A stretch of 64,000 nt of DNA from Anaerolineae bacterium. GTDB lineage: Bacteria > Chloroflexota > Anaerolineae > Aggregatilineales > Phototrophicaceae. How positions within the stretch are numbered: the first letter of the stretch is position 1; each line of letters starts with the position of its first letter. Positions 1 through 64,000 of the stretch are shown one piece after another. The notes beneath the pieces are model-generated. The model was not told the DNA's origin, ran no database searches, and saw only the letters and a program-made list of their open reading frames with translations. The DNA lies in contig JAJEGA010000001.1 of NCBI GenBank assembly GCA_022820125.1, positions 1 to 64,000 of the forward strand, read 5' to 3'. The translations under genes were made by a program, and so were the position numbers.

Positions 1-1089
1 TTGCAGATTATCGAATGTATACTGCGTTTGCGGTGGATCAACTCGTTTCAGAATGCGATTGCCAGTCGGCGGATCCAATCGCAGGCGGTAGCGGTCAGCG
101 CCATCGACGGTATCCCAGGCAACCGTGTTGCCCGACAGCACACGGAAGTTCTGCGGCGCTGGCAATCGAATAAGCCCTGAATGAATGGCTGTGGCTGTCG
201 GGCTAGTCGTCGCTGTCGGGCTAGTCGTCGCAGTCGGACTGTTCGTCGCTGTTGGACTGTGAGTGGCAGTGGGCCTTGGCGTCAATGTGTCAGTGGCTGT
301 GTTCGTGGCTGTTGGCGTATTGGTGGCCGTGCTGGTTGGCGTCGGTGAAGCAGTGCTGGTAGCTGTTGGCGTACTGGTAGCAGTATTCGTCGCTGTGGCG
401 ACGCTGGGAATCGTTATTGAGATGAACTTAGACCATCGGCCTTGCAATTCGTAGTTCTGTCCATCTCCTTGCGCGCTGACTTGCACCCAATACGTCACGC
501 CAGCCGGAAAGTTTGTCAAGGTCAGTTCGGTTTGCGGCGCAATCACGCTCGCCTTGTGCGTCTCGTCTCCGCCTGTAATGAACAGCGCGTAGGATACCGC
601 CCCGAACACCGGATCCCAAGCTACGGTCGCGCCAGAAAGCAGGCGTAAATTCTGCGGCGTGCCGATGCCTCGCAGGAAGACTCTGGTCGGCGTAGGGCTG
701 GGCGTGGTAGTAGGGGTGCTGGTCGGCGTGGCGGTTGGGCGAGGACGAATCAGGTAGTAGAGCGAGCTAAAAGGGCTATCTTCGTATTGCGACGGATCGC
801 CTGAAATGGCTTGGATGTCTGTGAAGTACGTGTAGTCATATTGCAATCCGCTTAAGTCAAATCTGTTCTGCGAAACCTCGACAGTGATTCTGTCCCGATC
901 GCTGATGCCCAGCCGGCGGACGCGATAGCCGCTGGCATGTTCAATCGCGTCCCAATGCAGGGCGTCGTCATAAACGTCGAAGTTTCGGACATCGGGCCAG
1001 GGGAGCTGGGGCGTCTGGGCTTGGACTTGGATGAAAGACAAGAGGAGTACAACTGTTTGAAATGCAATCAGTAAAGGCTTGCGCGGCAC
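1..1089 (-). CDS. Secreted Fn3-like protein with Thr-Pro-rich linkers (partial, runs off left edge)
   Basis: The frame is open for all 363 codons from a GTG at 1089 to the window edge. GGAG lies 7 nt before the GTG. Residues 1-25 are a signal peptide (hydrophobic core, AQA cleavage site). Three Fn3-like repeats follow, each with a pattern like PQNLRLLSGATVAWDPV..Y: about 30-85, 118-200 and from about 300. They are separated by linkers of Thr/Pro/Ala/Ser/Asn repeats, including near-perfect 18-nt tandem units. Such architecture is typical of secreted surface or extracellular proteins of Chloroflexota. No catalytic domain is visible in the part present. The promoter at 1152-1179 fits this gene. 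Reading the direct strand of the linker gives a Val/Ala-rich pseudo-protein that should be ignored. Confidence 0.8.
   Translation of the reverse strand, partial: MPRKPLLIAFQTVVLLLSFIQVQAQTPQLPWPDVRNFDVYDDALHWDAIEHASGYRVRRLGISDRDRITVEVSQNRFDLSGLQYDYTYFTDIQAISGDPSQYEDSPFSSLYYLIRPRPTATPTSTPTTTPSPTPTRVFLRGIGTPQNLRLLSGATVAWDPVFGAVSYALFITGGDETHKASVIAPQTELTLTNFPAGVTYWVQVSAQGDGQNYELQGRWSKFISITIPSVATATNTATSTPTATSTASPTPTSTATNTPTATNTATDTLTPRPTATHSPTATNSPTATTSPTATTSPTATAIHSGLIRLPAPQNFRVLSGNTVAWDTVDGADRYRLRLDPPTGNRILKRVDPPQTQYTFDNLQ
179..412. repeat. Degenerate tandem repeat encoding Thr-Pro linker
   Basis: Short units (for example GCTGTCGGGCTAGTCGTC, repeated nearly exactly at about 192-230) with 6- and 18-nt periodicity. 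On the minus strand they encode SPTATTSPTATT-type peptide. A shorter TPTSTPTTTPSPTPT linker is encoded at about 690-745. Confidence 0.75.
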
Positions 1090-1151
1090 AATGCTTCTCC
1101 ATGAGTGTTGCGACGAGTAAATGATGCAACAAGCCTTGATTCAAGACAGAT

Positions 1152-1179
1152 ATTATAAAGTGGAAATCAATAAACACAA
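1152..1179 (-). promoter_or_regulatory. Sigma70-like promoter for the Fn3-like gene
   Basis: On the minus strand TTGTGT (1179-1174), a 16-nt spacer, and a perfect TATAAT (1157-1152). The predicted start is near 1145, giving a leader of about 55 nt to the GTG at 1089. It lies inside the non-homologous tail of the truncated permease frame, which supports that tail being non-coding. Confidence 0.55.
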
Positions 1180-1261
1180 GGGCTCTATCGCGATACGCAA
1201 AAACTACTAAAGCAATACGGTCTAACACAAATTGGATGCAAGTCACGTTCGTCAATCGGTT

Positions 1262-1648
1262 TAGTTGACGTCCATTGCCCAAACCCACTATCGCGCCCAG
1301 CGCCAGCGCAATCAAGATCGCCGGGATCACCAACTCGTCGCGCCCATTCGTGAAATCAGCCACAACAATCGAAGTCATAATGAAGATGCCGCCGATGGAC
1401 AAATCCAAGCCGGCGACCAGCAGAATCATCGTCTGGCCGATCGCCACAACGCCAAGCTGCGACGCCTGCCGCATCACCACCGCGATGGTGTTGACATCAT
1501 AGAGCCGCGGCGTCAAAACAGTAGCGGCGAGCAGCAGCGCCACCAGGGCGATATACACGCCGTAATTGGCGATGAACAGCCGCAGCCGCCAGCGCCAGTC
1601 ACTGATTCCTGTCGTTGATTCGTAGGGCTTTGCGACGCTCATGCGCAA
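1262..1648 (-). pseudogene. Truncated ribose/sugar ABC permease (RbsC-like remnant)
   Basis: Residues 1-129 look like the N-terminal third of a BPD_transp_2 (RbsC/XylH-type) permease: a first membrane helix, then VVAIGQTMILLVAGLDLSIG, the characteristic family motif, and a further helix ending GAIVGLGNG. After that point homology stops, and the open frame continues to 968 with unrelated, Cys/Pro-rich sequence that overlaps the promoter and start of the next gene. Normal family members are about 310-340 residues. No ATPase or binding protein for this system is adjacent. Read as a decayed fragment; a sequencing join is the alternative. Confidence 0.65.
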
Positions 1649-1704
1649 TCCTGATACGCGCGCCGGGCAGCGAGCGCGGTCAATTCACAGCGATTTGCCA
1701 TACG

Positions 1705-2220
1705 CTAATGCGGGGCGGCCGGCGCATCCTGATCATCGAGATATTTCGCCGCCCACTCGACGCCTTCCCAAGAAATCGTCTTCTCGGGCCTGATCTTGAC
1801 CAGGTAACGCGGACGCGAGCGAGAAGGCTCCAGATATTCGGGACCGCGCTCGCCCAAATATTTCACCGACATCCGACGCCCGATTTCCAGCCACTCGCCG
1901 TGCATCAGCGCCGGTCCCTCGACGACTTCCGCCGGACCGCGAAGTAAAACCCGGGTATAAGGGCTGCTGTCTTTGGCGCAAGACACCGAACAGCGCGGAT
2001 AACGCAGCAGATGCTGGGCGAAGACGGTTTTCGCGCGTGGGATAATCCACATGGATTCACCGTCCCATTCTTGCCAGACGGGCGTGACATAAGGATCGCC
2101 CTTGCTGTCAACGGTGGCGACCCGCGCGACTACCGGACCATCAAGGAACTCCTGGATTTCCTCGGCGTTCAGCGCTCGCATCTTGCCCATCCACTCGGGG
2201 TACTTTCTTTCCGCGCTCAT
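1705..2220 (-). CDS. PPOX-type split-barrel flavin/F420-binding protein
   Basis: 171 residues. The region GPVVARVATVDSKGDPYVTP followed by VWQEWDGESMWI is the classic start of the pyridoxamine-phosphate-oxidase-like split beta-barrel, which binds FMN, F420 or heme. The start at 2220 (MSAERKYPEW) is preferred over an ATG 18 nt upstream because AAAGGG sits 8 nt before it. The substrate cannot be told from sequence. It is transcribed away from the VOC-type gene region with only short gaps, so co-transcription with 2350-3120 is possible. Confidence 0.7.
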   Translation of the reverse strand: MSAERKYPEWMGKMRALNAEEIQEFLDGPVVARVATVDSKGDPYVTPVWQEWDGESMWIIPRAKTVFAQHLLRYPRCSVSCAKDSSPYTRVLLRGPAEVVEGPALMHGEWLEIGRRMSVKYLGERGPEYLEPSRSRPRYLVKIRPEKTISWEGVEWAAKYLDDQDAPAAPH

Positions 2221-2349
2221 AAGCAGCCCTTTCCACATGTGAGTTTTATCAACAAAAGACTATCTCGGCTGCCAGCGCAAACCGTCAGCCGCTTTCAGCC
2301 AGAGTATATCCAATGTTGCGGGGGCTGCCAAAATTGACACGCTTGCGGT

Positions 2350-3120
2350 CTAGGCAAATTCGATGCGCGCGCCCCCCGCTTCGACCGGATCGACGGTCTG
2401 CTTTGCGCCGGACGTCTTGAAGCGAATCCGATAAGGCAACGGTCGATTCCGCGTGATATGCTCATGCAGCGGGCTGCTCTCGTCATCCGGCGTCAAGTAT
2501 TCCAGCCGATGTGCCCCAACCTCGAATACGACGCCGGACGCCCGGAGCGAATCATCGCGAACAGCCTCGCCCTTTACACCTAGAGTTGCGCTCATGATCC
2601 GCCGCGCCAAGCCGAGATCTTTGGCAGCCAGGGTGATCGCGTCGATGCCGGCGACGCCATTCCTGTGCTTATTCTCTTTGGGAACGCGTTCTTCGCGCGG
2701 CGTCTCGTCTTCAATGATAAAGGGGATCATCCCTTGATACTGTCCGTAGATTTCATTGTTCAGCCATGACAGGTGAAATCCGTCATAGCGGACGCGGCTC
2801 AAGCCCACCAGCGGGCTCATTTCGACGCCCTGCGCCTCAAAGACGGCATAATCGGCGCGAATATCGTCGGTCTGCATGCAGAAGTCGATCAAGCCGCCGC
2901 CTCTGCTGCGCGCCGCATCCCACCAGTAATGCTTGGGGCTGTCCTCATAAAAAGACAGCAGCTCGATATAAGCGCCATCCTGAAGCCCGATCAAGGTATT
3001 GTAGGAGCCGATCGGGTGGCGTCCGCCGCCGACCACGTTGAAACCCAGCGCCTCAAAGGCAGACCTGAGCTCATCCAAGTCGGGACCCGCAATGACGATG
3101 TGATCAATGCCCAAGAGCAT
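2350..3120 (-). CDS. VOC/glyoxalase-fold protein (Glyoxalase_3-like)
   Basis: 256 residues beginning MLLGIDHIVIAGPDLDE, the standard opening of a vicinal-oxygen-chelate module, with YIELLSFYED ending the first beta-alpha-beta-beta-beta unit. A second module begins near residue 155 (GIDAITLAAKDL) and ends RLEYLTPDD. The first His and the Glu of each half could chelate a metal. The family includes dioxygenases, lyases and non-enzymatic members, so no reaction is assigned. It faces the divergent metallo-hydrolase at 3241. Confidence 0.75.
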   Translation of the reverse strand: MLLGIDHIVIAGPDLDELRSAFEALGFNVVGGGRHPIGSYNTLIGLQDGAYIELLSFYEDSPKHYWWDAARSRGGGLIDFCMQTDDIRADYAVFEAQGVEMSPLVGLSRVRYDGFHLSWLNNEIYGQYQGMIPFIIEDETPREERVPKENKHRNGVAGIDAITLAAKDLGLARRIMSATLGVKGEAVRDDSLRASGVVFEVGAHRLEYLTPDDESSPLHEHITRNRPLPYRIRFKTSGAKQTVDPVEAGGARIEFA

Positions 3121-3240
3121 GCGCCGCTTCCTTTCGCTAAGAGCAATTGCGCGAGTATATCACGCCAAGCTCCGTGATTCCTTGACGATTGCCCGCGATT
3201 AAGTTCTATTTGTAGCTGTCTGGTCATTTGGAGAATGATG

Positions 3241-3987
3241 ATGAAACTGACGAGCGACTTACACGTTGTCGGCGGCGGCTACTTTGGCTTCGGCATTTCG
3301 GGGCGGCTGGACTGCCACGTTTTCGTGCTCAACAGCGGCTCGGAGTTAGCGCTGGTTGATCCCGGCATGGGCATGGACCGCGACTTCGACACCATCCTGG
3401 ACAATATCCGCGCAGACGGCTTGGACCCCGGCAAGATCCGCAAGCTGATCCTGACGCACTACCATTGCGATCATGTCGGCGCCGCCGCCGAAGCACAGCA
3501 GCGACTTGATGTTGAAGTCTACTCATCGGCATTTGCCGCGCCCGTCATCAGGGAGGCTGACGAAAAAGCGGTCGCCCTTGATGTCGCCAAAGCGGCCAAC
3601 TTCTTCCCGGCCGATTTCCAGCTGCCGCCTTGCCCGGTGGATGTGGAACTGGTCGAAGGCGATTTGGTCAACATCGGCAATCTGGAATTGGAGACTTTTG
3701 AGACGCCGGGCCACTGCGACGGCCATTTGAGCTTCCTCATGCGCGGCGGCGACCGCACCTACCTGCTTGGCGCCGACCTCGTCTTCTGGGGCGGCAAAGT
3801 CGTCTGGCAGAACATCCACGACTGCCGCATTGATGCCTACGCCGACAGCATGTTCAAAATGGAGAAACACGATTTCGACGCGCTTGTTCCGGGGCATCTG
3901 CAAATCTCATTGCGTGAGGGCAAGGCGCATTTGGATGCGGCCTGCGCGGCGTTCAGGCAGCTGGCTGTCCCGCCGAATTTGCTTTGA
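3241..3987 (+). CDS. Metallo-beta-lactamase-fold hydrolase
   Basis: About 248 residues with the HxHxDH metal motif in LTHYHCDHVGAAA (near residue 80), a downstream ETPGHCDGHLSF His, the Asp in LLGADLVFWGG and a final VPGHL His. This is the full ligand set of a di-zinc or di-iron glyoxalase-II/lactonase-like enzyme. Three ATGs run together at 3235, 3238 and 3241; GGAG just upstream gives the best spacing to 3241. The substrate is unknown; lactonase or thioester hydrolase roles are both possible. Confidence 0.8.
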   Translation: MKLTSDLHVVGGGYFGFGISGRLDCHVFVLNSGSELALVDPGMGMDRDFDTILDNIRADGLDPGKIRKLILTHYHCDHVGAAAEAQQRLDVEVYSSAFAAPVIREADEKAVALDVAKAANFFPADFQLPPCPVDVELVEGDLVNIGNLELETFETPGHCDGHLSFLMRGGDRTYLLGADLVFWGGKVVWQNIHDCRIDAYADSMFKMEKHDFDALVPGHLQISLREGKAHLDAACAAFRQLAVPPNLL

Positions 3988-4131
3988 CCAGATTCAACCG
4001 CCGCCTCGTTAGGATTAGCCCCGTTTGTGATTGCTTGAATTCTTTGCGCCGGGTGGCGAAGCGGGGTAATATCGGTCGGTCAGTAATTTGAAGTTTGACA
4101 GTTCGCATTTGTCGGTATTCAGAAAGGGTCA

Positions 4132-5388
4132 ATGAAAATGTATTCGCGCAAATCTATCCAGCTTGTACTCGCATTAGTGTTGATTTTGGGCAGCCTGCCG
4201 CTTGCCGCGCAAGACGACCAAATTAACATGACGATGTGGGTGCGCGCAATCAACTTCCAAACGCAGGAGTTGGTTGACCAGTGGAACGCCAACAACGACA
4301 GTCAAATTGAATTGACCGTCATCCCGTCCGGCGAATTTGTCACCAAGATGGGCGCCGCCATCGCCGCCGGCGAACCGCCCGACATCGCCAGCATCGATCT
4401 AATCTACACACCGGCTTTCGCTTCCGCCGGGCAATTGGTAGACATTACTGAATTCGTCAGGGCGCTCCCCTACGCCGACGACTTGACTCCCGCGCACATG
4501 AATTTGGGGCTTTATGAGGGGCGCAATTACGCCGTGCCAACTGCCGTAGACGGCTCTTTCATGGCTTTTAATGTCGATCTGTTTGAGCAAGCGGGATTGG
4601 ATCCCGAGAATCCGCCTTCAAATTGGGACGAATTCCTGGAGGCGGCGCGCGCCATCAACGACCTGGGCGACGATATTTACGGCTATTGGTTCTCGATGGG
4701 CTGCGCCGGTTGCAACGCCTTCACATTCTTGCCCTTTATTTGGGCCAGCGGTGGCGACGTGCTCAGCGATGATTACTCCGAAGCCACCATCGCCGACGAC
4801 CCGATCGTGCGCGAGGCGCTTGAGTTATACAACACGATCTGGGAAGAAGGCTTGGTGCCCGAAGGCGCAAGCATAGACAACGGCAGCAACTTCGTAAGCG
4901 CCTTCACCGGCGGCAATATCGGTATGGCGCCATTGGGAAATTTCGCGCTGTCGCTGTTCTACAACGATCATCCCGACTTGAACTTCGATATTTTCCATAT
5001 CCCGGGTAAAGACGGTGGCGCAGCTTCCTTTGGCGGGGGCGATGTCATCGCCATACCCAGCGGCACCGAGCATGCCGAGGAAGCCTGGCGCTTCATCGAA
5101 TGGACCATGAGCGACGACCCGCAGATTGAGATCTATGCCGCTAACGGTCAGATTCCAGTTCGCCTCGCGCTTGTCGACAACAAATATTTCGAAGGCGACG
5201 AGCGCCAGTCCATTGCCGCCAGCGCTTTGGCTGTGGGGCATACACCCTACACAACGGTCTATAACGACCTGTTCAACGACCCCAACGGTCCCTGGCTGGA
5301 GATGCTGCAAGTTGCGATTCTGGACGGCGACATCGACGGCGCGCTTGAACTCGGCCAAGAACGCTTCACCCAGATCATGGAGGGTTAA
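4132..5388 (+). CDS. CUT1 sugar ABC transporter substrate-binding protein (system 1)
   Basis: 418 residues. It has a Sec signal peptide (KSIQLVLALVLILGSLPLAA, cleavage near AQD) without a lipobox Cys. The body follows the SBP_bac_1 family: a LTVIPSGEFVTKM start, PDIASIDLIYTPAFASAGQL, and a C-terminal AWRFIEWTMS segment. AAAGGG precedes the ATG. Two permeases follow after about 220 nt and two GH127 enzymes after them, so the ligand is probably an oligosaccharide released from an arabinose-containing glycan (inference from context). Confidence 0.88.
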   Translation: MKMYSRKSIQLVLALVLILGSLPLAAQDDQINMTMWVRAINFQTQELVDQWNANNDSQIELTVIPSGEFVTKMGAAIAAGEPPDIASIDLIYTPAFASAGQLVDITEFVRALPYADDLTPAHMNLGLYEGRNYAVPTAVDGSFMAFNVDLFEQAGLDPENPPSNWDEFLEAARAINDLGDDIYGYWFSMGCAGCNAFTFLPFIWASGGDVLSDDYSEATIADDPIVREALELYNTIWEEGLVPEGASIDNGSNFVSAFTGGNIGMAPLGNFALSLFYNDHPDLNFDIFHIPGKDGGAASFGGGDVIAIPSGTEHAEEAWRFIEWTMSDDPQIEIYAANGQIPVRLALVDNKYFEGDERQSIAASALAVGHTPYTTVYNDLFNDPNGPWLEMLQVAILDGDIDGALELGQERFTQIMEG

Positions 5389-5404
5389 CCACTCTGCTTG
5401 CGAG

Positions 5405-5439
5405 CGCCTGCCTGATCGGACGACATCTTGGCGGGCGCT
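5405..5439 (+). terminator. Possible attenuating hairpin after the binding-protein gene
   Basis: GCGCCTGCC pairs with GGCGGGCGC across a 17-nt loop, followed by TTCAATTTCG. Such hairpins between a binding-protein gene and its permeases commonly lower downstream expression. There is no proper T-run, so it may be weak or only stabilise mRNA. Confidence 0.3.
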
Positions 5440-5457
5440 TCAATTTCGTTCGATACT

Positions 5458-5550
5458 TGTAGGGGCGTCGCATCGTGACGCCCTTCAGGCCATGTTGAGC
5501 GCGTTTCAGCGGGTCGCGCAGGTCGCGTAGACATTAACCGCCGACACTAA
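5458..5550. repeat. Dispersed repeat cluster: palindrome family A plus family B (reverse orientation)
   Basis: 5458-5483 is a family A palindrome (TGTAGGGGCGTC, short loop, GACGCCC). 5511-5550 is a family B copy in reverse orientation: its reverse complement reads AGTGTCGGCGGTTAATGTCT followed by ACGCGACCTGCGCGACCC. Both lie in the gap between the binding-protein and permease genes of system 1. Confidence 0.7.
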
Positions 5551-5606
5551 CCGTCAAACGCCCCTGCAGGTTCTCCGGGATTGCAGCGCCAGGAAAGATC
5601 CAACCC

Positions 5607-6506
5607 TTGCATAAGCAGACCGCGTTGTTGAATCTCAGCTGGGAACAGCGCCGCAAACTGACGGGCTTGCTCTTTGTTTTGCCGACCGTCGCCTTCGTGA
5701 CGGTTTTTTTCATCATCCCGCTGATTATGACCATTTATATGTCTTTTCATGACTGGCCCCTGTTCGGCGAACGCGCCCACATCGGCTTGGAGAATTATCA
5801 GGAGCTTGGCAAAGACCGGCAGTATCTCAAAAGCCTTGACTTCACCTTCCGCTACACCGCTCTGGTCACGCCGCCCATCTTTATTTTAGGGTTCATATTG
5901 GCGTCATTGGTGCGCCGCAATATCCCTTATATCGGCATATTTCGCACCATCTTCTTTTTGCCGGTGGTGATCGGCTTGGGCGTCTCGAGCCTGCTCTGGG
6001 TATGGATGCTTGACGATCGCATTGGCGTCTTCAATAAGATCCTGCTGGACCTGAACCTCGTCCCAAAGGCGCAGCTCTTTCTGGGAAGACCCAACACGGC
6101 GATGAATGTCATCATACTGTCGGTGGTCTGGAAGACGGTCGGCTTCACCATGATCTTGCTGCTGGCCGGCTTGCAGGCAATCCCCGACGAACTGTACGAA
6201 TCAGCCGAGGTCGACGGCGCTGGCTATTTCAGGAAGCTGATTTACATCACCTTGCCACTAATGCGCCGCTTTATCGCGCTGGCGCTGATCTTGTCCGTCA
6301 TTGGCTCGGTGCTGTCCTTTGATCAGTTTTACATCATGACGCGCGGCGGACCGCGCAACAGCACGATTTCGATTGTCTTCTGGATATTCAACAACTCCTT
6401 CACCTACTTCAAGATGGGTTACGGCGCCGCTATGTCCATCGTCTTGCTGGGTATCTTGGTCGCGCTGACAGGTTTGCAGCTGTATGTCCTGCGGGAGAAG
6501 GATTAG
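5607..6506 (+). CDS. CUT1 sugar ABC permease, MalF-type (system 1)
   Basis: 299 residues from a TTG start with AGGAAAG 9 nt upstream. About six membrane helices are visible, starting with LLFVLPTVAFVTVFFIIPLI. The cytoplasmic EAA-type loop reads ELYESAEVDGAGYFRKLIYI, which docks the ATPase. It directly precedes its partner permease (adjacent stop and start codons). No ATPase gene is in this operon. Confidence 0.9.
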   Translation: MHKQTALLNLSWEQRRKLTGLLFVLPTVAFVTVFFIIPLIMTIYMSFHDWPLFGERAHIGLENYQELGKDRQYLKSLDFTFRYTALVTPPIFILGFILASLVRRNIPYIGIFRTIFFLPVVIGLGVSSLLWVWMLDDRIGVFNKILLDLNLVPKAQLFLGRPNTAMNVIILSVVWKTVGFTMILLLAGLQAIPDELYESAEVDGAGYFRKLIYITLPLMRRFIALALILSVIGSVLSFDQFYIMTRGGPRNSTISIVFWIFNNSFTYFKMGYGAAMSIVLLGILVALTGLQLYVLREKD

Positions 6507-7403
6507 ATGACCGCGCCTGCCATAGACGCCCGAGCCGAACGTTCCCAGCAGGAATTACGCCAACTGCGGCGCCGCCTCATGTTGACGCTGCGTTATGTGG
6601 CGCTCATTATTTTCGCAATCCTTTTCCTCTTTCCCATCGCCTGGTCATTTATCAATTCGATAAAACTGCCCTCGGAAGCGCTGGCGGTGCCGCCGACCTA
6701 TCTGCCCTCCCAAATCTCCCTGAAAAACTACGAAGAGCTCACCACTTACGGGAAGATCGGCATCGCCCAGCATGTTTACAACAGCACGGTTGTCGCGCTG
6801 ATTACGGTGGCGGGCAGCGTAATCCTCAGCACCTTGGGCGGCTACGGATTCGCCCGCTTCGATTTCCCTGCCAAGAATGTCTTGTTCGTCATGGTGCTTT
6901 CCACCTTGATGATCCCCTTCCAATCAATCTTGATTCCGCTGTTTGTCATGATTGTGCGGATCGACCTGCACGACACGCTCTTCGGGCTCTCGCTTGTATA
7001 CATCACGTTTCAGCTTCCCTTCGGCATCTTCCTGATGCGCAACAGTTTTCTGGCTGTGCCGCATGAAATCGAAGAGTCGGCGCTGCTGGATGGCTGCAGT
7101 TCGTTAAGCATTCTCTATCGCCTGATGCTGCGGCTGGTGCTGCCGGGCATCGTCACTGTAGCCATTTACGCCTTCATCAATTCGTGGAACGAATTTCTCG
7201 CCGCGTTGATCTTCATGTCCGACCAGGACAACTTCACGCTGCCTGTTTTTCTCACGACAATTCGTTATGGCATCTGGGGAGACGTGAATTGGGGGGCGCT
7301 GCAGGCGGGCGTCATCGTCAGCATTATTCCGAGCTTGGTGATTTTCCTGGCGCTGCAGCGTTATTACATGGACGGCTTGATGGGCGGCGCCGTCAAGAAC
7401 TGA
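6507..7403 (+). CDS. CUT1 sugar ABC permease, MalG-type (system 1)
   Basis: 298 residues. The start ATG directly follows the TAG of the previous gene, so translation is probably coupled. Typical MalG layout: cytoplasmic N terminus, six helices, the EAA loop EIEESALLDGCSSLSILYRL, and the C-terminal GLMGGAVK motif common to CUT1 MalG homologues. Confidence 0.9.
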   Translation: MTAPAIDARAERSQQELRQLRRRLMLTLRYVALIIFAILFLFPIAWSFINSIKLPSEALAVPPTYLPSQISLKNYEELTTYGKIGIAQHVYNSTVVALITVAGSVILSTLGGYGFARFDFPAKNVLFVMVLSTLMIPFQSILIPLFVMIVRIDLHDTLFGLSLVYITFQLPFGIFLMRNSFLAVPHEIEESALLDGCSSLSILYRLMLRLVLPGIVTVAIYAFINSWNEFLAALIFMSDQDNFTLPVFLTTIRYGIWGDVNWGALQAGVIVSIIPSLVIFLALQRYYMDGLMGGAVKN

Positions 7404-7428
7404 AAACTGTCAAGCGCAAAGGCGTCAA

Positions 7429-9324
7429 ATGGATAAGCTCCCGCAAAATCGCGAACCTCTGTACCCCGCCGCATTTCAGGCGCTGCCGCTGGGCGCCATC
7501 AAGCCGCGCGGCTGGCTGCTGAACCAGCTGCGCGTGCAAGCCAATGGCCTCACTGGTCATCTTGACGAGTTCTGGCCATACGTGAGGCCGGACAGTGGTT
7601 GGCTGGGCGGCGCTGGCGAATCCTGGGAGCGCGGTCCCTATTTTCTGGACGGCTTGCTGCCCCTCGCTCACCTGCTGGAAGACGAGCGCCTTCTAAACAA
7701 GGTCGAGCCATGGATTGAGTGGACCCTGAACAGCCAGGACGAGCGCGGCTATTTCGGTACGCGCGACCCCGACTGGTGGCCGCGGATGATTATGCTCAAG
7801 GTGCTGATGTCGCATTACGAAGCCACGGAAGACGCGCGCGTCTTGCGGCTGATGACCAATTACTTCCGCTATCAGCTGAGCGTTCTGCCCCTGAGACCCC
7901 TTTATCTTTGGGGCTGGGCGCGCGCAATGGACAACGTACTGGCGGTCCACTGGCTCTATAATTTCACCGGAGACGAATTCCTGCTGGACTTGGCGCAGCT
8001 GCTGATCGACAACACGCTCGATTGGCCCGACTTGCAAGCGAACTACAGCCTGCGCCACGCGCTGCCGCTGAAAGAGTGGAATCACGGGATGATGACGCAT
8101 GGCCCCAACAATGCGATGGGCGTCAAAGCCGGCGGCGTCTTTTATGTGCAGACGGGCAAAGCCTGGCACCACATGGCTTCGCGCCTCGGCATCGAGAACC
8201 TGATGCGGCATCACGGTCAGCCAAGCGGCATCTTCAGCTGCGACGAACATCTCAACGGCACATCGCCCACAAGCGGCGCCGAGCTATGCGCGGTCGCGGA
8301 GTTCATGTTCTCGCTGGAAGAATCGCTGCGGATTCTGGGCGATCCTTATTTCGGCGACCAGCTTGAGCGAGTAGCCTTCAACGCCTTCCCCGCCACCTTC
8401 ACGCCCGATATGTGGGCGCATCAATACGACCAGCAAGTCAATCAAGTTCTGGCGACAGTCGCCAAGCGAAACTGGACCGACAATTCCGACGAATCCAACC
8501 TCTTCGGTCTCGAGCCTCACTATGGCTGCTGCACCGCCAACATGCACCAAGCCTGGCCCAAATTCAGCAAGAGCCTATTCATGGCGACGCCCGGCGGCGG
8601 GCTTGCCGCGGTCGCCTATGCGCCCTGCCAGGTCACAACAAGGGTCGGCAAGGGCAGCCGCGCAACCATCGCCGTAACGACGGAGTATCCCTTCAAGGGC
8701 GATATTCAGTTTGACATAGAATTGGATTCGCCCTGCGAATTCGACTTCCAACTGCGCCTCCCGGATTGGGCGGACGAAGCCCGGCTTACGATCAACGGGC
8801 GGACAAGCCAGATACGCGCCGCCGGAACCTTTCATGTGATCCAGCGGCGGTGGTCATCGGGCGATAGCGTCACCCTCGAATTGCCGCTGGATGTGCGCTT
8901 GAGCAAGGGGCACAAGGGTTTGCTTTCTGTTTATCGCGGTCCGCTGCTATTCGGCTCACGAATCGATGAAGAGTGGAAACAGATCGCCGGCGAGCTCCCG
9001 CACGCCGATTGGGAGATTTATCCCAAGTCGGCTTGGAATTATGGCTTGATCCCGGATGATCTGACCGTGCTCGCCGGCCTCGCCGTGGAAGAAGCGACGC
9101 CGAGCGAAACGCCCTTCGCGACTGACGCGCCGCCAGTCACGCTAAGGGTTGCCGGGCGACGCCTGCCGCAATGGACGCTGCAAGACAATTCCGCCGCCGA
9201 TATTGACGCTGGTCCTCATCCCACTGCGGCGGCGACCGAAGAAATAACGCTGATTCCCTTTGGCTTAACTCAACTGAGAATCGCAGCATTCCCCATCGCG
9301 CAGCCGGAAAAGGATGACGCATGA
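7429..9324 (+). CDS. GH127/DUF1680-family glycosidase (first of pair)
   Basis: 631 residues of a beta-L-arabinofuranosidase-like (alpha/alpha)6-barrel protein with a C-terminal beta-sandwich. The zinc/catalytic-cysteine site known from GH127 enzymes (Glu-x-Cys plus Cys-Cys) is matched by ELC at residues 285-287 and GCC at 366-368 (YGCCTANMHQAWPK). There is no signal peptide, so it acts in the cytoplasm on imported oligosaccharide. It overlaps the next gene by 4 nt (ATGA). It is clearly diverged from its neighbour, so the two probably cleave different linkages. Confidence 0.82.
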   Translation: MDKLPQNREPLYPAAFQALPLGAIKPRGWLLNQLRVQANGLTGHLDEFWPYVRPDSGWLGGAGESWERGPYFLDGLLPLAHLLEDERLLNKVEPWIEWTLNSQDERGYFGTRDPDWWPRMIMLKVLMSHYEATEDARVLRLMTNYFRYQLSVLPLRPLYLWGWARAMDNVLAVHWLYNFTGDEFLLDLAQLLIDNTLDWPDLQANYSLRHALPLKEWNHGMMTHGPNNAMGVKAGGVFYVQTGKAWHHMASRLGIENLMRHHGQPSGIFSCDEHLNGTSPTSGAELCAVAEFMFSLEESLRILGDPYFGDQLERVAFNAFPATFTPDMWAHQYDQQVNQVLATVAKRNWTDNSDESNLFGLEPHYGCCTANMHQAWPKFSKSLFMATPGGGLAAVAYAPCQVTTRVGKGSRATIAVTTEYPFKGDIQFDIELDSPCEFDFQLRLPDWADEARLTINGRTSQIRAAGTFHVIQRRWSSGDSVTLELPLDVRLSKGHKGLLSVYRGPLLFGSRIDEEWKQIAGELPHADWEIYPKSAWNYGLIPDDLTVLAGLAVEEATPSETPFATDAPPVTLRVAGRRLPQWTLQDNSAADIDAGPHPTAAATEEITLIPFGLTQLRIAAFPIAQPEKDDA

Positions 9325-11210
9325 GCGCAAAACAACAAGATTACCCGATTCAAGCCCTGCCATTCACCGATGTAGAGATTGCCGACAAGTTCTGGAAAAG
9401 GCGCATCGACACGGCGGTCAACATAACGATCCCTTATGATTTCGAAAAATGTGAAGAGACGGGCCGCATCGACAACTTTGCCAAAGCCGGCGGTCTGATG
9501 GACGGCGCGCATCAAGGCATCTATTATAACGATTCCGATGTCTTCAAAGTGGTTCAAGGCGCCGCCTACGCCCTGCGTATCTCGCCGAATACCGAGCTGG
9601 AAACCTATCTGGACGAGCTCATCGACAAGTTCGCCGCCGCGCAAGAAGCTGACGGCTACCTCTACACCGCGCGCAGCATCGACGGCGATGAGGTCGACGA
9701 GCGCTGTGGGCCCGAGCGCTGGTCTAATCTAGCCGTCAACCACGAGCTTTACAATGTCGGCCACATGTACGAAGCGGCCGCCGCCTACTATGAAGCGACC
9801 GGCAAGCGGAAGTTTCTCGAAGTCGCCCTCAAGAACGCCGATCTTATCGACTCGGTTTTTGGCGCCGACAAACTGCGTGATGTGCCAGGGCATCAGGAGA
9901 TCGAAATTGGGCTGGTGGCGCTATTCCGCGTGACCGGCGAAACGCGCTACCTGCGCCTGGCCAAGTTCTTCCTCGACGAGCGCGGGCGGGCAAACGGGCG
10001 CGAGGTTTATGGTCCCAACTGCCAGGATCATCTGCCGGCGACTGAGCAGCGGGAAGCCGTCGGCCATGCTGTGCGCGCCGGCTATATGTACGCGGGCATG
10101 ACCGACATCGCCGCGCTGACGGGAGACGCGCGATACCGCGCTGCTGTGGAAGGGCTGTGGGAAAATGTGGCGGGCAAGAAGCTGGCGCTCACCGGCGGCA
10201 TCGGCGCGCGCCACGACGGCGAAGCCTTCGGCGATGATTATGAACTGCCCAACTTGACCGCCTACAACGAGACCTGCGCCGCGCAAGCCAACATCCTTTG
10301 GAATCAGCGCATGTTTCTTTTGACGGGCGAAGCGAAGTACATCGACATCCTTGAGCGCACGCTATACAACGGATTCCTTTCCGGCATTGGCATGGACGGA
10401 ACGTCGTTCTTCTACGTCAATCCGCTGGCTTGCGATGGGGAGTATCAGTTCAACCGCAGCGCCGCGATGAGCCGACAGCCCTGGTATCAGACCTCTTGCT
10501 GCCCGACCAATGTCGTGCGCCTGCTGCCTTCCTTGTCAGGCTACGTCTACGCCCAGCGCGACCGAGAGATTTTCGTCAACCTTTATGTCGCCGGCGAAGG
10601 ACGCTTCCGCATCAATGATGCTGATGCGCTCATTCGGCAAGAGACAGATTACCCTTGGGATGGCAATATCAAACTTAAAGTCACCGTGTCGAAGCCATTA
10701 AGCTTTAACCTGAAACTGCGTTTGCCCGGATTCACACAGAATCAGCCGCTCCCAAGCGACTTGTACCGCTATGTGAAGACAAGCTATGAAGACGTCTATC
10801 TTTCTATAAATGGCGTTTTAATTCCGTATGCGCTACAGGATGGATACATAAGTCTGGAGCTGGACTGCCGAAGCTCGTGCGAAATTTTGCTGAGCCTGCC
10901 GCTCCCCATCCGCCGAGCAGTCGCCCATGATGCGGTGGATGATCTGCGCGCAATGGTAGCGCTTGAGCGCGGTCCGCTCGTTTACGCGCTGGAGTCGGCG
11001 GATAACGATTCGCCAGTGCTGGATCTGACGCTGGACGATTCGAGCCCATTAACCGCCGAACATCAGCCGGACCTGCTCGGGGGCCTCAGCACCATTCACG
11101 GACGAGCGCTCGACGCCGATGGAACCGCGGCGGCATTCACCGCCATCCCCTATTACGCCTGGGGGCATCGCGGCGACGGACCGATGACGGTCTGGCTGCA
11201 TCGCGCTTAG
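9321..11210 (+). CDS. GH127 beta-L-arabinofuranosidase-like glycosidase (second of pair)
   Basis: 629 residues starting at an ATGA overlap with the preceding gene. It resembles canonical GH127 proteins: N-terminal [22 protein letters not shown], then [20 protein letters not shown]. Zinc/catalytic residues are ETC at 317-319 and SCCPTN with Cys393-Cys394, spaced about as in characterised enzymes. It is cytoplasmic (no signal sequence). It is the last gene of the importer operon and probably releases L-arabinose from imported oligosaccharide; the exact linkage is inferred only. Confidence 0.87.
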
Positions 11211-12235
11211 GGCTGGGGCCAGGTATCGGTGAGGCGATAACCGCGGGGCCAGGGGTCCTCAGGATCAAGCATCAGTTGCTGTGTGCCGGTTATCCAGGCG
11301 CGCCCGCGGATCCGCGACACAACCGTCGCGCGGCCCTTAAGCGCCCCGATGCGCGCTATCTCACAGTCAAAGCGCGAGCCAATAATCGAATGGGCGACAA
11401 ATTGATCTCCCAGCCCGATCTCGCCGCGCGCATGGAGCGCCGCCAGCCGCGCCGAGCAGCCGGTGCCGCAGGGCGAGCGGTCCAATTTGCCCGGATCTAT
11501 GGCGACGGTGTTGCGCCCCCGCAGCTTCCCATCCCGCCGTTCAACCGGCAGCGTGAACTGACAGAAGGAAATGTGCGTCCAATCGTCATTGGTCGGATGC
11601 TGGAAACCAAGCTGGTCGTTGGCGGCTGCCGTAATCCGCGCGCCCAACCGCGCCAGGTCAAGCGCCTCGTCCGGCACAATTTCAAACCCCAGCGAGGCGG
11701 CGTCAACCAATACAAAGCTGTCTCCGCCATAGGCGACATCGACCGTGAGCGTCCCCAAGCCTTCAACTTCGAGCGCGGCGTCCAGCCTGTCCACAAAGGA
11801 CGGGACGTTCTCGAACTCGATGCTTTTGGCTTTCCCGTCCTGACAGATAGCGCGGATTCGCACCAACCCCGCCGGCGCCTCGAGAAAGAAGGTCGTTTCC
11901 GGTTCATCCATCGCGACCATGCCGGTTTCCAGCAGCACGGTGGCGACGCAAATGGCATTGGAGCCCGACATCGGCGGCGTATGTTCAGGCTCCATGATGA
12001 TGAAACCGCAGGCGGCTTCGGGATGTTTCGGCGGCACAAGCAAATTCACATGCTTGAAGACGCCCCCGCGCGGTTCATTCAGCACAAATTGACGCAGGCG
12101 CTCGTCCCGCGCGATGAAACGCGCTTGCTGCCAAAGCGAATCGCCCGCAGGCGGCGGCGCCCCGCCAACGATCACGTTGCCGACTTCACCTTCGGCATGG
12201 CAATTGACGATATGGATGATTTTGCTCGTGCGCAT
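11207..12235 (-). CDS. Proline racemase family enzyme (hydroxyproline epimerase/dehydratase-like), Ser/Cys site
   Basis: 342 residues from the ATG at 12235 ([20 protein letters not shown]), the standard family start; the frame is open further upstream but without homology. The first catalytic position, normally Cys in MCGH, is Ser90 in MSGSN. The second is Cys256 in DRSPCGTG. Cys/Cys members are racemases/epimerases; Cys/Thr members are trans-3-hydroxyproline dehydratases; Ser/Cys members are a separate bacterial subgroup of less certain specificity. It is divergent from the ComA-like gene and converges on the GH127 operon with a 4-nt overlap. Confidence 0.82.
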
Positions 12236-12355
12236 TAGCTCGTTCCAGATGCCTAAGCCAGCCCCGATTGTACCAAAAGCCTCGGCGAATAGACCACGCG
12301 GGAGCTGGCATATAATGTGGCATCGTAAAGCAATCGGCATTATTATTCGGAGGAT

Positions 12356-13207
12356 ATGCAACGCACTCAAAAGCGAAAGACGACGACCATGCCACCTGCG
12401 ACCATGCGCGACGTATTCGGAATCGCCGCCTATCCAAAGCCGCGGCGCCTGCGGCAAACCTGGCTGAAAGACGTCGGCTACGATGAAGCGCCAAATTATA
12501 TCGAGCGCATGGGCTTGGTCGAGCTTGAGGATTTTCTCGAAGTGGCGGCCGAGCGCCTGGACTACGTTAAGATCGTCACCACCCAGATCATGTTCAGCCC
12601 CCATGAATGGCTCAAACGCAAGATCGCAACCTATCAGCGTTTCATGGTCGAGCCTTATTTGGACCACTCATTCTTCATGCAAGCCTATCTGCACGGCGTC
12701 GTTGAAAGCGCCATCGAGGCGGGGCGCGAGTTGGGCTTCCGCGTAATCGAATTCATGAACACCACCGACGAAGTCAGCGCCGCGCAATGGAAAGCCTGGC
12801 GCAAACTATCGCAGGATCTGGGCATGCGCGTCATTCAGGAACATCATCCGATCCATCATTGGAATTGGAACCTGAAGCCGCGCGCGTCTGCCGCCAGCGA
12901 GATTCTGCGCGGCGCCGAAGCCGCCCTTGAAGACGGCGCCTTCATGCTCATGATTGACCATGAAGAATTTGACCTGCAAGGCGAGAATACCGCGAGTGAA
13001 ATCGGCAAAGTGGTTGACGCGCTTGGGCTCGAGAATATCGTTTTCGAGGCGACATCGCCGAAGGAAGGTCCCATGCTTTGGCGCGACAATCTGCAGCTCT
13101 ATTTCAGGCTCTTCGGCGAGAATGCCAATGTCGCCAATGTCATGCCCAGCCAAGCGCTGGTCGTCGAAGAGATGCGAAAGCCATTCTTGCGCGCGAAGCG
13201 CCATTAG
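12356..13207 (+). CDS. ComA-like phosphosulfolactate synthase family protein
   Basis: 283 residues resembling (2R)-phospho-3-sulfolactate synthase (ComA), a TIM-barrel enzyme that adds sulfite to phosphoenolpyruvate. Matching blocks are [19 protein letters not shown], the [10 protein letters not shown] strand, [11 protein letters not shown] and the end block [10 protein letters not shown] then [17 protein letters not shown]. Several starts are possible; the ATG at 12391 (MPPATMRD) would also fit. In this neighbourhood (RraA-like, SDR, sulfatase) a synthesis role for coenzyme M is unlikely. A related lyase or isomerase step in degradation is a reasonable guess. Confidence 0.7.
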
Positions 13208-13231
13208 AAAATCGAACAGGGAGATTTCTAT

Positions 13232-13948
13232 ATGGTTCAGCAAACCGTACTGGACAAGCTGCGAGCATACGATTCGGCGACCATCGCCAACGTCATTGAA
13301 CTCTTCCAGGTCCGGCCGCGCAATCGAGGTTTCATGCAGCGCGAAATCAAAGCGGCCTTCCCGCAGCTGCCGCCGATGGTCGGGTTCGCATCAACCGCGA
13401 CTTGCCGCACATTTGCCGAATTGCCCGATCGCGACCTGCCCGCGGTACCGGACCTCATCAGCCGCTTCGACGAGCTCGCCGGTCCCCCGGTGATCGTCCT
13501 GCAGAACCTCGATACTCAGGGCGCGGCAGCTAATTTCGGCGATGTATTCTGCAATTCATTCAGCGCCTTTGGGGCGGTTGGCTTGGTCACCAATGGTCCG
13601 GGCAGAGATTTCGCCGGGATCAAACCACTCGATTTTCCCGTCTTTTATAATGGCATCGTCTGCGCGCATGGTTACATGCACCTGCTCGACTTGCACGGAC
13701 CGGTTCAGGTCGGCGGCATTGACATTTATCCCAACGATCTGCTGCACGGCGACGCCAATGGCGTCACCACCATCCCGACGGATATCGCGGCTGATGTCGC
13801 CGATGCCTGCGCCGATTACGCCGCCGCCGAAGCGGTGGTCATCAACACGGCGCAAAGCGGCGCCGCGTCCTTGGCCGAGCTGCGCGCAGCTTACGGCGAA
13901 ATGGCCAGCCGCATCGCCGATTTGACGGCGCGCGTAGGTCAATCGTAA
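13232..13948 (+). CDS. RraA-like family protein (HMG/CHA aldolase-like)
   Basis: 238 residues with the RraA/dimethylmenaquinone-methyltransferase-like fold. GDVFCNSFSAFGAVGLVTNG followed by GPGRDFAGIKPLDFPVF matches the G-x(20)-R-D signature, where Arg and Asp bind pyruvate-type substrate and metal in class II aldolases of this family. GGGAGA precedes the start. It lies 24 nt after the ComA-like gene and 30 nt before the SDR gene, so it is in one operon. It could be an aldolase or decarboxylase acting on a sugar acid; true RNase E inhibitors are shorter (about 160 residues). Confidence 0.75.
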   Translation: MVQQTVLDKLRAYDSATIANVIELFQVRPRNRGFMQREIKAAFPQLPPMVGFASTATCRTFAELPDRDLPAVPDLISRFDELAGPPVIVLQNLDTQGAAANFGDVFCNSFSAFGAVGLVTNGPGRDFAGIKPLDFPVFYNGIVCAHGYMHLLDLHGPVQVGGIDIYPNDLLHGDANGVTTIPTDIAADVADACADYAAAEAVVINTAQSGAASLAELRAAYGEMASRIADLTARVGQS

Positions 13949-13978
13949 GCGCCCGCACGCCTCAGCCAGGAGTTTGAA

Positions 13979-14935
13979 ATGAAACTGTATGTCACCGGCG
14001 GCACTGGCTTGGTCGGCAGCAATATCATCCGACTGGCGCGGGAGCAAGACAGCGAAATCATCGCCGCCCAATACGGACCCGAACCGGAATGGCAAGTCGA
14101 TTACGAACTTGATCCGCTGAACCTGGCTGATCACGATGCTATCCGCGCATCGATCCAAAAGTTCAAACCGGACGCCGTCATCCATTGCGCCGCCATACTT
14201 GATCAGCTGTTCATGTTCGCCAATCGGGAACTGTGCTGGTCGATCATGGTTGATGGCACGCGCGCCCTGGCTGAAGCCTGCCGCGACGTCGGCGCGCGCC
14301 TGGTCTTCGTCTCCTCCGATTGGGTTTTTGATGGTCGAGTCGAGCTGGTGGACGAGAGCTCGCCACCTAACCCGGTGAATTTCTATGGCGTGATGAAAGC
14401 CGCCTCCGAACGCGACCTGGGCGCGCTGGATGGCTTGGATTATGGCGTCGGCCGGCTGGCGGGCATCTATGGCTTGAATTACGCCGCGCCTTCGCTCGCG
14501 CGAAAAGAGAATGGCTTGGGCTTCGATTTCTCGGTTTATGTCATATACCGGCTCGCAGCGGGCTTGCCGGCGGAAGTCTGGACCGGACCCAAGGTCAATG
14601 ATGTGGCGCACCCTACCCTGGCTTCCGATTGCGCCGATATGCTGCTGCGTCTGGCGCGGCACGATGGCAAGGGCGTCTTCCATTGTTTCGGCAGCGAAGC
14701 GATCAACCGCATCGACCTGGCGCATGAGATCGCCGCCGCCTTCGAGGCCGACCCCGCCTTGATTATGCCGACGCGGACCGATGAGGCGGTGCTGGACGAA
14801 ATGCGCCACATCGGCATCCCCTATCGCACACGCATGAGCGCTGATCGCACGGCGGGAGCATTAGGGCGCCGCGCCTTCAACGTCAAAGAAGGGCTTAAAG
14901 CCTTTCGCCAGGAATGGGATGACTTCTGGAATTGA
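13979..14935 (+). CDS. Extended SDR, RmlD-like (dTDP-4-dehydrorhamnose reductase family)
   Basis: 318 residues. The N-terminal Rossmann motif is MKLYVTGGTGLVGSNIIRLA. The active-site YxxxK lies in NFYGVMKAASERDL with Ser in VFVSSDWVFDG. CAGGAG is 7 nt before the ATG. RmlD itself makes dTDP-L-rhamnose, but this protein stands alone without rmlABC and inside an apparent catabolic operon. An NAD(P)-dependent sugar dehydrogenase/reductase is the safe call. Confidence 0.78.
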   Translation: MKLYVTGGTGLVGSNIIRLAREQDSEIIAAQYGPEPEWQVDYELDPLNLADHDAIRASIQKFKPDAVIHCAAILDQLFMFANRELCWSIMVDGTRALAEACRDVGARLVFVSSDWVFDGRVELVDESSPPNPVNFYGVMKAASERDLGALDGLDYGVGRLAGIYGLNYAAPSLARKENGLGFDFSVYVIYRLAAGLPAEVWTGPKVNDVAHPTLASDCADMLLRLARHDGKGVFHCFGSEAINRIDLAHEIAAAFEADPALIMPTRTDEAVLDEMRHIGIPYRTRMSADRTAGALGRRAFNVKEGLKAFRQEWDDFWN

Positions 14936-14962
14936 GCCGCCCAGCGCCGGAAGGGAATCGTT

Positions 14963-16300
14963 ATGTCGAAGCCGAATGTCGTCTTCCTGCTGACTGACCA
15001 GTGGCGGCTGCAAGCGCTGGGTTATGCCGGCAACGCGCAAGTCCAGACGCCGAACATCGACCGGCTGGCGGCCGAAAGCGTCAACTTCAAACATGCGATT
15101 TCGGGCTATTCGGTTTGCTGTCCCTGGCGCGCCAGTTTCCTTACCGGGCAGTACCCGCTTACCCACGGCGTGATCGTCAATGATGTGCCAATAAGCAGCG
15201 AGCCGGTTGGTCTGGGCGATGCTTTCAAGAGCGCCGGTTACAATACCGCTTACATCGGCAAATGGCATGTGGACGGGCGCGGGCGCAAATCATACATCCC
15301 GCGGGAGCGCCGCCTCGGCTTCGATTATTTCAAAGCGCTGGAATGCACGCACGACTACAATCAGTCGGCTTACTACGACCATGACGACCCGAACTTGCGA
15401 TTCTGGGATGGTTACGATGTCTTCGCGCAAACCGCAGACGCGCGGCAATACATCGAATCGCAGTCAGAAGAGCAGCCCTTCATGCTGGTCCTCTCTTGGG
15501 GTCCGCCGCACAATCCTTACCAAACGGCGCCAAGCGAATTCCGCGATTTGTACGATCCGCCGAACATCAAGCTGCGCCCCAATGTGCCGGCGGATATGGC
15601 TGACGACGCGCGCCAGTGGCTGGCTGGCTACTACGCTCATTGCACAGCCATCGACAAGTCCGTCGGCGATATCATGGCGACTCTGGACGCGCGCGGCTTG
15701 AATGAAAACACCGTGCTCGTCTTCGCCTCCGATCATGGCGATATGCTTGGGTCTCATGGGACCGTCCGCAAGCAGAAACCCTGGGAAGAGTCCATTCGCG
15801 TGCCCTTCCTGCTGCGCTATCCGCAGAAATACGGTCGCGAGGCGCTAGAAGCGGCGCCCTTCCTCAACGCGCACGATATCATGCCGACGCTGATGGGCGT
15901 TTGCGATTTGCCGATTCCCGCAAGCGTCGACGGGCGCGATTTTTCCCCGGCTTTGGCGGGCAAGAGCATTGAAAGCGATGGCGCGTTGCTCGCCTGTTTC
16001 CACCCTTTCGGCGAGTGGTCGCGCGCCCTCGGCGGGCGCGAGTACCGCGGCCTTCGGACGGAACAGTACACCTATTGCCGAACGCTGGACGGTCCCTGGC
16101 TGCTCTATGACAACGACGCCGATCCATATCAACTGGTTAATCTGGTCCACCAGCCTGAATGTGCCGAGATACAGGCTGAACTGGAGGCGCTCTTGCAGCG
16201 CGAACTGGACGCGGTCGGCGACGAGTTCCTCGATGGCATGTCCTACATCAATCGATGGGCTTATCCGCTGGACGACACCGGAACTGTGCCGATAAGGTAG
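14963..16300 (+). CDS. Type I sulfatase (formylglycine-dependent)
   Basis: 445 residues of the arylsulfatase family. N-terminal metal-binding NVVFLLTDQWR, then the CxPxR maturation motif as Cys52-Cys53-Pro54-Trp55-Arg56 followed by ASFLTGQYP. Cys52 would be converted to formylglycine; no maturase gene is seen in the window. IGKWH (site Lys/His) and ASDHGDMLGSHG (metal Asp/His) complete the active site. No signal peptide is evident, suggesting intracellular desulfation of imported sugars. It is last in the ComA-like/RraA-like/SDR operon. Confidence 0.88.
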   Translation: MSKPNVVFLLTDQWRLQALGYAGNAQVQTPNIDRLAAESVNFKHAISGYSVCCPWRASFLTGQYPLTHGVIVNDVPISSEPVGLGDAFKSAGYNTAYIGKWHVDGRGRKSYIPRERRLGFDYFKALECTHDYNQSAYYDHDDPNLRFWDGYDVFAQTADARQYIESQSEEQPFMLVLSWGPPHNPYQTAPSEFRDLYDPPNIKLRPNVPADMADDARQWLAGYYAHCTAIDKSVGDIMATLDARGLNENTVLVFASDHGDMLGSHGTVRKQKPWEESIRVPFLLRYPQKYGREALEAAPFLNAHDIMPTLMGVCDLPIPASVDGRDFSPALAGKSIESDGALLACFHPFGEWSRALGGREYRGLRTEQYTYCRTLDGPWLLYDNDADPYQLVNLVHQPECAEIQAELEALLQRELDAVGDEFLDGMSYINRWAYPLDDTGTVPIR

Positions 16301-16312
16301 CCGCACCCGCCT

Positions 16313-17158
16313 CTACAAATCTTCAAGGCGCACGTAGTTCTTGCTGCGGTGATAAATCAGCGGCGACTGGGCGTCATCGTCGAGCACATCGCCTATCGCG
16401 TAGCTGGCTACCTGCTCATCCGATAGGATATTCTGCTGCCCATTGAAGGCGCTGCCGTCTGGCATATAGGCGCAAGTCATCGCGCGCCGATAATAAGGCG
16501 TCATATTGGCGCCGGCGCCATGCGCGCACAAACCATTGTGGAATGAACAGGAGCCAGCCTTCATCTCGATAGCGGCCGCTTCCCGCTTGCCCCATTCCGG
16601 ATAGGCATCGAACAAATCGCCGATATTCTGGCCGATGCTGACATTCTCCCAGGTGGCGGTTTTGTGCGCGCCTGGAATGAAGTAAAGGCAGCCGTTGTTG
16701 GCGGTCACATCGTCCAGCGCCACCCAAAGGCTGATGGCATCGCGCGAATAGAATGACCAATAGGGGTTGTCGAGGTGCCAGCCGGTCGGGTTGCCCCAGG
16801 GCGGCTTGATCAGCGCCTGATCGTGCCAGATGCGAATGCCCTCAACCTGCGCCAGGTCAGCCGCCATCTTGCCCAAGCGGTCGTCAATCATCAGGCGGCG
16901 CATGCCCCCGTGGTCGTTCCACAGATTGATTCGCTGTGTGAAAACGCGCGCGTAATAGTTATCGTCTTCTATCCATTTGTCAGCACTCGCAGCGTCCACG
17001 CGCGATGCGGCGAGCTTGAGTTTGCCGCGGCTGCCCACCGCCTCGCCCACGTACTGCCGCCAGACTTCGAGTTCTTCCGCGTTCAAGAAATCGTCTATGA
17101 CCACATATCCATTGTCTTGATAGAACGCTATCTGTTCTTCCGTCACCAAATGATTCAT
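16313..17158 (-). CDS. Phytanoyl-CoA dioxygenase (PhyH) family protein
   Basis: 281 residues from the ATG at 17158 (MNHLVTEEQIAFYQDNGYVV), with GGGAG 9 nt upstream. It is an Fe(II)/2-oxoglutarate-dependent double-stranded beta-helix enzyme: the iron triad HxD is His-Leu-Asp in TGWHLDNPYWSF with a distal His in NGLCAHGAGAN, and the 2-oxoglutarate Arg lies just after (YYRRAM). The substrate is unknown; family members hydroxylate lipids, small molecules or secondary metabolites. It converges with the sulfatase gene with a 12-nt gap. Confidence 0.85.
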   Translation of the reverse strand: MNHLVTEEQIAFYQDNGYVVIDDFLNAEELEVWRQYVGEAVGSRGKLKLAASRVDAASADKWIEDDNYYARVFTQRINLWNDHGGMRRLMIDDRLGKMAADLAQVEGIRIWHDQALIKPPWGNPTGWHLDNPYWSFYSRDAISLWVALDDVTANNGCLYFIPGAHKTATWENVSIGQNIGDLFDAYPEWGKREAAAIEMKAGSCSFHNGLCAHGAGANMTPYYRRAMTCAYMPDGSAFNGQQNILSDEQVASYAIGDVLDDDAQSPLIYHRSKNYVRLEDL

Positions 17159-17304
17159 GTCATACTCCCTCTGCACCCTTTGTCCGCAAGCCGCGCGCGG
17201 CAGCTTGTCGAAGTATAATGCCGACAATCGCACTTATCAATTTCTTTTGTAAATGTCCCTTAATCGAGTCGATTATTTCAGCCTTCGACGTCCGATTAGG
17301 GTGT

Positions 17305-18189
17305 CTATAAGTTGCGCGTATACTGGAAGTCTTCCTCATTGGCGCGATGCAGAATCAGCCGCCAAAGCGCGGAGGCGAGCAGCTCGCGAGACATGATGAA
17401 CAGAAGCAGCATCAAGCCCAGACTGAGCCGATTGAGGACGATGATTATTGCCAACGCCGCGGCATAACACAGAATCTGCGCTAGCGCGAAAGCGACGATT
17501 GCGACGACTGTCTGGTCAATCTTCCCGCTGGAGCGAGTGGAAGTCTCAATGGCGATCAGGCTGGCGAGCACAGCCGACTGCGAATGCTCGATCCAGATTA
17601 CGGCAGCGGCGGAAAACAGATCAAGCAGGATTGCTGCGAGGTCCACGACTGAGCTTTCCGATAGCAAGGCGAAGGCGATGCACAGGGACATCAGCAGGAC
17701 GATGAGCGCCAGCCCAGCAAGCACGCGCCGGAACCAACCCAGCCACAGAACGGCATCGTCACGGTTCAGCACCACCTTGCATATCGTCATGTAGATGAAA
17801 ACGCGTCCCGGCGGGATCACGCTAATCTCATCCAAGACGCCAAAAATGGACTGCTTTGCCATCAGCGGCATGATGCGCGCGATCCAGATGACGCAATAGA
17901 CGGAGCTGAACAGCATGAGCCAGATTGGCAGTGTCCAAATAAAATCGTGGTCGATATGAGCGTAGGCGTATGCCATCAATATCAGCAGGACAGCGCCGAA
18001 TACCGCGCTAACACGCAGAATCGGCAAGCTAGGCGCCCGGCTCAGCTGTCTTCGCAGGCGCGATGCAACTGGATGAGAAGCGTCTCGGCTCAGAATTCGC
18101 CACAGAGCGCTGCGCGCGCGTATGTGCTGGGAAAACCACCGCCAGCTGTTTGCGAAACTGAAGCTGAATCGATTGGCTATGCGAGTCAC
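17305..18189 (-). CDS. Polytopic membrane protein of unknown function
   Basis: 294 residues from a GTG start. The basic N-terminal 50 residues are followed by about six hydrophobic segments (for example FGAVLLILMAYAYAH and VAIVAFALAQILCYAAALAI). No family was recognised. It begins 52 nt after the ATPase gene of the peptide-type importer and is transcribed with it, so it may be the last gene of that operon. The layout loosely resembles an ABC-export membrane subunit, but this is not shown. Confidence 0.6.
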   Translation of the reverse strand: MTRIANRFSFSFANSWRWFSQHIRARSALWRILSRDASHPVASRLRRQLSRAPSLPILRVSAVFGAVLLILMAYAYAHIDHDFIWTLPIWLMLFSSVYCVIWIARIMPLMAKQSIFGVLDEISVIPPGRVFIYMTICKVVLNRDDAVLWLGWFRRVLAGLALIVLLMSLCIAFALLSESSVVDLAAILLDLFSAAAVIWIEHSQSAVLASLIAIETSTRSSGKIDQTVVAIVAFALAQILCYAAALAIIIVLNRLSLGLMLLLFIMSRELLASALWRLILHRANEEDFQYTRNL

Positions 18190-18241
18190 AGGTCGCTGCT
18201 CAAGCGTTTATGGCTCGGACCTGCTTTGAGAGGAAGCGACT

Positions 18242-19291
18242 TCAGACGGCGGCCGGCGTCAGCGCTTTCTTCTTCGCCGCGTCGACCTCCTCGTCGTAAA
18301 GGAAGCATCTGACGCTGCGACCCTCGTGCATAAGAGTCGGCGGCACGTTGTCATGACAAATGTCCATAACAGCCGGGCAGCGTCCAGCAAACTTGCAGCC
18401 AGTCCGCGTATATTCATCGGTCTCAATGACGGCGAGGTCGATTTTCTCGTCCCAGGCCGCATCCGAGCGGATGTTGGGAATCGAAGTCTTCAGATTCTGC
18501 GTATAGGGATGGAGCGGATTGCCCAACACACGCTCGGTTGGGCCCATCTCGACGATCCAGCCACGCAGCATCACGGCGATGCGGTCGCCAGTGTAATAGG
18601 CAGTCGCCAGATCATGCGTGATGTAAATGACGCTGACCTTGTTCTCTTCCTTCAGCTTGCGGAACATGTTCACGATGGACATGCGCAGCGAAGCGTCCAA
18701 CATCGAGACCGGTTCGTCAGCCACAATCAGCGACGGTTTGGTGATCAAAGCTCGCGCGATGGCGACGCGCTGCGCTTGACCGCCGGAAAGCTCGTTGGGA
18801 TAACGCCCGGCGATCTCCGCCAGCGTCAAGCCAACCCCGCTCAATACCTCGTTGACGTAGCGCGGCGTTTCTTTTTTGTCAGCAACCATTTTGTAATTTT
18901 GCGCTGTTTCGTAAAGGTAGCTGTCGATGCGCTTCAATGGGCTGAAGGCGGCAAAGGGATCTTGAAAGACCGGCTGCACTTCGCGGTAGAACCAGGTCTT
19001 CATTTCCTTCCGGCTGATGTCGTTGATTACGCGGTCCTTATAACGCAGGATGCCATGGGTAGCGGATTCCATGCCGAGCACCATTTTCGCCAGCGTCGTC
19101 TTCCCGCTGCCGCTTTCACCGACCACGGCGAAAATCTCAGGCTTGTCCGAGTCGATGATGATTGACGCGTCATCAACCGCGTGGAAATCCTGCGAAGCGA
19201 AGCCCTGGCGAATATGGAAAACTTTGGTCAGGTTCTCAATCTGAAGGAGTGGCGCGTCCACACTGCCATCGTGCGACTCAGACTGCGACAT
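18242..19291 (-). CDS. Oligopeptide-type ABC importer ATPase (DppF/OppF-like)
   Basis: 349 residues. Walker A GESGSGKTTLAKM, Q-loop VFQDPFAAFSPL, signature LSGGQAQRVAIARAL, Walker B SLIVADEPVSMLD and H-loop ITHDL are all intact. The C-terminal oligo_HPY extension carries the Cys cluster GCKFAGRCPAVMDIC, which often binds an Fe-S cluster in this subfamily. GGAGGAG precedes the ATG, which overlaps the end of the preceding ATPase gene by 14 nt. Confidence 0.92.
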   Translation of the reverse strand: MSQSESHDGSVDAPLLQIENLTKVFHIRQGFASQDFHAVDDASIIIDSDKPEIFAVVGESGSGKTTLAKMVLGMESATHGILRYKDRVINDISRKEMKTWFYREVQPVFQDPFAAFSPLKRIDSYLYETAQNYKMVADKKETPRYVNEVLSGVGLTLAEIAGRYPNELSGGQAQRVAIARALITKPSLIVADEPVSMLDASLRMSIVNMFRKLKEENKVSVIYITHDLATAYYTGDRIAVMLRGWIVEMGPTERVLGNPLHPYTQNLKTSIPNIRSDAAWDEKIDLAVIETDEYTRTGCKFAGRCPAVMDICHDNVPPTLMHEGRSVRCFLYDEEVDAAKKKALTPAAV

Positions 19292-20276
19292 TTAGCTCCT
19301 CCTCGACAACATGACAGGCGGTGAAGTGCTTCGGCTCAATCTCGATAAGATTGGGCTCGACTGTTTTGCAGACTTCCTGCGCCAAGGGGCAGCGCTCATG
19401 GAAGCGACAGCCGCTCGGCGGGCGATCCAGCGCCGGCGGCCGCCCGGGTATTGCCAGCCGCTCCTCGCGCGAATCAAGGCTGGGAAGGGACTCGATCAAA
19501 TAACGCGTATAAGGATGACGCGGATTCTCCAAAATAGTCTTTGCATCGGCCTCTTCCACCAGCTTGCCGGCGTACAAAATGCCGATGCGATCGGCCAGGT
19601 TGGCGTGCACCCCGATGTCATGTGTGATTAAAACCAGGGTGCTGCCTTCTTTTTGCTGCACGTCCTTGAGCATCTGAATCACGCCGCGCTGCACGACCAC
19701 ATCAAGCGCAGTGGTCGGCTCATCGGCGAAGATCAGCTTGGGCCAGAGAATCGTCGCCAGGGCGATGGTCACGCGCTGACGCATGCCGCCCGAAAGCTGA
19801 TGCGGATACGATGCCATCACCTTTTCCGGCAGCCCTAAATCGCGCAGATATTCGCCGGTTATATTAAAGGATTCTTTCTTGGTCACATCGCGATGAGCGC
19901 TGATGAAGTCATGAAAAGTATCGCGGATGCGGCGCACCGGATTCAGCACATGCATGGAACCTTGCGGAATGTAAGAAATCGTGCGCCATTTCAGGTCGCG
20001 CTGCTGCTCCTCGCTCATATCGGCGGCGTTCATTTCTTCGCCATCGAGATGGTATATCACCTCGCCGCCAACGACTGTCAGCGGCGGCTGATAAGCGCCC
20101 AGCAGAATGCGCAGCAAAGTTGACTTGCCGCAGCCCGATTCGCCGGCGATGCCATATACCTCGCCCTCCTGAATCCGCAGCGTGATATCGTCTACCGCTT
20201 TGACCGTGCGCTCAACGCCGTAAGCTTTGGTGATGTAATAGGCGCGCAGATTGTTGGTTTCGATTATGGTGCCCAT
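19278..20276 (-). CDS. Oligopeptide-type ABC importer ATPase (DppD/OppD-like)
   Basis: 332 residues with Walker A GESGCGKSTLLR, signature LSGGMRQRVTIALAT, Walker B KLIFADEPTTALDV and H-loop ITHDIG. The C-terminal oligo_HPY Cys cluster (GCRFHERCPLAQEVC) is present. It overlaps the permease gene upstream by 13 nt and the second ATPase gene downstream by 14 nt, a tightly coupled operon. Confidence 0.92.
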   Translation of the reverse strand: MGTIIETNNLRAYYITKAYGVERTVKAVDDITLRIQEGEVYGIAGESGCGKSTLLRILLGAYQPPLTVVGGEVIYHLDGEEMNAADMSEEQQRDLKWRTISYIPQGSMHVLNPVRRIRDTFHDFISAHRDVTKKESFNITGEYLRDLGLPEKVMASYPHQLSGGMRQRVTIALATILWPKLIFADEPTTALDVVVQRGVIQMLKDVQQKEGSTLVLITHDIGVHANLADRIGILYAGKLVEEADAKTILENPRHPYTRYLIESLPSLDSREERLAIPGRPPALDRPPSGCRFHERCPLAQEVCKTVEPNLIEIEPKHFTACHVVEEELNVAV

Positions 20277-21187
20277 GCGCCATCCTTGTCTTTGCGCGGT
20301 TCCTCATCCTCTGACTCTTCGCCCGCGTCCGCCGAGAGACGAACCAAGCGCTTGCGCGGATCGAGATATTCGCCCAAGCCGACCGACATCAAATAGAAGC
20401 CCAACACCATGAGGACCACGGTAACGATAGGGACGATAATGACCCAAGCTCGGCCAGCGAACACAGATTGATAATACGTTGCCCAATAAATCATGGTGCC
20501 AACAGTTGGGCTGTCGAGGTCGGCCAAGCCGAGATATGACAGCGTCACTTCAAAACCAATGGAGAAGAGGAAACCACTGATAACATCGGCCAGCATATAA
20601 GGAATGATGAATGGCAGATGTTCCCGAATGACGATCCGGACGGTGCTCATGCCACTGAATACAGCTGTATGGGTGAAGTCGCGCTCGCGCAAACTCAAAA
20701 CCTGCGAGCGATATCGCTTGGATGGATGCGCCCAGTCGAACAAGCCGATCAGTATGCCCAAGGAATACATGGTCATACTGCCACGAAGGATGGACGCGAT
20801 TAGGATAACCAGGGGTAATCGCGGAATGACGATGAAGCTCTCAACGGTGGACTGCGCGACCCGGTCAAAGATGCCGCCAAAATAACCGGACAACATGCCG
20901 AGCATCACGCCGATGCCGCGACCAATGGTGACCGCGATGATCGAAATCGTCAGCGTGTTTCGAATAGCGAATGTGGTCGACCAGAAGACATCTTCTCCCT
21001 GTGATGTCGTGCCGAAGACGAAAGTAGCCGATGGGGGCTGGTTTCGCTTGACTTTGCGCCGCAGCTTCCCCGCTTCATAGGGCGAGAAAAAAGAAAGCAC
21101 GATCATAACCGCGACTATCAGCAAAATCAGCGAGCCGAAACGAAAAGAGGGGCTGAATTTGATCAGGTCTCGTATCGTAGTAAACAA
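20264..21187 (-). CDS. Oligopeptide-type ABC permease (DppC/OppC-like)
   Basis: 307 residues from a TTG start with GGAGG 7 nt upstream. N-terminal helix then the periplasmic loop with FVFGTTSQGEDVFWSTTFAI, the DppC-family hallmark (GTDxxGRD-like), and five more helices. The EAA loop is around FSGMSTVRIVIREHLPFIIP. An acidic C-terminal tail (EESEDEEPRKDKDG) is unusual but short. Confidence 0.9.
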   Translation of the reverse strand: MFTTIRDLIKFSPSFRFGSLILLIVAVMIVLSFFSPYEAGKLRRKVKRNQPPSATFVFGTTSQGEDVFWSTTFAIRNTLTISIIAVTIGRGIGVMLGMLSGYFGGIFDRVAQSTVESFIVIPRLPLVILIASILRGSMTMYSLGILIGLFDWAHPSKRYRSQVLSLRERDFTHTAVFSGMSTVRIVIREHLPFIIPYMLADVISGFLFSIGFEVTLSYLGLADLDSPTVGTMIYWATYYQSVFAGRAWVIIVPIVTVVLMVLGFYLMSVGLGEYLDPRKRLVRLSADAGEESEDEEPRKDKDGAWAP

Positions 21188-21230
21188 TGCAGCCTCCGAA
21201 AGGCGACAACTGTAATCTGCGTCCGCGACC

Positions 21231-22229
21231 CTATCTCAGGCGCACACGCGGATCAAGGACAGGATAAAGCAGGTCGATGATCAGCATAGCAGTGGCGACC
21301 CCAACGATCGATAAAAGCGCGATCCCCATAATGATGTTGTAGTCGGCGTTGTAAATCGCGTTATATAACACGAAACCCAATCCGGGATAGGCGAACAAGA
21401 TTTCGGTGATGAGCGCGCCTTCAAAAATCGCGCCGAAAGCCAATGCCAGATCTGTCACTTGCGGCAGCATGGTGTTGCGAGCGACATAAAACAAGATGAT
21501 TTTGCGCTTGGGCACAGCCGCCAGCTCGGCGTATTGCACATAATCGTTGGCGATCTCGGTCGTCGTCAGCGCCTTCGCCATGATGAAGCGAAAGGCGATG
21601 GCGCCGATGATGATTGAAAGCGCCGGCAAGAAGCCGAAATAAAGCACCGTGCTGATGTACTTCCAAGTGAGAGCCGGCTCCCCGCGTGAACCGCCCATTA
21701 TCGGAAATATCTGCAGCCATGCTCCAAAAATGATGAAGAGCACCAAGGCGGTAATGAGATATGGCACGGGATACACCATAACGACGAATCGCTCGAGGAA
21801 TTGCGACCAACGCCGGTTGTGGAAGTAACCAGCCAGAGCGCCCAAGAACACGCCAATAGTCCATGAAATAATGATTGTTGTAGTCAAGAGACCCACTGAC
21901 CAGGGCAAGCCAGCAGCGATGATATCCGAGACCGGGCGAGGAAAATTCCCAAATGATACGCCGAGATCGCCTTCAAGCAGACGCGCCCAAAAGCGGCCAT
22001 ACTGCTCAAGCAATGTGCCTTCCAAGCCAAAGAGCGCCATTGCCGATTCGCGCATACTGACAACCGCATGGGGGTCGATAGACGCAAACGCGGTCATGCG
22101 CCCGATCATTTCATCGACTGGATTTATCGGCGATAAGCGCGGAATTAGAAACGTGGCTGAAATGCCGACAAATATAACGAGCGCCCATTGGAGGATGCGT
22201 GGCAAGATGTAGGTGCGCAGCAGATTCAT
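21231..22229 (-). CDS. Oligopeptide-type ABC permease (DppB/OppB-like)
   Basis: 332 residues with the DppB layout: first helix YILPRILQWALVIFVGISAT, long extracellular segment, five further helices, EAA loop near AELAAVPKRKIILFYVARNT, and the family end motif YPVLDPRVRLR. It is followed after 43 nt by the DppC-like gene. The gap upstream to the binding-protein gene carries three repeat copies. Confidence 0.9.
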   Translation of the reverse strand: MNLLRTYILPRILQWALVIFVGISATFLIPRLSPINPVDEMIGRMTAFASIDPHAVVSMRESAMALFGLEGTLLEQYGRFWARLLEGDLGVSFGNFPRPVSDIIAAGLPWSVGLLTTTIIISWTIGVFLGALAGYFHNRRWSQFLERFVVMVYPVPYLITALVLFIIFGAWLQIFPIMGGSRGEPALTWKYISTVLYFGFLPALSIIIGAIAFRFIMAKALTTTEIANDYVQYAELAAVPKRKIILFYVARNTMLPQVTDLALAFGAIFEGALITEILFAYPGLGFVLYNAIYNADYNIIMGIALLSIVGVATAMLIIDLLYPVLDPRVRLR

Positions 22230-22251
22230 CTATGATCCCTAATTCATGATT

Positions 22252-22397
22252 CGTAGGGGCGAGCGCAGGTCAGTGTCGGCGGTCGGTGTCTACGCGACCT
22301 ACGCGACCTACACGACCCGGCGGCTCGCCCGTACACACTCGCAAAGTCGCGATTCGCTAGCATTGAATCTGTAGGGGCGATCCTTGGATCGCCCACA
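22252..22397. repeat. Composite repeat: family B nested inside a family A palindrome, then another family A copy
   Basis: Outer arms GTAGGGGCGAGCG (22253-22265) and CGGCTCGCCCGTAC (about 22320-22334) are inverted. Between them 22271-22318 is a family B copy (GTGTCGGCGGTCGGTGTCTA then CGCGACCTACGCGACC). 22370-22397 is a separate compact family A palindrome (GGGGCGATCC, 2-nt loop, GGATCGCCC). They fill the gap between the binding-protein and permease genes. Confidence 0.72.
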
Positions 22398-22409
22398 CAC
22401 AAACTCAAA

Positions 22410-24347
22410 TTACGACGTCGTCCTCAAGCCCTGGATGGCGTATTTGCCGCCCTGGAACCAGTACAAGGGCATAGCAAACGGATTCTCGGCAGTCGGGAAT
22501 CCCGTCCAGTACTTCTCGTCCCAAGTGACCAGCTTCTTGAAGGCGATGCAGGTGATGTCGAGCATGTTCTCGACCCAGTGCTGGATGAACTCGATGTTCG
22601 TGGCGATATTCTGATCGGCTTGGCCAATCGGATCGATCCCCTCCATCTTATCGAGCAATTCATCGAGCTTGGGATCCACCAGGCGCCGCATTTTGCCGCC
22701 GCCCAAGGGACGGTAGTCTTCGCCGGCCGGGGCATAGTAGTCCGAATGCAAGCCGTTGATGCGCGGCCAGAAGTCGCCGGCCGGCAGCGCAAAGGACATC
22801 CAGGGCGTGCTGACTTCGAAAGCGCCAACGAAATGGTTCTGGTTCCAGGCGCCGCGATCGAGCGTGATGAAGTTGACGTCAATGCCGAAGTCCTGCCACA
22901 TGTCGGCCGCCGCCTGCCCCATGCGGTAAGCATCGTTCTCGCTGGGGTCAGACTGCAGGTCTAGGGTCCAAGTCTCGCCATCGGGCGTCAGCCAGTTGCC
23001 GCCGCCATCGCGGCTCAAGCCGGCTTTCATCAGCAGCTTCTCGGCTGCGTCGGGCGCGAACTTCCACCAACCGGTGCCAAATATCTCAGCGGGCGTGCCC
23101 GGCACATCATAACCCTGCGCTATCGCCCACTCGTTGATCTGATCAGGGACGGTCGGGTCATAAACGCTGAACATCTCGCCATCGCCCAGGTCAATCTGCA
23201 ATTCGTTCAACCAGGGCTCCAGCGCCTCATGATATACCCCCGACATGGTCGCCGTTGGTGGTACAGCGAAGGTCGTAACCTTGGCGATGCCGCCTATATA
23301 TTCGGTCTGCAGCTCAACATTGTTGATCGCCAGCGCCAGCGCCCAGCGGACGTCCTTGTTTTGCAACAGGGGGTCGCCTTCGAAGTTGAAAGCCAGTTGA
23401 CGCGTGCTGTATTCATTGGGGAAAGCCCAGGGGAAGTCCTTGTACCAACTGCGCGCGGTCGGCGTGGTGTCCAACGTCGTCTCGAAGGACTCGATATCGA
23501 CATCGAAGTAAACATCCAGCTCGCCACGAGACATGGCGATCGCCTTCTTGATGTTCTCATTGCCGTAGAAGATGCTCATCACATAGGGAGGACCGGACCC
23601 GCCGGTGATGATGCCAGCCACTGAATTCTCCGGATCATCGCGGCGTTTGAACAGCTCCCAATAACCGTTGGGGTCGACATCCATCGGCAGGTAGTTGCCC
23701 AGCACGATGACATCTTCCGCTTCCCAATGCCAATCGGCGAGGGTCTCGCCATCAGCCAGATTCGCTTCCACCTCGGAAACGTAGTGGCTCGGCATCATGT
23801 ACAAGCCCGCCCAGCGCGATTCAAACACGGTATGCAAACGCGGGTTTGGCAGGGTGGTGAACTTAACGCTGAATTCGCCGGTCTTTTCGACGCCGACATC
23901 AAATTTGGTCAACTGCGCGTGCCAGCCTTGCTGTGTCAAACCAGGGTTGGCTTTGACCGTCTCAACCGTATAGACCACATCATCGGCGTTGAATTCTTCA
24001 CCATCGGACCACATGACGCCTTCGCGCAGGTCGACCGACATCTCGGTGAAGTCCTCATTGTATACGGGACCGGAGATTGCCAGCGCATTAATGTTTTCGC
24101 CAGTCTCCTGGTCGCCATTCCAGAAGGTCTCCAGCATCAACGCATGGTGGTGCGGGGTATTGCCGCCGGTGCGCCAGACATTGAAGTTGCCGACAGAACC
24201 CCAACGGAAGATCTGGTCGAAGACAAACAGATTCGCGCGCCCGCCCGGCACCTCAACGGGCAGACCCTGCGGCTCCTGGGCGACGCCAACGAGCGTTGGC
24301 ACGACAAGCAGCGCCAACAACACTAAAAGTACAAGCTTCCTTGCCAT
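22410..24347 (-). CDS. Peptide/oligosaccharide-type ABC substrate-binding protein (SBP_bac_5)
   Basis: 645 residues with a Sec signal peptide (KLVLLVLLALLVVPTLVGVA, cleavage near AQE). SBP_bac_5 features: EMSVDLREGVMWSDGEEFNA followed by DDVVYT, the family signature, then ALALAINN and a long second lobe. It is larger than typical DppA (about 535). Several plant-cell-wall and sulfated-glycan importers use this family, so in this gene context the ligand may be an oligosaccharide and not a peptide (inference). First gene of the importer operon. Confidence 0.9.
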   Translation of the reverse strand: MARKLVLLVLLALLVVPTLVGVAQEPQGLPVEVPGGRANLFVFDQIFRWGSVGNFNVWRTGGNTPHHHALMLETFWNGDQETGENINALAISGPVYNEDFTEMSVDLREGVMWSDGEEFNADDVVYTVETVKANPGLTQQGWHAQLTKFDVGVEKTGEFSVKFTTLPNPRLHTVFESRWAGLYMMPSHYVSEVEANLADGETLADWHWEAEDVIVLGNYLPMDVDPNGYWELFKRRDDPENSVAGIITGGSGPPYVMSIFYGNENIKKAIAMSRGELDVYFDVDIESFETTLDTTPTARSWYKDFPWAFPNEYSTRQLAFNFEGDPLLQNKDVRWALALAINNVELQTEYIGGIAKVTTFAVPPTATMSGVYHEALEPWLNELQIDLGDGEMFSVYDPTVPDQINEWAIAQGYDVPGTPAEIFGTGWWKFAPDAAEKLLMKAGLSRDGGGNWLTPDGETWTLDLQSDPSENDAYRMGQAAADMWQDFGIDVNFITLDRGAWNQNHFVGAFEVSTPWMSFALPAGDFWPRINGLHSDYYAPAGEDYRPLGGGKMRRLVDPKLDELLDKMEGIDPIGQADQNIATNIEFIQHWVENMLDITCIAFKKLVTWDEKYWTGFPTAENPFAMPLYWFQGGKYAIQGLRTTS

Positions 24348-24436
24348 TCCTAAGACTCCTTAACTTAAATGGAACGAAAAACGCAAGAGTGCCACGGTCG
24401 CGCCCCGGCATGCCCAGAACGGACAATCGCAAGGAT

Positions 24437-24464
24437 ATAGTAACGCAGATTCAAAACTTTGCAA
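24437..24464 (-). promoter_or_regulatory. Putative promoter of the peptide-type importer operon
   Basis: On the minus strand TTGCAA (24464-24459), a 16-nt spacer and TACTAT (24442-24437). It would start transcription near 24430, about 80 nt before the binding-protein ATG. Nothing else in the 24348-24572 divergent gap stands out. Confidence 0.4.
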
Positions 24465-24572
24465 GTAATCGGTTTTCCCAACTTGCATATTCTTTGGAAA
24501 CTGGCTAAGTTATTGGCTTATTGGCAATTGCGTAAACGCCTATGGTAGACTTCCCCGCGATACAAAGGAGAA

Positions 24573-25988
24573 ATGCCCGTGCCCGATAACCCAAATATCT
24601 TGCTGATCGCCATTGACTCCATTCGCGCCGACCACATGTCTTGTTACGGTTACAATAGGTTGACGACGCCGCACATCGACCGCTTCGCCCAAGCCGGCGC
24701 CCTGTTTGAAAACACATTCAGCGCGCATATCCCGACCACGCCCGCCTACGCCTCCATGCTCACCGGGCGGGATTGCTTCGGCACGCAGGTGGTGGCGCTG
24801 CGCCATCAGGGTCCCTTGCGCGCGGAAGCGCCAACCGCTGCTGAGATTCTCCGGCGCTATGGTTACAACACGACATCAGTCGGATTCAAAGGCAATCCCA
24901 GTTCACGCGGCTTCGACAACTATTTGGAATTCGATGGCTGGGGCAGTTATGCGACGGGACGGAGCCCCAAGGCGCAAAACCTCAACGATGCCTTGATTCC
25001 CGAGCTGGAGCGGCTCCATACCAGCGGGCAGCCTTGGTTCGTCACGACGCGGCACATGGACCCGCACCCGCCCTACCTGCCGCCGGAACCTTACGAGCGC
25101 ATGTTTTTCCACGGCGACGAATGCGACCCGGACAATCGCTCAATGGACCCCGTGCTCGCCTTCAAGCCCTTCCGCGACTTCTTCAAATCCTGGATGCCGC
25201 CGGGCGTCAGCGACAAAGATTACGTCATCGCCCAATATGACGGCGCCGTCGCCTACATGGACGCCTGCATTCAGTCGATCTTTGAAGCGCTTGAAAGCAT
25301 GGGCATCGCCGACAATACAATCGTCGCCCTCAATGGAGACCACGGCGAGACGCTTTATGACCACGACATCTTTTTCGACCACCACGGCATCTTTGACAAC
25401 GTCCTGCGCGTCCCGCTGATCATACGCTATCCGGATAGGATTCCCGCCGGCGCGCGTCTCAGCGGCTTCAATCAGCACAAGGATCTGCTGCCCACCCTGC
25501 TCGACCTGGCGGGCCTGGCCGAGCAAGCGGCCGCCGATGATTACCAGTTCGACGGCCAGAGCTTGATGGCGATGGTGGATGGCGGTACCGCGTCATTCGA
25601 CAGCGAATTCTACATAACCGAGTGCACCTGGATGCGCAAGCACGGCTGGCGCGCGCCCGGCTGGAAGCTGATGATCGCACTCGAGCCGGACTTCCACTTC
25701 AGGCCGCCGATCGAACTCTACAACCTGGTGGAAGACCCGAATGAAGACAACAATCTTGCTGAAGAGCGGCCCGATGTTGTCGCAGCCCTGCGGGCGCGCA
25801 TGGACGCCTGGATCGCCAAGCGCGAAGCCGAAACCGGCTTGACTAATCCCATGCTCACGCAAGGCGACTGGCACGGGCACAAAGGCGTTGGCCCCTTCAA
25901 GACATCGCAGCAAGCTTACGACACCTTGTATATCGGCGATGTGAATAAAGCGATCCGATTGCAAGCGCAATCGCGCGAAGAAGAATAA
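24573..25988 (+). CDS. Alkaline-phosphatase-superfamily (sulfatase-like) hydrolase with Thr in place of sulfatase Cys
   Basis: 471 residues with the sulfatase fold: NILLIAIDSIRADHMSCYGY, then IPTTPAYASMLTG, LNGDHGETLYDHDIFFDHHG (metal Asp/His) and a C-terminal EDPNEDNNLA segment. At the CxPxR motif the protein has Thr55-Thr56-Pro57-Ala58-Tyr59, so it cannot form formylglycine. Thr nucleophiles occur in phosphodiesterases/phosphotransferases of this superfamily, so phosphoester hydrolysis is more likely than sulfate-ester hydrolysis. AAAGGAG precedes the ATG; a GTG 6 nt later is also possible. No signal peptide. Confidence 0.82.
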   Translation: MPVPDNPNILLIAIDSIRADHMSCYGYNRLTTPHIDRFAQAGALFENTFSAHIPTTPAYASMLTGRDCFGTQVVALRHQGPLRAEAPTAAEILRRYGYNTTSVGFKGNPSSRGFDNYLEFDGWGSYATGRSPKAQNLNDALIPELERLHTSGQPWFVTTRHMDPHPPYLPPEPYERMFFHGDECDPDNRSMDPVLAFKPFRDFFKSWMPPGVSDKDYVIAQYDGAVAYMDACIQSIFEALESMGIADNTIVALNGDHGETLYDHDIFFDHHGIFDNVLRVPLIIRYPDRIPAGARLSGFNQHKDLLPTLLDLAGLAEQAAADDYQFDGQSLMAMVDGGTASFDSEFYITECTWMRKHGWRAPGWKLMIALEPDFHFRPPIELYNLVEDPNEDNNLAEERPDVVAALRARMDAWIAKREAETGLTNPMLTQGDWHGHKGVGPFKTSQQAYDTLYIGDVNKAIRLQAQSREEE

Positions 25989-26003
25989 CCACAACTGACA
26001 TTT

Positions 26004-26110
26004 GTAGGGCGACCTAGCAGGTCGCCCGCATAAAGCATATCGGTCGGGGCGTTTCATGAATCGCCCGCAAAAACGGATACTGTAGGGGCGTTTCGCCGAA
26101 ACGCCCGCAA
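26004..26110. repeat. Three successive family A palindromes
   Basis: 26004-26032 (TGTAGGGCGACCT, AGC, AGGTCGCCCGCA), 26045-26070 (degenerate) and 26082-26110 (TGTAGGGGCGTTTC, GCC, GAAACGCCCGCA), with 12-nt spacing. They fill the gap between the AP-superfamily gene and the Gfo/Idh gene. Confidence 0.8.
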
Positions 26111-26128
26111 TACGAAGGAGACCCCAAT

Positions 26129-27145
26129 ATGACCTTTCGCGTAGCCATCGTCGGCATGGGCGGGATCGGCAATAATCATGGCCGCTGCTATACCAATCAC
26201 CCGGATGCCGAAGTTGTCGCCGTCTGCGACATCATCCCAGAACGCTCGGACAAGGCGGCCGAGGCCTTTGGCTGTCAGGGCTTCTATTCTGTTCAGACGC
26301 TGCTCGAAAGCGGCGTCGAGTTTGATGCCGCCAGCGTGACAACAGCCGGCGCCGAAAACGGTGGCGACCATTACGCGCCGACCATGCAGCTGCTCCGCGC
26401 TGGTTATCCGGTCTTGGGCGAAAAGCCAATCTCAAACCGCGTCCCCGAAGCCGAGGAGATGGTCGCGCTCGCCCGCGAAAAAAACCTGCGCTACGGCGTC
26501 AATCTCAATCACCGCTTCACACCCGCCGCCGCATTGGCGAAAGAGTGGATGCTGCGCGGCCGCCTGGGCGAAGTCAACATGATCGACATGACAATGTGGA
26601 TCAACAACCCCAACGAAACCTCGCCCCATTTTCACATGCGCGCGCTGCACCCGCACTCGCTCGATGTTATGCGTTATTTCGCTCAGTCGGACGTTTCGCA
26701 GGTGCACGCGATTTTCAAAAAGGGCAAGGGCCGCCAGATCTGGTCCAACGTGCAAGTGAACCTGCTCTATGAGAACGGCATCATCGGCCACCTGCGCGGC
26801 AGCTACGACGGCAACTGGGGCCATACGAGCATGGGCGGCGGCAGCTATGGCTTGGAGACCCTGGATGTCTTCGGCTCGGACGGGCGCTTCTACCTGCGGG
26901 ACGCCTGCGAAGAACTCATTTACTATCCCCGTTTTGAAGGCACAACGGAACGCCACGAAAACTACGGCGGCATGAGCCACTTCGGCGAGACCTTCCAAAC
27001 CCGAATTGACCATTGGGTCGACCAGAATCTGGCGGGCGTCGCGCCTGAGAAAATCGACGCGTCCGGCGCCGATGCCTTGCACGTCCAACGCATCATTGAA
27101 GCGGCGATCGAGTCTTGGGACAGCGGACAGGTGGTCGCTTTGTGA
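26129..27145 (+). CDS. Gfo/Idh/MocA family oxidoreductase (copy 1)
   Basis: 338 residues: N-terminal NAD(P)-binding FRVAIVGMGGIGNNH, the family motif VLGEKPISNRV with catalytic Lys, and His residues in ALHPHSLDVMRYF. A C-terminal alpha/beta domain follows. It is clearly paralogous to the gene at 27915 (shared EKPISN, GxNLNHRFTPAA and NPxETSPHxHxxxLHPH blocks). It overlaps the sulfotransferase gene by 4 nt (GTGA). Likely a sugar or sugar-acid dehydrogenase; substrate unknown. Confidence 0.85.
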   Translation: MTFRVAIVGMGGIGNNHGRCYTNHPDAEVVAVCDIIPERSDKAAEAFGCQGFYSVQTLLESGVEFDAASVTTAGAENGGDHYAPTMQLLRAGYPVLGEKPISNRVPEAEEMVALAREKNLRYGVNLNHRFTPAAALAKEWMLRGRLGEVNMIDMTMWINNPNETSPHFHMRALHPHSLDVMRYFAQSDVSQVHAIFKKGKGRQIWSNVQVNLLYENGIIGHLRGSYDGNWGHTSMGGGSYGLETLDVFGSDGRFYLRDACEELIYYPRFEGTTERHENYGGMSHFGETFQTRIDHWVDQNLAGVAPEKIDASGADALHVQRIIEAAIESWDSGQVVAL

Positions 27146-27918
27146 TAACGATCATCGGGCGCGGTCACAGCGGCACGCGGACAATCTCCCATACGCTCTA
27201 CGCATCCGGCGTCTACATGGGCCAGACGCTCAACCCGTCGGGCGATCTCGTGCCGGCGCACGCCATGTACGACGCCTGCCGCATCTTCGCCCGCTATGTC
27301 AAGTGGAATGGCGACCTGAGCTGGGATTTCAGCCGCGCTCACGAGACCGAGATTCCGCCTGCCTTCATGCGCAATCTCAATCGCTACCTGGAATCAGTGC
27401 TGAATCACTCGCGACCGCTGAAGGGCTGGAAGGTGCCGGAGACGACGCTGATCTTCCCTTGGATCCTGCGCTTGTACCCCGACATGCACTACATCTTCTG
27501 GATTCGCAATCCGCGCGATAGCATCATCGGCTCGCATAAAACGGACGACATGCGCGATTTTGGCATTCAGTATCCCGATACCGACGACGAGCGCCTGCGC
27601 CGCGCCATCTCCTGGAAGTATCAGTACGACCTGGTCAAATCGGCGCCCAAGCCGAAACGCTGGATCGAAGTGCGCTTTGAAGATTTTGTGACGAAACAAG
27701 ACGAGACCCTGGACCGGCTTGAGGCTTTTCTCGGCATTCCATTGGCGCGCGTGGTCATGCGGCAAGACACCATCAACCGCTGGCGGACTGACACTGGCGT
27801 CAATTATTTCGACTTCTTTGAACCAGCCATGCGCGAATACAATTACGAGATTCCTCCTTTCAATGACCTTTGTAGGGGCGCCTCGCCGAGTCGCCCGCAA
27901 ATTGGGGTTCAACAATGA
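27142..27918 (+). CDS. Sulfotransferase-family protein
   Basis: 258 residues from a GTG start that overlaps the preceding stop (GTGA), with AGGTGG upstream. An in-frame TTG at 27115 is less likely. The 5'-phosphosulfate loop is MITIIGRGHSGTRTISH and the 3'-phosphate motif is WIRNPRDSIIGSH, so PAPS binding is expected. The last 17 residues (from LCRGASPSR) are encoded by a family A repeat, so the native C terminus was probably replaced. It lies between two Gfo/Idh paralogs. A sulfotransferase inside a catabolic cluster is unexpected; a kinase-like or other P-loop role cannot be excluded. Confidence 0.75.
   Translation: MITIIGRGHSGTRTISHTLYASGVYMGQTLNPSGDLVPAHAMYDACRIFARYVKWNGDLSWDFSRAHETEIPPAFMRNLNRYLESVLNHSRPLKGWKVPETTLIFPWILRLYPDMHYIFWIRNPRDSIIGSHKTDDMRDFGIQYPDTDDERLRRAISWKYQYDLVKSAPKPKRWIEVRFEDFVTKQDETLDRLEAFLGIPLARVVMRQDTINRWRTDTGVNYFDFFEPAMREYNYEIPPFNDLCRGASPSRPQIGVQQ
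27871..27899. repeat. Family A palindrome forming the sulfotransferase 3' end
   Basis: TGTAGGGGCGCCTC...GAGTCGCCCGCAA inside the coding region. It encodes the terminal CRGASPSRPQ peptide. Confidence 0.75.
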
Positions 27919-28943
27919 CTCTGCGCGCAGCCGTCATCGGCTTGGGACCAATCGGCAATCGACACGCGAATCTATACGCGCAGGATGAGCTAGCGGAACT
28001 CGTCGCAGTCTGCGATATCATTCGCGAGCGAGCCGATGCGGCGGCGGCGCGGCACGGCGCACCCGCCTTCTACGATGTCGAAACCATGCTGCGCGAGTTG
28101 GCGCCGGATGTCGTCAGCGTGGCCACCGGCGGCTACGAAAACAGCAGTGATCATTATCTGCCGACGATGCAGGCGCTTGAAGCCGGCTGCCACGTCTTGG
28201 GCGAGAAACCAATTTCGAACGAAATCGCGCCGGCCGAAGAGATGGTGGCGAAGGCGAGCGAGCTGGGACGCTGTTACGGCATCAATCTCAATCATCGCTT
28301 CACGCCGGCCGCTCGTTTAGCGAAATCATGGCTGGACGAAAACCGGCTGGGACACCTGCTCTTCGTCAATATGGCCATGTGGATCATGAACCCGGCCGAG
28401 ACCTCGCCCCATTACCACATCAAGTCGCTGCACCCGCACACGGTTGACGTGATGCGATATTTCTGCGGCGACATCGAAGCGGTGCATTGCTTCGCGACCA
28501 AGGCCCCGGGGCGGCAAATCTGGTCGACGGCGCAATTCAACTTCCGCTTCCGCAACGGCGTCGTCGGCGCGCTCACCGGCAGCTACGACATTGAGCGCGG
28601 GCACCCGATGGAGCGCTGCGAAGTCGCAGGAACGGGCGGCCGCTTCGTGCTGGATGACATGTGGCGCGAGCTGACGCTCTACCCGGCGGGTGACCTGCAA
28701 AAGACGGTCTACACCGACCCGCTCTTTGGCGGCTTCCACAATTTTGAGAACACCTTCCGCGAGCGCATCCACTGCTTCTTGCAGCAAGTGGCGGATGGCG
28801 TCGCGCCCGAAGATATCGATGGCAGCGGCGCGGATGGCTTGGCCGCGCAGAAGGTGCTGGCGGCCGCGATTGAGGCGCTGGAGACGGAATCGGTTGTGTA
28901 TGTTGATTCGATTCACGCGAAAACTGTAGGGGCTACTCTGTGA
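27915..28943 (+). CDS. Gfo/Idh/MocA family oxidoreductase (copy 2)
   Basis: 342 residues starting at an ATGA overlap with the sulfotransferase gene. NAD(P) motif LRAAVIGLGPIGNRHANLYA, catalytic VLGEKPISNEI, and the SLHPHTVDVMRYF block shared with copy 1. The stop codon (28941-28943) lies inside a family A repeat, so the last residues (TVGATL) derive from the repeat. Probably acts on a related substrate to copy 1, perhaps as a second subunit or as sequential steps. Confidence 0.85.
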   Translation: MTLRAAVIGLGPIGNRHANLYAQDELAELVAVCDIIRERADAAAARHGAPAFYDVETMLRELAPDVVSVATGGYENSSDHYLPTMQALEAGCHVLGEKPISNEIAPAEEMVAKASELGRCYGINLNHRFTPAARLAKSWLDENRLGHLLFVNMAMWIMNPAETSPHYHIKSLHPHTVDVMRYFCGDIEAVHCFATKAPGRQIWSTAQFNFRFRNGVVGALTGSYDIERGHPMERCEVAGTGGRFVLDDMWRELTLYPAGDLQKTVYTDPLFGGFHNFENTFRERIHCFLQQVADGVAPEDIDGSGADGLAAQKVLAAAIEALETESVVYVDSIHAKTVGATL

Positions 28944-28953
28944 GTCGCCCGCA
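28925..28953. repeat. Family A palindrome over the stop codon of the second Gfo/Idh gene
   Basis: TGTAGGGGCTACTCTGTGAGTCGCCCGCACA; one arm is slightly degraded. The TGA stop falls inside it. Confidence 0.7.
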
Positions 28954-28973
28954 CATGGGAGGATAAAGGCAAC

Positions 28974-29777
28974 ATGAAACTCGGAGCAAACTCACTTTTA
29001 TTTGGCAGCTGGGACATGGAGACCGCCTTCAAGTACCTCAAGATGGCTGGCTATGACGGCATCGAAATGTCCGCCATTGACGAGATGAGCCAGCATCTCG
29101 TCCTGTCCCGCTGGCAGGAATGCGCGCCGGAGGTTGTGCGCCTGGCCAAGGAATACGACCTGGAGCTGCTGGCGATGGAGCAGTCCTCGCGCGATCCCGA
29201 TTTGATGGAGCGCGCCATGCAAGCCGCCGTCGAGACCGGCATCCCCATCATCAATGTCGGACCGGGCGGCAAATCGGACGATGAATCGACCTATCCGCAG
29301 GTGCTGGATGAATTGGGCGCGTTGGTTCGGCGAGCCGAGCATTACGGCGTCATGCTTTGCGTCAAAGCGCACGTCAACAATTATGTCTACAACACGCCGA
29401 CCAGCCTGAAGATTTTGAATGACATCACCTCGCCCAATTTCGGCTTGGACATGGACCCCTCGCATATCCATCGCGCTGGCGAGAATCCGGTCGAAGCGAT
29501 TGAAGCGGTCATCCACCGCATCAAGCACGTGCATATCCGCGATTGCAAAGGCAGCCAGCAGGGACCCGGCGCGCCCGAAGACCAAGCCAACGGCCGCGGC
29601 GATATTGACCTGGTCGGCTACATCCGCGTGCTGCATGAGCACGGTTATACCGGTCCGCTGAATCTCGAAGTGATCGGCACCAAGCGGCTGGACTACGGTC
29701 TCGAGCAATGCATCACCATCGGCGCCGAAGCCCGCGGCCACATGCAAGCCTGCCTGCAAGCGGCCGGCGCCCGCTAA
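28974..29777 (+). CDS. Sugar phosphate isomerase/epimerase-type TIM barrel (AP-endonuclease-2 fold)
   Basis: 267 residues. MKLGANSLLFGSWDMETAFK, then YDGIEMSAIDEM; metal ligands are likely in FGLDMDPSHIH (Asp/His), HVHIRDCKG (His/Asp) and LNLEVIG (Glu). This is the xylose-isomerase-like/IolE-type fold used for sugar or keto-sugar epimerisation and dehydration. Placed between the Gfo/Idh pair and the rhamnose genes; Gfo/Idh and this family often work together on inositol- or keto-sugar routes. Confidence 0.82.
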   Translation: MKLGANSLLFGSWDMETAFKYLKMAGYDGIEMSAIDEMSQHLVLSRWQECAPEVVRLAKEYDLELLAMEQSSRDPDLMERAMQAAVETGIPIINVGPGGKSDDESTYPQVLDELGALVRRAEHYGVMLCVKAHVNNYVYNTPTSLKILNDITSPNFGLDMDPSHIHRAGENPVEAIEAVIHRIKHVHIRDCKGSQQGPGAPEDQANGRGDIDLVGYIRVLHEHGYTGPLNLEVIGTKRLDYGLEQCITIGAEARGHMQACLQAAGAR

Positions 29778-29797
29778 TGCAACAGACAATACGGATC

Positions 29798-29872
29798 TGT
29801 AGGGGCGACTCTTGAGTCGCCCGCGCCCAACAACATAGAAGTCAACGGGCGATCCAAGGATCGCCCCTACAG
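29798..29872. repeat. Head-to-head pair of family A palindromes
   Basis: 29798-29824 reads forward (TGTAGGGGCGACTC TT GAGTCGCCCGC); 29846-29872 reads in reverse (GGGCGATCC AA GGATCGCCCCTACA). They are separated by about 20 nt just upstream of the rhamnose isomerase gene. Confidence 0.8.
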
Positions 29873-29935
29873 ATTTTGACTGGACAGAATATGGTAGTTT
29901 TTTGGTTCATAATCTAAATGACAGCGAGAAAGACA

Positions 29936-31210
29936 ATGACCTTCCAACCCTCCGATAAACAGATTCAAACGGCCTACGACATCGCCCGCGAGCGCTACGC
30001 CGCTTTTGGCGTCGATACGGACGCCGCCATGAACACCCTAAAAACCGTGCCCATCAGCCTGCATTGCTGGCAAGGCGATGATGTCGGCGGCTTCGAAGAC
30101 CCGGAGCGCGGGCTCAGCGGCGGCATCATGGCGACCGGAAATTATCCCGGCAAGGCGCGCAATATCGACGAGCTGCGCAGCGATCTCGACAAAGCCTACA
30201 GCTTGATCCCCGGCGACCACCGGCTCGCGCTGCACGGCTCTTATCTCGATAGCCCGACCAAAGTGCCGCGCGATGAACTCAAGCCCGAGCACTTCGCCTC
30301 CTGGGTCGATTGGGCGAAAGCCAATAATCATGGCTTGGATTTCAATCCCACCTTCTTTTCCCATGACCTGGCGGACGACGGTTTCACCCTCTCGCACACC
30401 GATGCCAGCATCCGCCGTTTCTGGATTGATCACGCCATCGCGACGCGCCATATCAGCGCTTATTTCGGCGCCGAATTGGGTAGTCCGTCGATCAACAACG
30501 TCTGGATTCCCGATGGCTACAAAGACATGCCCGCCGACCGTCTCGCGCCCCGGCAGCGCCTGATCGACGCGCTGGATGAGGTCTTCGCCGAAGAAATCAA
30601 TCCAGCGCACAATCTGGATGCGGTCGAATGCAAGCTCTTCGGCTTGGGTTCGGAGAGCTACGTGGTCGGCTCGCACGAGTTTTATCTCGGTTACGCCGCC
30701 TCGCGCCAGAAAGTGCTCTGCCTTGATGCAGGCCACTTCCACCCGACCGAAACCATCGCCGACAAATTATCATCCATCTTGTTCTATGTGCCCGAGGTGC
30801 TGCTGCACGTCAGCCGCGGTGTGCGTTGGGACAGCGATCACGTGGTCACGCTGACCGACGACCTGCAGGCGATTATGCAGGAGATCGTCCGCTGCGACGC
30901 GCTGGAGCGGGTGCATATCGGCCTCGACTTTTTCGATGCCAGCATCAACCGCATCGGCGCTTGGGCAATCGGCACGCGCAACGCCTGCCGCGCGCTGCTG
31001 ATGGCATTGCTGGAGCCGCGCGGCTTGCTGCGAAGCTATGAAAACGACGGCGACTTCACCGGGCGCCTGGCTTTGCTTGAAGAGCTCAAAGGACTGCCCT
31101 TCGGCGCCGTCTGGGATCATTACTGCCAAGCGCAGGAAGTGCCGATTGGCCTGGCTTTCATGGACGAGATCCGCGAATACGAGCGGACGGTCTTGTCAAA
31201 GCGGGACTAA
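29936..31210 (+). CDS. rhaA: L-rhamnose isomerase
   Basis: 424 residues; the ATG at 29936 has GAGAAAG just upstream, whereas an in-frame ATG at 29918 has none. It converts L-rhamnose to L-rhamnulose in the cytoplasm. Family blocks: [15 protein letters not shown], the [10 protein letters not shown] helix, [18 protein letters not shown] (metal Asp and His), and [20 protein letters not shown]. Followed after about 170 nt of repeats by the rhamnulose-1-phosphate aldolase/dehydrogenase gene. Confidence 0.93.
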
Positions 31211-31277
31211 TGACGCTGGTCCGGTATTTGACCGTGTACTGACAATCTACCACCTCAATGCGGTTGCCAAAATAGAA

Positions 31278-31354
31278 TTGTAGGGGCGACTTATAAAGTC
31301 GCCCGTAATCCCGGAATATACCCGACGCGGGCGACCTGGTAGGTCGCCCCTACA
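31278..31354. repeat. Head-to-head pair of family A palindromes
   Basis: 31278-31305 forward (TGTAGGGGCGACTT AT AAAGTCGCCCG) and 31327-31354 reverse (GCGGGCGACCT GGT AGGTCGCCCCTACA). They lie between the rhamnose isomerase and aldolase/dehydrogenase genes, so transcripts across them would carry two hairpins. Confidence 0.8.
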
Positions 31355-31379
31355 GATTCAATTGACAGGGAAAAATGCC

Positions 31380-33575
31380 ATGAAACTTTTCAATCCATCA
31401 GAATTCCGTCACGTCAACTACCTCTGGGATGAAACCGAGGCGGCGACGCTTGATGCGGTCGACCGTCTCGTCTATCGCTCCAACCTGCTGGGAGGCGACC
31501 AGCGCGTCACCAACACCGGCGGCGGCAACACGTCAAGCAAAATCTGGCGGCAGGACCCCTTGACCGGCGAAGAAGTCGATATCATGTTCGTCAAGGGCTC
31601 TGGCGGCGACCTGCGCACCGCCAAGCGCGAGAACTTTGCCTCTCTCTACATGGACAAGTTGATGCGGCTGCAAGATGTCTACCATGCCGCCGAGAACAAG
31701 GGCGTAAAATCCCCGATCGAAGACGAGATGGTTTCGATGTACCCGCATTGCGTCTTCAACTTGAATCCGCGCGCCAGCTCAATCGATACGCCATTGCACG
31801 CCTTCATCTCCTTCCGCCACGTCGATCACACCCACCCCAACGCCGTCATCGCCATCGCCGCTTCCAGCAACGGCGAAGAGCTGACCAATGAAATCTATGG
31901 CGACGAGGTCGTCTGGCTTGATTGGCAGCGACCGGGCTTCGACCTGGGCTTGGTCCTGCAAGAAACCATCGCCGCCAATCCGGGCATCGTCGGCATCGTC
32001 CTTGGCGGTCATGGGCTCATCAATTGGGCTGATGACGACAAGGAATGTTACGATTTGTCGCTTACGCTAATCGAAAAGGCGGTGCGCTTTCTCGCCGAGC
32101 GCGACCAGGGCGCTGGCGCATTCGGCGGCGCGAAATACGCGAATCCGAGCGCCGACGCGCGTCAGGCGCTGCTGGTTGATCTGCTGCCAAAACTGCGGGG
32201 GCTGGTTTCAGGTGATAACCGCTTCATCGGAACTGTACAATTTGACGACGATATGCTGACCTTCGTCAACAGCGCCGATGCCGCGCGCCTGGCAGAACTC
32301 GGCACTTCCTGCCCCGATCACTTCCTGCGCACCAAGATCAAGCCGCTTTACATCGATTGGAATCCGGCAGCGGATGACACAAGCGCCCTGCTAGACAAGC
32401 TGAAAGACGGCATCAAGCAGTATCGCTTTGATTACGCCAAATACTACGAAGCCTGCAAACAGCCTGACAGCCCGCCGATGCGCGACCCGAATCCGACGGT
32501 GATTCTGATTCCCGGATTGGGCATGATCGCCTTCGGCAAGAACAAGAGCGAGTCGCGCGTCACCGCCGAGTTTTACCGTTGCGCGGTTGCCGTCATCCGC
32601 GGCGCGGAAGCGGCCGGCGAATACCTTGCCCTGCCGCGGCAGGAAGCCTTTGATATCGAATATTGGGCGCTGGAAGAAGCCAAGCTCCAACGCATGCCGC
32701 CCGAGAAAGAACTGGCGCGCAAAGTGGTGCTTGTCATCGGCGCGGGCAGCGGCATCGGCGTCGCTACTGCGCATCGCGTCGCCGCAGAAGGCGCGCATGT
32801 CGTCTGCGCCGACAGGAATCTGGACGGGGCGAGCGCGGCGGCTGAGGCGCTGACCGAGAAATACGGCGCTGGCATCGGCGTCGCCGGCTCGGGCATTTCC
32901 GGTTGCGGGCAGGCGATTGCCCAGTCCGTCGACATCACCGACCCCGACAGCGTTAACGCCATGCTCGCTCAGACTTTGCTGGCTTATGGCGGGGTTGACG
33001 ACATCATCGTGACCGCCGGCGTCTTTTTCACGCCGGATAGCGATGGTCGCAATACAGCCGAGCAGTGGCGCGCGAGCTTTGACGTGAATGTCCGCGGCGG
33101 CTATGTGGTCGCCGATTGCGCCCGGCCGCTATGGACAGCGCAGGGTTTGCCGGCATCGCTCGTGTTAACAACAAGCGTGAACGGCGTTGTCGCCAAGCAG
33201 GGGACGATCGCCTACGATGCCAGCAAAGCAGCCGCCAATCACCTCTTGCGCGAGCTGGCGATTGAGCTGGCGCCGCTGGTGCGCGTGAACGGACTGGCGC
33301 CGGCGACCGTGGTCAAAGGCAGCAGCATGTTCCCGCGCGACCGCGTCATTAGCTCGCTGACAAAATACGCTATCGATTTCAACGAGGACGAAGATAGCGA
33401 GACATTGCGGGGGCGCCTGGCTGATTTCTATGCCCAGCGCACGCTCACCAAAGCGGCGATCAGTCCCGAAGATCAGGCCGAGGTCGCATACCTGCTGATC
33501 AGCGAGGCCTTCAGCAAAACGACCGGTCAGGTCATCAATGTGGATGGCGGGTTGCGCGAGGGATTCTTGCGGTAG
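31380..33575 (+). CDS. Bifunctional rhamnulose-1-phosphate aldolase / short-chain dehydrogenase
   Basis: 731 residues from the ATG at 31380 (AGGGAAAA upstream). N-terminal class II aldolase domain (about 1-440): NTGGGNTSSKIW, zinc His in FRHVDHTHPNAVIAI and VLGGHGLINW. C-terminal SDR domain: Rossmann VVLVIGAGSGIGVATAHRVA and active site Ser...YDASK (TIAYDASKAAANHL). It cleaves rhamnulose-1-phosphate to DHAP and L-lactaldehyde and oxidises the latter. This fusion is the RhaEW/RhaAD type found in Bacilli, rhizobia and Chloroflexota. No rhamnulokinase gene is in the window. Confidence 0.92.
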   Translation: MKLFNPSEFRHVNYLWDETEAATLDAVDRLVYRSNLLGGDQRVTNTGGGNTSSKIWRQDPLTGEEVDIMFVKGSGGDLRTAKRENFASLYMDKLMRLQDVYHAAENKGVKSPIEDEMVSMYPHCVFNLNPRASSIDTPLHAFISFRHVDHTHPNAVIAIAASSNGEELTNEIYGDEVVWLDWQRPGFDLGLVLQETIAANPGIVGIVLGGHGLINWADDDKECYDLSLTLIEKAVRFLAERDQGAGAFGGAKYANPSADARQALLVDLLPKLRGLVSGDNRFIGTVQFDDDMLTFVNSADAARLAELGTSCPDHFLRTKIKPLYIDWNPAADDTSALLDKLKDGIKQYRFDYAKYYEACKQPDSPPMRDPNPTVILIPGLGMIAFGKNKSESRVTAEFYRCAVAVIRGAEAAGEYLALPRQEAFDIEYWALEEAKLQRMPPEKELARKVVLVIGAGSGIGVATAHRVAAEGAHVVCADRNLDGASAAAEALTEKYGAGIGVAGSGISGCGQAIAQSVDITDPDSVNAMLAQTLLAYGGVDDIIVTAGVFFTPDSDGRNTAEQWRASFDVNVRGGYVVADCARPLWTAQGLPASLVLTTSVNGVVAKQGTIAYDASKAAANHLLRELAIELAPLVRVNGLAPATVVKGSSMFPRDRVISSLTKYAIDFNEDEDSETLRGRLADFYAQRTLTKAAISPEDQAEVAYLLISEAFSKTTGQVINVDGGLREGFLR

Positions 33576-33780
33576 GTGATTTGCGCACAGCCGTTCGCTA
33601 GCCGCGAACTTGGCTCACAAAAGATCTGAGCAGGATCCAAATCGGATATTGTAAGACTTGCCCGCTACTACAAATCTTACCCAGAGACAAGAAATCGGTA
33701 ACGAAACACTCAGTAAAAGGCGCGTTCCGCGAAAGTCTCGACCACAGTTTTATCGAATGCTGTGGGAGCGTTTGACCCGC

Positions 33781-33957
33781 TGTGTCGGCGGTCAGTGTCT
33801 ACGCGACCTACGCGCGGTGGCGAGACACCCCCACAAGGTTTGTTCCATATTGTATTGTTCGCGTCCGCCGCACCGCCCTCTGTGCTGCCTCGTTTCCTCT
33901 ATTTAACAAACCCCCATCCAAGAAGACGTCTGTAGGAGCGACGCGTTGAGTCGCCCA
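33781..33957. repeat. Family B copy with palindrome arms, and a family A copy
   Basis: 33781-33817 reads TGTGTCGGCGGTCAGTGTCT then ACGCGACCTACGCG, matching 22271-22305. 33931-33957 is a family A copy (TGTAGGAGCGAC, loop, GTCGCCC), slightly degraded. Confidence 0.7.
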
Positions 33958-33973
33958 TTCGCCGCTGCGCAAC

Positions 33974-34001
33974 GTAAAAAGGGCGAGACAGTGGCTCGCC
34001 C
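33974..34001 (-). terminator. Intrinsic terminator of the secE-nusG-rplK-rplA operon
   Basis: On the minus strand GGGCGAG, a 7-nt loop (CCACTGT), CTCGCCC and then TTTTTA. It lies 28 nt after the rplA stop. Confidence 0.8.
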
Positions 34002-34028
34002 AAAGAGATCTTGAACTTGCCGAATTTG

Positions 34029-34718
34029 CTAGTTGATCGCGCTTTCGACGCGAACGCCTGGACCCATGGTCGAGGTCAACACAATGCGGCGGACGTAGCC
34101 GCCCTTCTGTGAGTCGGGCTTGGCTGTCTGCACCGCGTCCATCAAGGTCTGCAAATTCTCCGCCAGCTGCTCGTGCGAGAAGCTGGCTTTCCCAAAGGGA
34201 ATATGCAGGTTGCCCGTGCGGTCATTGCGGAACTCTACCCGTCCCGCCTTCAATTCGTTGATTACGCGCGGGATATCATCCGGCGGCACAACCGTCCCCG
34301 CTTTGGGGTTCGGCATTAAGCCGCGCGGACCCAGGATGCGGGCGATCGGTCCGACCTTTCGCATCATCGGCGGCGTGGCGATGGTGGCGTCAAACTCCAG
34401 CCAGCCATCATTGCGGATCTGGTTGATCACCTCATCGGTGCCGATGATATCAGCGCCGGCGGCCAGGGTCGCCTCTTCCTGCCCTTCTTCGACAAATGCC
34501 AGAATGCGGATCGTCTTGCCGGTGCCATGCGGCAGCATCACCGTGGTGCGGATTTGCTGATCGCTGTGGCGCGGGTCTATGCCCAGCCGAAAATGCACTT
34601 CGATCGTTTCATCGAATTTCGCCTTGGCGTTCGCCTTCACCAGCTTCAGCGCCTCTTCCAGCGGATAATTCCGCTGCCGATCAAAGGTTTTTAACGCGTC
34701 GTTGTATCGCTTGCCCAT
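34029..34718 (-). CDS. rplA: 50S ribosomal protein L1
   Basis: 229 residues, full length. The family signature is visible in GPIARILGPRGLMPNPKAGTV, and the C-terminal block FGKASFSHEQLAENL is typical. L1 binds 23S rRNA at the L1 stalk and can repress its own operon by binding mRNA. GAGGAG precedes the start. It is the last gene of the operon; rplJ and rplL do not follow. Confidence 0.97.
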   Translation of the reverse strand: MGKRYNDALKTFDRQRNYPLEEALKLVKANAKAKFDETIEVHFRLGIDPRHSDQQIRTTVMLPHGTGKTIRILAFVEEGQEEATLAAGADIIGTDEVINQIRNDGWLEFDATIATPPMMRKVGPIARILGPRGLMPNPKAGTVVPPDDIPRVINELKAGRVEFRNDRTGNLHIPFGKASFSHEQLAENLQTLMDAVQTAKPDSQKGGYVRRIVLTSTMGPGVRVESAIN

Positions 34719-34782
34719 GTTCTCGTCTCCTCGTGGTCAGCGGGCGCGGGCGCCCTCCCACATCTTCGAATTTATCCGCCGT

Positions 34783-35208
34783 CTAATCAGAAACCTTGAT
34801 GCCCATCTGACGAGCTGTGCCCTCAACTTGACGCATCGCGCCTTCAATGTCGATGGCGTTCATGTCGTTCATCTTGACCTGCGCAATATCGCGAACCTGG
34901 TCGCGATTCAGGACCGCCACCGTTTCCGTCAGCGGATTGGAAGCCGCCTTTTCAATACCGGCCGCTTTCTTGATCAGGAAGGAAGTCGGCGGGCTCTTCA
35001 AAGCAAACTTGAAAGAGCCATCCATGAACACCGTGATCTCCGCCGGCACGATTTCGCCCATGCGGCTTGATGTGCGCCCGTTGTATTCCTTGCAGAACTG
35101 CATCAGATTGATGCCATGCTGCGCCAGCGCCGGTCCAATCGGCGGCGCCGGATTGGCTTTGCCCGCCGGTATCTGCAGCTTGACAATCGCCTTTACTTTC
35201 TTTGCCAT
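34783..35208 (-). CDS. rplK: 50S ribosomal protein L11
   Basis: 141 residues, standard length. [20 protein letters not shown] then [20 protein letters not shown] is the conserved N-terminal domain; the C-terminal RNA-binding domain follows ([13 protein letters not shown]-like region with [14 protein letters not shown]). It binds 23S rRNA at the GTPase centre. AGGAGA precedes the ATG. It sits between nusG and rplA as in most bacteria. Confidence 0.97.
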
Positions 35209-35282
35209 TCTGTATTCTCCTTATTCCCAGCCCCGCCAAGGTCTGTGTCTATGCGAACCCAAGATGACCTTTGGAAGCGATG

Positions 35283-35311
35283 TTCGGGCGTCTCGGCGAG
35301 ACGCCCCTACA
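35283..35311. repeat. Family A palindrome between nusG and rplK
   Basis: Reverse-oriented copy: GGGCGTCTC GGC GAGACGCCCCTACA. It stands in the 167-nt gap inside an essential operon and could act as a processing or stabilising hairpin. Confidence 0.75.
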
Positions 35312-35375
35312 AGTTCTCAACAGAAAAAAGTCGCGTTGCTTGCCGCCCCACAGAAACAACGTTTCCAGGTATGAG

Positions 35376-36053
35376 TTACATTCGTTCCACTTCCATGAAG
35401 CTGAGCACCACCGCCGTTTCGCGCCCGAAGAAATCCACCATCACCCGCACCTTCTCGCGCCCGGAATCAATGGACGCCACCGTGCCGGGGAAGTCATTAA
35501 AGGGACCGCCAACGATGCGGACGCGCTCGCCAATCTTGTAATCGACTTTCACCACCGTATCTTCGGAATCCATTCGGTCCATGATCCGCTTGACCTCTTC
35601 GGGCCGCAGCGGCGTCGGCTGGCTCTCGCCACCAACAAAGCCGACCACGCCTGGCGTGTTGCGCACCGTGTACCAGGCGTCCTGATCCAGTTCGCCTTCA
35701 TCCATGTCCCAGCGCATCTGCACCATGACGTAACCCGGGAAGACGCGTTTCTCGACCGTGCGGCGCTTGCCGTCTTTGACCTCGATTTCGTCTTCGGTCG
35801 GAATGAGCACATCGTATATTTGATCTTGCATGCCCATCGTTTCGATGCGCTGGCGCAAGGCATGCTCAACCTTTTTTTCGTAGCCCGAATAGCAGTGGAT
35901 GAAGAACCAACTGCGCCCCAGGTCATCTTCGGCGGCCGCGCCATCATCCAGCGTGATGTTCAATCCCGCGACATCGTCTGCGGCGCCGTCAAGGATTACG
36001 GGTTCCGGATCGTAATCGGTCTGTTCGATTGTGTCTTGCCTTTGCTCGCTCAT
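35376..36053 (-). CDS. nusG: Transcription termination/antitermination protein NusG
   Basis: 225 residues. An acidic N-terminal extension of about 45 residues (ILDGAADDVAGLNITLDDGA) precedes the NGN domain, SWFFIHCYSGYEKKVEHALRQ, with GYVMVQMRWDMD. The KOW domain is GERVRIVGGPFNDFPGTVAS. It couples RNA polymerase to the ribosome or Rho. Lies 42 nt after secE, the conserved order. Confidence 0.96.
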   Translation of the reverse strand: MSEQRQDTIEQTDYDPEPVILDGAADDVAGLNITLDDGAAAEDDLGRSWFFIHCYSGYEKKVEHALRQRIETMGMQDQIYDVLIPTEDEIEVKDGKRRTVEKRVFPGYVMVQMRWDMDEGELDQDAWYTVRNTPGVVGFVGGESQPTPLRPEEVKRIMDRMDSEDTVVKVDYKIGERVRIVGGPFNDFPGTVASIDSGREKVRVMVDFFGRETAVVLSFMEVERM

Positions 36054-36095
36054 GAGATTTCTTTGTCCAGTTTGACAGAACAGCCGCCATTCATT

Positions 36096-36488
36096 CTAAA
36101 TCGAGCCGCGCCGGATCATGAACAAGGCGCCGAGGATCATCGCCGCGATCACCGCCAGCAGCATCCAAGCCATGCCCGGGTTCAAACCGATGCGCATGAA
36201 TTCAGACCATATCACCGCCAATATGCCGAGGAAGATGGCGGACGCGATCGTCACATTAATGCAGAGAATCGTCAGGCGGCGGGTATCGTGCCGCGTGGGC
36301 CATGCCACCTTGTTCAGCTCGGAACGCACATTGCTGAAGTAGTCAACCGTCATGTACAGCGGGCGCGTGATGGCGTTGCCCTGCGGCTCGGCTTTCGCGG
36401 TTGTCTTGACCTTGCGGCTGCGCCGGCCCGGCGTCGCCTTGCCTTTTTTCTGGGTCAAGGCGCTTTGTGTTTGTTCTTCTACCGCCAT
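36096..36488 (-). CDS. secE: Preprotein translocase subunit SecE
   Basis: 130 residues, longer than many SecE proteins because of a basic, low-complexity N-terminal extension of about 45 residues. Core motif FSNVRSELNKVAWPTRHDTR followed by one membrane helix (NVTIASAIFLGILAVIW), then a further helix at the C terminus (MAWMLLAVIAAMILGALFM), which is an addition to the minimal single-helix form. Conserved position just upstream of nusG. Confidence 0.93.
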   Translation of the reverse strand: MAVEEQTQSALTQKKGKATPGRRSRKVKTTAKAEPQGNAITRPLYMTVDYFSNVRSELNKVAWPTRHDTRRLTILCINVTIASAIFLGILAVIWSEFMRIGLNPGMAWMLLAVIAAMILGALFMIRRGSI

Positions 36489-36580
36489 TGGCCTCTGCTC
36501 CTCACACTGTCTCGGGGCAATCCTGCCCGCCCCTGATAACTAAACACCGCCGCGGAGGACGGTGCTTATGGCTTTCGATA

Positions 36581-36653
36581 CAGGGGCAGAAAGACTCGAA
36601 CTCTCGACCTACGGTTTTGGAGACCGTCGCTCTACCAACTGAGCTATACCCCT
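36581..36653 (-). tRNA. tRNA-Trp (CCA anticodon)
   Basis: 73 nt without encoded CCA end. Acceptor AGGGGTA pairs with TGCCCCT; D-arm AGCTCAGTTGGTAGAGC; anticodon arm ACGGT-CTCCAAA-ACCGT; T-loop TTCGAGT. Located between rpmG and secE, its frequent place in bacteria. Confidence 0.95.
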
Positions 36654-36702
36654 ACTTATCGGCGCGTCCCGTGACTACTATACACCATTACGCGGCGCAA
36701 AT

Positions 36703-36864
36703 CTACTTGGTTTCTCGATACAGCACATGCTTGCGCAGGTAAGGATCGAACTTGCGCAACTCTAGCCGTCCCTGCGTATTGCGCCGGCTCTTCTCGGTGA
36801 TGTAAATGTGCCCGCTTTCCGTGCTGCGCAGCTTGACGACGATGCGCTGCCCTTTCTTCGCCAT
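36703..36864 (-). CDS. rpmG: 50S ribosomal protein L33
   Basis: 53 residues ([20 protein letters not shown], ending [12 protein letters not shown]). It matches the L33 family including the [18 protein letters not shown] core. The zinc-binding Cys pairs of some L33 versions are absent, so this is the Cys-free (C-minus) type. It lies between tRNA-Thr and tRNA-Trp in the secE-nusG region. Confidence 0.93.
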
Positions 36865-36905
36865 GGTCTTCCCTTTAGCTAATCAACTGTAATTGTCAGG
36901 ACAAG

Positions 36906-36977
36906 AGCCTCCGATGAGATTTGAACTCATGACCTCGCCCTTACCAAGGGAGCGCTCTACCCCTGAGCTACGGAGGC
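36906..36977 (-). tRNA. tRNA-Thr (GGT anticodon)
   Basis: 72 nt with discriminator base. Acceptor GCCTCCG/CGGAGGC; D-arm GCTCAGGGGTAGAGC; anticodon loop TTGGTAA; T-arm ATGAG-TTCAAAT-CTCAT. One T-C mismatch in the anticodon stem is notable but tolerated. Confidence 0.9.
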
Positions 36978-37021
36978 GCGGAACCGCCCGCCTCAATGAG
37001 ACGAATGGTCCATGTAAACAG

Positions 37022-37104
37022 TGGGCCGGACTGGATTCGAACCAGTGTAGGCTCTCGCCAGCGAATTTACAGTCCGCCCCCTTTAGCCACTCGGGCACCG
37101 ACCC
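37022..37104 (-). tRNA. tRNA-Tyr (GTA anticodon)
   Basis: 83 nt, class II with a long variable arm (GGCGAGAGCC). Acceptor GGGTCGG/CCGGCCC; anticodon loop CTGTAAA flanked by GCGGA and TTCGC; T-loop TTCGAAT. Confidence 0.95.
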
Positions 37105-37127
37105 AACTCATACGGCTGTTAAGCCCT

Positions 37128-37200
37128 AGCCACCACTGGGACTCGAACCCAGAACAACCTGTTTACAAAACAGGCGCTCTGCCAATTGAGCTATGGTGGC
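37128..37200 (-). tRNA. tRNA-Thr (TGT anticodon)
   Basis: 73 nt. Acceptor GCCACCA/TGGTGGC; anticodon arm CCTGT-TTTGTAA-ACAGG; T-arm CTGGG-TTCGAGT-CCCAG. First gene of the tRNA/ribosomal block, just downstream of the promoter at 37212-37240. Confidence 0.95.
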
Positions 37201-37211
37201 GCAGCCGCGAA

Positions 37212-37240
37212 ATTGTACCACGCCAGCAGAGCGTCCTCAA
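37212..37240 (-). promoter_or_regulatory. Promoter of the tRNA-rpmG-secE-nusG-rplKA block
   Basis: On the minus strand TTGAGG (37240-37235), exactly 17 nt, and TACAAT (37217-37212). The transcription start would be near 37205, a few bases before the tRNA-Thr 5' end. Confidence 0.6.
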
Positions 37241-37318
37241 GGTTCGCCTCCCGCGACGATCGCTGATTCTACGACGCCGCGCCTGCCCTGTCAAGATTGG
37301 ACGGCTCAGCGATCGCGC

Positions 37319-38317
37319 TTAAAGCTCATGGGCGCCTTGTCCCCGCCGATGGCGCTGATACAGCTCAAAGACATCAACATCCATCTGCTTAAAGATATGG
37401 ATCATATCGATATGCACCCAGTTCGTCATCAGCTTGTCGCCGCTGCGTTCCCAAAAGTCCATAATGCGCCAGCGCAATGTATTGCCGCTGGCCGGAATGG
37501 TGAGGAACTCGCCATTATGCACGGCGACCAGACTGGGCCAACCGGTCGATACCGCAAATCTACCCTCAGCGTAACGCGCATTATGCGAACCCTCCCAAGT
37601 CCCCGACAAGCCATGCAGGAATACCGTATGGACCTTGTCGAGAAACTCCGCCAGGTTCCTCGTCGTGCCAATGCCGCTGGGGCTGTTCCAGACCATGTTT
37701 GGATCCCAGTAGAGTTCCATCGGCTGATCCTTGCGCACCAGCCCAAAGAGCATCGCCTCGACCAGCAGCAAAGTCTGGCGCGTCTCATCCGCGCTTTGCT
37801 CGCTTTGCAGCAGGCCGCTGCCGATCTTGACCTTAGGCCGCAGCCCTTCAATTGCCGGCGCCGCCCAGCCAAGCTGGAAACCGCCCTGCTGCATCACATC
37901 AATGAGGTCGAGCAGAAGGTAGGTTTTGACGATCTTGCCGGCTTCAAGCGACATAACCTCGCCGAAGCGAATCAGCGTCTCTGTCCCCGTCGCCGCGATA
38001 CCGTTCCAATCTTCTCGGAACGTGCCGTGAAAATAACCGGAGGCGCTCACCCAATCCTGATCGCGATAGCGCCCCGCGAGCAGCACATCGCAGCGGCGCC
38101 GCAAATCGGGAAATGAACGCAGCAGCGGCTGCCAGAACTGCTCGATCAGCGCGTCCGCCCCATGAATGTCGTTATAGGGTTCGGGTCCATGCCAGGCGAT
38201 ATCATCGCGCGTATGCGCCTTGAGGATAGCTGGAACCTGGCTCGCGTCCGATTCGTTCATCGCCCGCCAAAACGCGCTGACGGTTTCGCGGTTGCGCTGC
38301 GCTGTAGAGGTTGCCAT
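37319..38317 (-). CDS. SnoaL-like tandem NTF2-fold protein (copy 1)
   Basis: 332 residues made of two SnoaL/NTF2-like domains (about 1-150 and 175-320). N-terminal ETVSAFWRAMNESDASQVPA, with HTRDDIAWHGPEP, PLLRSFPDLRRR and GYFHGTF; the second half repeats the theme (DPNMVWNSPSGIGTTRNLAE). AGGAGA precedes the start. It is downstream of the CUT1 importer genes on the same strand and paralogous to the protein at 43023. Polyketide-cyclase-type annotation is structural only; in importer operons these proteins may bind or isomerise a sugar derivative. Confidence 0.7.
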   Translation of the reverse strand: MATSTAQRNRETVSAFWRAMNESDASQVPAILKAHTRDDIAWHGPEPYNDIHGADALIEQFWQPLLRSFPDLRRRCDVLLAGRYRDQDWVSASGYFHGTFREDWNGIAATGTETLIRFGEVMSLEAGKIVKTYLLLDLIDVMQQGGFQLGWAAPAIEGLRPKVKIGSGLLQSEQSADETRQTLLLVEAMLFGLVRKDQPMELYWDPNMVWNSPSGIGTTRNLAEFLDKVHTVFLHGLSGTWEGSHNARYAEGRFAVSTGWPSLVAVHNGEFLTIPASGNTLRWRIMDFWERSGDKLMTNWVHIDMIHIFKQMDVDVFELYQRHRRGQGAHEL

Positions 38318-38408
38318 GTGGGGTCTCCTGAGTGAATAGATGATGTCTCGTATGCCGCATTGATTCGACTTTCATGCCTTGCGCTATTGCCAGTAATCCA
38401 GGCTTGGC

Positions 38409-39413
38409 TCAGCCCTTGACCGCGCCGGCCGCCAAACCCTTGATCAGATGCTTCTGGAAGAAGAGGATAACCACGATGATGGGTATGGTTGCGGAGACCG
38501 ACGCCGCCGCCGCCAGCGTCAACTGCGCGGGATCCTCCGCGCCAGTGTAGCGCGAGATAGCGACCGGCAGCGTCCAATTGGTCTGCGTCAAGACGCGCAC
38601 CAGCAAGAATTCATTGTATGCCAGCAGCAGGGTGAAAAGCGCGGTTGAGATGATGCCGGGCCAGGCGACTGGCACGATGACATTCAGGAACGAGGTCAGG
38701 CGGTTCGCGCCGTCAACCATCGCCGATTCTTCGAGGTCTTTTGGCACTTCCATGAAAAAGCTGCGCAGCATCCAGATCGTGAAGGGCTGATTAACGGCGA
38801 CCAGAGCGATAATCACCAGGATATGCGTATCCAGCAGGTTCATCAGCGAGCCGATCCAGAAATAAGGCAGGACGAATGCCAGCCGCGGCAGCGCGCGGAA
38901 AGCCAGCGCCGCGATCAGAATGACAACTGCCGCCATGCCGGCGTAGCGCGCCAGGGCATAACCCGCCAGGCAGCCGATGCTGATCGAGGTGAGGATGGTG
39001 AAAACCGTGACGATGATCGTGTTTATGAAATACTTGTAATACTTTTGCATATAAACCAATTGCGGGATCGCCCAGAGCAAGAGGCCGTATCCGATCAAGC
39101 CGCCGATGTAAATCCAGGTGGACTTGATGGGAAGATAACGGGCGAAGAGCATGAGACAGGTGATGACAACCGCCGCCATCAGGATGAAGTAGCCCACGGA
39201 CGAGCCCGCCTCCGGCAGCGAGCGAATCCAGACATCCTGATAATTCGCCCAGGTCGGTTCAAAGATGAATACAGGCTGGCGCGAAAAGGCGTCCTTAAAT
39301 GTCTTGAACGATTGCAGGGTCGTCCAAAAGAAGGGGACCAGGCTGTAGACGGCGAAGATGACCAGCACGAGGTGTACCAATACGCGACCGGCCGGGCTGT
39401 TCACGCGGTCCAT
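38409..39413 (-). CDS. CUT1 sugar ABC permease, MalG-type, with extra membrane segment (system 2)
   Basis: 334 residues from the ATG at 39413 (GCGGAG upstream); the previous stop ends 1 nt before it. MalG features: EAA loop DLEESAMVDGANRLTSFLNV and C-terminal GLAAGAVKG. Unlike typical MalG, residues about 80-130 insert two hydrophobic segments (FILMAAVVITCLMLFARYL and WIYIGGLIGYGLLLWAIPQL) before the core, so about eight helices are predicted. Confidence 0.87.
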   Translation of the reverse strand: MDRVNSPAGRVLVHLVLVIFAVYSLVPFFWTTLQSFKTFKDAFSRQPVFIFEPTWANYQDVWIRSLPEAGSSVGYFILMAAVVITCLMLFARYLPIKSTWIYIGGLIGYGLLLWAIPQLVYMQKYYKYFINTIIVTVFTILTSISIGCLAGYALARYAGMAAVVILIAALAFRALPRLAFVLPYFWIGSLMNLLDTHILVIIALVAVNQPFTIWMLRSFFMEVPKDLEESAMVDGANRLTSFLNVIVPVAWPGIISTALFTLLLAYNEFLLVRVLTQTNWTLPVAISRYTGAEDPAQLTLAAAASVSATIPIIVVILFFQKHLIKGLAAGAVKG

Positions 39414-39414
39414 G

Positions 39415-40278
39415 TTAGCGCTCCGCAATCTGCTCTTTGTACATCAAATAGAGAAATGGCACGAGCACAACCATAATGCCAATGACGGTCAATATCGCCA
39501 TGGCGTTCGACTTGCCCAGTCGCTGAAACTGCATTGCCGTCAGGAAGGTATAGGTCATGACCGTATCCGCTTTGAATTGAGGATTCAGCTCAGATAAGAC
39601 AAAGACGCTGTCGAAGACGCGGTAGGAATCCATGATCGAAAATAGCAGGATGAAAACGGTGAGCGAGCTGACGTAGGGGATGACGATATGGCGGATCTTC
39701 TGCAAGCGACTGGCGCCGTCAATCGACGCCGCTTCAATCATTTCGGCCGGCAGGGTCTGCAAGCCGGCGAAATAGACGACGATGGTGAAGGGCGTGACGT
39801 ACCAGATGCCGAAGATGATGATCAGCGTCTTGACTGAAGTCTCGTTGACGCGGAAGCGCGCGCCCGTCAACTCCTGATAAACCCAGGTTAACAAACCGGA
39901 TGGCTCCCAGAGCTGCTTAAACATAATCGTGCCGATCACGGGCACAATGATAAAAGGCAGCAGGAAAATCGAAAGATATACGCCGCGCGTCAAACCGGAG
40001 ACCTGGTCGAGGAAGAGCGCGATAATGAAGCCGATCACGACCCAGCTCGGCACGACTATGGCGATATAGAGCGCGGTGAAATTGAACGAGCGCCAGAAGA
40101 AGGGATCATTCAGGATTTCGATGTAATTGCGAAAGCCGACGAATTCCGGCGCGGTAATGTTGCGGAAGGTCATGTATTGCATCGCCAGCCACAATGCCAT
40201 CAGCAGCGGCACAACCATCAGCAGCAGCATGACGACGATGCTGGGCGAGGCGAAGGCGAAGAAAGTGTTGCGTTTCAT
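39415..40278 (-). CDS. CUT1 sugar ABC permease, MalF-type (system 2)
   Basis: 287 residues with about six helices (FAFASPSIVVMLLLMVVPLL first) and the EAA loop EMIEAASIDGASRLQKIRHI. It is followed immediately by the MalG-type permease. The binding-protein gene lies 86 nt upstream. Confidence 0.9.
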   Translation of the reverse strand: MKRNTFFAFASPSIVVMLLLMVVPLLMALWLAMQYMTFRNITAPEFVGFRNYIEILNDPFFWRSFNFTALYIAIVVPSWVVIGFIIALFLDQVSGLTRGVYLSIFLLPFIIVPVIGTIMFKQLWEPSGLLTWVYQELTGARFRVNETSVKTLIIIFGIWYVTPFTIVVYFAGLQTLPAEMIEAASIDGASRLQKIRHIVIPYVSSLTVFILLFSIMDSYRVFDSVFVLSELNPQFKADTVMTYTFLTAMQFQRLGKSNAMAILTVIGIMVVLVPFLYLMYKEQIAER

Positions 40279-40364
40279 CTCTTGGCTAAAAACTTCTCAA
40301 TCATCACTGACGCAGGAGCAGGGGATCCCACAGGACCCCCTGCAAATGTTCAAGTCAGGCGCTC

Positions 40365-41657
40365 CTAGCCCTCGATATAACCTTGCGCGGTCGCTTCAGT
40401 GATGTAATCGGCGGCGGCGGCTTCAAGCGCTTCTTCCGACGTCATATCGCCGGGCCATACCAGCGGCAGATACTGCTCCAGCTTGGCGATGGCGATGGAG
40501 ACCGCCGGGTTCACGGCATAATTCCCGATGCCGTTGCCGATGGTCTCGTTGGCGGCCGGCAGGTAGGGTCCGCCATATTCGGCAGCCGAGTTGCGCGTAG
40601 TTGAGCCGACGGCGGCGGCCGCTTGCTGGCTGGCAGCGTCAGCCGTTTCCATGATCACCTGGAAGACCAGGTCCGGGTCGTTGGTGGTGTTGGTCGGGAT
40701 GAAGTAGAAATCCAGCCAAGCCGACCCAGCGCGCGGACCGCCCTCGACGACGCTCGGCGCCGGCGCGTAACCGATGACCTCGCCTAGGTCGGTGCGTTCT
40801 GGGTCAGCCATGGTTGCGGCGCGGCTGGCCCAGATCTTCGTCAGCGGCAAGCCGCCGTTGCCCATCGCCACCTGAATCTCGTTCAAGCCAAAGGCGACGC
40901 CATCGGCGCCGACGCAGCGGTTGACAGTCTCGATCATCAGATCGACCGCCGCTACGCCTTCGTCGCTGTTGAAGGCGGGCATATTGTCTTCAGCGAGATA
41001 ATCGCCGCCCATGGCGCGCAGCAGCATGAAGAATTCCAGCTCCCAGGCGCGCGAGCGCGATACATCCATGGCGTAAATCAATTCCCAATCCGGGTTGCCC
41101 AAGCCGACCTCGTCGCACCAGTTGAGCAGATCGTCATAGGTATCAGGCACTGCCCAGCCATTCTCTTCAAAGACATCAATTCGGTAGACCAGGTGCAGGG
41201 TATTGCCGACCACCGGCACGCCATAGATATTGCCGTTGTAGCTGGCGCTGTCCCAATAGCCTTGCGGGATATCACCGAGATCGTACTCATCCCAGTATTT
41301 CTCGACCAAATCGTTGAGCGGCATAACCCAGCCCGGCGCGCCCCAGTCGGCGATCTGGCCATTGGCGCCGTGCAGGATGTCATAGGGTGAATCGCCGCCG
41401 CCAGACAGCGCCAGGGCGACTTGCTCCCGCAGCGATGCCGAATCCAGCAGGTTGGTATTGACGGTGAGGTTGTCGACTTCGCTGCAGGCTTCCATCTCAG
41501 CCGCGTAGAATTCGGTAATGGCGAAGGGCCAGCTGATCATCTCAATCGTCACCGGCTCGGCCGGCGCGTCGATATTGCAGGCGTCTCCGCTTTGGGCGAA
41601 TGCCGGGACGCCGATGAGCAATCCCAGCAAAGACAGAACAATCAGAATCTTGCGCAT
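40365..41657 (-). CDS. CUT1 sugar ABC transporter substrate-binding protein (system 2)
   Basis: 430 residues from the ATG at 41657 (AGGAG 8 nt upstream). Signal peptide MRKILIVLSLLGLLIGVPAF with cleavage near AQS. SBP_bac_1 body: SPYDILHGANGQIADW, YNGNIYGVPVVGNTLHLVYR and AVGSTTRNSA near the C terminus. It follows the LacI-family regulator gene and precedes two permeases and a SnoaL-like gene. The ligand is unknown. Confidence 0.88.
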   Translation of the reverse strand: MRKILIVLSLLGLLIGVPAFAQSGDACNIDAPAEPVTIEMISWPFAITEFYAAEMEACSEVDNLTVNTNLLDSASLREQVALALSGGGDSPYDILHGANGQIADWGAPGWVMPLNDLVEKYWDEYDLGDIPQGYWDSASYNGNIYGVPVVGNTLHLVYRIDVFEENGWAVPDTYDDLLNWCDEVGLGNPDWELIYAMDVSRSRAWELEFFMLLRAMGGDYLAEDNMPAFNSDEGVAAVDLMIETVNRCVGADGVAFGLNEIQVAMGNGGLPLTKIWASRAATMADPERTDLGEVIGYAPAPSVVEGGPRAGSAWLDFYFIPTNTTNDPDLVFQVIMETADAASQQAAAAVGSTTRNSAAEYGGPYLPAANETIGNGIGNYAVNPAVSIAIAKLEQYLPLVWPGDMTSEEALEAAAADYITEATAQGYIEG

Positions 41658-41775
41658 AACATGCTCCTCATACACTTGGCTTTAAGCTTCTCTGACAGAA
41701 CAAAAAGGCGCGCTTTCTTCAAGCGACTGCCACCTTTTCCAACAACTGCGGGCGCGCCAGCGTCATCTTCATGGT

Positions 41776-42807
41776 TCATACCCTCGCTCGCAGATTCAAG
41801 CTCGTTGAGCCGCGCGCGATCAACTCCACGGGCAGGATGTGCTGCTGCGGTTCCACGCTGCCATTGGCAATCAAGCGCAGCAGACTATCGACCGCCAACT
41901 CGCCCATCCTGGACGTCGGCTGGCGCACCGTCGTCAGCGCCGGCTCAGTGACGCCGGACGACAAAACGCCGTCGTAACCAGCGATGGACAGGTCCTGCGG
42001 CACGCGAATGCCGCGTCCCTTCGCCAGCGACAAAACCTTGATCGCCACCGGATCGGTAAAAAAGAGAATCGCGGTCGGCGGGTTCGGCAGCGCGGTGAAG
42101 GTGTTCAGAGCGCGTTCGCCATAATCCTCTGCGCTGGCATTCGCCGAAATCACCAGGCAGGGATCGTAAGGGATATGAGCCTCTTGCAGCGCCTGAGCAT
42201 AACCGGCGTACCGGTCCTGGTCGGTCTCAAAAACTTCGGGCAGACGCTGAAAGCCGATCCGCCGATGCCCCAAGGCGATCAAATGCTCGGTCAGCAGGCG
42301 GGCGCCCTGGACGTGGTCGGTGGCGACATAAGACAGATCCGCATGGGGCAGCCGGCGCGGCAAGAAGATATGCGGCATGTCCTCTTCGGTCATCAGCTGC
42401 GATAGCGCCACCGTCTCGTCCAGCCCTTGGGGCCAGGCGATGATGATGCCGTCCACCTCGCGCGAACGGCACAAACTCTTGATGCGCTCGGCTTTGCCCG
42501 CCAACGATGTATAGAGGATCAGATTGTATTTGGATGCTTCAGAAGCCGACGCCATGCCGGGGATCAGTTCCGCCAAAAAGTCGGAGACGCGATAAATAGG
42601 ATAATTGACGACCAAGCCGATCTTGTCAGTGCGCTGGCGGCGAAGATTGCGCGCGGCGGCTGAGGGCTGATAGCCGAGATCATGGGCCGCCCGCAAGACG
42701 CGCGCCTTGGTATCGGGCGAGACGTATGGGCGGTCGTTCAGGGCCTTGGAAATGGTTGAGCGGGAGACGCCCAAAGCGTTTGAAAGGTCTTTAATCGTAA
42801 CAGACAT
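41776..42807 (-). CDS. LacI-family transcriptional regulator
   Basis: 343 residues. N-terminal HTH VTIKDLSNALGVSRSTISKA and hinge helix PSAAARNLRRQRTD, then a periplasmic-binding-protein-like effector domain (PTAILFFTDPVAIKVL, GYDGVLSSGVTEPALTTV). It sits directly upstream of the system 2 importer on the same strand, so it probably represses this operon and itself in response to a sugar. A candidate operator lies at 42846-42859. Confidence 0.92.
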   Translation of the reverse strand: MSVTIKDLSNALGVSRSTISKALNDRPYVSPDTKARVLRAAHDLGYQPSAAARNLRRQRTDKIGLVVNYPIYRVSDFLAELIPGMASASEASKYNLILYTSLAGKAERIKSLCRSREVDGIIIAWPQGLDETVALSQLMTEEDMPHIFLPRRLPHADLSYVATDHVQGARLLTEHLIALGHRRIGFQRLPEVFETDQDRYAGYAQALQEAHIPYDPCLVISANASAEDYGERALNTFTALPNPPTAILFFTDPVAIKVLSLAKGRGIRVPQDLSIAGYDGVLSSGVTEPALTTVRQPTSRMGELAVDSLLRLIANGSVEPQQHILPVELIARGSTSLNLRARV

Positions 42808-42845
42808 TGGTTATCAAACGGCGAAAGTCTCAAGAAAGTAGGCTG

Positions 42846-42859
42846 GGAAATCGATTTCC
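42846..42859. promoter_or_regulatory. Candidate LacI-family operator
   Basis: Perfect 14-nt palindrome GGAAATCGATTTCC with the central CG typical of LacI-family operators. It lies 39 nt before the regulator start and about 165 nt before the divergent SnoaL-like gene. Confidence 0.55.
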
Positions 42860-43022
42860 GATAGGGTAACATAAGTGTGCGCGATATGCAAGGATTTCGC
42901 GCAATTCCCCGCAGCCACCCAGCAGCAAAGCCAGAATGCGCTGCTGGCGGGGTTCATATCCGCCGGCTGCGCCTCAATCAAACAGGCGCCTCAATATCGA
43001 GTGAAAGGGCAGCGCGTGAGTT

Positions 43023-44060
43023 ATGACTGCGAGCGTACACAATGCCAATAAAGAGCGCATCAATACCCTGCGCGCCGCTCTATACGACATTGAGCCGGCG
43101 CAGCTTCCGCGGCAGCTGAACGGCATTTTCGCCGCCGACTGCGAAATTCATCTGGCTTCGCCCTTTGAAGATCTGGGCGGACCGGCTGAATTGCTGGAGC
43201 GCGCCTACCAACCACTAATTGAGGCAATCCCGGACTTGGAGCGGCGCGATTTCATCGTGATGGCAGGTCACTCGCCCGGTCAATGGAGCGGCAATTGGGT
43301 CGGCTGCGGCGGTCATTACATGGGCGTCTTCGAGCAGCCATGGCTTGATATTCCGCCGACCAAGCACCTGGTCTCCATGCGCTATCACGAGTTCTTTCGC
43401 TTTGTCGACGGCATGATTGTCGAGATGCAAGCGCTCTGGGATATCCCGGCGGTGATGATGCAAGCCCATGCCTGGCCGCTGTCGCCGAGTCTGGCGCCGG
43501 ATTGGCCCGTGATTCCCGCTCCCGCCTCAAATGACGGCATTATCACCGCGCCGCGCGATGGCGCAAAAGCGCAAGCCAGCGCGCAATTGGTGATGGACAT
43601 GCTGAAAGCCTTGCGCAATTCGCCACAGGGCGTGGAAGCCATGGAGCTGGATCGATATTGGCATCCCGGGATGATGTGGCACGGGCCCGCTGGCATCGGC
43701 TCAATGCGGCGCGTGTCGGGCTTCCGCAATTGGCATCAGACGCCTTTCCTTAAAGCGATGCCCGATCGATTCGCTTTTCTGGAAAAAGGCGTCATGTTCG
43801 GCGACGAAGACTATGTCGGTTTCACCGCCTGGCCCGGCGGCCAATCGACCTTGGTCGGCGACGGCTGGCTGGGGATCGCGCCCTCCGGTCAAAAGCTGAC
43901 GCGGCGCAGCCTGGATTTCTGGCGCTGCGAAAAGGGCTTGGTCCGCGAGAATTGGGTGCTGGTTGACCTGCTGCACATCTACGATCAACTTGGCGTCGAT
44001 GTCTTCGAGCGCATGCGAGAACTGACCAATTCGCGGCAAGCGAATCCAATCAAGGTCTGA
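43023..44060 (+). CDS. SnoaL-like tandem NTF2-fold protein (copy 2)
   Basis: 345 residues with two SnoaL-like halves: RAYQPLIEAIPDLERRDFIV, then CGGHYMGVF and PTKHLVSMRYHEFFRFVDG in the first; MELDRYWHPGMMWHGPAGIG in the second. The same order of conserved blocks is seen in copy 1 (DPNMVWNSPSGIG; DLLHIYDQLGVDVFE against DMIHIFKQMDVDVFE). It is divergent from the LacI-type regulator and leads into the ADP-ribosylglycohydrolase-like gene. Confidence 0.72.
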   Translation: MTASVHNANKERINTLRAALYDIEPAQLPRQLNGIFAADCEIHLASPFEDLGGPAELLERAYQPLIEAIPDLERRDFIVMAGHSPGQWSGNWVGCGGHYMGVFEQPWLDIPPTKHLVSMRYHEFFRFVDGMIVEMQALWDIPAVMMQAHAWPLSPSLAPDWPVIPAPASNDGIITAPRDGAKAQASAQLVMDMLKALRNSPQGVEAMELDRYWHPGMMWHGPAGIGSMRRVSGFRNWHQTPFLKAMPDRFAFLEKGVMFGDEDYVGFTAWPGGQSTLVGDGWLGIAPSGQKLTRRSLDFWRCEKGLVRENWVLVDLLHIYDQLGVDVFERMRELTNSRQANPIKV

Positions 44061-44231
44061 GCGCGCCTACTGCGCTTGTCTCGATTTTGTGGCTTGCAAC
44101 ATTATCCAATACAATCAGGCGAGGAACGCAGGCAGCGGCGCATCAAGCATCCAGCCCAGCGCCGAGCGCGGATCCAAAGCCGATGCCGCCCCGACCAGGC
44201 GACATAATCGCCTTTAGCAGGAGTATCAAAC

Positions 44232-46391
44232 ATGACCTTGCCACCCGATTACGCCGAACGCGTCTATGCCGGGGCGCTCGGCAAAATGATTGGCGTCTAC
44301 CTGGGCCGCCCGATCGAAGGCTGGTCTTATGAGATGATCATGAAACGATTTGGCGAGATCAATTATTATGTGCATGAGGCGCTTGATCAGCCGCTGATCG
44401 TGACCGATGACGATCTCTCTGGCACATTTACCTTCGTGCGCGCCCTGCCGGATTACGGCAACAGCCCGAATCTGACCCCGGCGCAGATCGGCCAGACCTG
44501 GCTCAATTACATCATCGAAGGCAAGACAATCTTGTGGTGGGGCGGCATCGGCGATGTCACTGAACATACCGCCTATCTCCGGCTGAAAGACGGCATTCAG
44601 CCTCCACGCAGCGGCTCGATTGAACTCAACGGTCCGGTCATGGCGCAGCAGATCGGCTCGCAGATCTTCATTGACAGCTGGGGCATGATCGCGCCTGGCG
44701 ACCCCGAACTGGCGGCCGACCTGGCGCGAAGGGCGGCCAGCGTCAGCCACGACGGCGAAGCTATCTATGGCGCGCAGGTGGTCGCCGCCTTGGTCGCGCA
44801 GGCTTTCGTCGAAGCGGACACGAATAAGCTGATCGACGACGCCGCCGCCTTGATCCCCGCCGATTCGATCATCTACCGAATGATTGAGCAGGTACGCGCC
44901 TGGCACGCCCGGCAGCCGGATTGGCATCAGACGCTGCGGCAGATCGACCGCGAATACAACCGCGAGCGTTATCCCGGCAATTGCCATATCGTACCGAACC
45001 ATGCGCGGATTATCCTGGCGCTGCTCTATGGCGACGACGACTTTCAAAAGTCAATGATGGTGGTTAACACATCGGGTTTTGACACCGACTGCAACTCGGG
45101 CAATGTTGGCTGCATTATGGGCATAATGAAAGGTCTTGCCGGGCTCGACGCCGGACCGGACTGGCGCGGTCCGATGGCGGATCGCCTGTATCTGCCAACG
45201 GCGGATGGCGGCAGCGCCATCAGCGACGCGCTCGGCGAAAGCACCAAGCTGGTTAATATCGCTCGCGGGATGCGGGGCTTGGCGCCGCACAAGCCGAAAG
45301 ACGGAGCGCGATATCATTTCAGCCTGCCAGGGTCGGTGCAGGGTTTTGAGCCTGAAACGGCGCCAGAATGCAAGAATACGGCGACCATCGAAAATGTGCC
45401 GGCGCCGGGCAAAAGCGGCGACCGCTCGCTGGCGATTCGCTTTCACCGGCTGGCGGCGGGGCGCATCGCCAGAGTCGCAACGCTCACCTTTATCCCATCC
45501 AAGGAAATCGCTGATTATTTTGACGAGCGCGGCTACCGCTTGCTGGCGTCGCCGACCTTGTATCCGGGGCAAGTTGTCCGCGCCCGCCTCGCGGCCGATG
45601 CCGCCAATGCAGATGCGGTGACGCTGCGACTCTACGCGCGCCATTACAACGAAGACGATGCGCTAGAGATCATCGGCAGCGAGCCCGTCGAGCTTGCGCC
45701 CGACGCCGAAGCCAAGCTGTCCTGGCTAGTGCCGCAGACTGGCAACCAGCCCATCGCCTGCATCGGCATCGAGATTGCCGGTGAGCATGGCGCCAGCGGC
45801 AGCGTCTATCTGGATCGGCTGGCATGGGACGGCGCGCCCAACATAAGCCTGAACCGTCCAACCATCAGCCAAGCTGGGCAAGAGAAGCGAAAGCGGCCAG
45901 TATTTTGGAAGAAAGCCTGGATTTACGCGCTGGATTCCAGCGAACGTTTCGATTCCTGGGATTACTGGACAAATGCCTACCGGCTGATACAGAATCAAGG
46001 CCGCGGTCTGCTAATGCAAGGCACACGCGACTGGATCGATTATCAGTTTGCCGCCACCGCCATGCCGCGCGTCTGCGAAGCCGGGGGGATCGCCGTGCGC
46101 GTGCAGGGCTTGCAGCGATATTACGCCCTGCTGCTGGATCAAGATCGGACACGCATCGTACGCGTCCTGGATGGCGAAACCATCCTGGCGCAGAACGACT
46201 CAGGCTGGTCGGTCGAGCAGAGTTACGCGCTCAAGTTGATTGTCGCAGGCAATAGGCTGAGCGCCTTCGTCAATGGCGAGCAGACGCTGCAAGCAATCGA
46301 CCCGGAAAATGCCTTGACCGGCGGCGGTATCGCCCTTATCGCGCAAACCGGATTCATCTTCTTCGACGACGTTTCCGTCCGTCCCCTCTAA
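44232..46391 (+). CDS. ADP-ribosylglycohydrolase-family protein with C-terminal carbohydrate-binding-like domains
   Basis: 719 residues. Residues 1-350 show the DraG fold: GALGKMIGVYLGRPIEG, the metal Asp pair in IVTDDDLSGTFTF, and the second metal site in NTSGFDTDCNSGNVGCIMG. Residues about 365-540 look like a beta-sandwich and about 575-719 like a LamG/DUF1080-type domain ending IFFDDVSVRP. AGGAG precedes the ATG. The gene context (GH32, importer, SnoaL) argues for an N- or O-glycosidic bond in a metabolite rather than protein ADP-ribose removal; that is inference. Confidence 0.82.
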   Translation: MTLPPDYAERVYAGALGKMIGVYLGRPIEGWSYEMIMKRFGEINYYVHEALDQPLIVTDDDLSGTFTFVRALPDYGNSPNLTPAQIGQTWLNYIIEGKTILWWGGIGDVTEHTAYLRLKDGIQPPRSGSIELNGPVMAQQIGSQIFIDSWGMIAPGDPELAADLARRAASVSHDGEAIYGAQVVAALVAQAFVEADTNKLIDDAAALIPADSIIYRMIEQVRAWHARQPDWHQTLRQIDREYNRERYPGNCHIVPNHARIILALLYGDDDFQKSMMVVNTSGFDTDCNSGNVGCIMGIMKGLAGLDAGPDWRGPMADRLYLPTADGGSAISDALGESTKLVNIARGMRGLAPHKPKDGARYHFSLPGSVQGFEPETAPECKNTATIENVPAPGKSGDRSLAIRFHRLAAGRIARVATLTFIPSKEIADYFDERGYRLLASPTLYPGQVVRARLAADAANADAVTLRLYARHYNEDDALEIIGSEPVELAPDAEAKLSWLVPQTGNQPIACIGIEIAGEHGASGSVYLDRLAWDGAPNISLNRPTISQAGQEKRKRPVFWKKAWIYALDSSERFDSWDYWTNAYRLIQNQGRGLLMQGTRDWIDYQFAATAMPRVCEAGGIAVRVQGLQRYYALLLDQDRTRIVRVLDGETILAQNDSGWSVEQSYALKLIVAGNRLSAFVNGEQTLQAIDPENALTGGGIALIAQTGFIFFDDVSVRPL

Positions 46392-46400
46392 TCGGCGTCG

Positions 46401-47828
46401 CTAATGCCAGATGGAGCGCATCAGCCAGGCTGACAGTCTCTTGACCTCACCTTTCCCGAATAAGCGCAGCCCCTGGCTCTGGGCGCTCGTCGGGTAGATG
46501 CGGCTGCAAATGCTGGTTCGGCCATTGGCGATGATCTCCAAAACCGAGCCGTCAAGCAAAATGCGCAGCTGCAAGCTTTCACCAGGCGCGAGCTCGTGCG
46601 GCGCTTCGTTGGCGAAGGCTTCCTGTTCCTCGTCCTGGCTCGCTCGCTCGCGGTTCACGCTCAGCAGTTTGGTATCCGGATTGTAGCTGAGGCGCGTTTC
46701 TTCGCTGCCATCAGCGGCGCAGGCGACTGCCAGACCAACGCTGCCCTCCGGCTTGATTTCAAGCTCGATATCGAGCGCCGCACCCCGGAGCTCGAGATCG
46801 CGCTCGCCGCCGGTCAGCCGCAAATCGCTGATCTCAGTACATTGGCCGCGAAGGCGCTTTAGCTCCGGCACGGGGGTCATGTGGAGCCGTCCATCTCGCA
46901 AGCTCAGTTCACGCGGGATTGAATGGCATCCGGCCCAGCCGGCGGCGACATGCGCGTCTTCACTGCGGCCCTCGCGCAGCCAGCCCCAGAGCAGGCGGCG
47001 GCCCCGCGCGTCTTCCATCGTGAAGGGCGCGTAAAAATAAGCGTGATCCAGGATCCCGCTGGTCTCGGGCCTAAACTGCTGATCCAAATACTCGCCGATA
47101 AAGTAGAAAACGGTGAAGGGAATCCTTCTGCCCTTGCCCGCCACGATCAGCACCCACTTGTCCCCCAGCGGGAAAAACGAGGGGCATTCCCAGACGCAGC
47201 CGTCATTGGCATAGCTGCCCGTCAATAGCGGATGCAAGAATTCCCACTGGATCAGGTCAGTCGAACGATAGAGAAATACGGAACCGCCGCGGTTTTTGAT
47301 GCGCGAGGCGAGCAGCATATACCAGCACTCGCCTTCGCGCCATATCATCGGGTCGCGCAAATCGATGGTCTGATTGGCTAAGTCCGGGATTTCGCTCAAG
47401 ATCGGGTTGCCGCTGTATTTCTCCCAAGTGAGCAAGCCATCCTGGCTGGTGGCGATGCATTGCGATTGCTGACCATACCCGTCTGGACCAACACCGGTAT
47501 AAACCGCCGTCGCTAGGCCTTCGTTATCCACCACAGTGCCAGACCAGCAGCCGGTCGCATCGGGACCGCCCGGCGTTGGCGCAAGCGCAACCGGCAGATC
47601 CCGCCAGTGAATCGCGTCGTCGCTGACCGCATGCCCCCAATAAGCGAGACCAAAGCGGGGGCTCTCCGGGTGGTACTGGTAGAAGAGATGATACTCTCCA
47701 TCCCAGTGGATCACGCCGTTGGGGTCGTTCATCCAGCTCGAGGGCGCGATGAAATGATAGCTGGGACGGTGGAAATCCTGCGCCAGGCTTCGGCGCTGCT
47801 CGGCGAAATCGCGATTCGTTGTGGTCAT
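46401..47828 (-). CDS. GH32 beta-fructosidase (sucrose/fructan hydrolase)
   Basis: 475 residues. All three GH32 motifs are visible: nucleophile Asp35 in SSWMNDPNG, transition-state RDP in IDLRDPMIW, and acid/base Glu in CVWECPSFF. A five-bladed propeller is followed by a C-terminal beta-sandwich ending ANGRTSICSRIYP. No signal peptide, so it acts on imported fructosides. It converges with the ADP-ribosylglycohydrolase-like gene with a 9-nt gap. Confidence 0.93.
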   Translation of the reverse strand: MTTTNRDFAEQRRSLAQDFHRPSYHFIAPSSWMNDPNGVIHWDGEYHLFYQYHPESPRFGLAYWGHAVSDDAIHWRDLPVALAPTPGGPDATGCWSGTVVDNEGLATAVYTGVGPDGYGQQSQCIATSQDGLLTWEKYSGNPILSEIPDLANQTIDLRDPMIWREGECWYMLLASRIKNRGGSVFLYRSTDLIQWEFLHPLLTGSYANDGCVWECPSFFPLGDKWVLIVAGKGRRIPFTVFYFIGEYLDQQFRPETSGILDHAYFYAPFTMEDARGRRLLWGWLREGRSEDAHVAAGWAGCHSIPRELSLRDGRLHMTPVPELKRLRGQCTEISDLRLTGGERDLELRGAALDIELEIKPEGSVGLAVACAADGSEETRLSYNPDTKLLSVNRERASQDEEQEAFANEAPHELAPGESLQLRILLDGSVLEIIANGRTSICSRIYPTSAQSQGLRLFGKGEVKRLSAWLMRSIWH

Positions 47829-48096
47829 TTCGAATCTTCCATGTTTTGCTATGTCAAATACATGCGACAGCGGCGCCCCTGTTATGAGCGCGCGTTTCTA
47901 TTGTTATGCTGTCTGGTTGATGTTCACCATTTATTCTATCCTGTCATTGGCAGTTTTTCTGACCCGTCTTTGACGGGAGTGGCAAATATCGTGGATATAA
48001 TTCTCTTTGCGAACACGACACAGGTTTTTTCACCACAGCCCCTCGCAAATCACGACTTGGCTCACACAAAATAACAAGCCCGCGACAATAAGAAGC

Positions 48097-48172
48097 TGTA
48101 GGGGCGTTTCGGCGAAACGCCCGAAGCGCATGTGGTCGGGACAGCGGGCGGCTCAGCGAGCCGCCCCTACAG
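48097..48172. repeat. Head-to-head pair of family A palindromes
   Basis: 48097-48122 forward (TGTAGGGGCGTTTC GGC GAAACGCCCG) and 48144-48172 reverse (GCGGGCGGCTC AGC GAGCCGCCCCTACAGA). Confidence 0.8.
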
Positions 48173-48264
48173 ACTTCTAATTATTTGCATGACTTACTTG
48201 GAATTACTGAGATTTTTTCTATGCTTGGCGCAGTTTTCAAGTCCACAGAATTCGCCACTCCCCT

Positions 48265-48306
48265 TTGACAGATAACTTGACTAAGTATAGGAGAATCTAG
48301 TATACT
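48265..48306 (+). promoter_or_regulatory. Promoter motifs before the structured RNA
   Basis: TTGACT (48277-48282), 18 nt, TATACT (48301-48306) is the best pair; TTGACA (48265-48270) with TATAGG (48286-48291) at 15 nt is an alternative that would include the whole 5' hairpin in the RNA. Confidence 0.45.
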
Positions 48307-48487
48307 CCCCTCAGCGTTAACTGAGGGGAGTACTTGGCTACTGCCGTCTGGCATGTCTGAAATGCCAGATGACCGTGAGCATCTGATGCCCGCGGACTCG
48401 AACAGTTAGCCTAATTGAAACGTAACCGTTCACAGCCTCCTCCTTTCAGAATAAACAAGCGCCGTGCCGGGCGCTTGTTTGCTTTCT
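48304..48487 (+). ncRNA. Candidate structured non-coding RNA of unknown class
   Basis: In order: perfect 11-bp hairpin (ACTCCCCTCAG 48304-48314 with CTGAGGGGAGT 48321-48331); a closing helix TTGGCTACTG (48334-48343) with CAGTTAGCCTAA (48403-48414), two bulged Ts; inside it an 8-bp hairpin TCTGGCAT/ATGCCAGA (48347-48369) and a small GCAT/ATGC hairpin; then a pyrimidine-rich single strand with CCTCCTCC, an anti-Shine-Dalgarno-like stretch; then the terminator. No open frame spans it. It does not match 6S, SRP, RNase P or tmRNA as I know them. Confidence 0.55.
48453..48487 (+). terminator. Strong intrinsic terminator of the structured RNA
   Basis: 11-bp perfect stem AAACAAGCGCC/GGCGCTTGTTT with a 6-nt loop, followed by GCTTTCT. 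It may also serve the convergent permease operon in part. Confidence 0.75.
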
Positions 48488-48543
48488 GGCGAAGGATTTC
48501 GCCTCGAATAACTTAACACAATTCTTGAATGTCGGCGAGTTAC

Positions 48544-49455
48544 TTAACCCTTCAAGCCCACCGAGGCGATGCCGCCGATGAGTTGCTCCTGGGCGAAGAA
48601 GAAGACCAGGATAGGCGGGATCATCATCACAAGGTTAGCCGCCATAAGCAGATTCGTGTTGGGGTTGTAACGCGTGGCGAAGTTCGCCAAGCCGATTGCG
48701 ATGGTGAACTGATCGGTATTGTTCAGGTAGATGAGCGGTCCCAGCAAATCGCCCCAGGAGCTCAGAAACATGAAGACCACCACCACCGCCAGCACCGGCT
48801 TGCACAGCGGCAAGATGATGAAGCGAAAGATGCCAAAGTAGCTGCAGCCGTCGATCTTCGCCGCTTCGTCCAGATCGCGCGGGAAGGTGCGCATATACTG
48901 ACGTATGAGGAAGATGAAGAAGGCGTTGCCAGCAAATGACGGCACAATCAAGGGCAGATAAGTCCCGTACCAGCCTAACTCAAGAAAGAGCAAAAATTGT
49001 GGAATCATCTGCGATTGCCAGGGAATCAGCATGGTGATAATCAAGACGTTGAACAGAAATCCGCTGCCGCGGAAGCGCAGCCTGGCGAAGGCGTAAGCCA
49101 CCAACGTACACGAGAAAATCGTGCCAACAACATTTCCGCCAAAAATAATCAATGTATTCAGCGTGAAGCGCAGGAAGGGGCGCACCGGGTCCAGCAGCGC
49201 GATTTCGAAGTTGCGCCATTCAAAGTGCTCGGTGGGGAACCACTGCGGCGGGATGCTAAAATAGGGAACATTGTCCGGCTTGAGCGCCGCGGTTAGCATC
49301 CAGGAAACCGGAAGCAGCACAAAGCCGCAGAGCAAAAGAAGAATCGCGTAGAGCGCCAGCAGGCGCAGGGTTTTGCGCGCGCGCGGCACAATATCATCGC
49401 GCAGCCGCCGCATGACAATATCGCGAGATGGATTCAGAGACGGGCTGCCGCGCAT
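48544..49455 (-). CDS. CUT1 sugar ABC permease, MalG-type (system 3)
   Basis: 303 residues. The ATG lies 2 nt after the stop of the MalF-type gene, with GGAGGG upstream. EAA loop DLDEAAKIDGCSYFGIFRFI and the C-terminal GGIASVGLKG motif are canonical. About six helices. Last gene of the system 3 operon. Confidence 0.9.
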   Translation of the reverse strand: MRGSPSLNPSRDIVMRRLRDDIVPRARKTLRLLALYAILLLLCGFVLLPVSWMLTAALKPDNVPYFSIPPQWFPTEHFEWRNFEIALLDPVRPFLRFTLNTLIIFGGNVVGTIFSCTLVAYAFARLRFRGSGFLFNVLIITMLIPWQSQMIPQFLLFLELGWYGTYLPLIVPSFAGNAFFIFLIRQYMRTFPRDLDEAAKIDGCSYFGIFRFIILPLCKPVLAVVVVFMFLSSWGDLLGPLIYLNNTDQFTIAIGLANFATRYNPNTNLLMAANLVMMIPPILVFFFAQEQLIGGIASVGLKG

Positions 49456-49457
49456 AA

Positions 49458-50417
49458 CTATGACTTGCCCTCCTCGCTTTCGTAATAGACCCAGCGTTCG
49501 GAAGTGCGAAACGTGATCAAAATGACGATGGTCGCAATGACGACCAATACCCAGGAAAGCGCCGAGGCATAACCAAAACGCCCATTCTGGAAGCCTTCTT
49601 CATAAACATTGAGCAGATAGAATTGCAGCGCGCTCGCCCGCGTTCCGCCTCGCCCCGCCAGCACATAAGCCACGTCAAAGACCTGAAATGCCGCGACCAA
49701 ACCGGTAATGAGCTGGAAGAATATGCTCGGCGTCAGCATGGGCACGGTCACAAAGCGAAACTTCTGCGAGGCGTTGGCGCCGTCAATGGTTGCCGCTTCA
49801 TAAAGGTGGGGCGGGATATTCTGCAGCCCGGCCAGGTAAATGATGACCCCGCCGCCGACGCCCCACAAACCCATCAAGATAACCGCCGGTATCGCCCAGT
49901 CGCGGCTGGCAAGCCAGCGGGGCGGCTGCGCGATGCCAATCGCCCCCAAGACTTGATTGACCACGCCGACATCGGGGTTCAGCAATATGGACCACAAAAC
50001 GGCGACCGCGGTGCCGGCGATAACCGATGGCATGAACAGCACCGTGCGGAAGAAATACATGCCGCGTATTCGCTGATTGAGCAGCAATGCCAGCGATAGA
50101 CTGACCACTGTATAGATCGGCAGCGACATAATGACGAAGCGGAATGTCACCCGAAGCGAATTATAAAAGTCGCGATCGGAGAACATCTTCTCGTAGTTCT
50201 TTAGCCCGACCCAGTTCGGTGGCGTCAGCAGGTTCCAGTCCGTCAAGCTGATGAGCAAGGATGCGATGACCGGACCGATGATGAAGACAACCAAGCCGAT
50301 TAGCCAAGGGGACAGGAAGAGGTAGGCGACGCGTTCTTCGCGCCGTTCCATTTTCCCCAACGTCCGCCCGCCGCGAAACCGGCCTCCAAGGCGAGAATGT
50401 TTTATAGCTGCCTGCAT
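49458..50417 (-). CDS. CUT1 sugar ABC permease, MalF-type (system 3)
   Basis: 319 residues; the true start may be the ATG at 50351 (MERREERVAYLFLSPWLIGL), which has a GGGGA just upstream and fits the family better. EAA loop HLYEAATIDGANASQKFRFV. About six helices. Follows the binding-protein gene after about 70 nt. Confidence 0.88.
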   Translation of the reverse strand: MQAAIKHSRLGGRFRGGRTLGKMERREERVAYLFLSPWLIGLVVFIIGPVIASLLISLTDWNLLTPPNWVGLKNYEKMFSDRDFYNSLRVTFRFVIMSLPIYTVVSLSLALLLNQRIRGMYFFRTVLFMPSVIAGTAVAVLWSILLNPDVGVVNQVLGAIGIAQPPRWLASRDWAIPAVILMGLWGVGGGVIIYLAGLQNIPPHLYEAATIDGANASQKFRFVTVPMLTPSIFFQLITGLVAAFQVFDVAYVLAGRGGTRASALQFYLLNVYEEGFQNGRFGYASALSWVLVVIATIVILITFRTSERWVYYESEEGKS

Positions 50418-50486
50418 AAGCTAAAAAGCCGCAACATGGCGCCGCAGGCCCCTGAAGCGGCCCACAGCGCCATGTCTTTAGCGCAA

Positions 50487-51764
50487 TTATTCGGATTCGA
50501 AATTGTCCCAGGTTTCCCAGAGCTGATCCAGGTCGTCCTGAATGCCTGGCGCGATCTCATCAAGCGCCTCTTGCGCCGGTACGCCATCTTCGATCATCAA
50601 GCTATTAATCGCCTCGGCGATCTCCCCATAAGCGTCCCAGACAGTCGGAACGAAAACGGTCGCGCGGCCCAGGTTAATGGCGTCCAGCAATTCCTGGCGG
50701 CCCTCGCTGCCTTCCGCCCAGTTCATCTCCTCCGCCAGGCGCATGTTCATCGGCAGCCCGCCAGCCTCGGCGCGCATACGGTTGCCTTCCGTCGCCCAGA
50801 AGAGGATAAATTGCAGCGCCTCTTCCAGGTTGTCGCTGCCGCTGAGCGCCATCAATTCATCAGAGCCGGTGTACACCCAGGCCGGATCCCCCTCAGATTC
50901 CACCGGCGGCGGCGCGGCGCCCCAATTCACGCCGGCAGCTTCCAGCAAGGGCTGGGCTATCGGGCTGTCAGCCATCGCCATCGCCAACTGCCCCGCTGCC
51001 AACATCCCATCGGCGGAGTTGCCCGCCAGGTTCAGGTCAGCCGAAGTCAGGATGCCTTCCGTGCCCGCCATATCCGCCACGACTTGATAGAAGTGCGCGG
51101 TCGCCTCGTCATTGACATAGCCGATGACGCTGCGGCCATCTTCGCTGAAGTAATTTGCGGCGTCCGTCCACCAGGGCATGGGCAGCGTCCCGCCCCAAAC
51201 CCGCTCCGACATATCATCGCTGTACACCGTAAGCCGGGCGACGAGCTCGGCATATTCGTCAATCGTGATCGGCGCCGTCGGCGAAAGATGCGCTACGCCA
51301 GCGGCATCAAAGACATCCTTGTTGTAGAAGATATTGTATCCGGCTGTGAAGGTGCCCAGGCAGTACACTTGACCGTCCAGCGCGCAGTTTCTCGATACCG
51401 CACCGGCATTGTAGTCTTCGATATCGACGCCCGCAGACTCCAAGACGTCGTCAATCGGCGCGACCAATCCAGCCCTGATCCAGCGGATAACGTAGGGAAA
51501 CGCGATATCCGGCGGCTGCCCGGCGAGGAATGCCGTGTCTACTTTAGTGACATATTCGCCTTCCGGCACATCGGTGATCTGGACTGTGATGTTCGGATGC
51601 GCGGCTTCAAAAGCCTCGACCACCGAGGGCAAGAAGCCGGTGCCGTCCAGAAACATCCACAAATCAAGCGTCACCTCTTCATCCTGCGCGGCCGCCGCGC
51701 CAAGCGAGACAAGCAACAGCATTGCGCTGGCTGCCACGAGTAGAATTCTGCTTAAGCCTTTCAT
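50487..51764 (-). CDS. CUT1 sugar ABC transporter substrate-binding protein (system 3)
   Basis: 425 residues with a Sec signal peptide (LLVAASAMLLLVSLGAAAA, cleavage near AQD). SBP_bac_1 body: AFEAAHPNITVQITDVPEGE, PPDIAFPYVIRWIRAGLV and the C-terminal region AINSLMIEDGVPAQEALDEI. GGAGA precedes the start. First gene of the system 3 operon; no regulator or ATPase is adjacent. GH32 next to this operon hints at a fructoside ligand. Confidence 0.88.
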   Translation of the reverse strand: MKGLSRILLVAASAMLLLVSLGAAAAQDEEVTLDLWMFLDGTGFLPSVVEAFEAAHPNITVQITDVPEGEYVTKVDTAFLAGQPPDIAFPYVIRWIRAGLVAPIDDVLESAGVDIEDYNAGAVSRNCALDGQVYCLGTFTAGYNIFYNKDVFDAAGVAHLSPTAPITIDEYAELVARLTVYSDDMSERVWGGTLPMPWWTDAANYFSEDGRSVIGYVNDEATAHFYQVVADMAGTEGILTSADLNLAGNSADGMLAAGQLAMAMADSPIAQPLLEAAGVNWGAAPPPVESEGDPAWVYTGSDELMALSGSDNLEEALQFILFWATEGNRMRAEAGGLPMNMRLAEEMNWAEGSEGRQELLDAINLGRATVFVPTVWDAYGEIAEAINSLMIEDGVPAQEALDEIAPGIQDDLDQLWETWDNFESE

Positions 51765-51994
51765 TGTCTCCGTCCTTTCCTGTTAAATTGGATGCGTGCT
51801 TTGCCCGATACGAATTCACAGACCTTGAAGCATAATTTTCCTCCAATCCCCTACCCTAGGCTGATGCCTGCCACTTGAGTTCGCCTGGCATTTGGGCGCG
51901 CAAGAGCCGAGCGCAACCCATCGCCTTCGCTCGCGATCGGCTAGCGCGCCAGCGCCGTTTAGCCTGTTATTGTAATCCATAATCTGGATGTCTC

Positions 51995-52978
51995 TCAATC
52001 CGAACCCGCCGATTGCCCGAGTTCCCGCGCGCCAAACTCGCCCAGCAATCGCGCCAGGGCCGCATAGCGCTTGTCTCGCTCAAGCAGCAGCGCCACCCGT
52101 TCCGCCTCGCTGTAGCTATAGAATCCCGCCAGCGCTTTTGTGCCAATGCGCCCGTCTGCCGCGATGTCGCGCAGGAGCTGCGGCGCCTCCCAGCCAGCGC
52201 CCAATCCCGCTGATAGCACATCCATTATGCTGGCGTAGACATCTAAGCCAGCCATGTCAGCGATTTGGAAGGGACCATAAAAGGGAAGGCGGAAGCCGAA
52301 GCTGCTGCGCACGACTTCATCAACCTCTTGCGGCGTCGCCAGCCCCTCTTCCACACAAGCCAGCGCCTCGCGGAAAAGCGCAAACTGAATGCGATTGGCG
52401 ACGAAGCCCGGCGCGCTGGCGACCTTCGCGGGCCGCTTGCCTATCGCCAGCAGGAACTCGAGCGCTCGCTCGACAATCGCCGCGTCCGTATGCGCCGACG
52501 GGATGAGCTCGACCGCGGGCGTCCACTCCGGCGGGTTAAACCAGTGCATGCCGAAGAAGCGGTCTTTGCGCTCGACAAACGCCGCGAGCTCGTCAATTGG
52601 CAACGATGAGGTATTGGTCGCGATGATCGCGCGCGCCGGCGCCCGGGCATCGCATTCAGCCAGCACAGCGCTCTTGATCTCGATGCGCTCCGGCGCCGCC
52701 TCAAAGACGAGATCAGCCGAAGCCACCGCCGCCGCGATATCGGCCGCCGCGCGCACGGATTGCGCCGCTTTAATCGCCGTTGACGGCAAGAGCCCGGCAT
52801 CGACATGTCCGCGGACGCGCTCTTCCAGGCTTCCCAGCGCGCGCTGAGACGCTTCCGCCGTCTCGTCCACGAGAACAACATCCAGCCCGTTGAGCGCGAA
52901 GCATTCGGCGACGCCCAAGCCCATCGTGCCGGCGCCGATGATGGCGGCGCGCTTTAGTCGTTCACCCGAAATAGCCAT
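51995..52978 (-). CDS. 3-hydroxyacyl-CoA dehydrogenase family protein
   Basis: 327 residues. N-terminal NAD-binding AAIIGAGTMGLGVAECFALN; catalytic His/Glu region FFGMHWFNPPEWTPAVELIP; C-terminal helical domain starting PGFVANRIQFALFREALACV with GPFQIADMAGLDV. It oxidises L-3-hydroxyacyl-CoA to the 3-oxo form, or a related hydroxy acid (the family includes L-gulonate dehydrogenase-like members). It stands alone, without thiolase or enoyl-CoA hydratase neighbours. Confidence 0.87.
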   Translation of the reverse strand: MAISGERLKRAAIIGAGTMGLGVAECFALNGLDVVLVDETAEASQRALGSLEERVRGHVDAGLLPSTAIKAAQSVRAAADIAAAVASADLVFEAAPERIEIKSAVLAECDARAPARAIIATNTSSLPIDELAAFVERKDRFFGMHWFNPPEWTPAVELIPSAHTDAAIVERALEFLLAIGKRPAKVASAPGFVANRIQFALFREALACVEEGLATPQEVDEVVRSSFGFRLPFYGPFQIADMAGLDVYASIMDVLSAGLGAGWEAPQLLRDIAADGRIGTKALAGFYSYSEAERVALLLERDKRYAALARLLGEFGARELGQSAGSD

Positions 52979-53212
52979 ACGCGCTCCTGAATGCCACGAA
53001 GCCAGTCATGTTCTGTGTCGGCATCTTGCTGCGGCTTAGCCGTAAAATGCAAGGACGACCCTGTGGGTCGCCCCCGAAATGCATATCTGACTGATCCAAC
53101 CGGCTTAGAACATCAAGCTGCATGTCAGACGGAAGGCTCCGACAAGAGCCCTCCGCCCCATTGATTTGAATTGTTGAAGGCAGCTTCGTTAATCGGAAAG
53201 CGCCGCGACAGC
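52979..53212. other. Intergenic gap with one degraded family A palindrome
   Basis: GGACGACCCTGTGGGTCGCCCCC at about 53053-53076 resembles a worn copy. Also a G/C-rich imperfect inverted repeat around 53131-53158 (GGAAGGCTCCGAC...AGCCCTCCG). No gene seen. Confidence 0.4.
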
Positions 53213-54037
53213 CTAACGCCGCCGGCCCGGACGCCGACCGCGCCGCCCATCGACCACAAGCATTTCTTCGCTGACGTACTGCGCTTCATACGAATAGGCT
53301 TGCATCTGAACCGCCTGTTCCTGCGCCGCGACCACCATGCCGCAGCCCAGGCTGGCGTCGTTCAAGCAACGCAGCACATCCTGCCCCGGCGCCGTGGTCG
53401 TCAGGATGACCTGCGTCCGCTCGGCGTATGAGGCGTATTGTTCGACTTCGCGCAGCGCTTCCCGTCCGTCATAGAACATCATGCCGCCATCGCCCTCGGC
53501 ATACATGCGCACGCGCGATGCCGCCATACGCTCGCGATAAGCCGTCTGCATCTGCCGCTCGCTGGTTACGATCACGCTCCATTGCGGTTGATTGCGCAGC
53601 CGCAGAAGCTCCGCCTGAACCGCGCGCAATGCCTGGTCGGTCGCGAAGAGCTGCTCGTTGCGCTGCGCCAGCGCCTGCAAGGTCTGGCCCCAGCGCTGCT
53701 TCATCTGCTCCTGGCCGTGCCTCAAGACGACGATCTTGCTGCCGGCCGCTTCAAGCTGCTGCTGGCTCACTTCCAGCTTGCGCCCCATCCTGTCGACCTC
53801 GGCAGCAGTGCGGGCGAGCTCGTTCTCGCTGGCGACCAATTGCGCACGCGCGTTGTCAAGCGCGGATTGCGTCTTGCCAAGCTCGTACTGGCTGGCAGCC
53901 AATGCCTCATGAGCGGCGTTCAATTCACTCGTCAAATTCTTCACACCGCCGAACACCAGCACAGCGATGATCGCGAAGGTGATGAGCAAGCCGAGAAGCC
54001 GCGACCAAAACGGTGATCTTCCCTCTATACGCTTCAT
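53213..54037 (-). CDS. Membrane-anchored coiled-coil protein of unknown function
   Basis: 274 residues from the ATG at 54037 (MKRIEGRSPF), where GGAGGT lies 5 nt upstream. One N-terminal membrane helix (LLGLLITFAIIAVLVFGGV), then a long coiled coil (about 35-155, rich in Ala/Leu/Glu/Gln heptads), then a small globular part with two Cys (LRCLNDASLGCGMVV) and a basic RGRRPGRRR tail. No family recognised. The Arg-rich end could touch nucleic acid or membrane. It is upstream of the convergent or unrelated neighbours and appears monocistronic. Confidence 0.7.
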   Translation of the reverse strand: MKRIEGRSPFWSRLLGLLITFAIIAVLVFGGVKNLTSELNAAHEALAASQYELGKTQSALDNARAQLVASENELARTAAEVDRMGRKLEVSQQQLEAAGSKIVVLRHGQEQMKQRWGQTLQALAQRNEQLFATDQALRAVQAELLRLRNQPQWSVIVTSERQMQTAYRERMAASRVRMYAEGDGGMMFYDGREALREVEQYASYAERTQVILTTTAPGQDVLRCLNDASLGCGMVVAAQEQAVQMQAYSYEAQYVSEEMLVVDGRRGRRPGRRR

Positions 54038-54111
54038 TTCGACCTCCAAATAACTATGCAATTCTAGCGCGCATACTGACCGATTCTAGCGCAGCATGCG
54101 TTCATTCCACA

Positions 54112-54855
54112 TTAGTGTATCGCACTTGATTCGATAATGCCAACATTTGTCCCTTTTCGGATTGCCAATTTGACTTCGCCAATCGCCTTGGTCACCTCAA
54201 TATCGCGCGGGCAAGCCGGCGTGCAGTTGAAAATAGTGCGGCAGCGCCATACCCCATTCGGCTCGCTGAGGATATCCAGCCGCGCTTTACCCGCTTGATC
54301 GCGCGTATCAAAGATGAAGCGATGCGCCCCAACGATGGCGGCGGGACCTACATAATGCCCATTCGCCCAGAAACTGGGACAAGATGTCGTGCAGCATGCA
54401 CAAAGGATGCACTTGGTTGTATCATCGAATTGCTGGCGATCATCCTGCGTTTGCAGCCGCTCGCGGCCATCTTCCGGCAGCGGATCATCATTGACGAAGA
54501 AGGGCATCACCTGCTTGTAATGATCGAAGAAGGGCTCCATGTCGACGATCAGATCCTTGATCACCGGCAAGCCTAAAATCGGCTCCACCTGAACCTTCTC
54601 GCCCACATCGCGGATGAGAATCTTGCAAGCCAAGCGGTTGACGCCATTGATGCGCATGGCATCCGAGCCGCAGACGCCGTGCGCGCAGGAACGCCGCAGC
54701 GATAGCGACCCGTCCTGCTCCCACTTGATGCGGTGCAGCAATTCCAGCACACGGTCGGTCGGGTCGACATCAGCCAGCAAGAATTCCTGCCAATAAGGCT
54801 TTTCTTTGCCCGGCACATCCGGGTTCCGCCGTCTGATTCTGAAGGTGACGTCCAT
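54112..54855 (-). CDS. sdhB: Succinate dehydrogenase iron-sulfur subunit
   Basis: 247 residues. [2Fe-2S] ligands CAHGVCGSDAMRINGVNRLAC; [4Fe-4S] CILCACCTTSCP; [3Fe-4S] around CRTIFNCTPACPRDI. It passes electrons from SdhA to quinone at the inner face of the membrane. It follows a small membrane-protein frame and sdhA in the operon. Confidence 0.95.
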   Translation of the reverse strand: MDVTFRIRRRNPDVPGKEKPYWQEFLLADVDPTDRVLELLHRIKWEQDGSLSLRRSCAHGVCGSDAMRINGVNRLACKILIRDVGEKVQVEPILGLPVIKDLIVDMEPFFDHYKQVMPFFVNDDPLPEDGRERLQTQDDRQQFDDTTKCILCACCTTSCPSFWANGHYVGPAAIVGAHRFIFDTRDQAGKARLDILSEPNGVWRCRTIFNCTPACPRDIEVTKAIGEVKLAIRKGTNVGIIESSAIH

Positions 54856-54870
54856 TCGCTCAAGTCCTGT

Positions 54871-55167
54871 CTATATGCGGATAAACATGAAGCGCGCCAG
54901 GGTAAATATTGAGATTGAAATACAAGCCGCAAAAATCACGCGGTCTTCTTTGGAAAGCGATTTTATGAATCCCTCTAGCTTCACCGCTTCTATCAGCAGC
55001 GCGCCCGCTGCTTTTAGCAGATAAAGCCGAATATGCAATTCAACATAACGAATGCGCAAATAAATGTACTCAATGAGCAAGCAGGTAAATTGAACCTGCG
55101 CGATGATCAATTTTATTATCGGTCTGTCCTTCATATCGGCATACTCATCTTCGCAAGCGTCTATCAA
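54871..55167 (-). CDS. Small membrane protein in the sdh operon (unknown)
   Basis: 98 residues from a TTG that overlaps the sdhA stop (TTGA). Ile/Leu/Arg-rich, with a C-terminal hydrophobic segment (VIFAACISISIFTLARFMF). The base composition is much more AT-rich than its neighbours. It fills the gap between sdhA and sdhB exactly. No family recognised; it is not an obvious SdhD (no heme His pattern). The absence of a good ribosome site keeps this tentative. Confidence 0.4.
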   Translation of the reverse strand: MIDACEDEYADMKDRPIIKLIIAQVQFTCLLIEYIYLRIRYVELHIRLYLLKAAGALLIEAVKLEGFIKSLSKEDRVIFAACISISIFTLARFMFIRI

Positions 55168-57008
55168 TAAACGCGCTCAACGGGCCGGAACTTCTGCTGA
55201 TCTTCCGGGGCGCCCTCTTCTATTTCCGCCTCCCAAAGCGACAGATCCACTTTCTTGTCGAAGCGGGCTTCGTACGCCGGGTCGCTCATCGCGCCCGTCT
55301 GGTAAATCAGCGAATGGACGAGCCAATTCTTGTCATCGCGCTTTTTGAAGTCTTCGCGGCTATGGGCGCCGCGGCTCTCCTTCCGCTCAAGCGCCGCCCG
55401 CGCGGTGACATCAGCCAGATCCAGCAGACAGCCAAATTCCCAAGCCTCCATCAAATCGGTATTAAAGACGCGCGACTTGTCGTCTATCTGCAAATCCTTG
55501 GTGAAGCGCTCGCGCAATTCCGCCAGGTCATCAATGCCCTGCGTCAGAGTTTCTTCGCTGCGGAAGACACCCACATTGTCCATCATCGTCTCTTGCATTT
55601 TGGCGCGCAGCTCGCCCGGGCGCGACCCACCGGAGCCGTTGCGAATCCGCTCGAATTCGGCTTCTATCTCGGCGCCGGCGTCTTTCGGCAGCGGCGCCCA
55701 ATCCGCCCGTTTGACATACTCCGCCATCTTCATGCCGCCGCGCCGCCCGAAGACGACGAGATCAACCAGCGAATTTGTGCCCAGTCGATTGGCGCCGTGC
55801 ACACTGACGCAAGCGGTCTCGCCCGCCGCGTATGCCCCCGCCATCACAGCGCCATTAGCATCAATGACGACTTCGGCATCGATATTGGTCGGGATCCCGC
55901 CCATGGCGTAATGCGCCGTCGGCTGCACCGGCATCGGCTCTGTCACCGGATCGACGCCCAAGTAAGTGCGGCAGAAGTCGAGGATATCGGGCAGCTTGCG
56001 CTCGACAGTTGAGTCGTCGATGAAGTCGGCACGGTCGCGCCCTTCTTCGGCGAAATAGCGATTGACCGTCTGCGGCCGCACATCAAGGTGCATATAGCCG
56101 CGATTCTTGATGCTGCGCCCCGCCCGCGTTTCCAGGTATATCGCGCGGCTGACCACATCGCGGCTGGCCAGATCTTTGGCGCTGGGCGCATAGCGCTCCA
56201 TAAAGCGCTCGCCCACACTGTTGATCAAGACGCCGCCCTCGCCTCGCACGCCTTCGGTGATCAGAATGCCCATGCGATAGATGCCGGTCGGGTGGAATTG
56301 GAAGAACTCCATATCTTGCAGCGGCACCCCCCGCCGCAGCGCAATCGCGGCGCCATCGCCGGTCAGCGAATGGGCGTTGCTCGTCACCGACCAGCAGCGC
56401 CCCCAGCCGCCAGTGGCGAAAAAGCTCGCCTTGCCCTGGAAGATGTGAAACTCGCCCGTGCCCAGCTCAATGGCGACAACGCCGGCGACGGTCCCATCGA
56501 CGACAATCATGTCCACCACTTGGAATTCATCAAAGAAGTTGACTTCGTTCTTGATGCACTGCTGATAGAGCGTCTGCAAGATCATATGCCCGGTGCGGTC
56601 GGCGGCATGACAGGCGCGCCGCACCAGCTCTTCGCCGAAGTTGCGCGTATGCCCGCCGAAGCGCCGCTGACTGATGCGCTTTTCCGACGTGCGGTCGAAG
56701 GGCAATCCCATGTGCTCCAGCTCAATCACCGCTTCCACCGCGTTCTCCGCCAGGATTTTCGCCGCGTGCTGATCAGTCAGGTAATCGCCGCCTTTAACCG
56801 TGTCGTAGGTGTGGTAGATCGGCTTATCTTCATCCAGGTTGCCCAGCGCCGCGCCGATGCCGCCCTGCGCCGTGCCGGTATGACTGCGCGTCGGGTAGAG
56901 TTTGCTGACCACCGCGACGTCAGCGCCGCTCTTGCTGGCATAAAGCGCCGCCATCAGCCCCGCGCCGCCCGCGCCTATAATGATCGCATCGTGCTTGTGG
57001 ATTTGCAT
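55164..57008 (-). CDS. sdhA: Succinate dehydrogenase flavoprotein subunit
   Basis: 614 residues. FAD-binding HDAIIIGAGGAGLMAALYAS; covalent-FAD His in RSHTGTAQGGIGAALGN; active-site HPTGIY and catalytic Arg in the LITEGVRGEGG region; C-terminal ARAALERKESRGAHSREDF. It oxidises succinate to fumarate in the TCA cycle. The GGGGGC 5' of the ATG serves as ribosome site. Follows the cytochrome b gene by 59 nt. Confidence 0.96.
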   Translation of the reverse strand: MQIHKHDAIIIGAGGAGLMAALYASKSGADVAVVSKLYPTRSHTGTAQGGIGAALGNLDEDKPIYHTYDTVKGGDYLTDQHAAKILAENAVEAVIELEHMGLPFDRTSEKRISQRRFGGHTRNFGEELVRRACHAADRTGHMILQTLYQQCIKNEVNFFDEFQVVDMIVVDGTVAGVVAIELGTGEFHIFQGKASFFATGGWGRCWSVTSNAHSLTGDGAAIALRRGVPLQDMEFFQFHPTGIYRMGILITEGVRGEGGVLINSVGERFMERYAPSAKDLASRDVVSRAIYLETRAGRSIKNRGYMHLDVRPQTVNRYFAEEGRDRADFIDDSTVERKLPDILDFCRTYLGVDPVTEPMPVQPTAHYAMGGIPTNIDAEVVIDANGAVMAGAYAAGETACVSVHGANRLGTNSLVDLVVFGRRGGMKMAEYVKRADWAPLPKDAGAEIEAEFERIRNGSGGSRPGELRAKMQETMMDNVGVFRSEETLTQGIDDLAELRERFTKDLQIDDKSRVFNTDLMEAWEFGCLLDLADVTARAALERKESRGAHSREDFKKRDDKNWLVHSLIYQTGAMSDPAYEARFDKKVDLSLWEAEIEEGAPEDQQKFRPVERVY

Positions 57009-57067
57009 TCAGCCCCCATCAGGCGAGCGATCCCGCCAGCCGCGCCAACGCAGACCGGCAATCGCCC

Positions 57068-58156
57068 CTACTGGTCCTCAGTCAGATACGCTTCCAGCGC
57101 CGCCGGCAACTCTTCGCCGCGCAATTCGTAGATCTCCGCCGTCGCCGCCATCGCCTCGTCTACGATATCCTTCTCTAGCGGAACCAGCAAAGACGCCCCG
57201 CCCACCGCCAGCAGAATCGCCGCCATCACCGTGCAAAGCGCGACCGCCGTCCGCCGGGCGAAGTCGCTGCCGCTGGTGTAATCGGTTAATACATAACGCA
57301 GCCCGTTAAAGCCGTGTATCGTCACCAGCACCAACAGGAAGAGATCATAAACGCGCCAGACAAACAGCCCGCCAGCGGCATAAGACCAGCGATGATACAC
57401 GAATTCGACCGCGCTGGGCGCCGCGCCGATCGTGCCATTAACCGCCATCGTGCCAGCCACTTCCTGCGCCGCCGTGATATCGAAGACGCCCTGCACCACA
57501 TGCATCAGCGCCAGGTGGCCAAAGACCAGCGGCACAATTAGAATCCCGCTCAAGCGCATAAAACCCCACCAGAAACGCTCGATCGGGCTCGCCTGCGGAT
57601 ACTTGCCGCGCGCGGGCGCATCGCCTCTGATTAGACTGTAAAGCGCCGCCAGCACGATCGCCGCCGCCAGCACGCCGACGAAACCGGCGATGAATGGCAG
57701 CTGCTCCAGGATCGAGAAGACCACCACATCCAGCATCTTGTCGCCGGCGATGGCGGCCTCGGTCACATAAAAGTCGACGACATGCGATAGCATGCCCAGG
57801 AAGACCGGCGCCAGCACCAGCAAGGTCAAGACGAGCACCGCCACTGCCGCCTGCGCTTGATGCCGCCAAAGCTCCGGCTTGTAATCGAATATCACAATAC
57901 GAATGCCGTTGAAGGCATGATAAACAACCGCGAAGACCAGGCCGAACTCGCCCAGCGTGAACAAGGGCGATTGATAAGCGGCGATGGCTTTGACATAGAG
58001 GTCGGGATAGAAGACGGCCCAAGACGTGTCGATGACATGCAGCGCCAGGAAGAGCACGACGCCGACGCCGGTGAGACGATGCAGCACCCAACTCCACTGA
58101 CCGATCGCGCCGCGGTAACGCAGAGTCTCCCGCACCGTTAGCACTAGAGAAGTCAA
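57068..58156 (-). CDS. sdhC: Succinate dehydrogenase cytochrome b: fused SdhC-SdhD-type membrane subunit
   Basis: 362 residues from a TTG at 58156 with AAAGGG just upstream; the open frame extends to 58204. The first half (about 15-120) is SdhC-like: QWSWVLHRLTGVGVVLFLAL and YHAFNGIRIVIFDY. The second half (about 200-330) repeats the theme: FMRLSGILIVPLVFGHLALM and IHGFNGLRYVLTDYT. Each half therefore offers heme-b His and the family FNG-R motif. It replaces the usual separate sdhC and sdhD genes and is first in the operon. Confidence 0.85.
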   Translation of the reverse strand: MTSLVLTVRETLRYRGAIGQWSWVLHRLTGVGVVLFLALHVIDTSWAVFYPDLYVKAIAAYQSPLFTLGEFGLVFAVVYHAFNGIRIVIFDYKPELWRHQAQAAVAVLVLTLLVLAPVFLGMLSHVVDFYVTEAAIAGDKMLDVVVFSILEQLPFIAGFVGVLAAAIVLAALYSLIRGDAPARGKYPQASPIERFWWGFMRLSGILIVPLVFGHLALMHVVQGVFDITAAQEVAGTMAVNGTIGAAPSAVEFVYHRWSYAAGGLFVWRVYDLFLLVLVTIHGFNGLRYVLTDYTSGSDFARRTAVALCTVMAAILLAVGGASLLVPLEKDIVDEAMAATAEIYELRGEELPAALEAYLTEDQ

Positions 58157-58333
58157 GCGATTCCCTTTCTCATTCCAGCCCTGCGGACCTCGCCCGCAAT
58201 TCAAGCAACGCCGTTCATTATAACACGAGCGTAAACGCGCGAAAGGGGAAGCCAGCCGGCGCCGTTGAAGCCAATGTTGACAGTCGGTTAAATCAGAGTA
58301 AGCTGAATGCGGCGTTGAACGGGAGTCAACGAT

Positions 58334-59803
58334 ATGGATATTAGTGAATTGATTGCGGGATTGGATGGTTTTAGCTTGTTCGTTGGCGCGGTCATTGGTT
58401 TGCTGGCCGGCGTCAGTATGCTGATGCTAACGCGCTACAGCATGAAACGCTCCTTCAACCAGGCGCTGGAGCAGCAGAAGTCTACCTTTGATGGAACGCT
58501 TGGCGAGACCAAAAGCGCTTACGAGCGCGCCGCCAGCGACATGAAAGCCTCTTTTGAAAGCCTGTCCAACGAAGCGCTGCTGCGAAATCAACAGGAATTC
58601 CTGGACTTGGCAAAGAGCCGATTCGAGGATCAGGAGAAGCAACACAACTCGACGCTTGAAAGCAAGAAAGAGCTGATCGACCAGCAGTTGCAGTCCATGT
58701 CAACGTCGATGACAAAAACGCTGGATACAGTCCCCACTGAATTGGAGAAGAATCAGAATAGGGTCGCCGATGTTTTGGACAAGTCAACAAAAGACCTCAA
58801 GGATTCCAATCAAAATTACTTGAACCAACTGACTGAGAAAGCGGATACGCAGACCAAAGCGCATAATAAGGAACTTGACTCCAAGAAAGAACTCATCGAC
58901 CAACGCCTGACCGATATGGATGTCAAGCTGGGCAAGGTCGAGCAACTGGTGCAGGACTTGCAGGCCGATCGCAAGGCACAATTCGGCGAGCTCGGCGAAC
59001 GGCTGCAAAACCTGACTTCAACCGCTAATTCGCTCCAAAGAGCGCTGGCGGACAACCGCGCCCGCGGCCAATGGGGCGAGCGCATGGCTGAGGATATGCT
59101 CAGTTTTATGGGCTTGGTCGAGGGGGTGAATTATACCAAACAGAGCGCCCTGGAAGCAGGCACCCGCCCGGACTTCACCTTCCTGTTCCCCAACCAAAAG
59201 TCGCTGAACATGGATGCGAAATTCCCGCTGGACAATTACCTGCGTTATATCGAGGCTGATAACGAGGCGGAAAAGAAGGAATTCAGCCAGAAGTTCCTGC
59301 GCGATGTGAGCCAACGCGTGAGCGAAATTCAAAAACGAGATTACATCGCGGCGGAGACCTTGGATTGCGTGCTGATTTTTATCCCCAACGAACAAGTCTA
59401 TCGCTTCATCTATGAAGAAGACCAGCGGATCATAGACAACGCGCTCAAGCAGAAAGTCATCATGTGCTCGCCCTTGACGCTCTATATCGTGCTAGCGGTG
59501 ATACGGCAGGCGGCGCAGAACTTCAATATCGAGCAGCGCTCACAAGAAATTGTCAACGTCGTCAACGATATTCGCAAAGAATGGGAAAAATATACTGGGC
59601 AGATGGACAAGCTGGAACGTCGATTCAAAGGGATGCACGACGACTTTCACGCTTTGACCGGTACGCGAACCAGACAGTTGGATCGAAAATTCGTGAAAAT
59701 CGACAACTTCACCACCAGCGACGATTTGCAAGCGAGCGACGACTTCAGCCCGCCGCGTTTGCCCGATGCGCCGGTCAAACCGGTCGACGAACTGCCCTTC
59801 TAG
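58334..59803 (+). CDS. rmuC: RmuC-family DNA recombination protein
   Basis: 489 residues. One N-terminal membrane helix (LFVGAVIGLLAGVSMLMLTR), a long coiled coil (about 35-230) with LESKKELIDQQL/LDSKKELIDQRL repeats, then the nuclease-like RmuC core: RARGQWGERMAEDMLSFMGL, GTRPDFTFLFPNQKSLNMDA then KFPLDNYLRY, and LIFIPNEQVYRFI. The Asp and Lys positions match the PD-(D/E)xK-like centre. RmuC limits inversions and recombination in E. coli. It converges with the yvcK-like gene, overlapping by 4 nt. Confidence 0.93.
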   Translation: MDISELIAGLDGFSLFVGAVIGLLAGVSMLMLTRYSMKRSFNQALEQQKSTFDGTLGETKSAYERAASDMKASFESLSNEALLRNQQEFLDLAKSRFEDQEKQHNSTLESKKELIDQQLQSMSTSMTKTLDTVPTELEKNQNRVADVLDKSTKDLKDSNQNYLNQLTEKADTQTKAHNKELDSKKELIDQRLTDMDVKLGKVEQLVQDLQADRKAQFGELGERLQNLTSTANSLQRALADNRARGQWGERMAEDMLSFMGLVEGVNYTKQSALEAGTRPDFTFLFPNQKSLNMDAKFPLDNYLRYIEADNEAEKKEFSQKFLRDVSQRVSEIQKRDYIAAETLDCVLIFIPNEQVYRFIYEEDQRIIDNALKQKVIMCSPLTLYIVLAVIRQAAQNFNIEQRSQEIVNVVNDIRKEWEKYTGQMDKLERRFKGMHDDFHALTGTRTRQLDRKFVKIDNFTTSDDLQASDDFSPPRLPDAPVKPVDELPF

Positions 59804-60825
59804 CGCTCGGCGACCGCCGCGCCCGCCCCCAGCAGCTCCATCAAGGTATTGGCGATAAGCTCCGGATTGTGGCGAATCGTGTCTTGCTTCTGCCATAGCT
59901 CCCGCTTGCCCGACTTTGTATCGGCGACATCAGCCAGTTTAGGCTGTACGTTCATCGTCAGAATATTGTGGATCTCGTGTGAGGTGGGCAGCAGCACATC
60001 AACCTTCTCGCGCGCGTACAATTTCATCAGCTCATCGCTCGGATGCGACGAATTCAACACCACATAATCGAGCACGCCAATGCCCAGGTATGAAATCACC
60101 TGCCGCACATGATCGGACAGCGTGTAATCGTCAGTCTGCCCTGGCTGCGTCGTCGTATTGCAGACGTAGACTTTCATCGCTTTTGAATCGCGGATCGCCT
60201 GCGATATTTCCTTAAACGCGAGGCAGGCGATCACCGTGGTAAAGAGGCTTCCAGGACCGATGGTGATCAAATCCGCATCGAGGATCGCGTCCACCGCCGG
60301 CTGGTAGGCAGTCGCCTCCGGGTTCTGCACGAAGATGCGCTTGATCGCCGCTTTGTCCAGGCGCCGTACATTGAACTCCTGTTCCACAATCGTGCCGTCC
60401 ACCAGCTCCGCGCAGATATGCGTATTCTCTTCCGTGACCGGGTAAATACTCGCCCGCAGTTTCAGGACTTCGCTGATCTGTTCGATCGCCCGCACAAAGC
60501 TGCCTGACATCTGCGTCAGAGCGGCGATGAAAAGATTGCCAAAAGCCATGCCATCCAACTGGGGATCGCCCGGCGCCGCAATTCGATGCTGCATCAAGCG
60601 CGGCAGCAGCGAGTCATCATCAAGCGCCAGGGTCGCCAGCGCGTTGCGGATATCGCCCGGGGCGGGAATCTGGGCGAATTCACGCACGATGCCGGTGCTG
60701 CGCCCGGTGTCGGTCACCGCGATGATGCCGGTCAGATTGTCGAAGTGACCCTGCATGCCGCGCATGATCTGCACGGCGCCCAATCCGCCGCCGATGGATA
60801 CAACTTTTGTCCCGCTCTGTCTCAT
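59800..60825 (-). CDS. yvcK: YvcK/CofD-family gluconeogenesis factor-like protein
   Basis: 341 residues from the ATG at 60825 (MRQSGTKVVSIGGGLGAVQI), with GAGG upstream. The open frame continues further but without homology. CofD/YvcK blocks: GIIAVTDTGRSTGIVREF (compare the usual DDGGSSG), PAPGDIRNALATLA and DADLITIGPGSLFTTVIACL. In Bacillus, YvcK is needed on gluconeogenic carbon and affects cell wall; it binds UDP-sugars. The altered loop makes ligand assignment uncertain. No rapZ or whiA is adjacent. Confidence 0.85.
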   Translation of the reverse strand: MRQSGTKVVSIGGGLGAVQIMRGMQGHFDNLTGIIAVTDTGRSTGIVREFAQIPAPGDIRNALATLALDDDSLLPRLMQHRIAAPGDPQLDGMAFGNLFIAALTQMSGSFVRAIEQISEVLKLRASIYPVTEENTHICAELVDGTIVEQEFNVRRLDKAAIKRIFVQNPEATAYQPAVDAILDADLITIGPGSLFTTVIACLAFKEISQAIRDSKAMKVYVCNTTTQPGQTDDYTLSDHVRQVISYLGIGVLDYVVLNSSHPSDELMKLYAREKVDVLLPTSHEIHNILTMNVQPKLADVADTKSGKRELWQKQDTIRHNPELIANTLMELLGAGAAVAER

Positions 60826-61052
60826 CCCAGCCTCGATCGTTTGGCGAAACTTAGCTAAGTATAGCGCAGATTCTTTGACGCCGAATTGACATGGCGAACG
60901 GATTTCAGCGCGCATCGCCCGCACTGTTGCCGGCTTCGCCCCCGCCTGGCGCGCCCGCGCCGCCTAGACGCATTGGCGGACCCAACTGGCAAATCAGCCA
61001 ACTTATGCCATTATAACGGTTGCGAACACACGCCGAATCCTGCGAGAGGTCC

Positions 61053-62402
61053 ATGCCTCGAACACGGGCCGAGAAGACGCTCTTCACCCTCATCCTGCTG
61101 GGCTATCTTGTCGCCGGCGCGCTCTATGCCATATACAGTCCGCCCTGGCAAGCGCCTGACGAACCGGCGCACTTCAACTATATCCGGCAGGTGGCGGAAG
61201 ACGGCTGCTGCCCACGAATAGAAACCGGCGACTGGGACAGCGACTATCTGGCGCGGCTTACGACGGCGCGCTTCGCGCCAGCGCATCTCGACCGGCTCGA
61301 CTCGATTCAATACGAAGATCATCACCCGCCGCTCTATTACCTATTGGCTTCGCTCGTCTACCATTTAAGCGGAGGCGATTTGATTGCGCTGCGGCTCTTC
61401 TCGGTTATGCTTGGCGCCGCCGTCGTCTGCTTGAGCTACGCCGTCGGCCGCCGCGTAATTCCCGGGCAGCCGCAAGTCGCGCTCGGGGCGATGGCGCTGA
61501 TCGCCTTTCTCCCGCAGCACCTGAGCATGATGGCATCGGTCAACAACGACGCGCTGGCAGAAGCGCTCGTCGCGCTTACACTCCTCTGGCTGATACGTTT
61601 TCTGAACTCAGAAAGCGTAGCGATTTGGCAGCTGGGGCTGATCGTCGGCATGGCGCTGCTGACGAAGATCACGATTTACTTTCTGGCGCTTATCGTCCCG
61701 CTAGCCTTCTGGCTCAAGTGGCGGCGCGATAAACAACCGCCGCTCGCGCTGCTGCATTCCCTCGCCATCTTCGCATTGATTGCGGGCGCCGCCGGCGGCT
61801 TCTGGTGGCTGCGCAATATCGCCGTCTACGGCTTCCCCGACTTCCTCGCTTTGGGCGCCCACGACGCGGTGGTCGCCGATCAGCCGCGCACCGCCGACTA
61901 CATCGCGCAGCACGGATTAGGCACTACCGTCGCGCAGATGACAAGCACGACATTCAAGAGCTTCTGGGGTCAATTCGGCTGGATGGCGCTGCCGCTGGAT
62001 AGCGTATTCGGCGGCTGGCTCTATCGCGGCTTCGCGCTGCTGCTACTAGCGGGCTTTACGGGCGCTCTGCTGGCTCGCCGCTATGGCGCCGCCAAGGAAC
62101 CGGAGCCCCCGCGACCGCGCTTTCCCCGCCCGGTATTCATCATCTTGCTGACGACAGCGCTCTTAGTCGCATTGCAGTTCAGCTACTACAACCTTGAGTT
62201 TCAGCAATGGCAAGGGCGTTACCTTTTCCCCGCGCTGATTCCAATCGCCTTGACATTGGCCTACGGCCTCGATTGGTGGCGCGTCCGCATACTCTCGCGC
62301 TGGGATGCTTTTCTTTGGCTGACGCCCCTGACGCTTTCCAGCCTGGTCGCCTTGGACATTTATCTGCTGTTTCGCGTGATCGCGCCGGGCTTGTCGCCGT
62401 GA
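61053..62402 (+). CDS. Polytopic glycosyltransferase-like membrane protein (DUF2142/GT39-like)
   Basis: 449 residues from the ATG at 61053 (GAGAGG upstream). First helix LFTLILLGYLVAGALYAIYS; then PPWQAPDEPAHFNYIRQVAE and DHHPPLYYLLASL, the acidic first-loop motifs of GT-C lipid-sugar-dependent transferases. About ten helices. It would transfer a sugar from a polyprenyl-phosphate donor on the outer face. It stands alone and the acceptor is unknown. Confidence 0.8.
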   Translation: MPRTRAEKTLFTLILLGYLVAGALYAIYSPPWQAPDEPAHFNYIRQVAEDGCCPRIETGDWDSDYLARLTTARFAPAHLDRLDSIQYEDHHPPLYYLLASLVYHLSGGDLIALRLFSVMLGAAVVCLSYAVGRRVIPGQPQVALGAMALIAFLPQHLSMMASVNNDALAEALVALTLLWLIRFLNSESVAIWQLGLIVGMALLTKITIYFLALIVPLAFWLKWRRDKQPPLALLHSLAIFALIAGAAGGFWWLRNIAVYGFPDFLALGAHDAVVADQPRTADYIAQHGLGTTVAQMTSTTFKSFWGQFGWMALPLDSVFGGWLYRGFALLLLAGFTGALLARRYGAAKEPEPPRPRFPRPVFIILLTTALLVALQFSYYNLEFQQWQGRYLFPALIPIALTLAYGLDWWRVRILSRWDAFLWLTPLTLSSLVALDIYLLFRVIAPGLSP

Positions 62403-62464
62403 CGAACAAGCGCTAGTTCAAGCAGGCGACCCAATAGCACGCCCCTTCACAATTCTCAAGCGGA

Positions 62465-63028
62465 CTATTTGCTGACGCGGGTGACGTAGGCTTCGTCTTC
62501 CAGATTGATCTTGACCACATCGCCGACTTTAATGAACATCGGCGCGCTGACCTCGAAGCCGCTTTCCAGCAGGATCTTCTTGGTGGGGCTGTTGGCGGTG
62601 TCGCCAGCGACGGCGGCTTCCACCTCAATCACCTCGTATTCCATCGTCTTCGGCAATTCGTAATCAATGATCTCGCCCTCGTAACTGAGCAGTTTGATCG
62701 CCATGTTGTCTTTCATAAATCTGAGATCATCGCCGAAGATGGCGCGGTTTAGCTGTGGCTGGTCATAGGTTTCCGTATTCATGAAGGTGACAAAGTCATC
62801 ATCGGCGTAGAGGTATTCCACCGTGTTGGCTTCCACGCGGATATCTTCCACCCGCTCGCCCGAGTTATAGGTCATCTCAATCGTTGAGCCGCTGCGCAAA
62901 TCGCGCACGGTCACGCGGATAGTGGCTTTGCCGCGCCCGGGCTTGTGATGGCGGTATTCCAATACGCGATAAAGGTTGCCATTCTCGGTGAATGTCGTGC
63001 CCTTGCGCAGTTGATTGACGTCGATCAT
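62465..63028 (-). CDS. efp: Translation elongation factor P
   Basis: 187 residues, full length. N-terminal KOW-like domain: MIDVNQLRKGTTFTENGNLY and YRHHKPGRGKATIRV; OB domains follow, ending MFIKVGDVVKINLEDEAYVT. EF-P rescues ribosomes stalled at polyproline. The residue at the modified tip position is Arg32 (PGRG), not the Lys34 type of E. coli. Thr-Pro-rich and Pro-rich proteins in this genome make EF-P relevant. Confidence 0.96.
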   Translation of the reverse strand: MIDVNQLRKGTTFTENGNLYRVLEYRHHKPGRGKATIRVTVRDLRSGSTIEMTYNSGERVEDIRVEANTVEYLYADDDFVTFMNTETYDQPQLNRAIFGDDLRFMKDNMAIKLLSYEGEIIDYELPKTMEYEVIEVEAAVAGDTANSPTKKILLESGFEVSAPMFIKVGDVVKINLEDEAYVTRVSK

Positions 63029-63105
63029 CGGCGCTTAATTCCTTTGCTCTCGCTCGCTTGCCTCACAACTCGCCACTATAGCAGAGGGCGCCCCCGCTGC
63101 GTAGC

Positions 63106-63492
63106 CTACGATTGCAGCAGCGCCACCGCCTCGACTTCAATCAAGGCGCCCAGCGGCAATCCGCCCGCCTGAATCGTCGTGCGCGCCGGCGGATCCAACG
63201 GGAAGAACTCGGCATACACAGCGTTGAAGGCAGCGAAATCGTTGATATCAGCGAGGAAGACAGTTGTCTTGACAACGCCGTCGAGTCCGCTGCCGGCCGC
63301 TTCGAGAACGCCCTTGATATTGTTCATCACCTGGCGCGTCTGCGCTTCGATGCCGCCTTCTCTAAGGTTCGATGCGCCCGGGATGAGCGGAACCTGCCCG
63401 GCGGTGAAGACGAATCCGTTCGCGATGATGCCCTGCGAATAAGCGCCGACCGCGGCGGGCGCGTCGCTTGTGGAGATGACTTGCTTTGGCAT
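63106..63492 (-). CDS. ridA: RidA family reactive intermediate deaminase
   Basis: 128 residues, full length. MPKQVISTSDAPAAVGAYSQ start, GFVFTAGQVPLIPG, VMNNIKGVLEAAGSGLDGVV and the catalytic Arg in PPARTTIQAGGLPLGALIEV. It hydrolyses enamine/imine intermediates from PLP enzymes. Confidence 0.95.
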   Translation of the reverse strand: MPKQVISTSDAPAAVGAYSQGIIANGFVFTAGQVPLIPGASNLREGGIEAQTRQVMNNIKGVLEAAGSGLDGVVKTTVFLADINDFAAFNAVYAEFFPLDPPARTTIQAGGLPLGALIEVEAVALLQS

Positions 63493-63574
63493 GCGGATTA
63501 ACCTTTCCTGTATTTACCAAATATGCAGCGATTGTGGTATCTTTGAGGCGGCTGTCAAGGGAGAGGATGCGCTG

Positions 63575-63799
63575 ATGGATCCCGTTGAACGCAAGACAGA
63601 ACCCAAGCTGTTCTCCGTAGACATTGAAGGCAGCGCAGAAATAGACGATGATGACGAGCCGACTTCGGAAGAGTTGGTTGAGATGCTGCGGCAAGCGCTG
63701 CACGAAGCCAATACAGGTCAAACTCGCCCCGCACGCGAAGTAATGCGTGAACTCCGCGAAATGTTAGCAGCCGATGCCAACACGCGTCAGGACCACTGA
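63575..63799 (+). CDS. Antitoxin-like small protein
   Basis: 74 residues. Start ATG at 63575 with GGGAGAGG upstream. Acidic middle (EIDDDDEP) followed by SEELVEMLRQALHEANTGQT and REVMRELREML. The Glu-rich helical C-terminal end resembles type II antitoxins whose partner toxin is RelE-like. The next frame starts inside its 3' end (26-nt overlap), a common TA layout. Exact family not proven. Confidence 0.55.
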   Translation: MDPVERKTEPKLFSVDIEGSAEIDDDDEPTSEELVEMLRQALHEANTGQTRPAREVMRELREMLAADANTRQDH

Positions 63800-63863
63800 G
63801 GACTTTGACAAACAGGTCGCAAGGCTCGCGCGAACTCCGAGAAATCATTGCCGAAGACGATAG
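63774..63863 (+). pseudogene. Truncated RelE/ParE-like toxin remnant
   Basis: 29 codons: MPTRVRTTEDFDKQVARLAR then out-of-family sequence and a stop. VRTTEDFDKQVARLA is the usual toxin start. Just after it, in another frame, RELREIIAEDD resembles the antitoxin C terminus (RELREMLAADA), suggesting a deletion or recombination between similar sequences removed the toxin body. From 63864 to the window end no gene is seen. Confidence 0.5.
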
Positions 63864-64000
63864 GGGTTGACTTCACCTGCAACTCAGTCGAAAGGCGGAT
63901 GCAATCCCGCGGCCACCCATACGCGCCGTGACGCTACCGCCTCCGCACGGTTTATTCTCAGGCGATTGACGGTCGCTCGCCCAATCGCTGTTGAGCCGAT

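Follow-up and report, generated by a model that had tools for sequence, protein, structure and literature searches.

A candidate type I toxin-antitoxin-like module with conserved signals on both strands, dispersed within one genus of Chloroflexota

Positions 48277-48503 of the window, i.e., the 64,000-nucleotide stretch of DNA analysed here, hold a structured element that forms a stand-alone module of approximately 230 bp. It carries conserved elements on both strands together with RNA structure and complementarity, and DNA and covariance searches revealed ten copies within the genus, in 8 of its 34 genomes, dispersed over six unrelated genomic places. We judge, with modest confidence, that it is a type I toxin-antitoxin-like module, in which a small basic, mostly hydrophobic peptide would be encoded on the minus strand and controlled by a cis-antisense RNA from the plus strand. 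The two transcripts, translation of the peptide, its toxicity and its neutralisation are what we infer from these elements. The features are collected in Table 1.

Table 1. Features of the module and its flanking genes (positions in the window)
Feature	Position	Strand	Remarks
Left neighbour, GH32 gene	start 47828	-	
Promoter of the plus-strand RNA	48277..48306	+	TTGACT 48277-48282, 18 nt, TATACT 48301-48306; 10 of 12 matches
Palindrome TACTCCCCTCAG-N6-CTGAGGGGAGTA	48303..48332		spans the -10 to the start of the plus-strand RNA; would be the 3' hairpin of the minus-strand mRNA
Predicted minus-strand mRNA	48303..48503	-	3' end uncertain; conserved to 48503 in 10/10 copies; fold z = -10.0
Predicted antisense RNA, ~170 nt	48313..48484	+	start placed by the -10 and end by the terminator-like hairpin; fold z = -5.7; P3 covariation
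Closing helix P0	48321..48449	+	CUGAGGGGAG (48321-48330) with CUCCUUUCAG (48440-48449); 10 bp
31-codon ORF, GTG start, TAG stop	48338..48433	-	putative peptide (M)NGYVSIRLTVRVRGHQMLTVIWHFRHARRQ
Hairpin P2	48345..48371	+	stem nearly invariant
Hairpin P3	48373..48395	+	covarying stem; absent from the G032 copy
Hairpin P4 (GAACRGUU/AAYCGUUC)	48400..48431	+	one constant A-C mismatch in most copies
Shine-Dalgarno GAAAGGAGGAGG	48436..48447	-	complement of C-rich CCTCCTCC
Terminator-like hairpin	48455..48478	+	followed by TTTGCTTT; within the 5' leader of the minus-strand mRNA
5' hairpin of the mRNA, GGCGAAAUCCUUCGCC	48488..48503	-	its UCCUU can pair with the Shine-Dalgarno AAGGA
-10 of the minus-strand promoter (TGT-TAAGTT)	48510..48518	-	-15 to -7 relative to G at 48503
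Right neighbour, ABC permease	stop at 48544	-	

Distribution and genomic context

Carrier genomes hold one or two copies each (two genomes hold two), and on the rpoB tree the presence pattern requires at least five changes. Similarity among the copies has sharp ends and extends beyond the terminator-like hairpin to 48503 in all ten. The neighbouring genes and their orientation vary by site, and a leader of a downstream gene was rejected on this ground; the preliminary description had likewise denied that the element leads a gene, and the six different sites agree with it. Independence of fixed neighbours, the six sites and presence in 8 of 34 genomes amount to a patchiness that is usual for type I modules and thus argue for the type I reading. 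In the copy of genome G032 (L043, near 4384), a deletion of 23 nt takes out P3 and throws the peptide out of frame; the -10 is weaker and the palindrome imperfect, and the copy has probably decayed.

Outside the genus, the remaining members of the family, the order and 400 sampled genomes of the phylum yielded no copy, only weak terminator-like matches. A contig-wide genome search returned the element's own seven genomes and three unrelated records, the latter scoring weakly or not at all with the model. Rfam release 15 contained no family at or above the gathering score and a permissive search was also empty, in keeping with the earlier remark that no known class matched. Phages and plasmids gave no DNA or peptide match and viral contigs gave none, so that a phage or plasmid origin was rejected. 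An insertion footprint was sought at sites that lack the module, where the flanks were too different for one to be defined.

The element had been placed between convergent gene ends. This holds for the right neighbour, which ends toward the element, but not for the left one, which starts on the element's side. Within 44232-51764 the GH32 glycosidase gene is accompanied by genes for an ADP-ribosylglycohydrolase-type protein and for two permeases and a binding protein of a sugar-type ABC transporter. Repeats of a REP/MITE-like family, bounded by TGTAGGGGCG...CGCCCCTACA, occur at 48097-48171, 29798-29871 and 31279-31354, with single ends at 5458, 22370, 26081, 27871 and 35302; the family gives 11 matches in the window against 0.07 expected, and in relatives without the module the intergenic sites are filled by similar repeats. 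Another short repeat of 24 bases adjoins the module at 48240-48263; at 96% identity, two other contigs, C121 and C107, carry it near their ends (117-140 in both), and it is present again at C1:88419-88442 of the same genome. Four tRNA genes are clustered on the minus strand at 36581-37200.

A structured RNA predicted on the plus strand

Based on the sequence of the window, the preliminary description had proposed a structured RNA, autonomous and with a promoter of its own, which is supported by the conserved promoter and by a fold better than chance. The TTGACT/TATACT pair that it named is present in all ten copies, as TTGAC followed by A or T, a spacer of 17-18 nt whose sequence is unconserved, and a TATACT-like -10. 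With TATACT as the -10, the RNA is expected to start near 48313-48314, at the end of the left arm of the palindrome, and the palindrome therefore cannot be the 5' hairpin of this RNA. Its perfect 11-bp pairing, as reported before, is correct: the core CTCCCCTCAG-N6-CTGAGGGGAG occupies 48305-48330, extended by TA/TA to 48303-48332, and its arms have changed jointly (C-G to U-A) in G015 and G026. Among the 34 genomes the palindrome recurs nowhere else above control level, for which reason an operator of a shared regulator was rejected.

When compared with shuffled sequence, the fold of 48294-48484 is far better than chance (z = -7.8), and from the predicted start (48313-48484) z is -5.7. The 5' end of the RNA pairs with CUCCUUUCAG, within the C-rich stretch, both in the alignment fold and in almost every copy folded singly; in this helix, P0, 96% of cells are paired, with one pair broken in three copies and another in one. 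A different closing helix had been described, 10 bp long and interrupted by two bulged Ts (GGCUACUG/CAGUUAGCC and flanking bases); it exists in the window but is not conserved, given that 87.5% of its cells pair, it breaks at 6 of 8 counted pairs and RNAalifold prefers another helix. The two hairpins assigned to its interior are real and correspond to P2 and P3. Homologues with compensatory changes, which the preliminary description had asked for as a check, were found: two pairs of P3 show two-sided changes with pairing retained, and one such change affects the terminator stem (A-U to G-C, G023b). The claimed terminator consists of a hairpin and a following T-run as stated, but a simple terminator scanner does not list it and the T-run is therefore only moderate.

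The C-rich stretch CCTCCTCC at 48436-48443 is present as had been noted, although it is mostly paired with the 5' end of the RNA rather than single-stranded, its mean unpaired probability being 0.01-0.39 in the ten predicted transcripts. This bears on the role first proposed for it. A stand-alone trans-acting small RNA would use the C-rich stretch, as a mimic of the 16S tail, to pair with the Shine-Dalgarno sites of mRNAs, with the minus-strand frame a by-product of complementarity. Known C-rich-motif trans-acting small RNAs have a conserved C-rich segment that pairs with Shine-Dalgarno sequences, and a Rho-independent terminator; unlike theirs, the present segment is mostly paired internally and complements the Shine-Dalgarno sequence of the same element. 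A structured RNA family with a conserved promoter of its own and a terminator, if only a moderate one, independent of neighbours would suit such an RNA, as would the absence of codon-level selection on the opposite ORF and a C-rich motif that matches 8-9 nt of the 16S tail exactly and is retained in both of its variants. However, its seed is mostly paired in the predicted transcripts, and it leaves unexplained the minus-strand -10, the conservation of 48485-48503 past the terminator, and a start codon and frame in register. We therefore consider a trans-acting RNA rather unlikely.

Minus-strand promoter, leader and reading frame

The DNA had been described as non-coding, a description that passes over the minus strand, where a Shine-Dalgarno sequence precedes a 31-codon frame. 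Upstream of both, the putative -10 retains T at -7 in 10/10 copies, A at -11 in 9/10 and T at -12 and at -15 in 8/10 each, and TG often precedes it. Its register is fixed relative to the conserved 5' hairpin, and none of 2000 shuffles matched the in-register TAnnnT; this, together with the plus-strand promoter kept in 10/10 copies, argues for the type I reading. The predicted mRNA folds even more strongly than the plus-strand RNA (z = -10.0 vs -5.7), and in every copy the UCCUU of its 5' hairpin could pair with the Shine-Dalgarno region. Strong folding of both RNAs with compensatory changes, combined with this pairing, points in the same direction. The predicted minus-strand mRNA has no clear terminator, which counts against this reading.

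The Shine-Dalgarno sequence, the complement of CCTCCTCCTTTC, is strong and exists among the copies as GAAAGGAGGAGG or GAGAGGAGGTGG. Since the 16S tail of the genus is GGATCACCTCCTTTC, both variants are good and the C-rich stretch is their complement. ATG or GTG follows AGGAGG after 5-6 nt and opens the 31-codon frame, whose start position, length and TAG stop are identical in nine of the ten copies; no other frame, on either strand, has a Shine-Dalgarno sequence throughout the nine intact copies. These signals, in 9/10 copies and with variants that fit the 16S tail, argue for the type I reading. They also leave a regulator acting in trans through a free C-rich strand unsupported, given that the strand is paired in the predicted transcript and is the complement of a Shine-Dalgarno sequence set 5-6 nt before ATG/GTG behind a conserved minus-strand promoter. 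Other frames are open for 25-60 codons as well, and openness alone is therefore weak evidence.

Across the copies the putative peptide is basic (+3 to +6), and its C-terminal half is hydrophobic, reading LVLLVVIWHF in many of them; the basic character and the hydrophobic stretch that most copies have count in favour of the type I reading. Against that reading, the stretch is short, at 10-12 residues (its ends are charged in most copies), and the copy in the window is the least hydrophobic. The peptide matches no family, including any recognised toxin family, and a peptide profile search for further homologues returned only the ten copies. Substitutions show no codon-position bias (21:23:25 events by position) and pN/pS is 0.70, not below the column-shuffle null (fraction 0.26), with the two overlapping structured RNAs lowering the power of both tests. 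The absent bias, the pN/pS value, the openness of other frames and the lack of a recognised toxin family all weigh against the type I reading. The peptide is thus backed by its signals and not by selection, and we infer its translation from the former.

The same sequence evidence would fit a small non-toxic peptide gene, e.g., for a small membrane regulator, that is tuned by an antisense RNA, with identical anatomy and no toxin-antitoxin function. In its favour, the peptide exceeds a classical membrane toxin in basicity and falls short of one in hydrophobicity, most of all in the window; nevertheless, patchy presence at many unlinked sites and the apparent decay in G032 are easier to reconcile with a dispensable module than with a housekeeping regulator, and we regard this explanation as quite improbable. 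A small mobile or repeat element that is non-coding, with a promoter on each strand and untranslated RNAs that serve the element itself or nothing, appears very unlikely. Speaking for it, the copies occupy six sites and their similarity ends sharply, and within the ORF span structure accounts for variability better than coding does (9/49 paired vs 28/41 unpaired sites are variable, a figure flattered by a structure partly derived from the same sequences). On the other hand, there are merely one or two copies per genome, the compared sites without the module show no clean insertion boundary, and the arrangement of Shine-Dalgarno sequence and start codon would have to be chance.

Proposed mechanism and relation to known systems

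In the type I reading, the module would contain two convergent, overlapping transcripts. The minus-strand mRNA, starting at about 48503, would be tightly folded, with an anti-Shine-Dalgarno segment in its 5' hairpin, and may end in the palindromic hairpin; its own fold would hide the Shine-Dalgarno sequence. From the plus-strand promoter, which is closer to consensus, a structured RNA of ~170 nt would be made, antisense to the whole ORF and the ribosome-binding site. It would bind the mRNA, probably through loops first, block ribosome entry and expose the duplex to degradation. A hidden Shine-Dalgarno sequence with an anti-Shine-Dalgarno segment before it and a covering antisense RNA, as in AapA/IsoA, and antisense coverage of the entire ORF with its ribosome-binding site, as in Ibs/Sib, are the reason for taking the module as type I toxin-antitoxin-like. 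Read at the sequence level, several hallmarks of such systems are present: a small ORF (below ~60 codons) with a ribosome-binding site in 9/10 copies, a predicted antisense RNA with its own opposite-strand promoter that fully overlaps the ORF and the Shine-Dalgarno sequence, and a predicted toxin mRNA with its own promoter (conserved -10) and inhibitory structure (z = -10.0, Shine-Dalgarno pairing). The preliminary description had named transcription solely as antisense of a neighbouring gene as a finding that would speak against it; this half applies: the RNA is most likely antisense, yet its target would be a small gene contained in the element itself.

A further arrangement is possible, although we consider it unlikely. 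The Shine-Dalgarno strand CUGAAAGGAG imitates the 3' arm of the palindrome, CUGAGGGGAG, and CUCCCCUCAG behind the ORF can therefore pair with either, i.e., with the other arm of the palindrome or, less well, with the Shine-Dalgarno region. The palindrome of this Chloroflexota type I family might thus act as a folding switch, being at once the start region of the antisense promoter, the 3' hairpin of the toxin mRNA and a Shine-Dalgarno decoy, in which case translation would depend on the presence of the 3' arm. To our knowledge such a switch has no counterpart elsewhere.

In Ibs/Sib of Escherichia coli the antisense RNA covers the entire coding region and the ribosome-binding site, and short repeated loci at several chromosomal places encode very small peptides (PMC4147584), as would be the case here with the same full coverage. 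The present module differs by its 31 codons, by its phylum, by a 5' leader with an anti-Shine-Dalgarno segment and by a palindrome behind the ORF. AapA/IsoA of Helicobacter pylori and relatives shares several chromosomal copies, a small peptide, a cis-overlapping antisense RNA, compensatory hairpin changes and a Shine-Dalgarno sequence that a long-distance interaction and an anti-Shine-Dalgarno segment upstream of it keep hidden (PMC6733600), the hiding being predicted here; in contrast, in most copies the present long-distance interaction would have two A-C mismatches when read on the minus strand. The msoT1/msoA1 locus of Microcystis aeruginosa is, as proposed here, a type I locus outside Proteobacteria, Firmicutes and Tenericutes that was first predicted from sequence (PMC12390103). 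That locus is cyanobacterial and its toxicity was assayed, and 3'-end processing and toxicity are features of AapA/IsoA; the present module, for which no sequence relation to Ibs/Sib (Rfam was silent) or AapA/IsoA was detected, is likened to all three on the basis of its sequence.

According to a 2025 paper, type I systems were previously found only in Proteobacteria, Firmicutes and Tenericutes, to which it adds Cyanobacteria, and the gap is probably due to search bias (PMC12390103). Orphan toxins and antitoxins of Chloroflexota are tallied in a marine survey, whose accessible part names no type I ones there (PMC12654330), and a literature search for 'type I toxin-antitoxin' with 'Chloroflexi' found no report. 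The module would add a new family to a known kind of system; from its phylum no earlier report was found. It also illustrates a general trap: a small RNA with a C-rich 'anti-Shine-Dalgarno' stretch may be the complement of a real ribosome-binding site, and both strands must therefore be read. The ten natural variants form a ready test set. If the type I reading is true, a dispersed module with full anatomy in uncultured Chloroflexota would extend the range of type I systems beyond four phyla.
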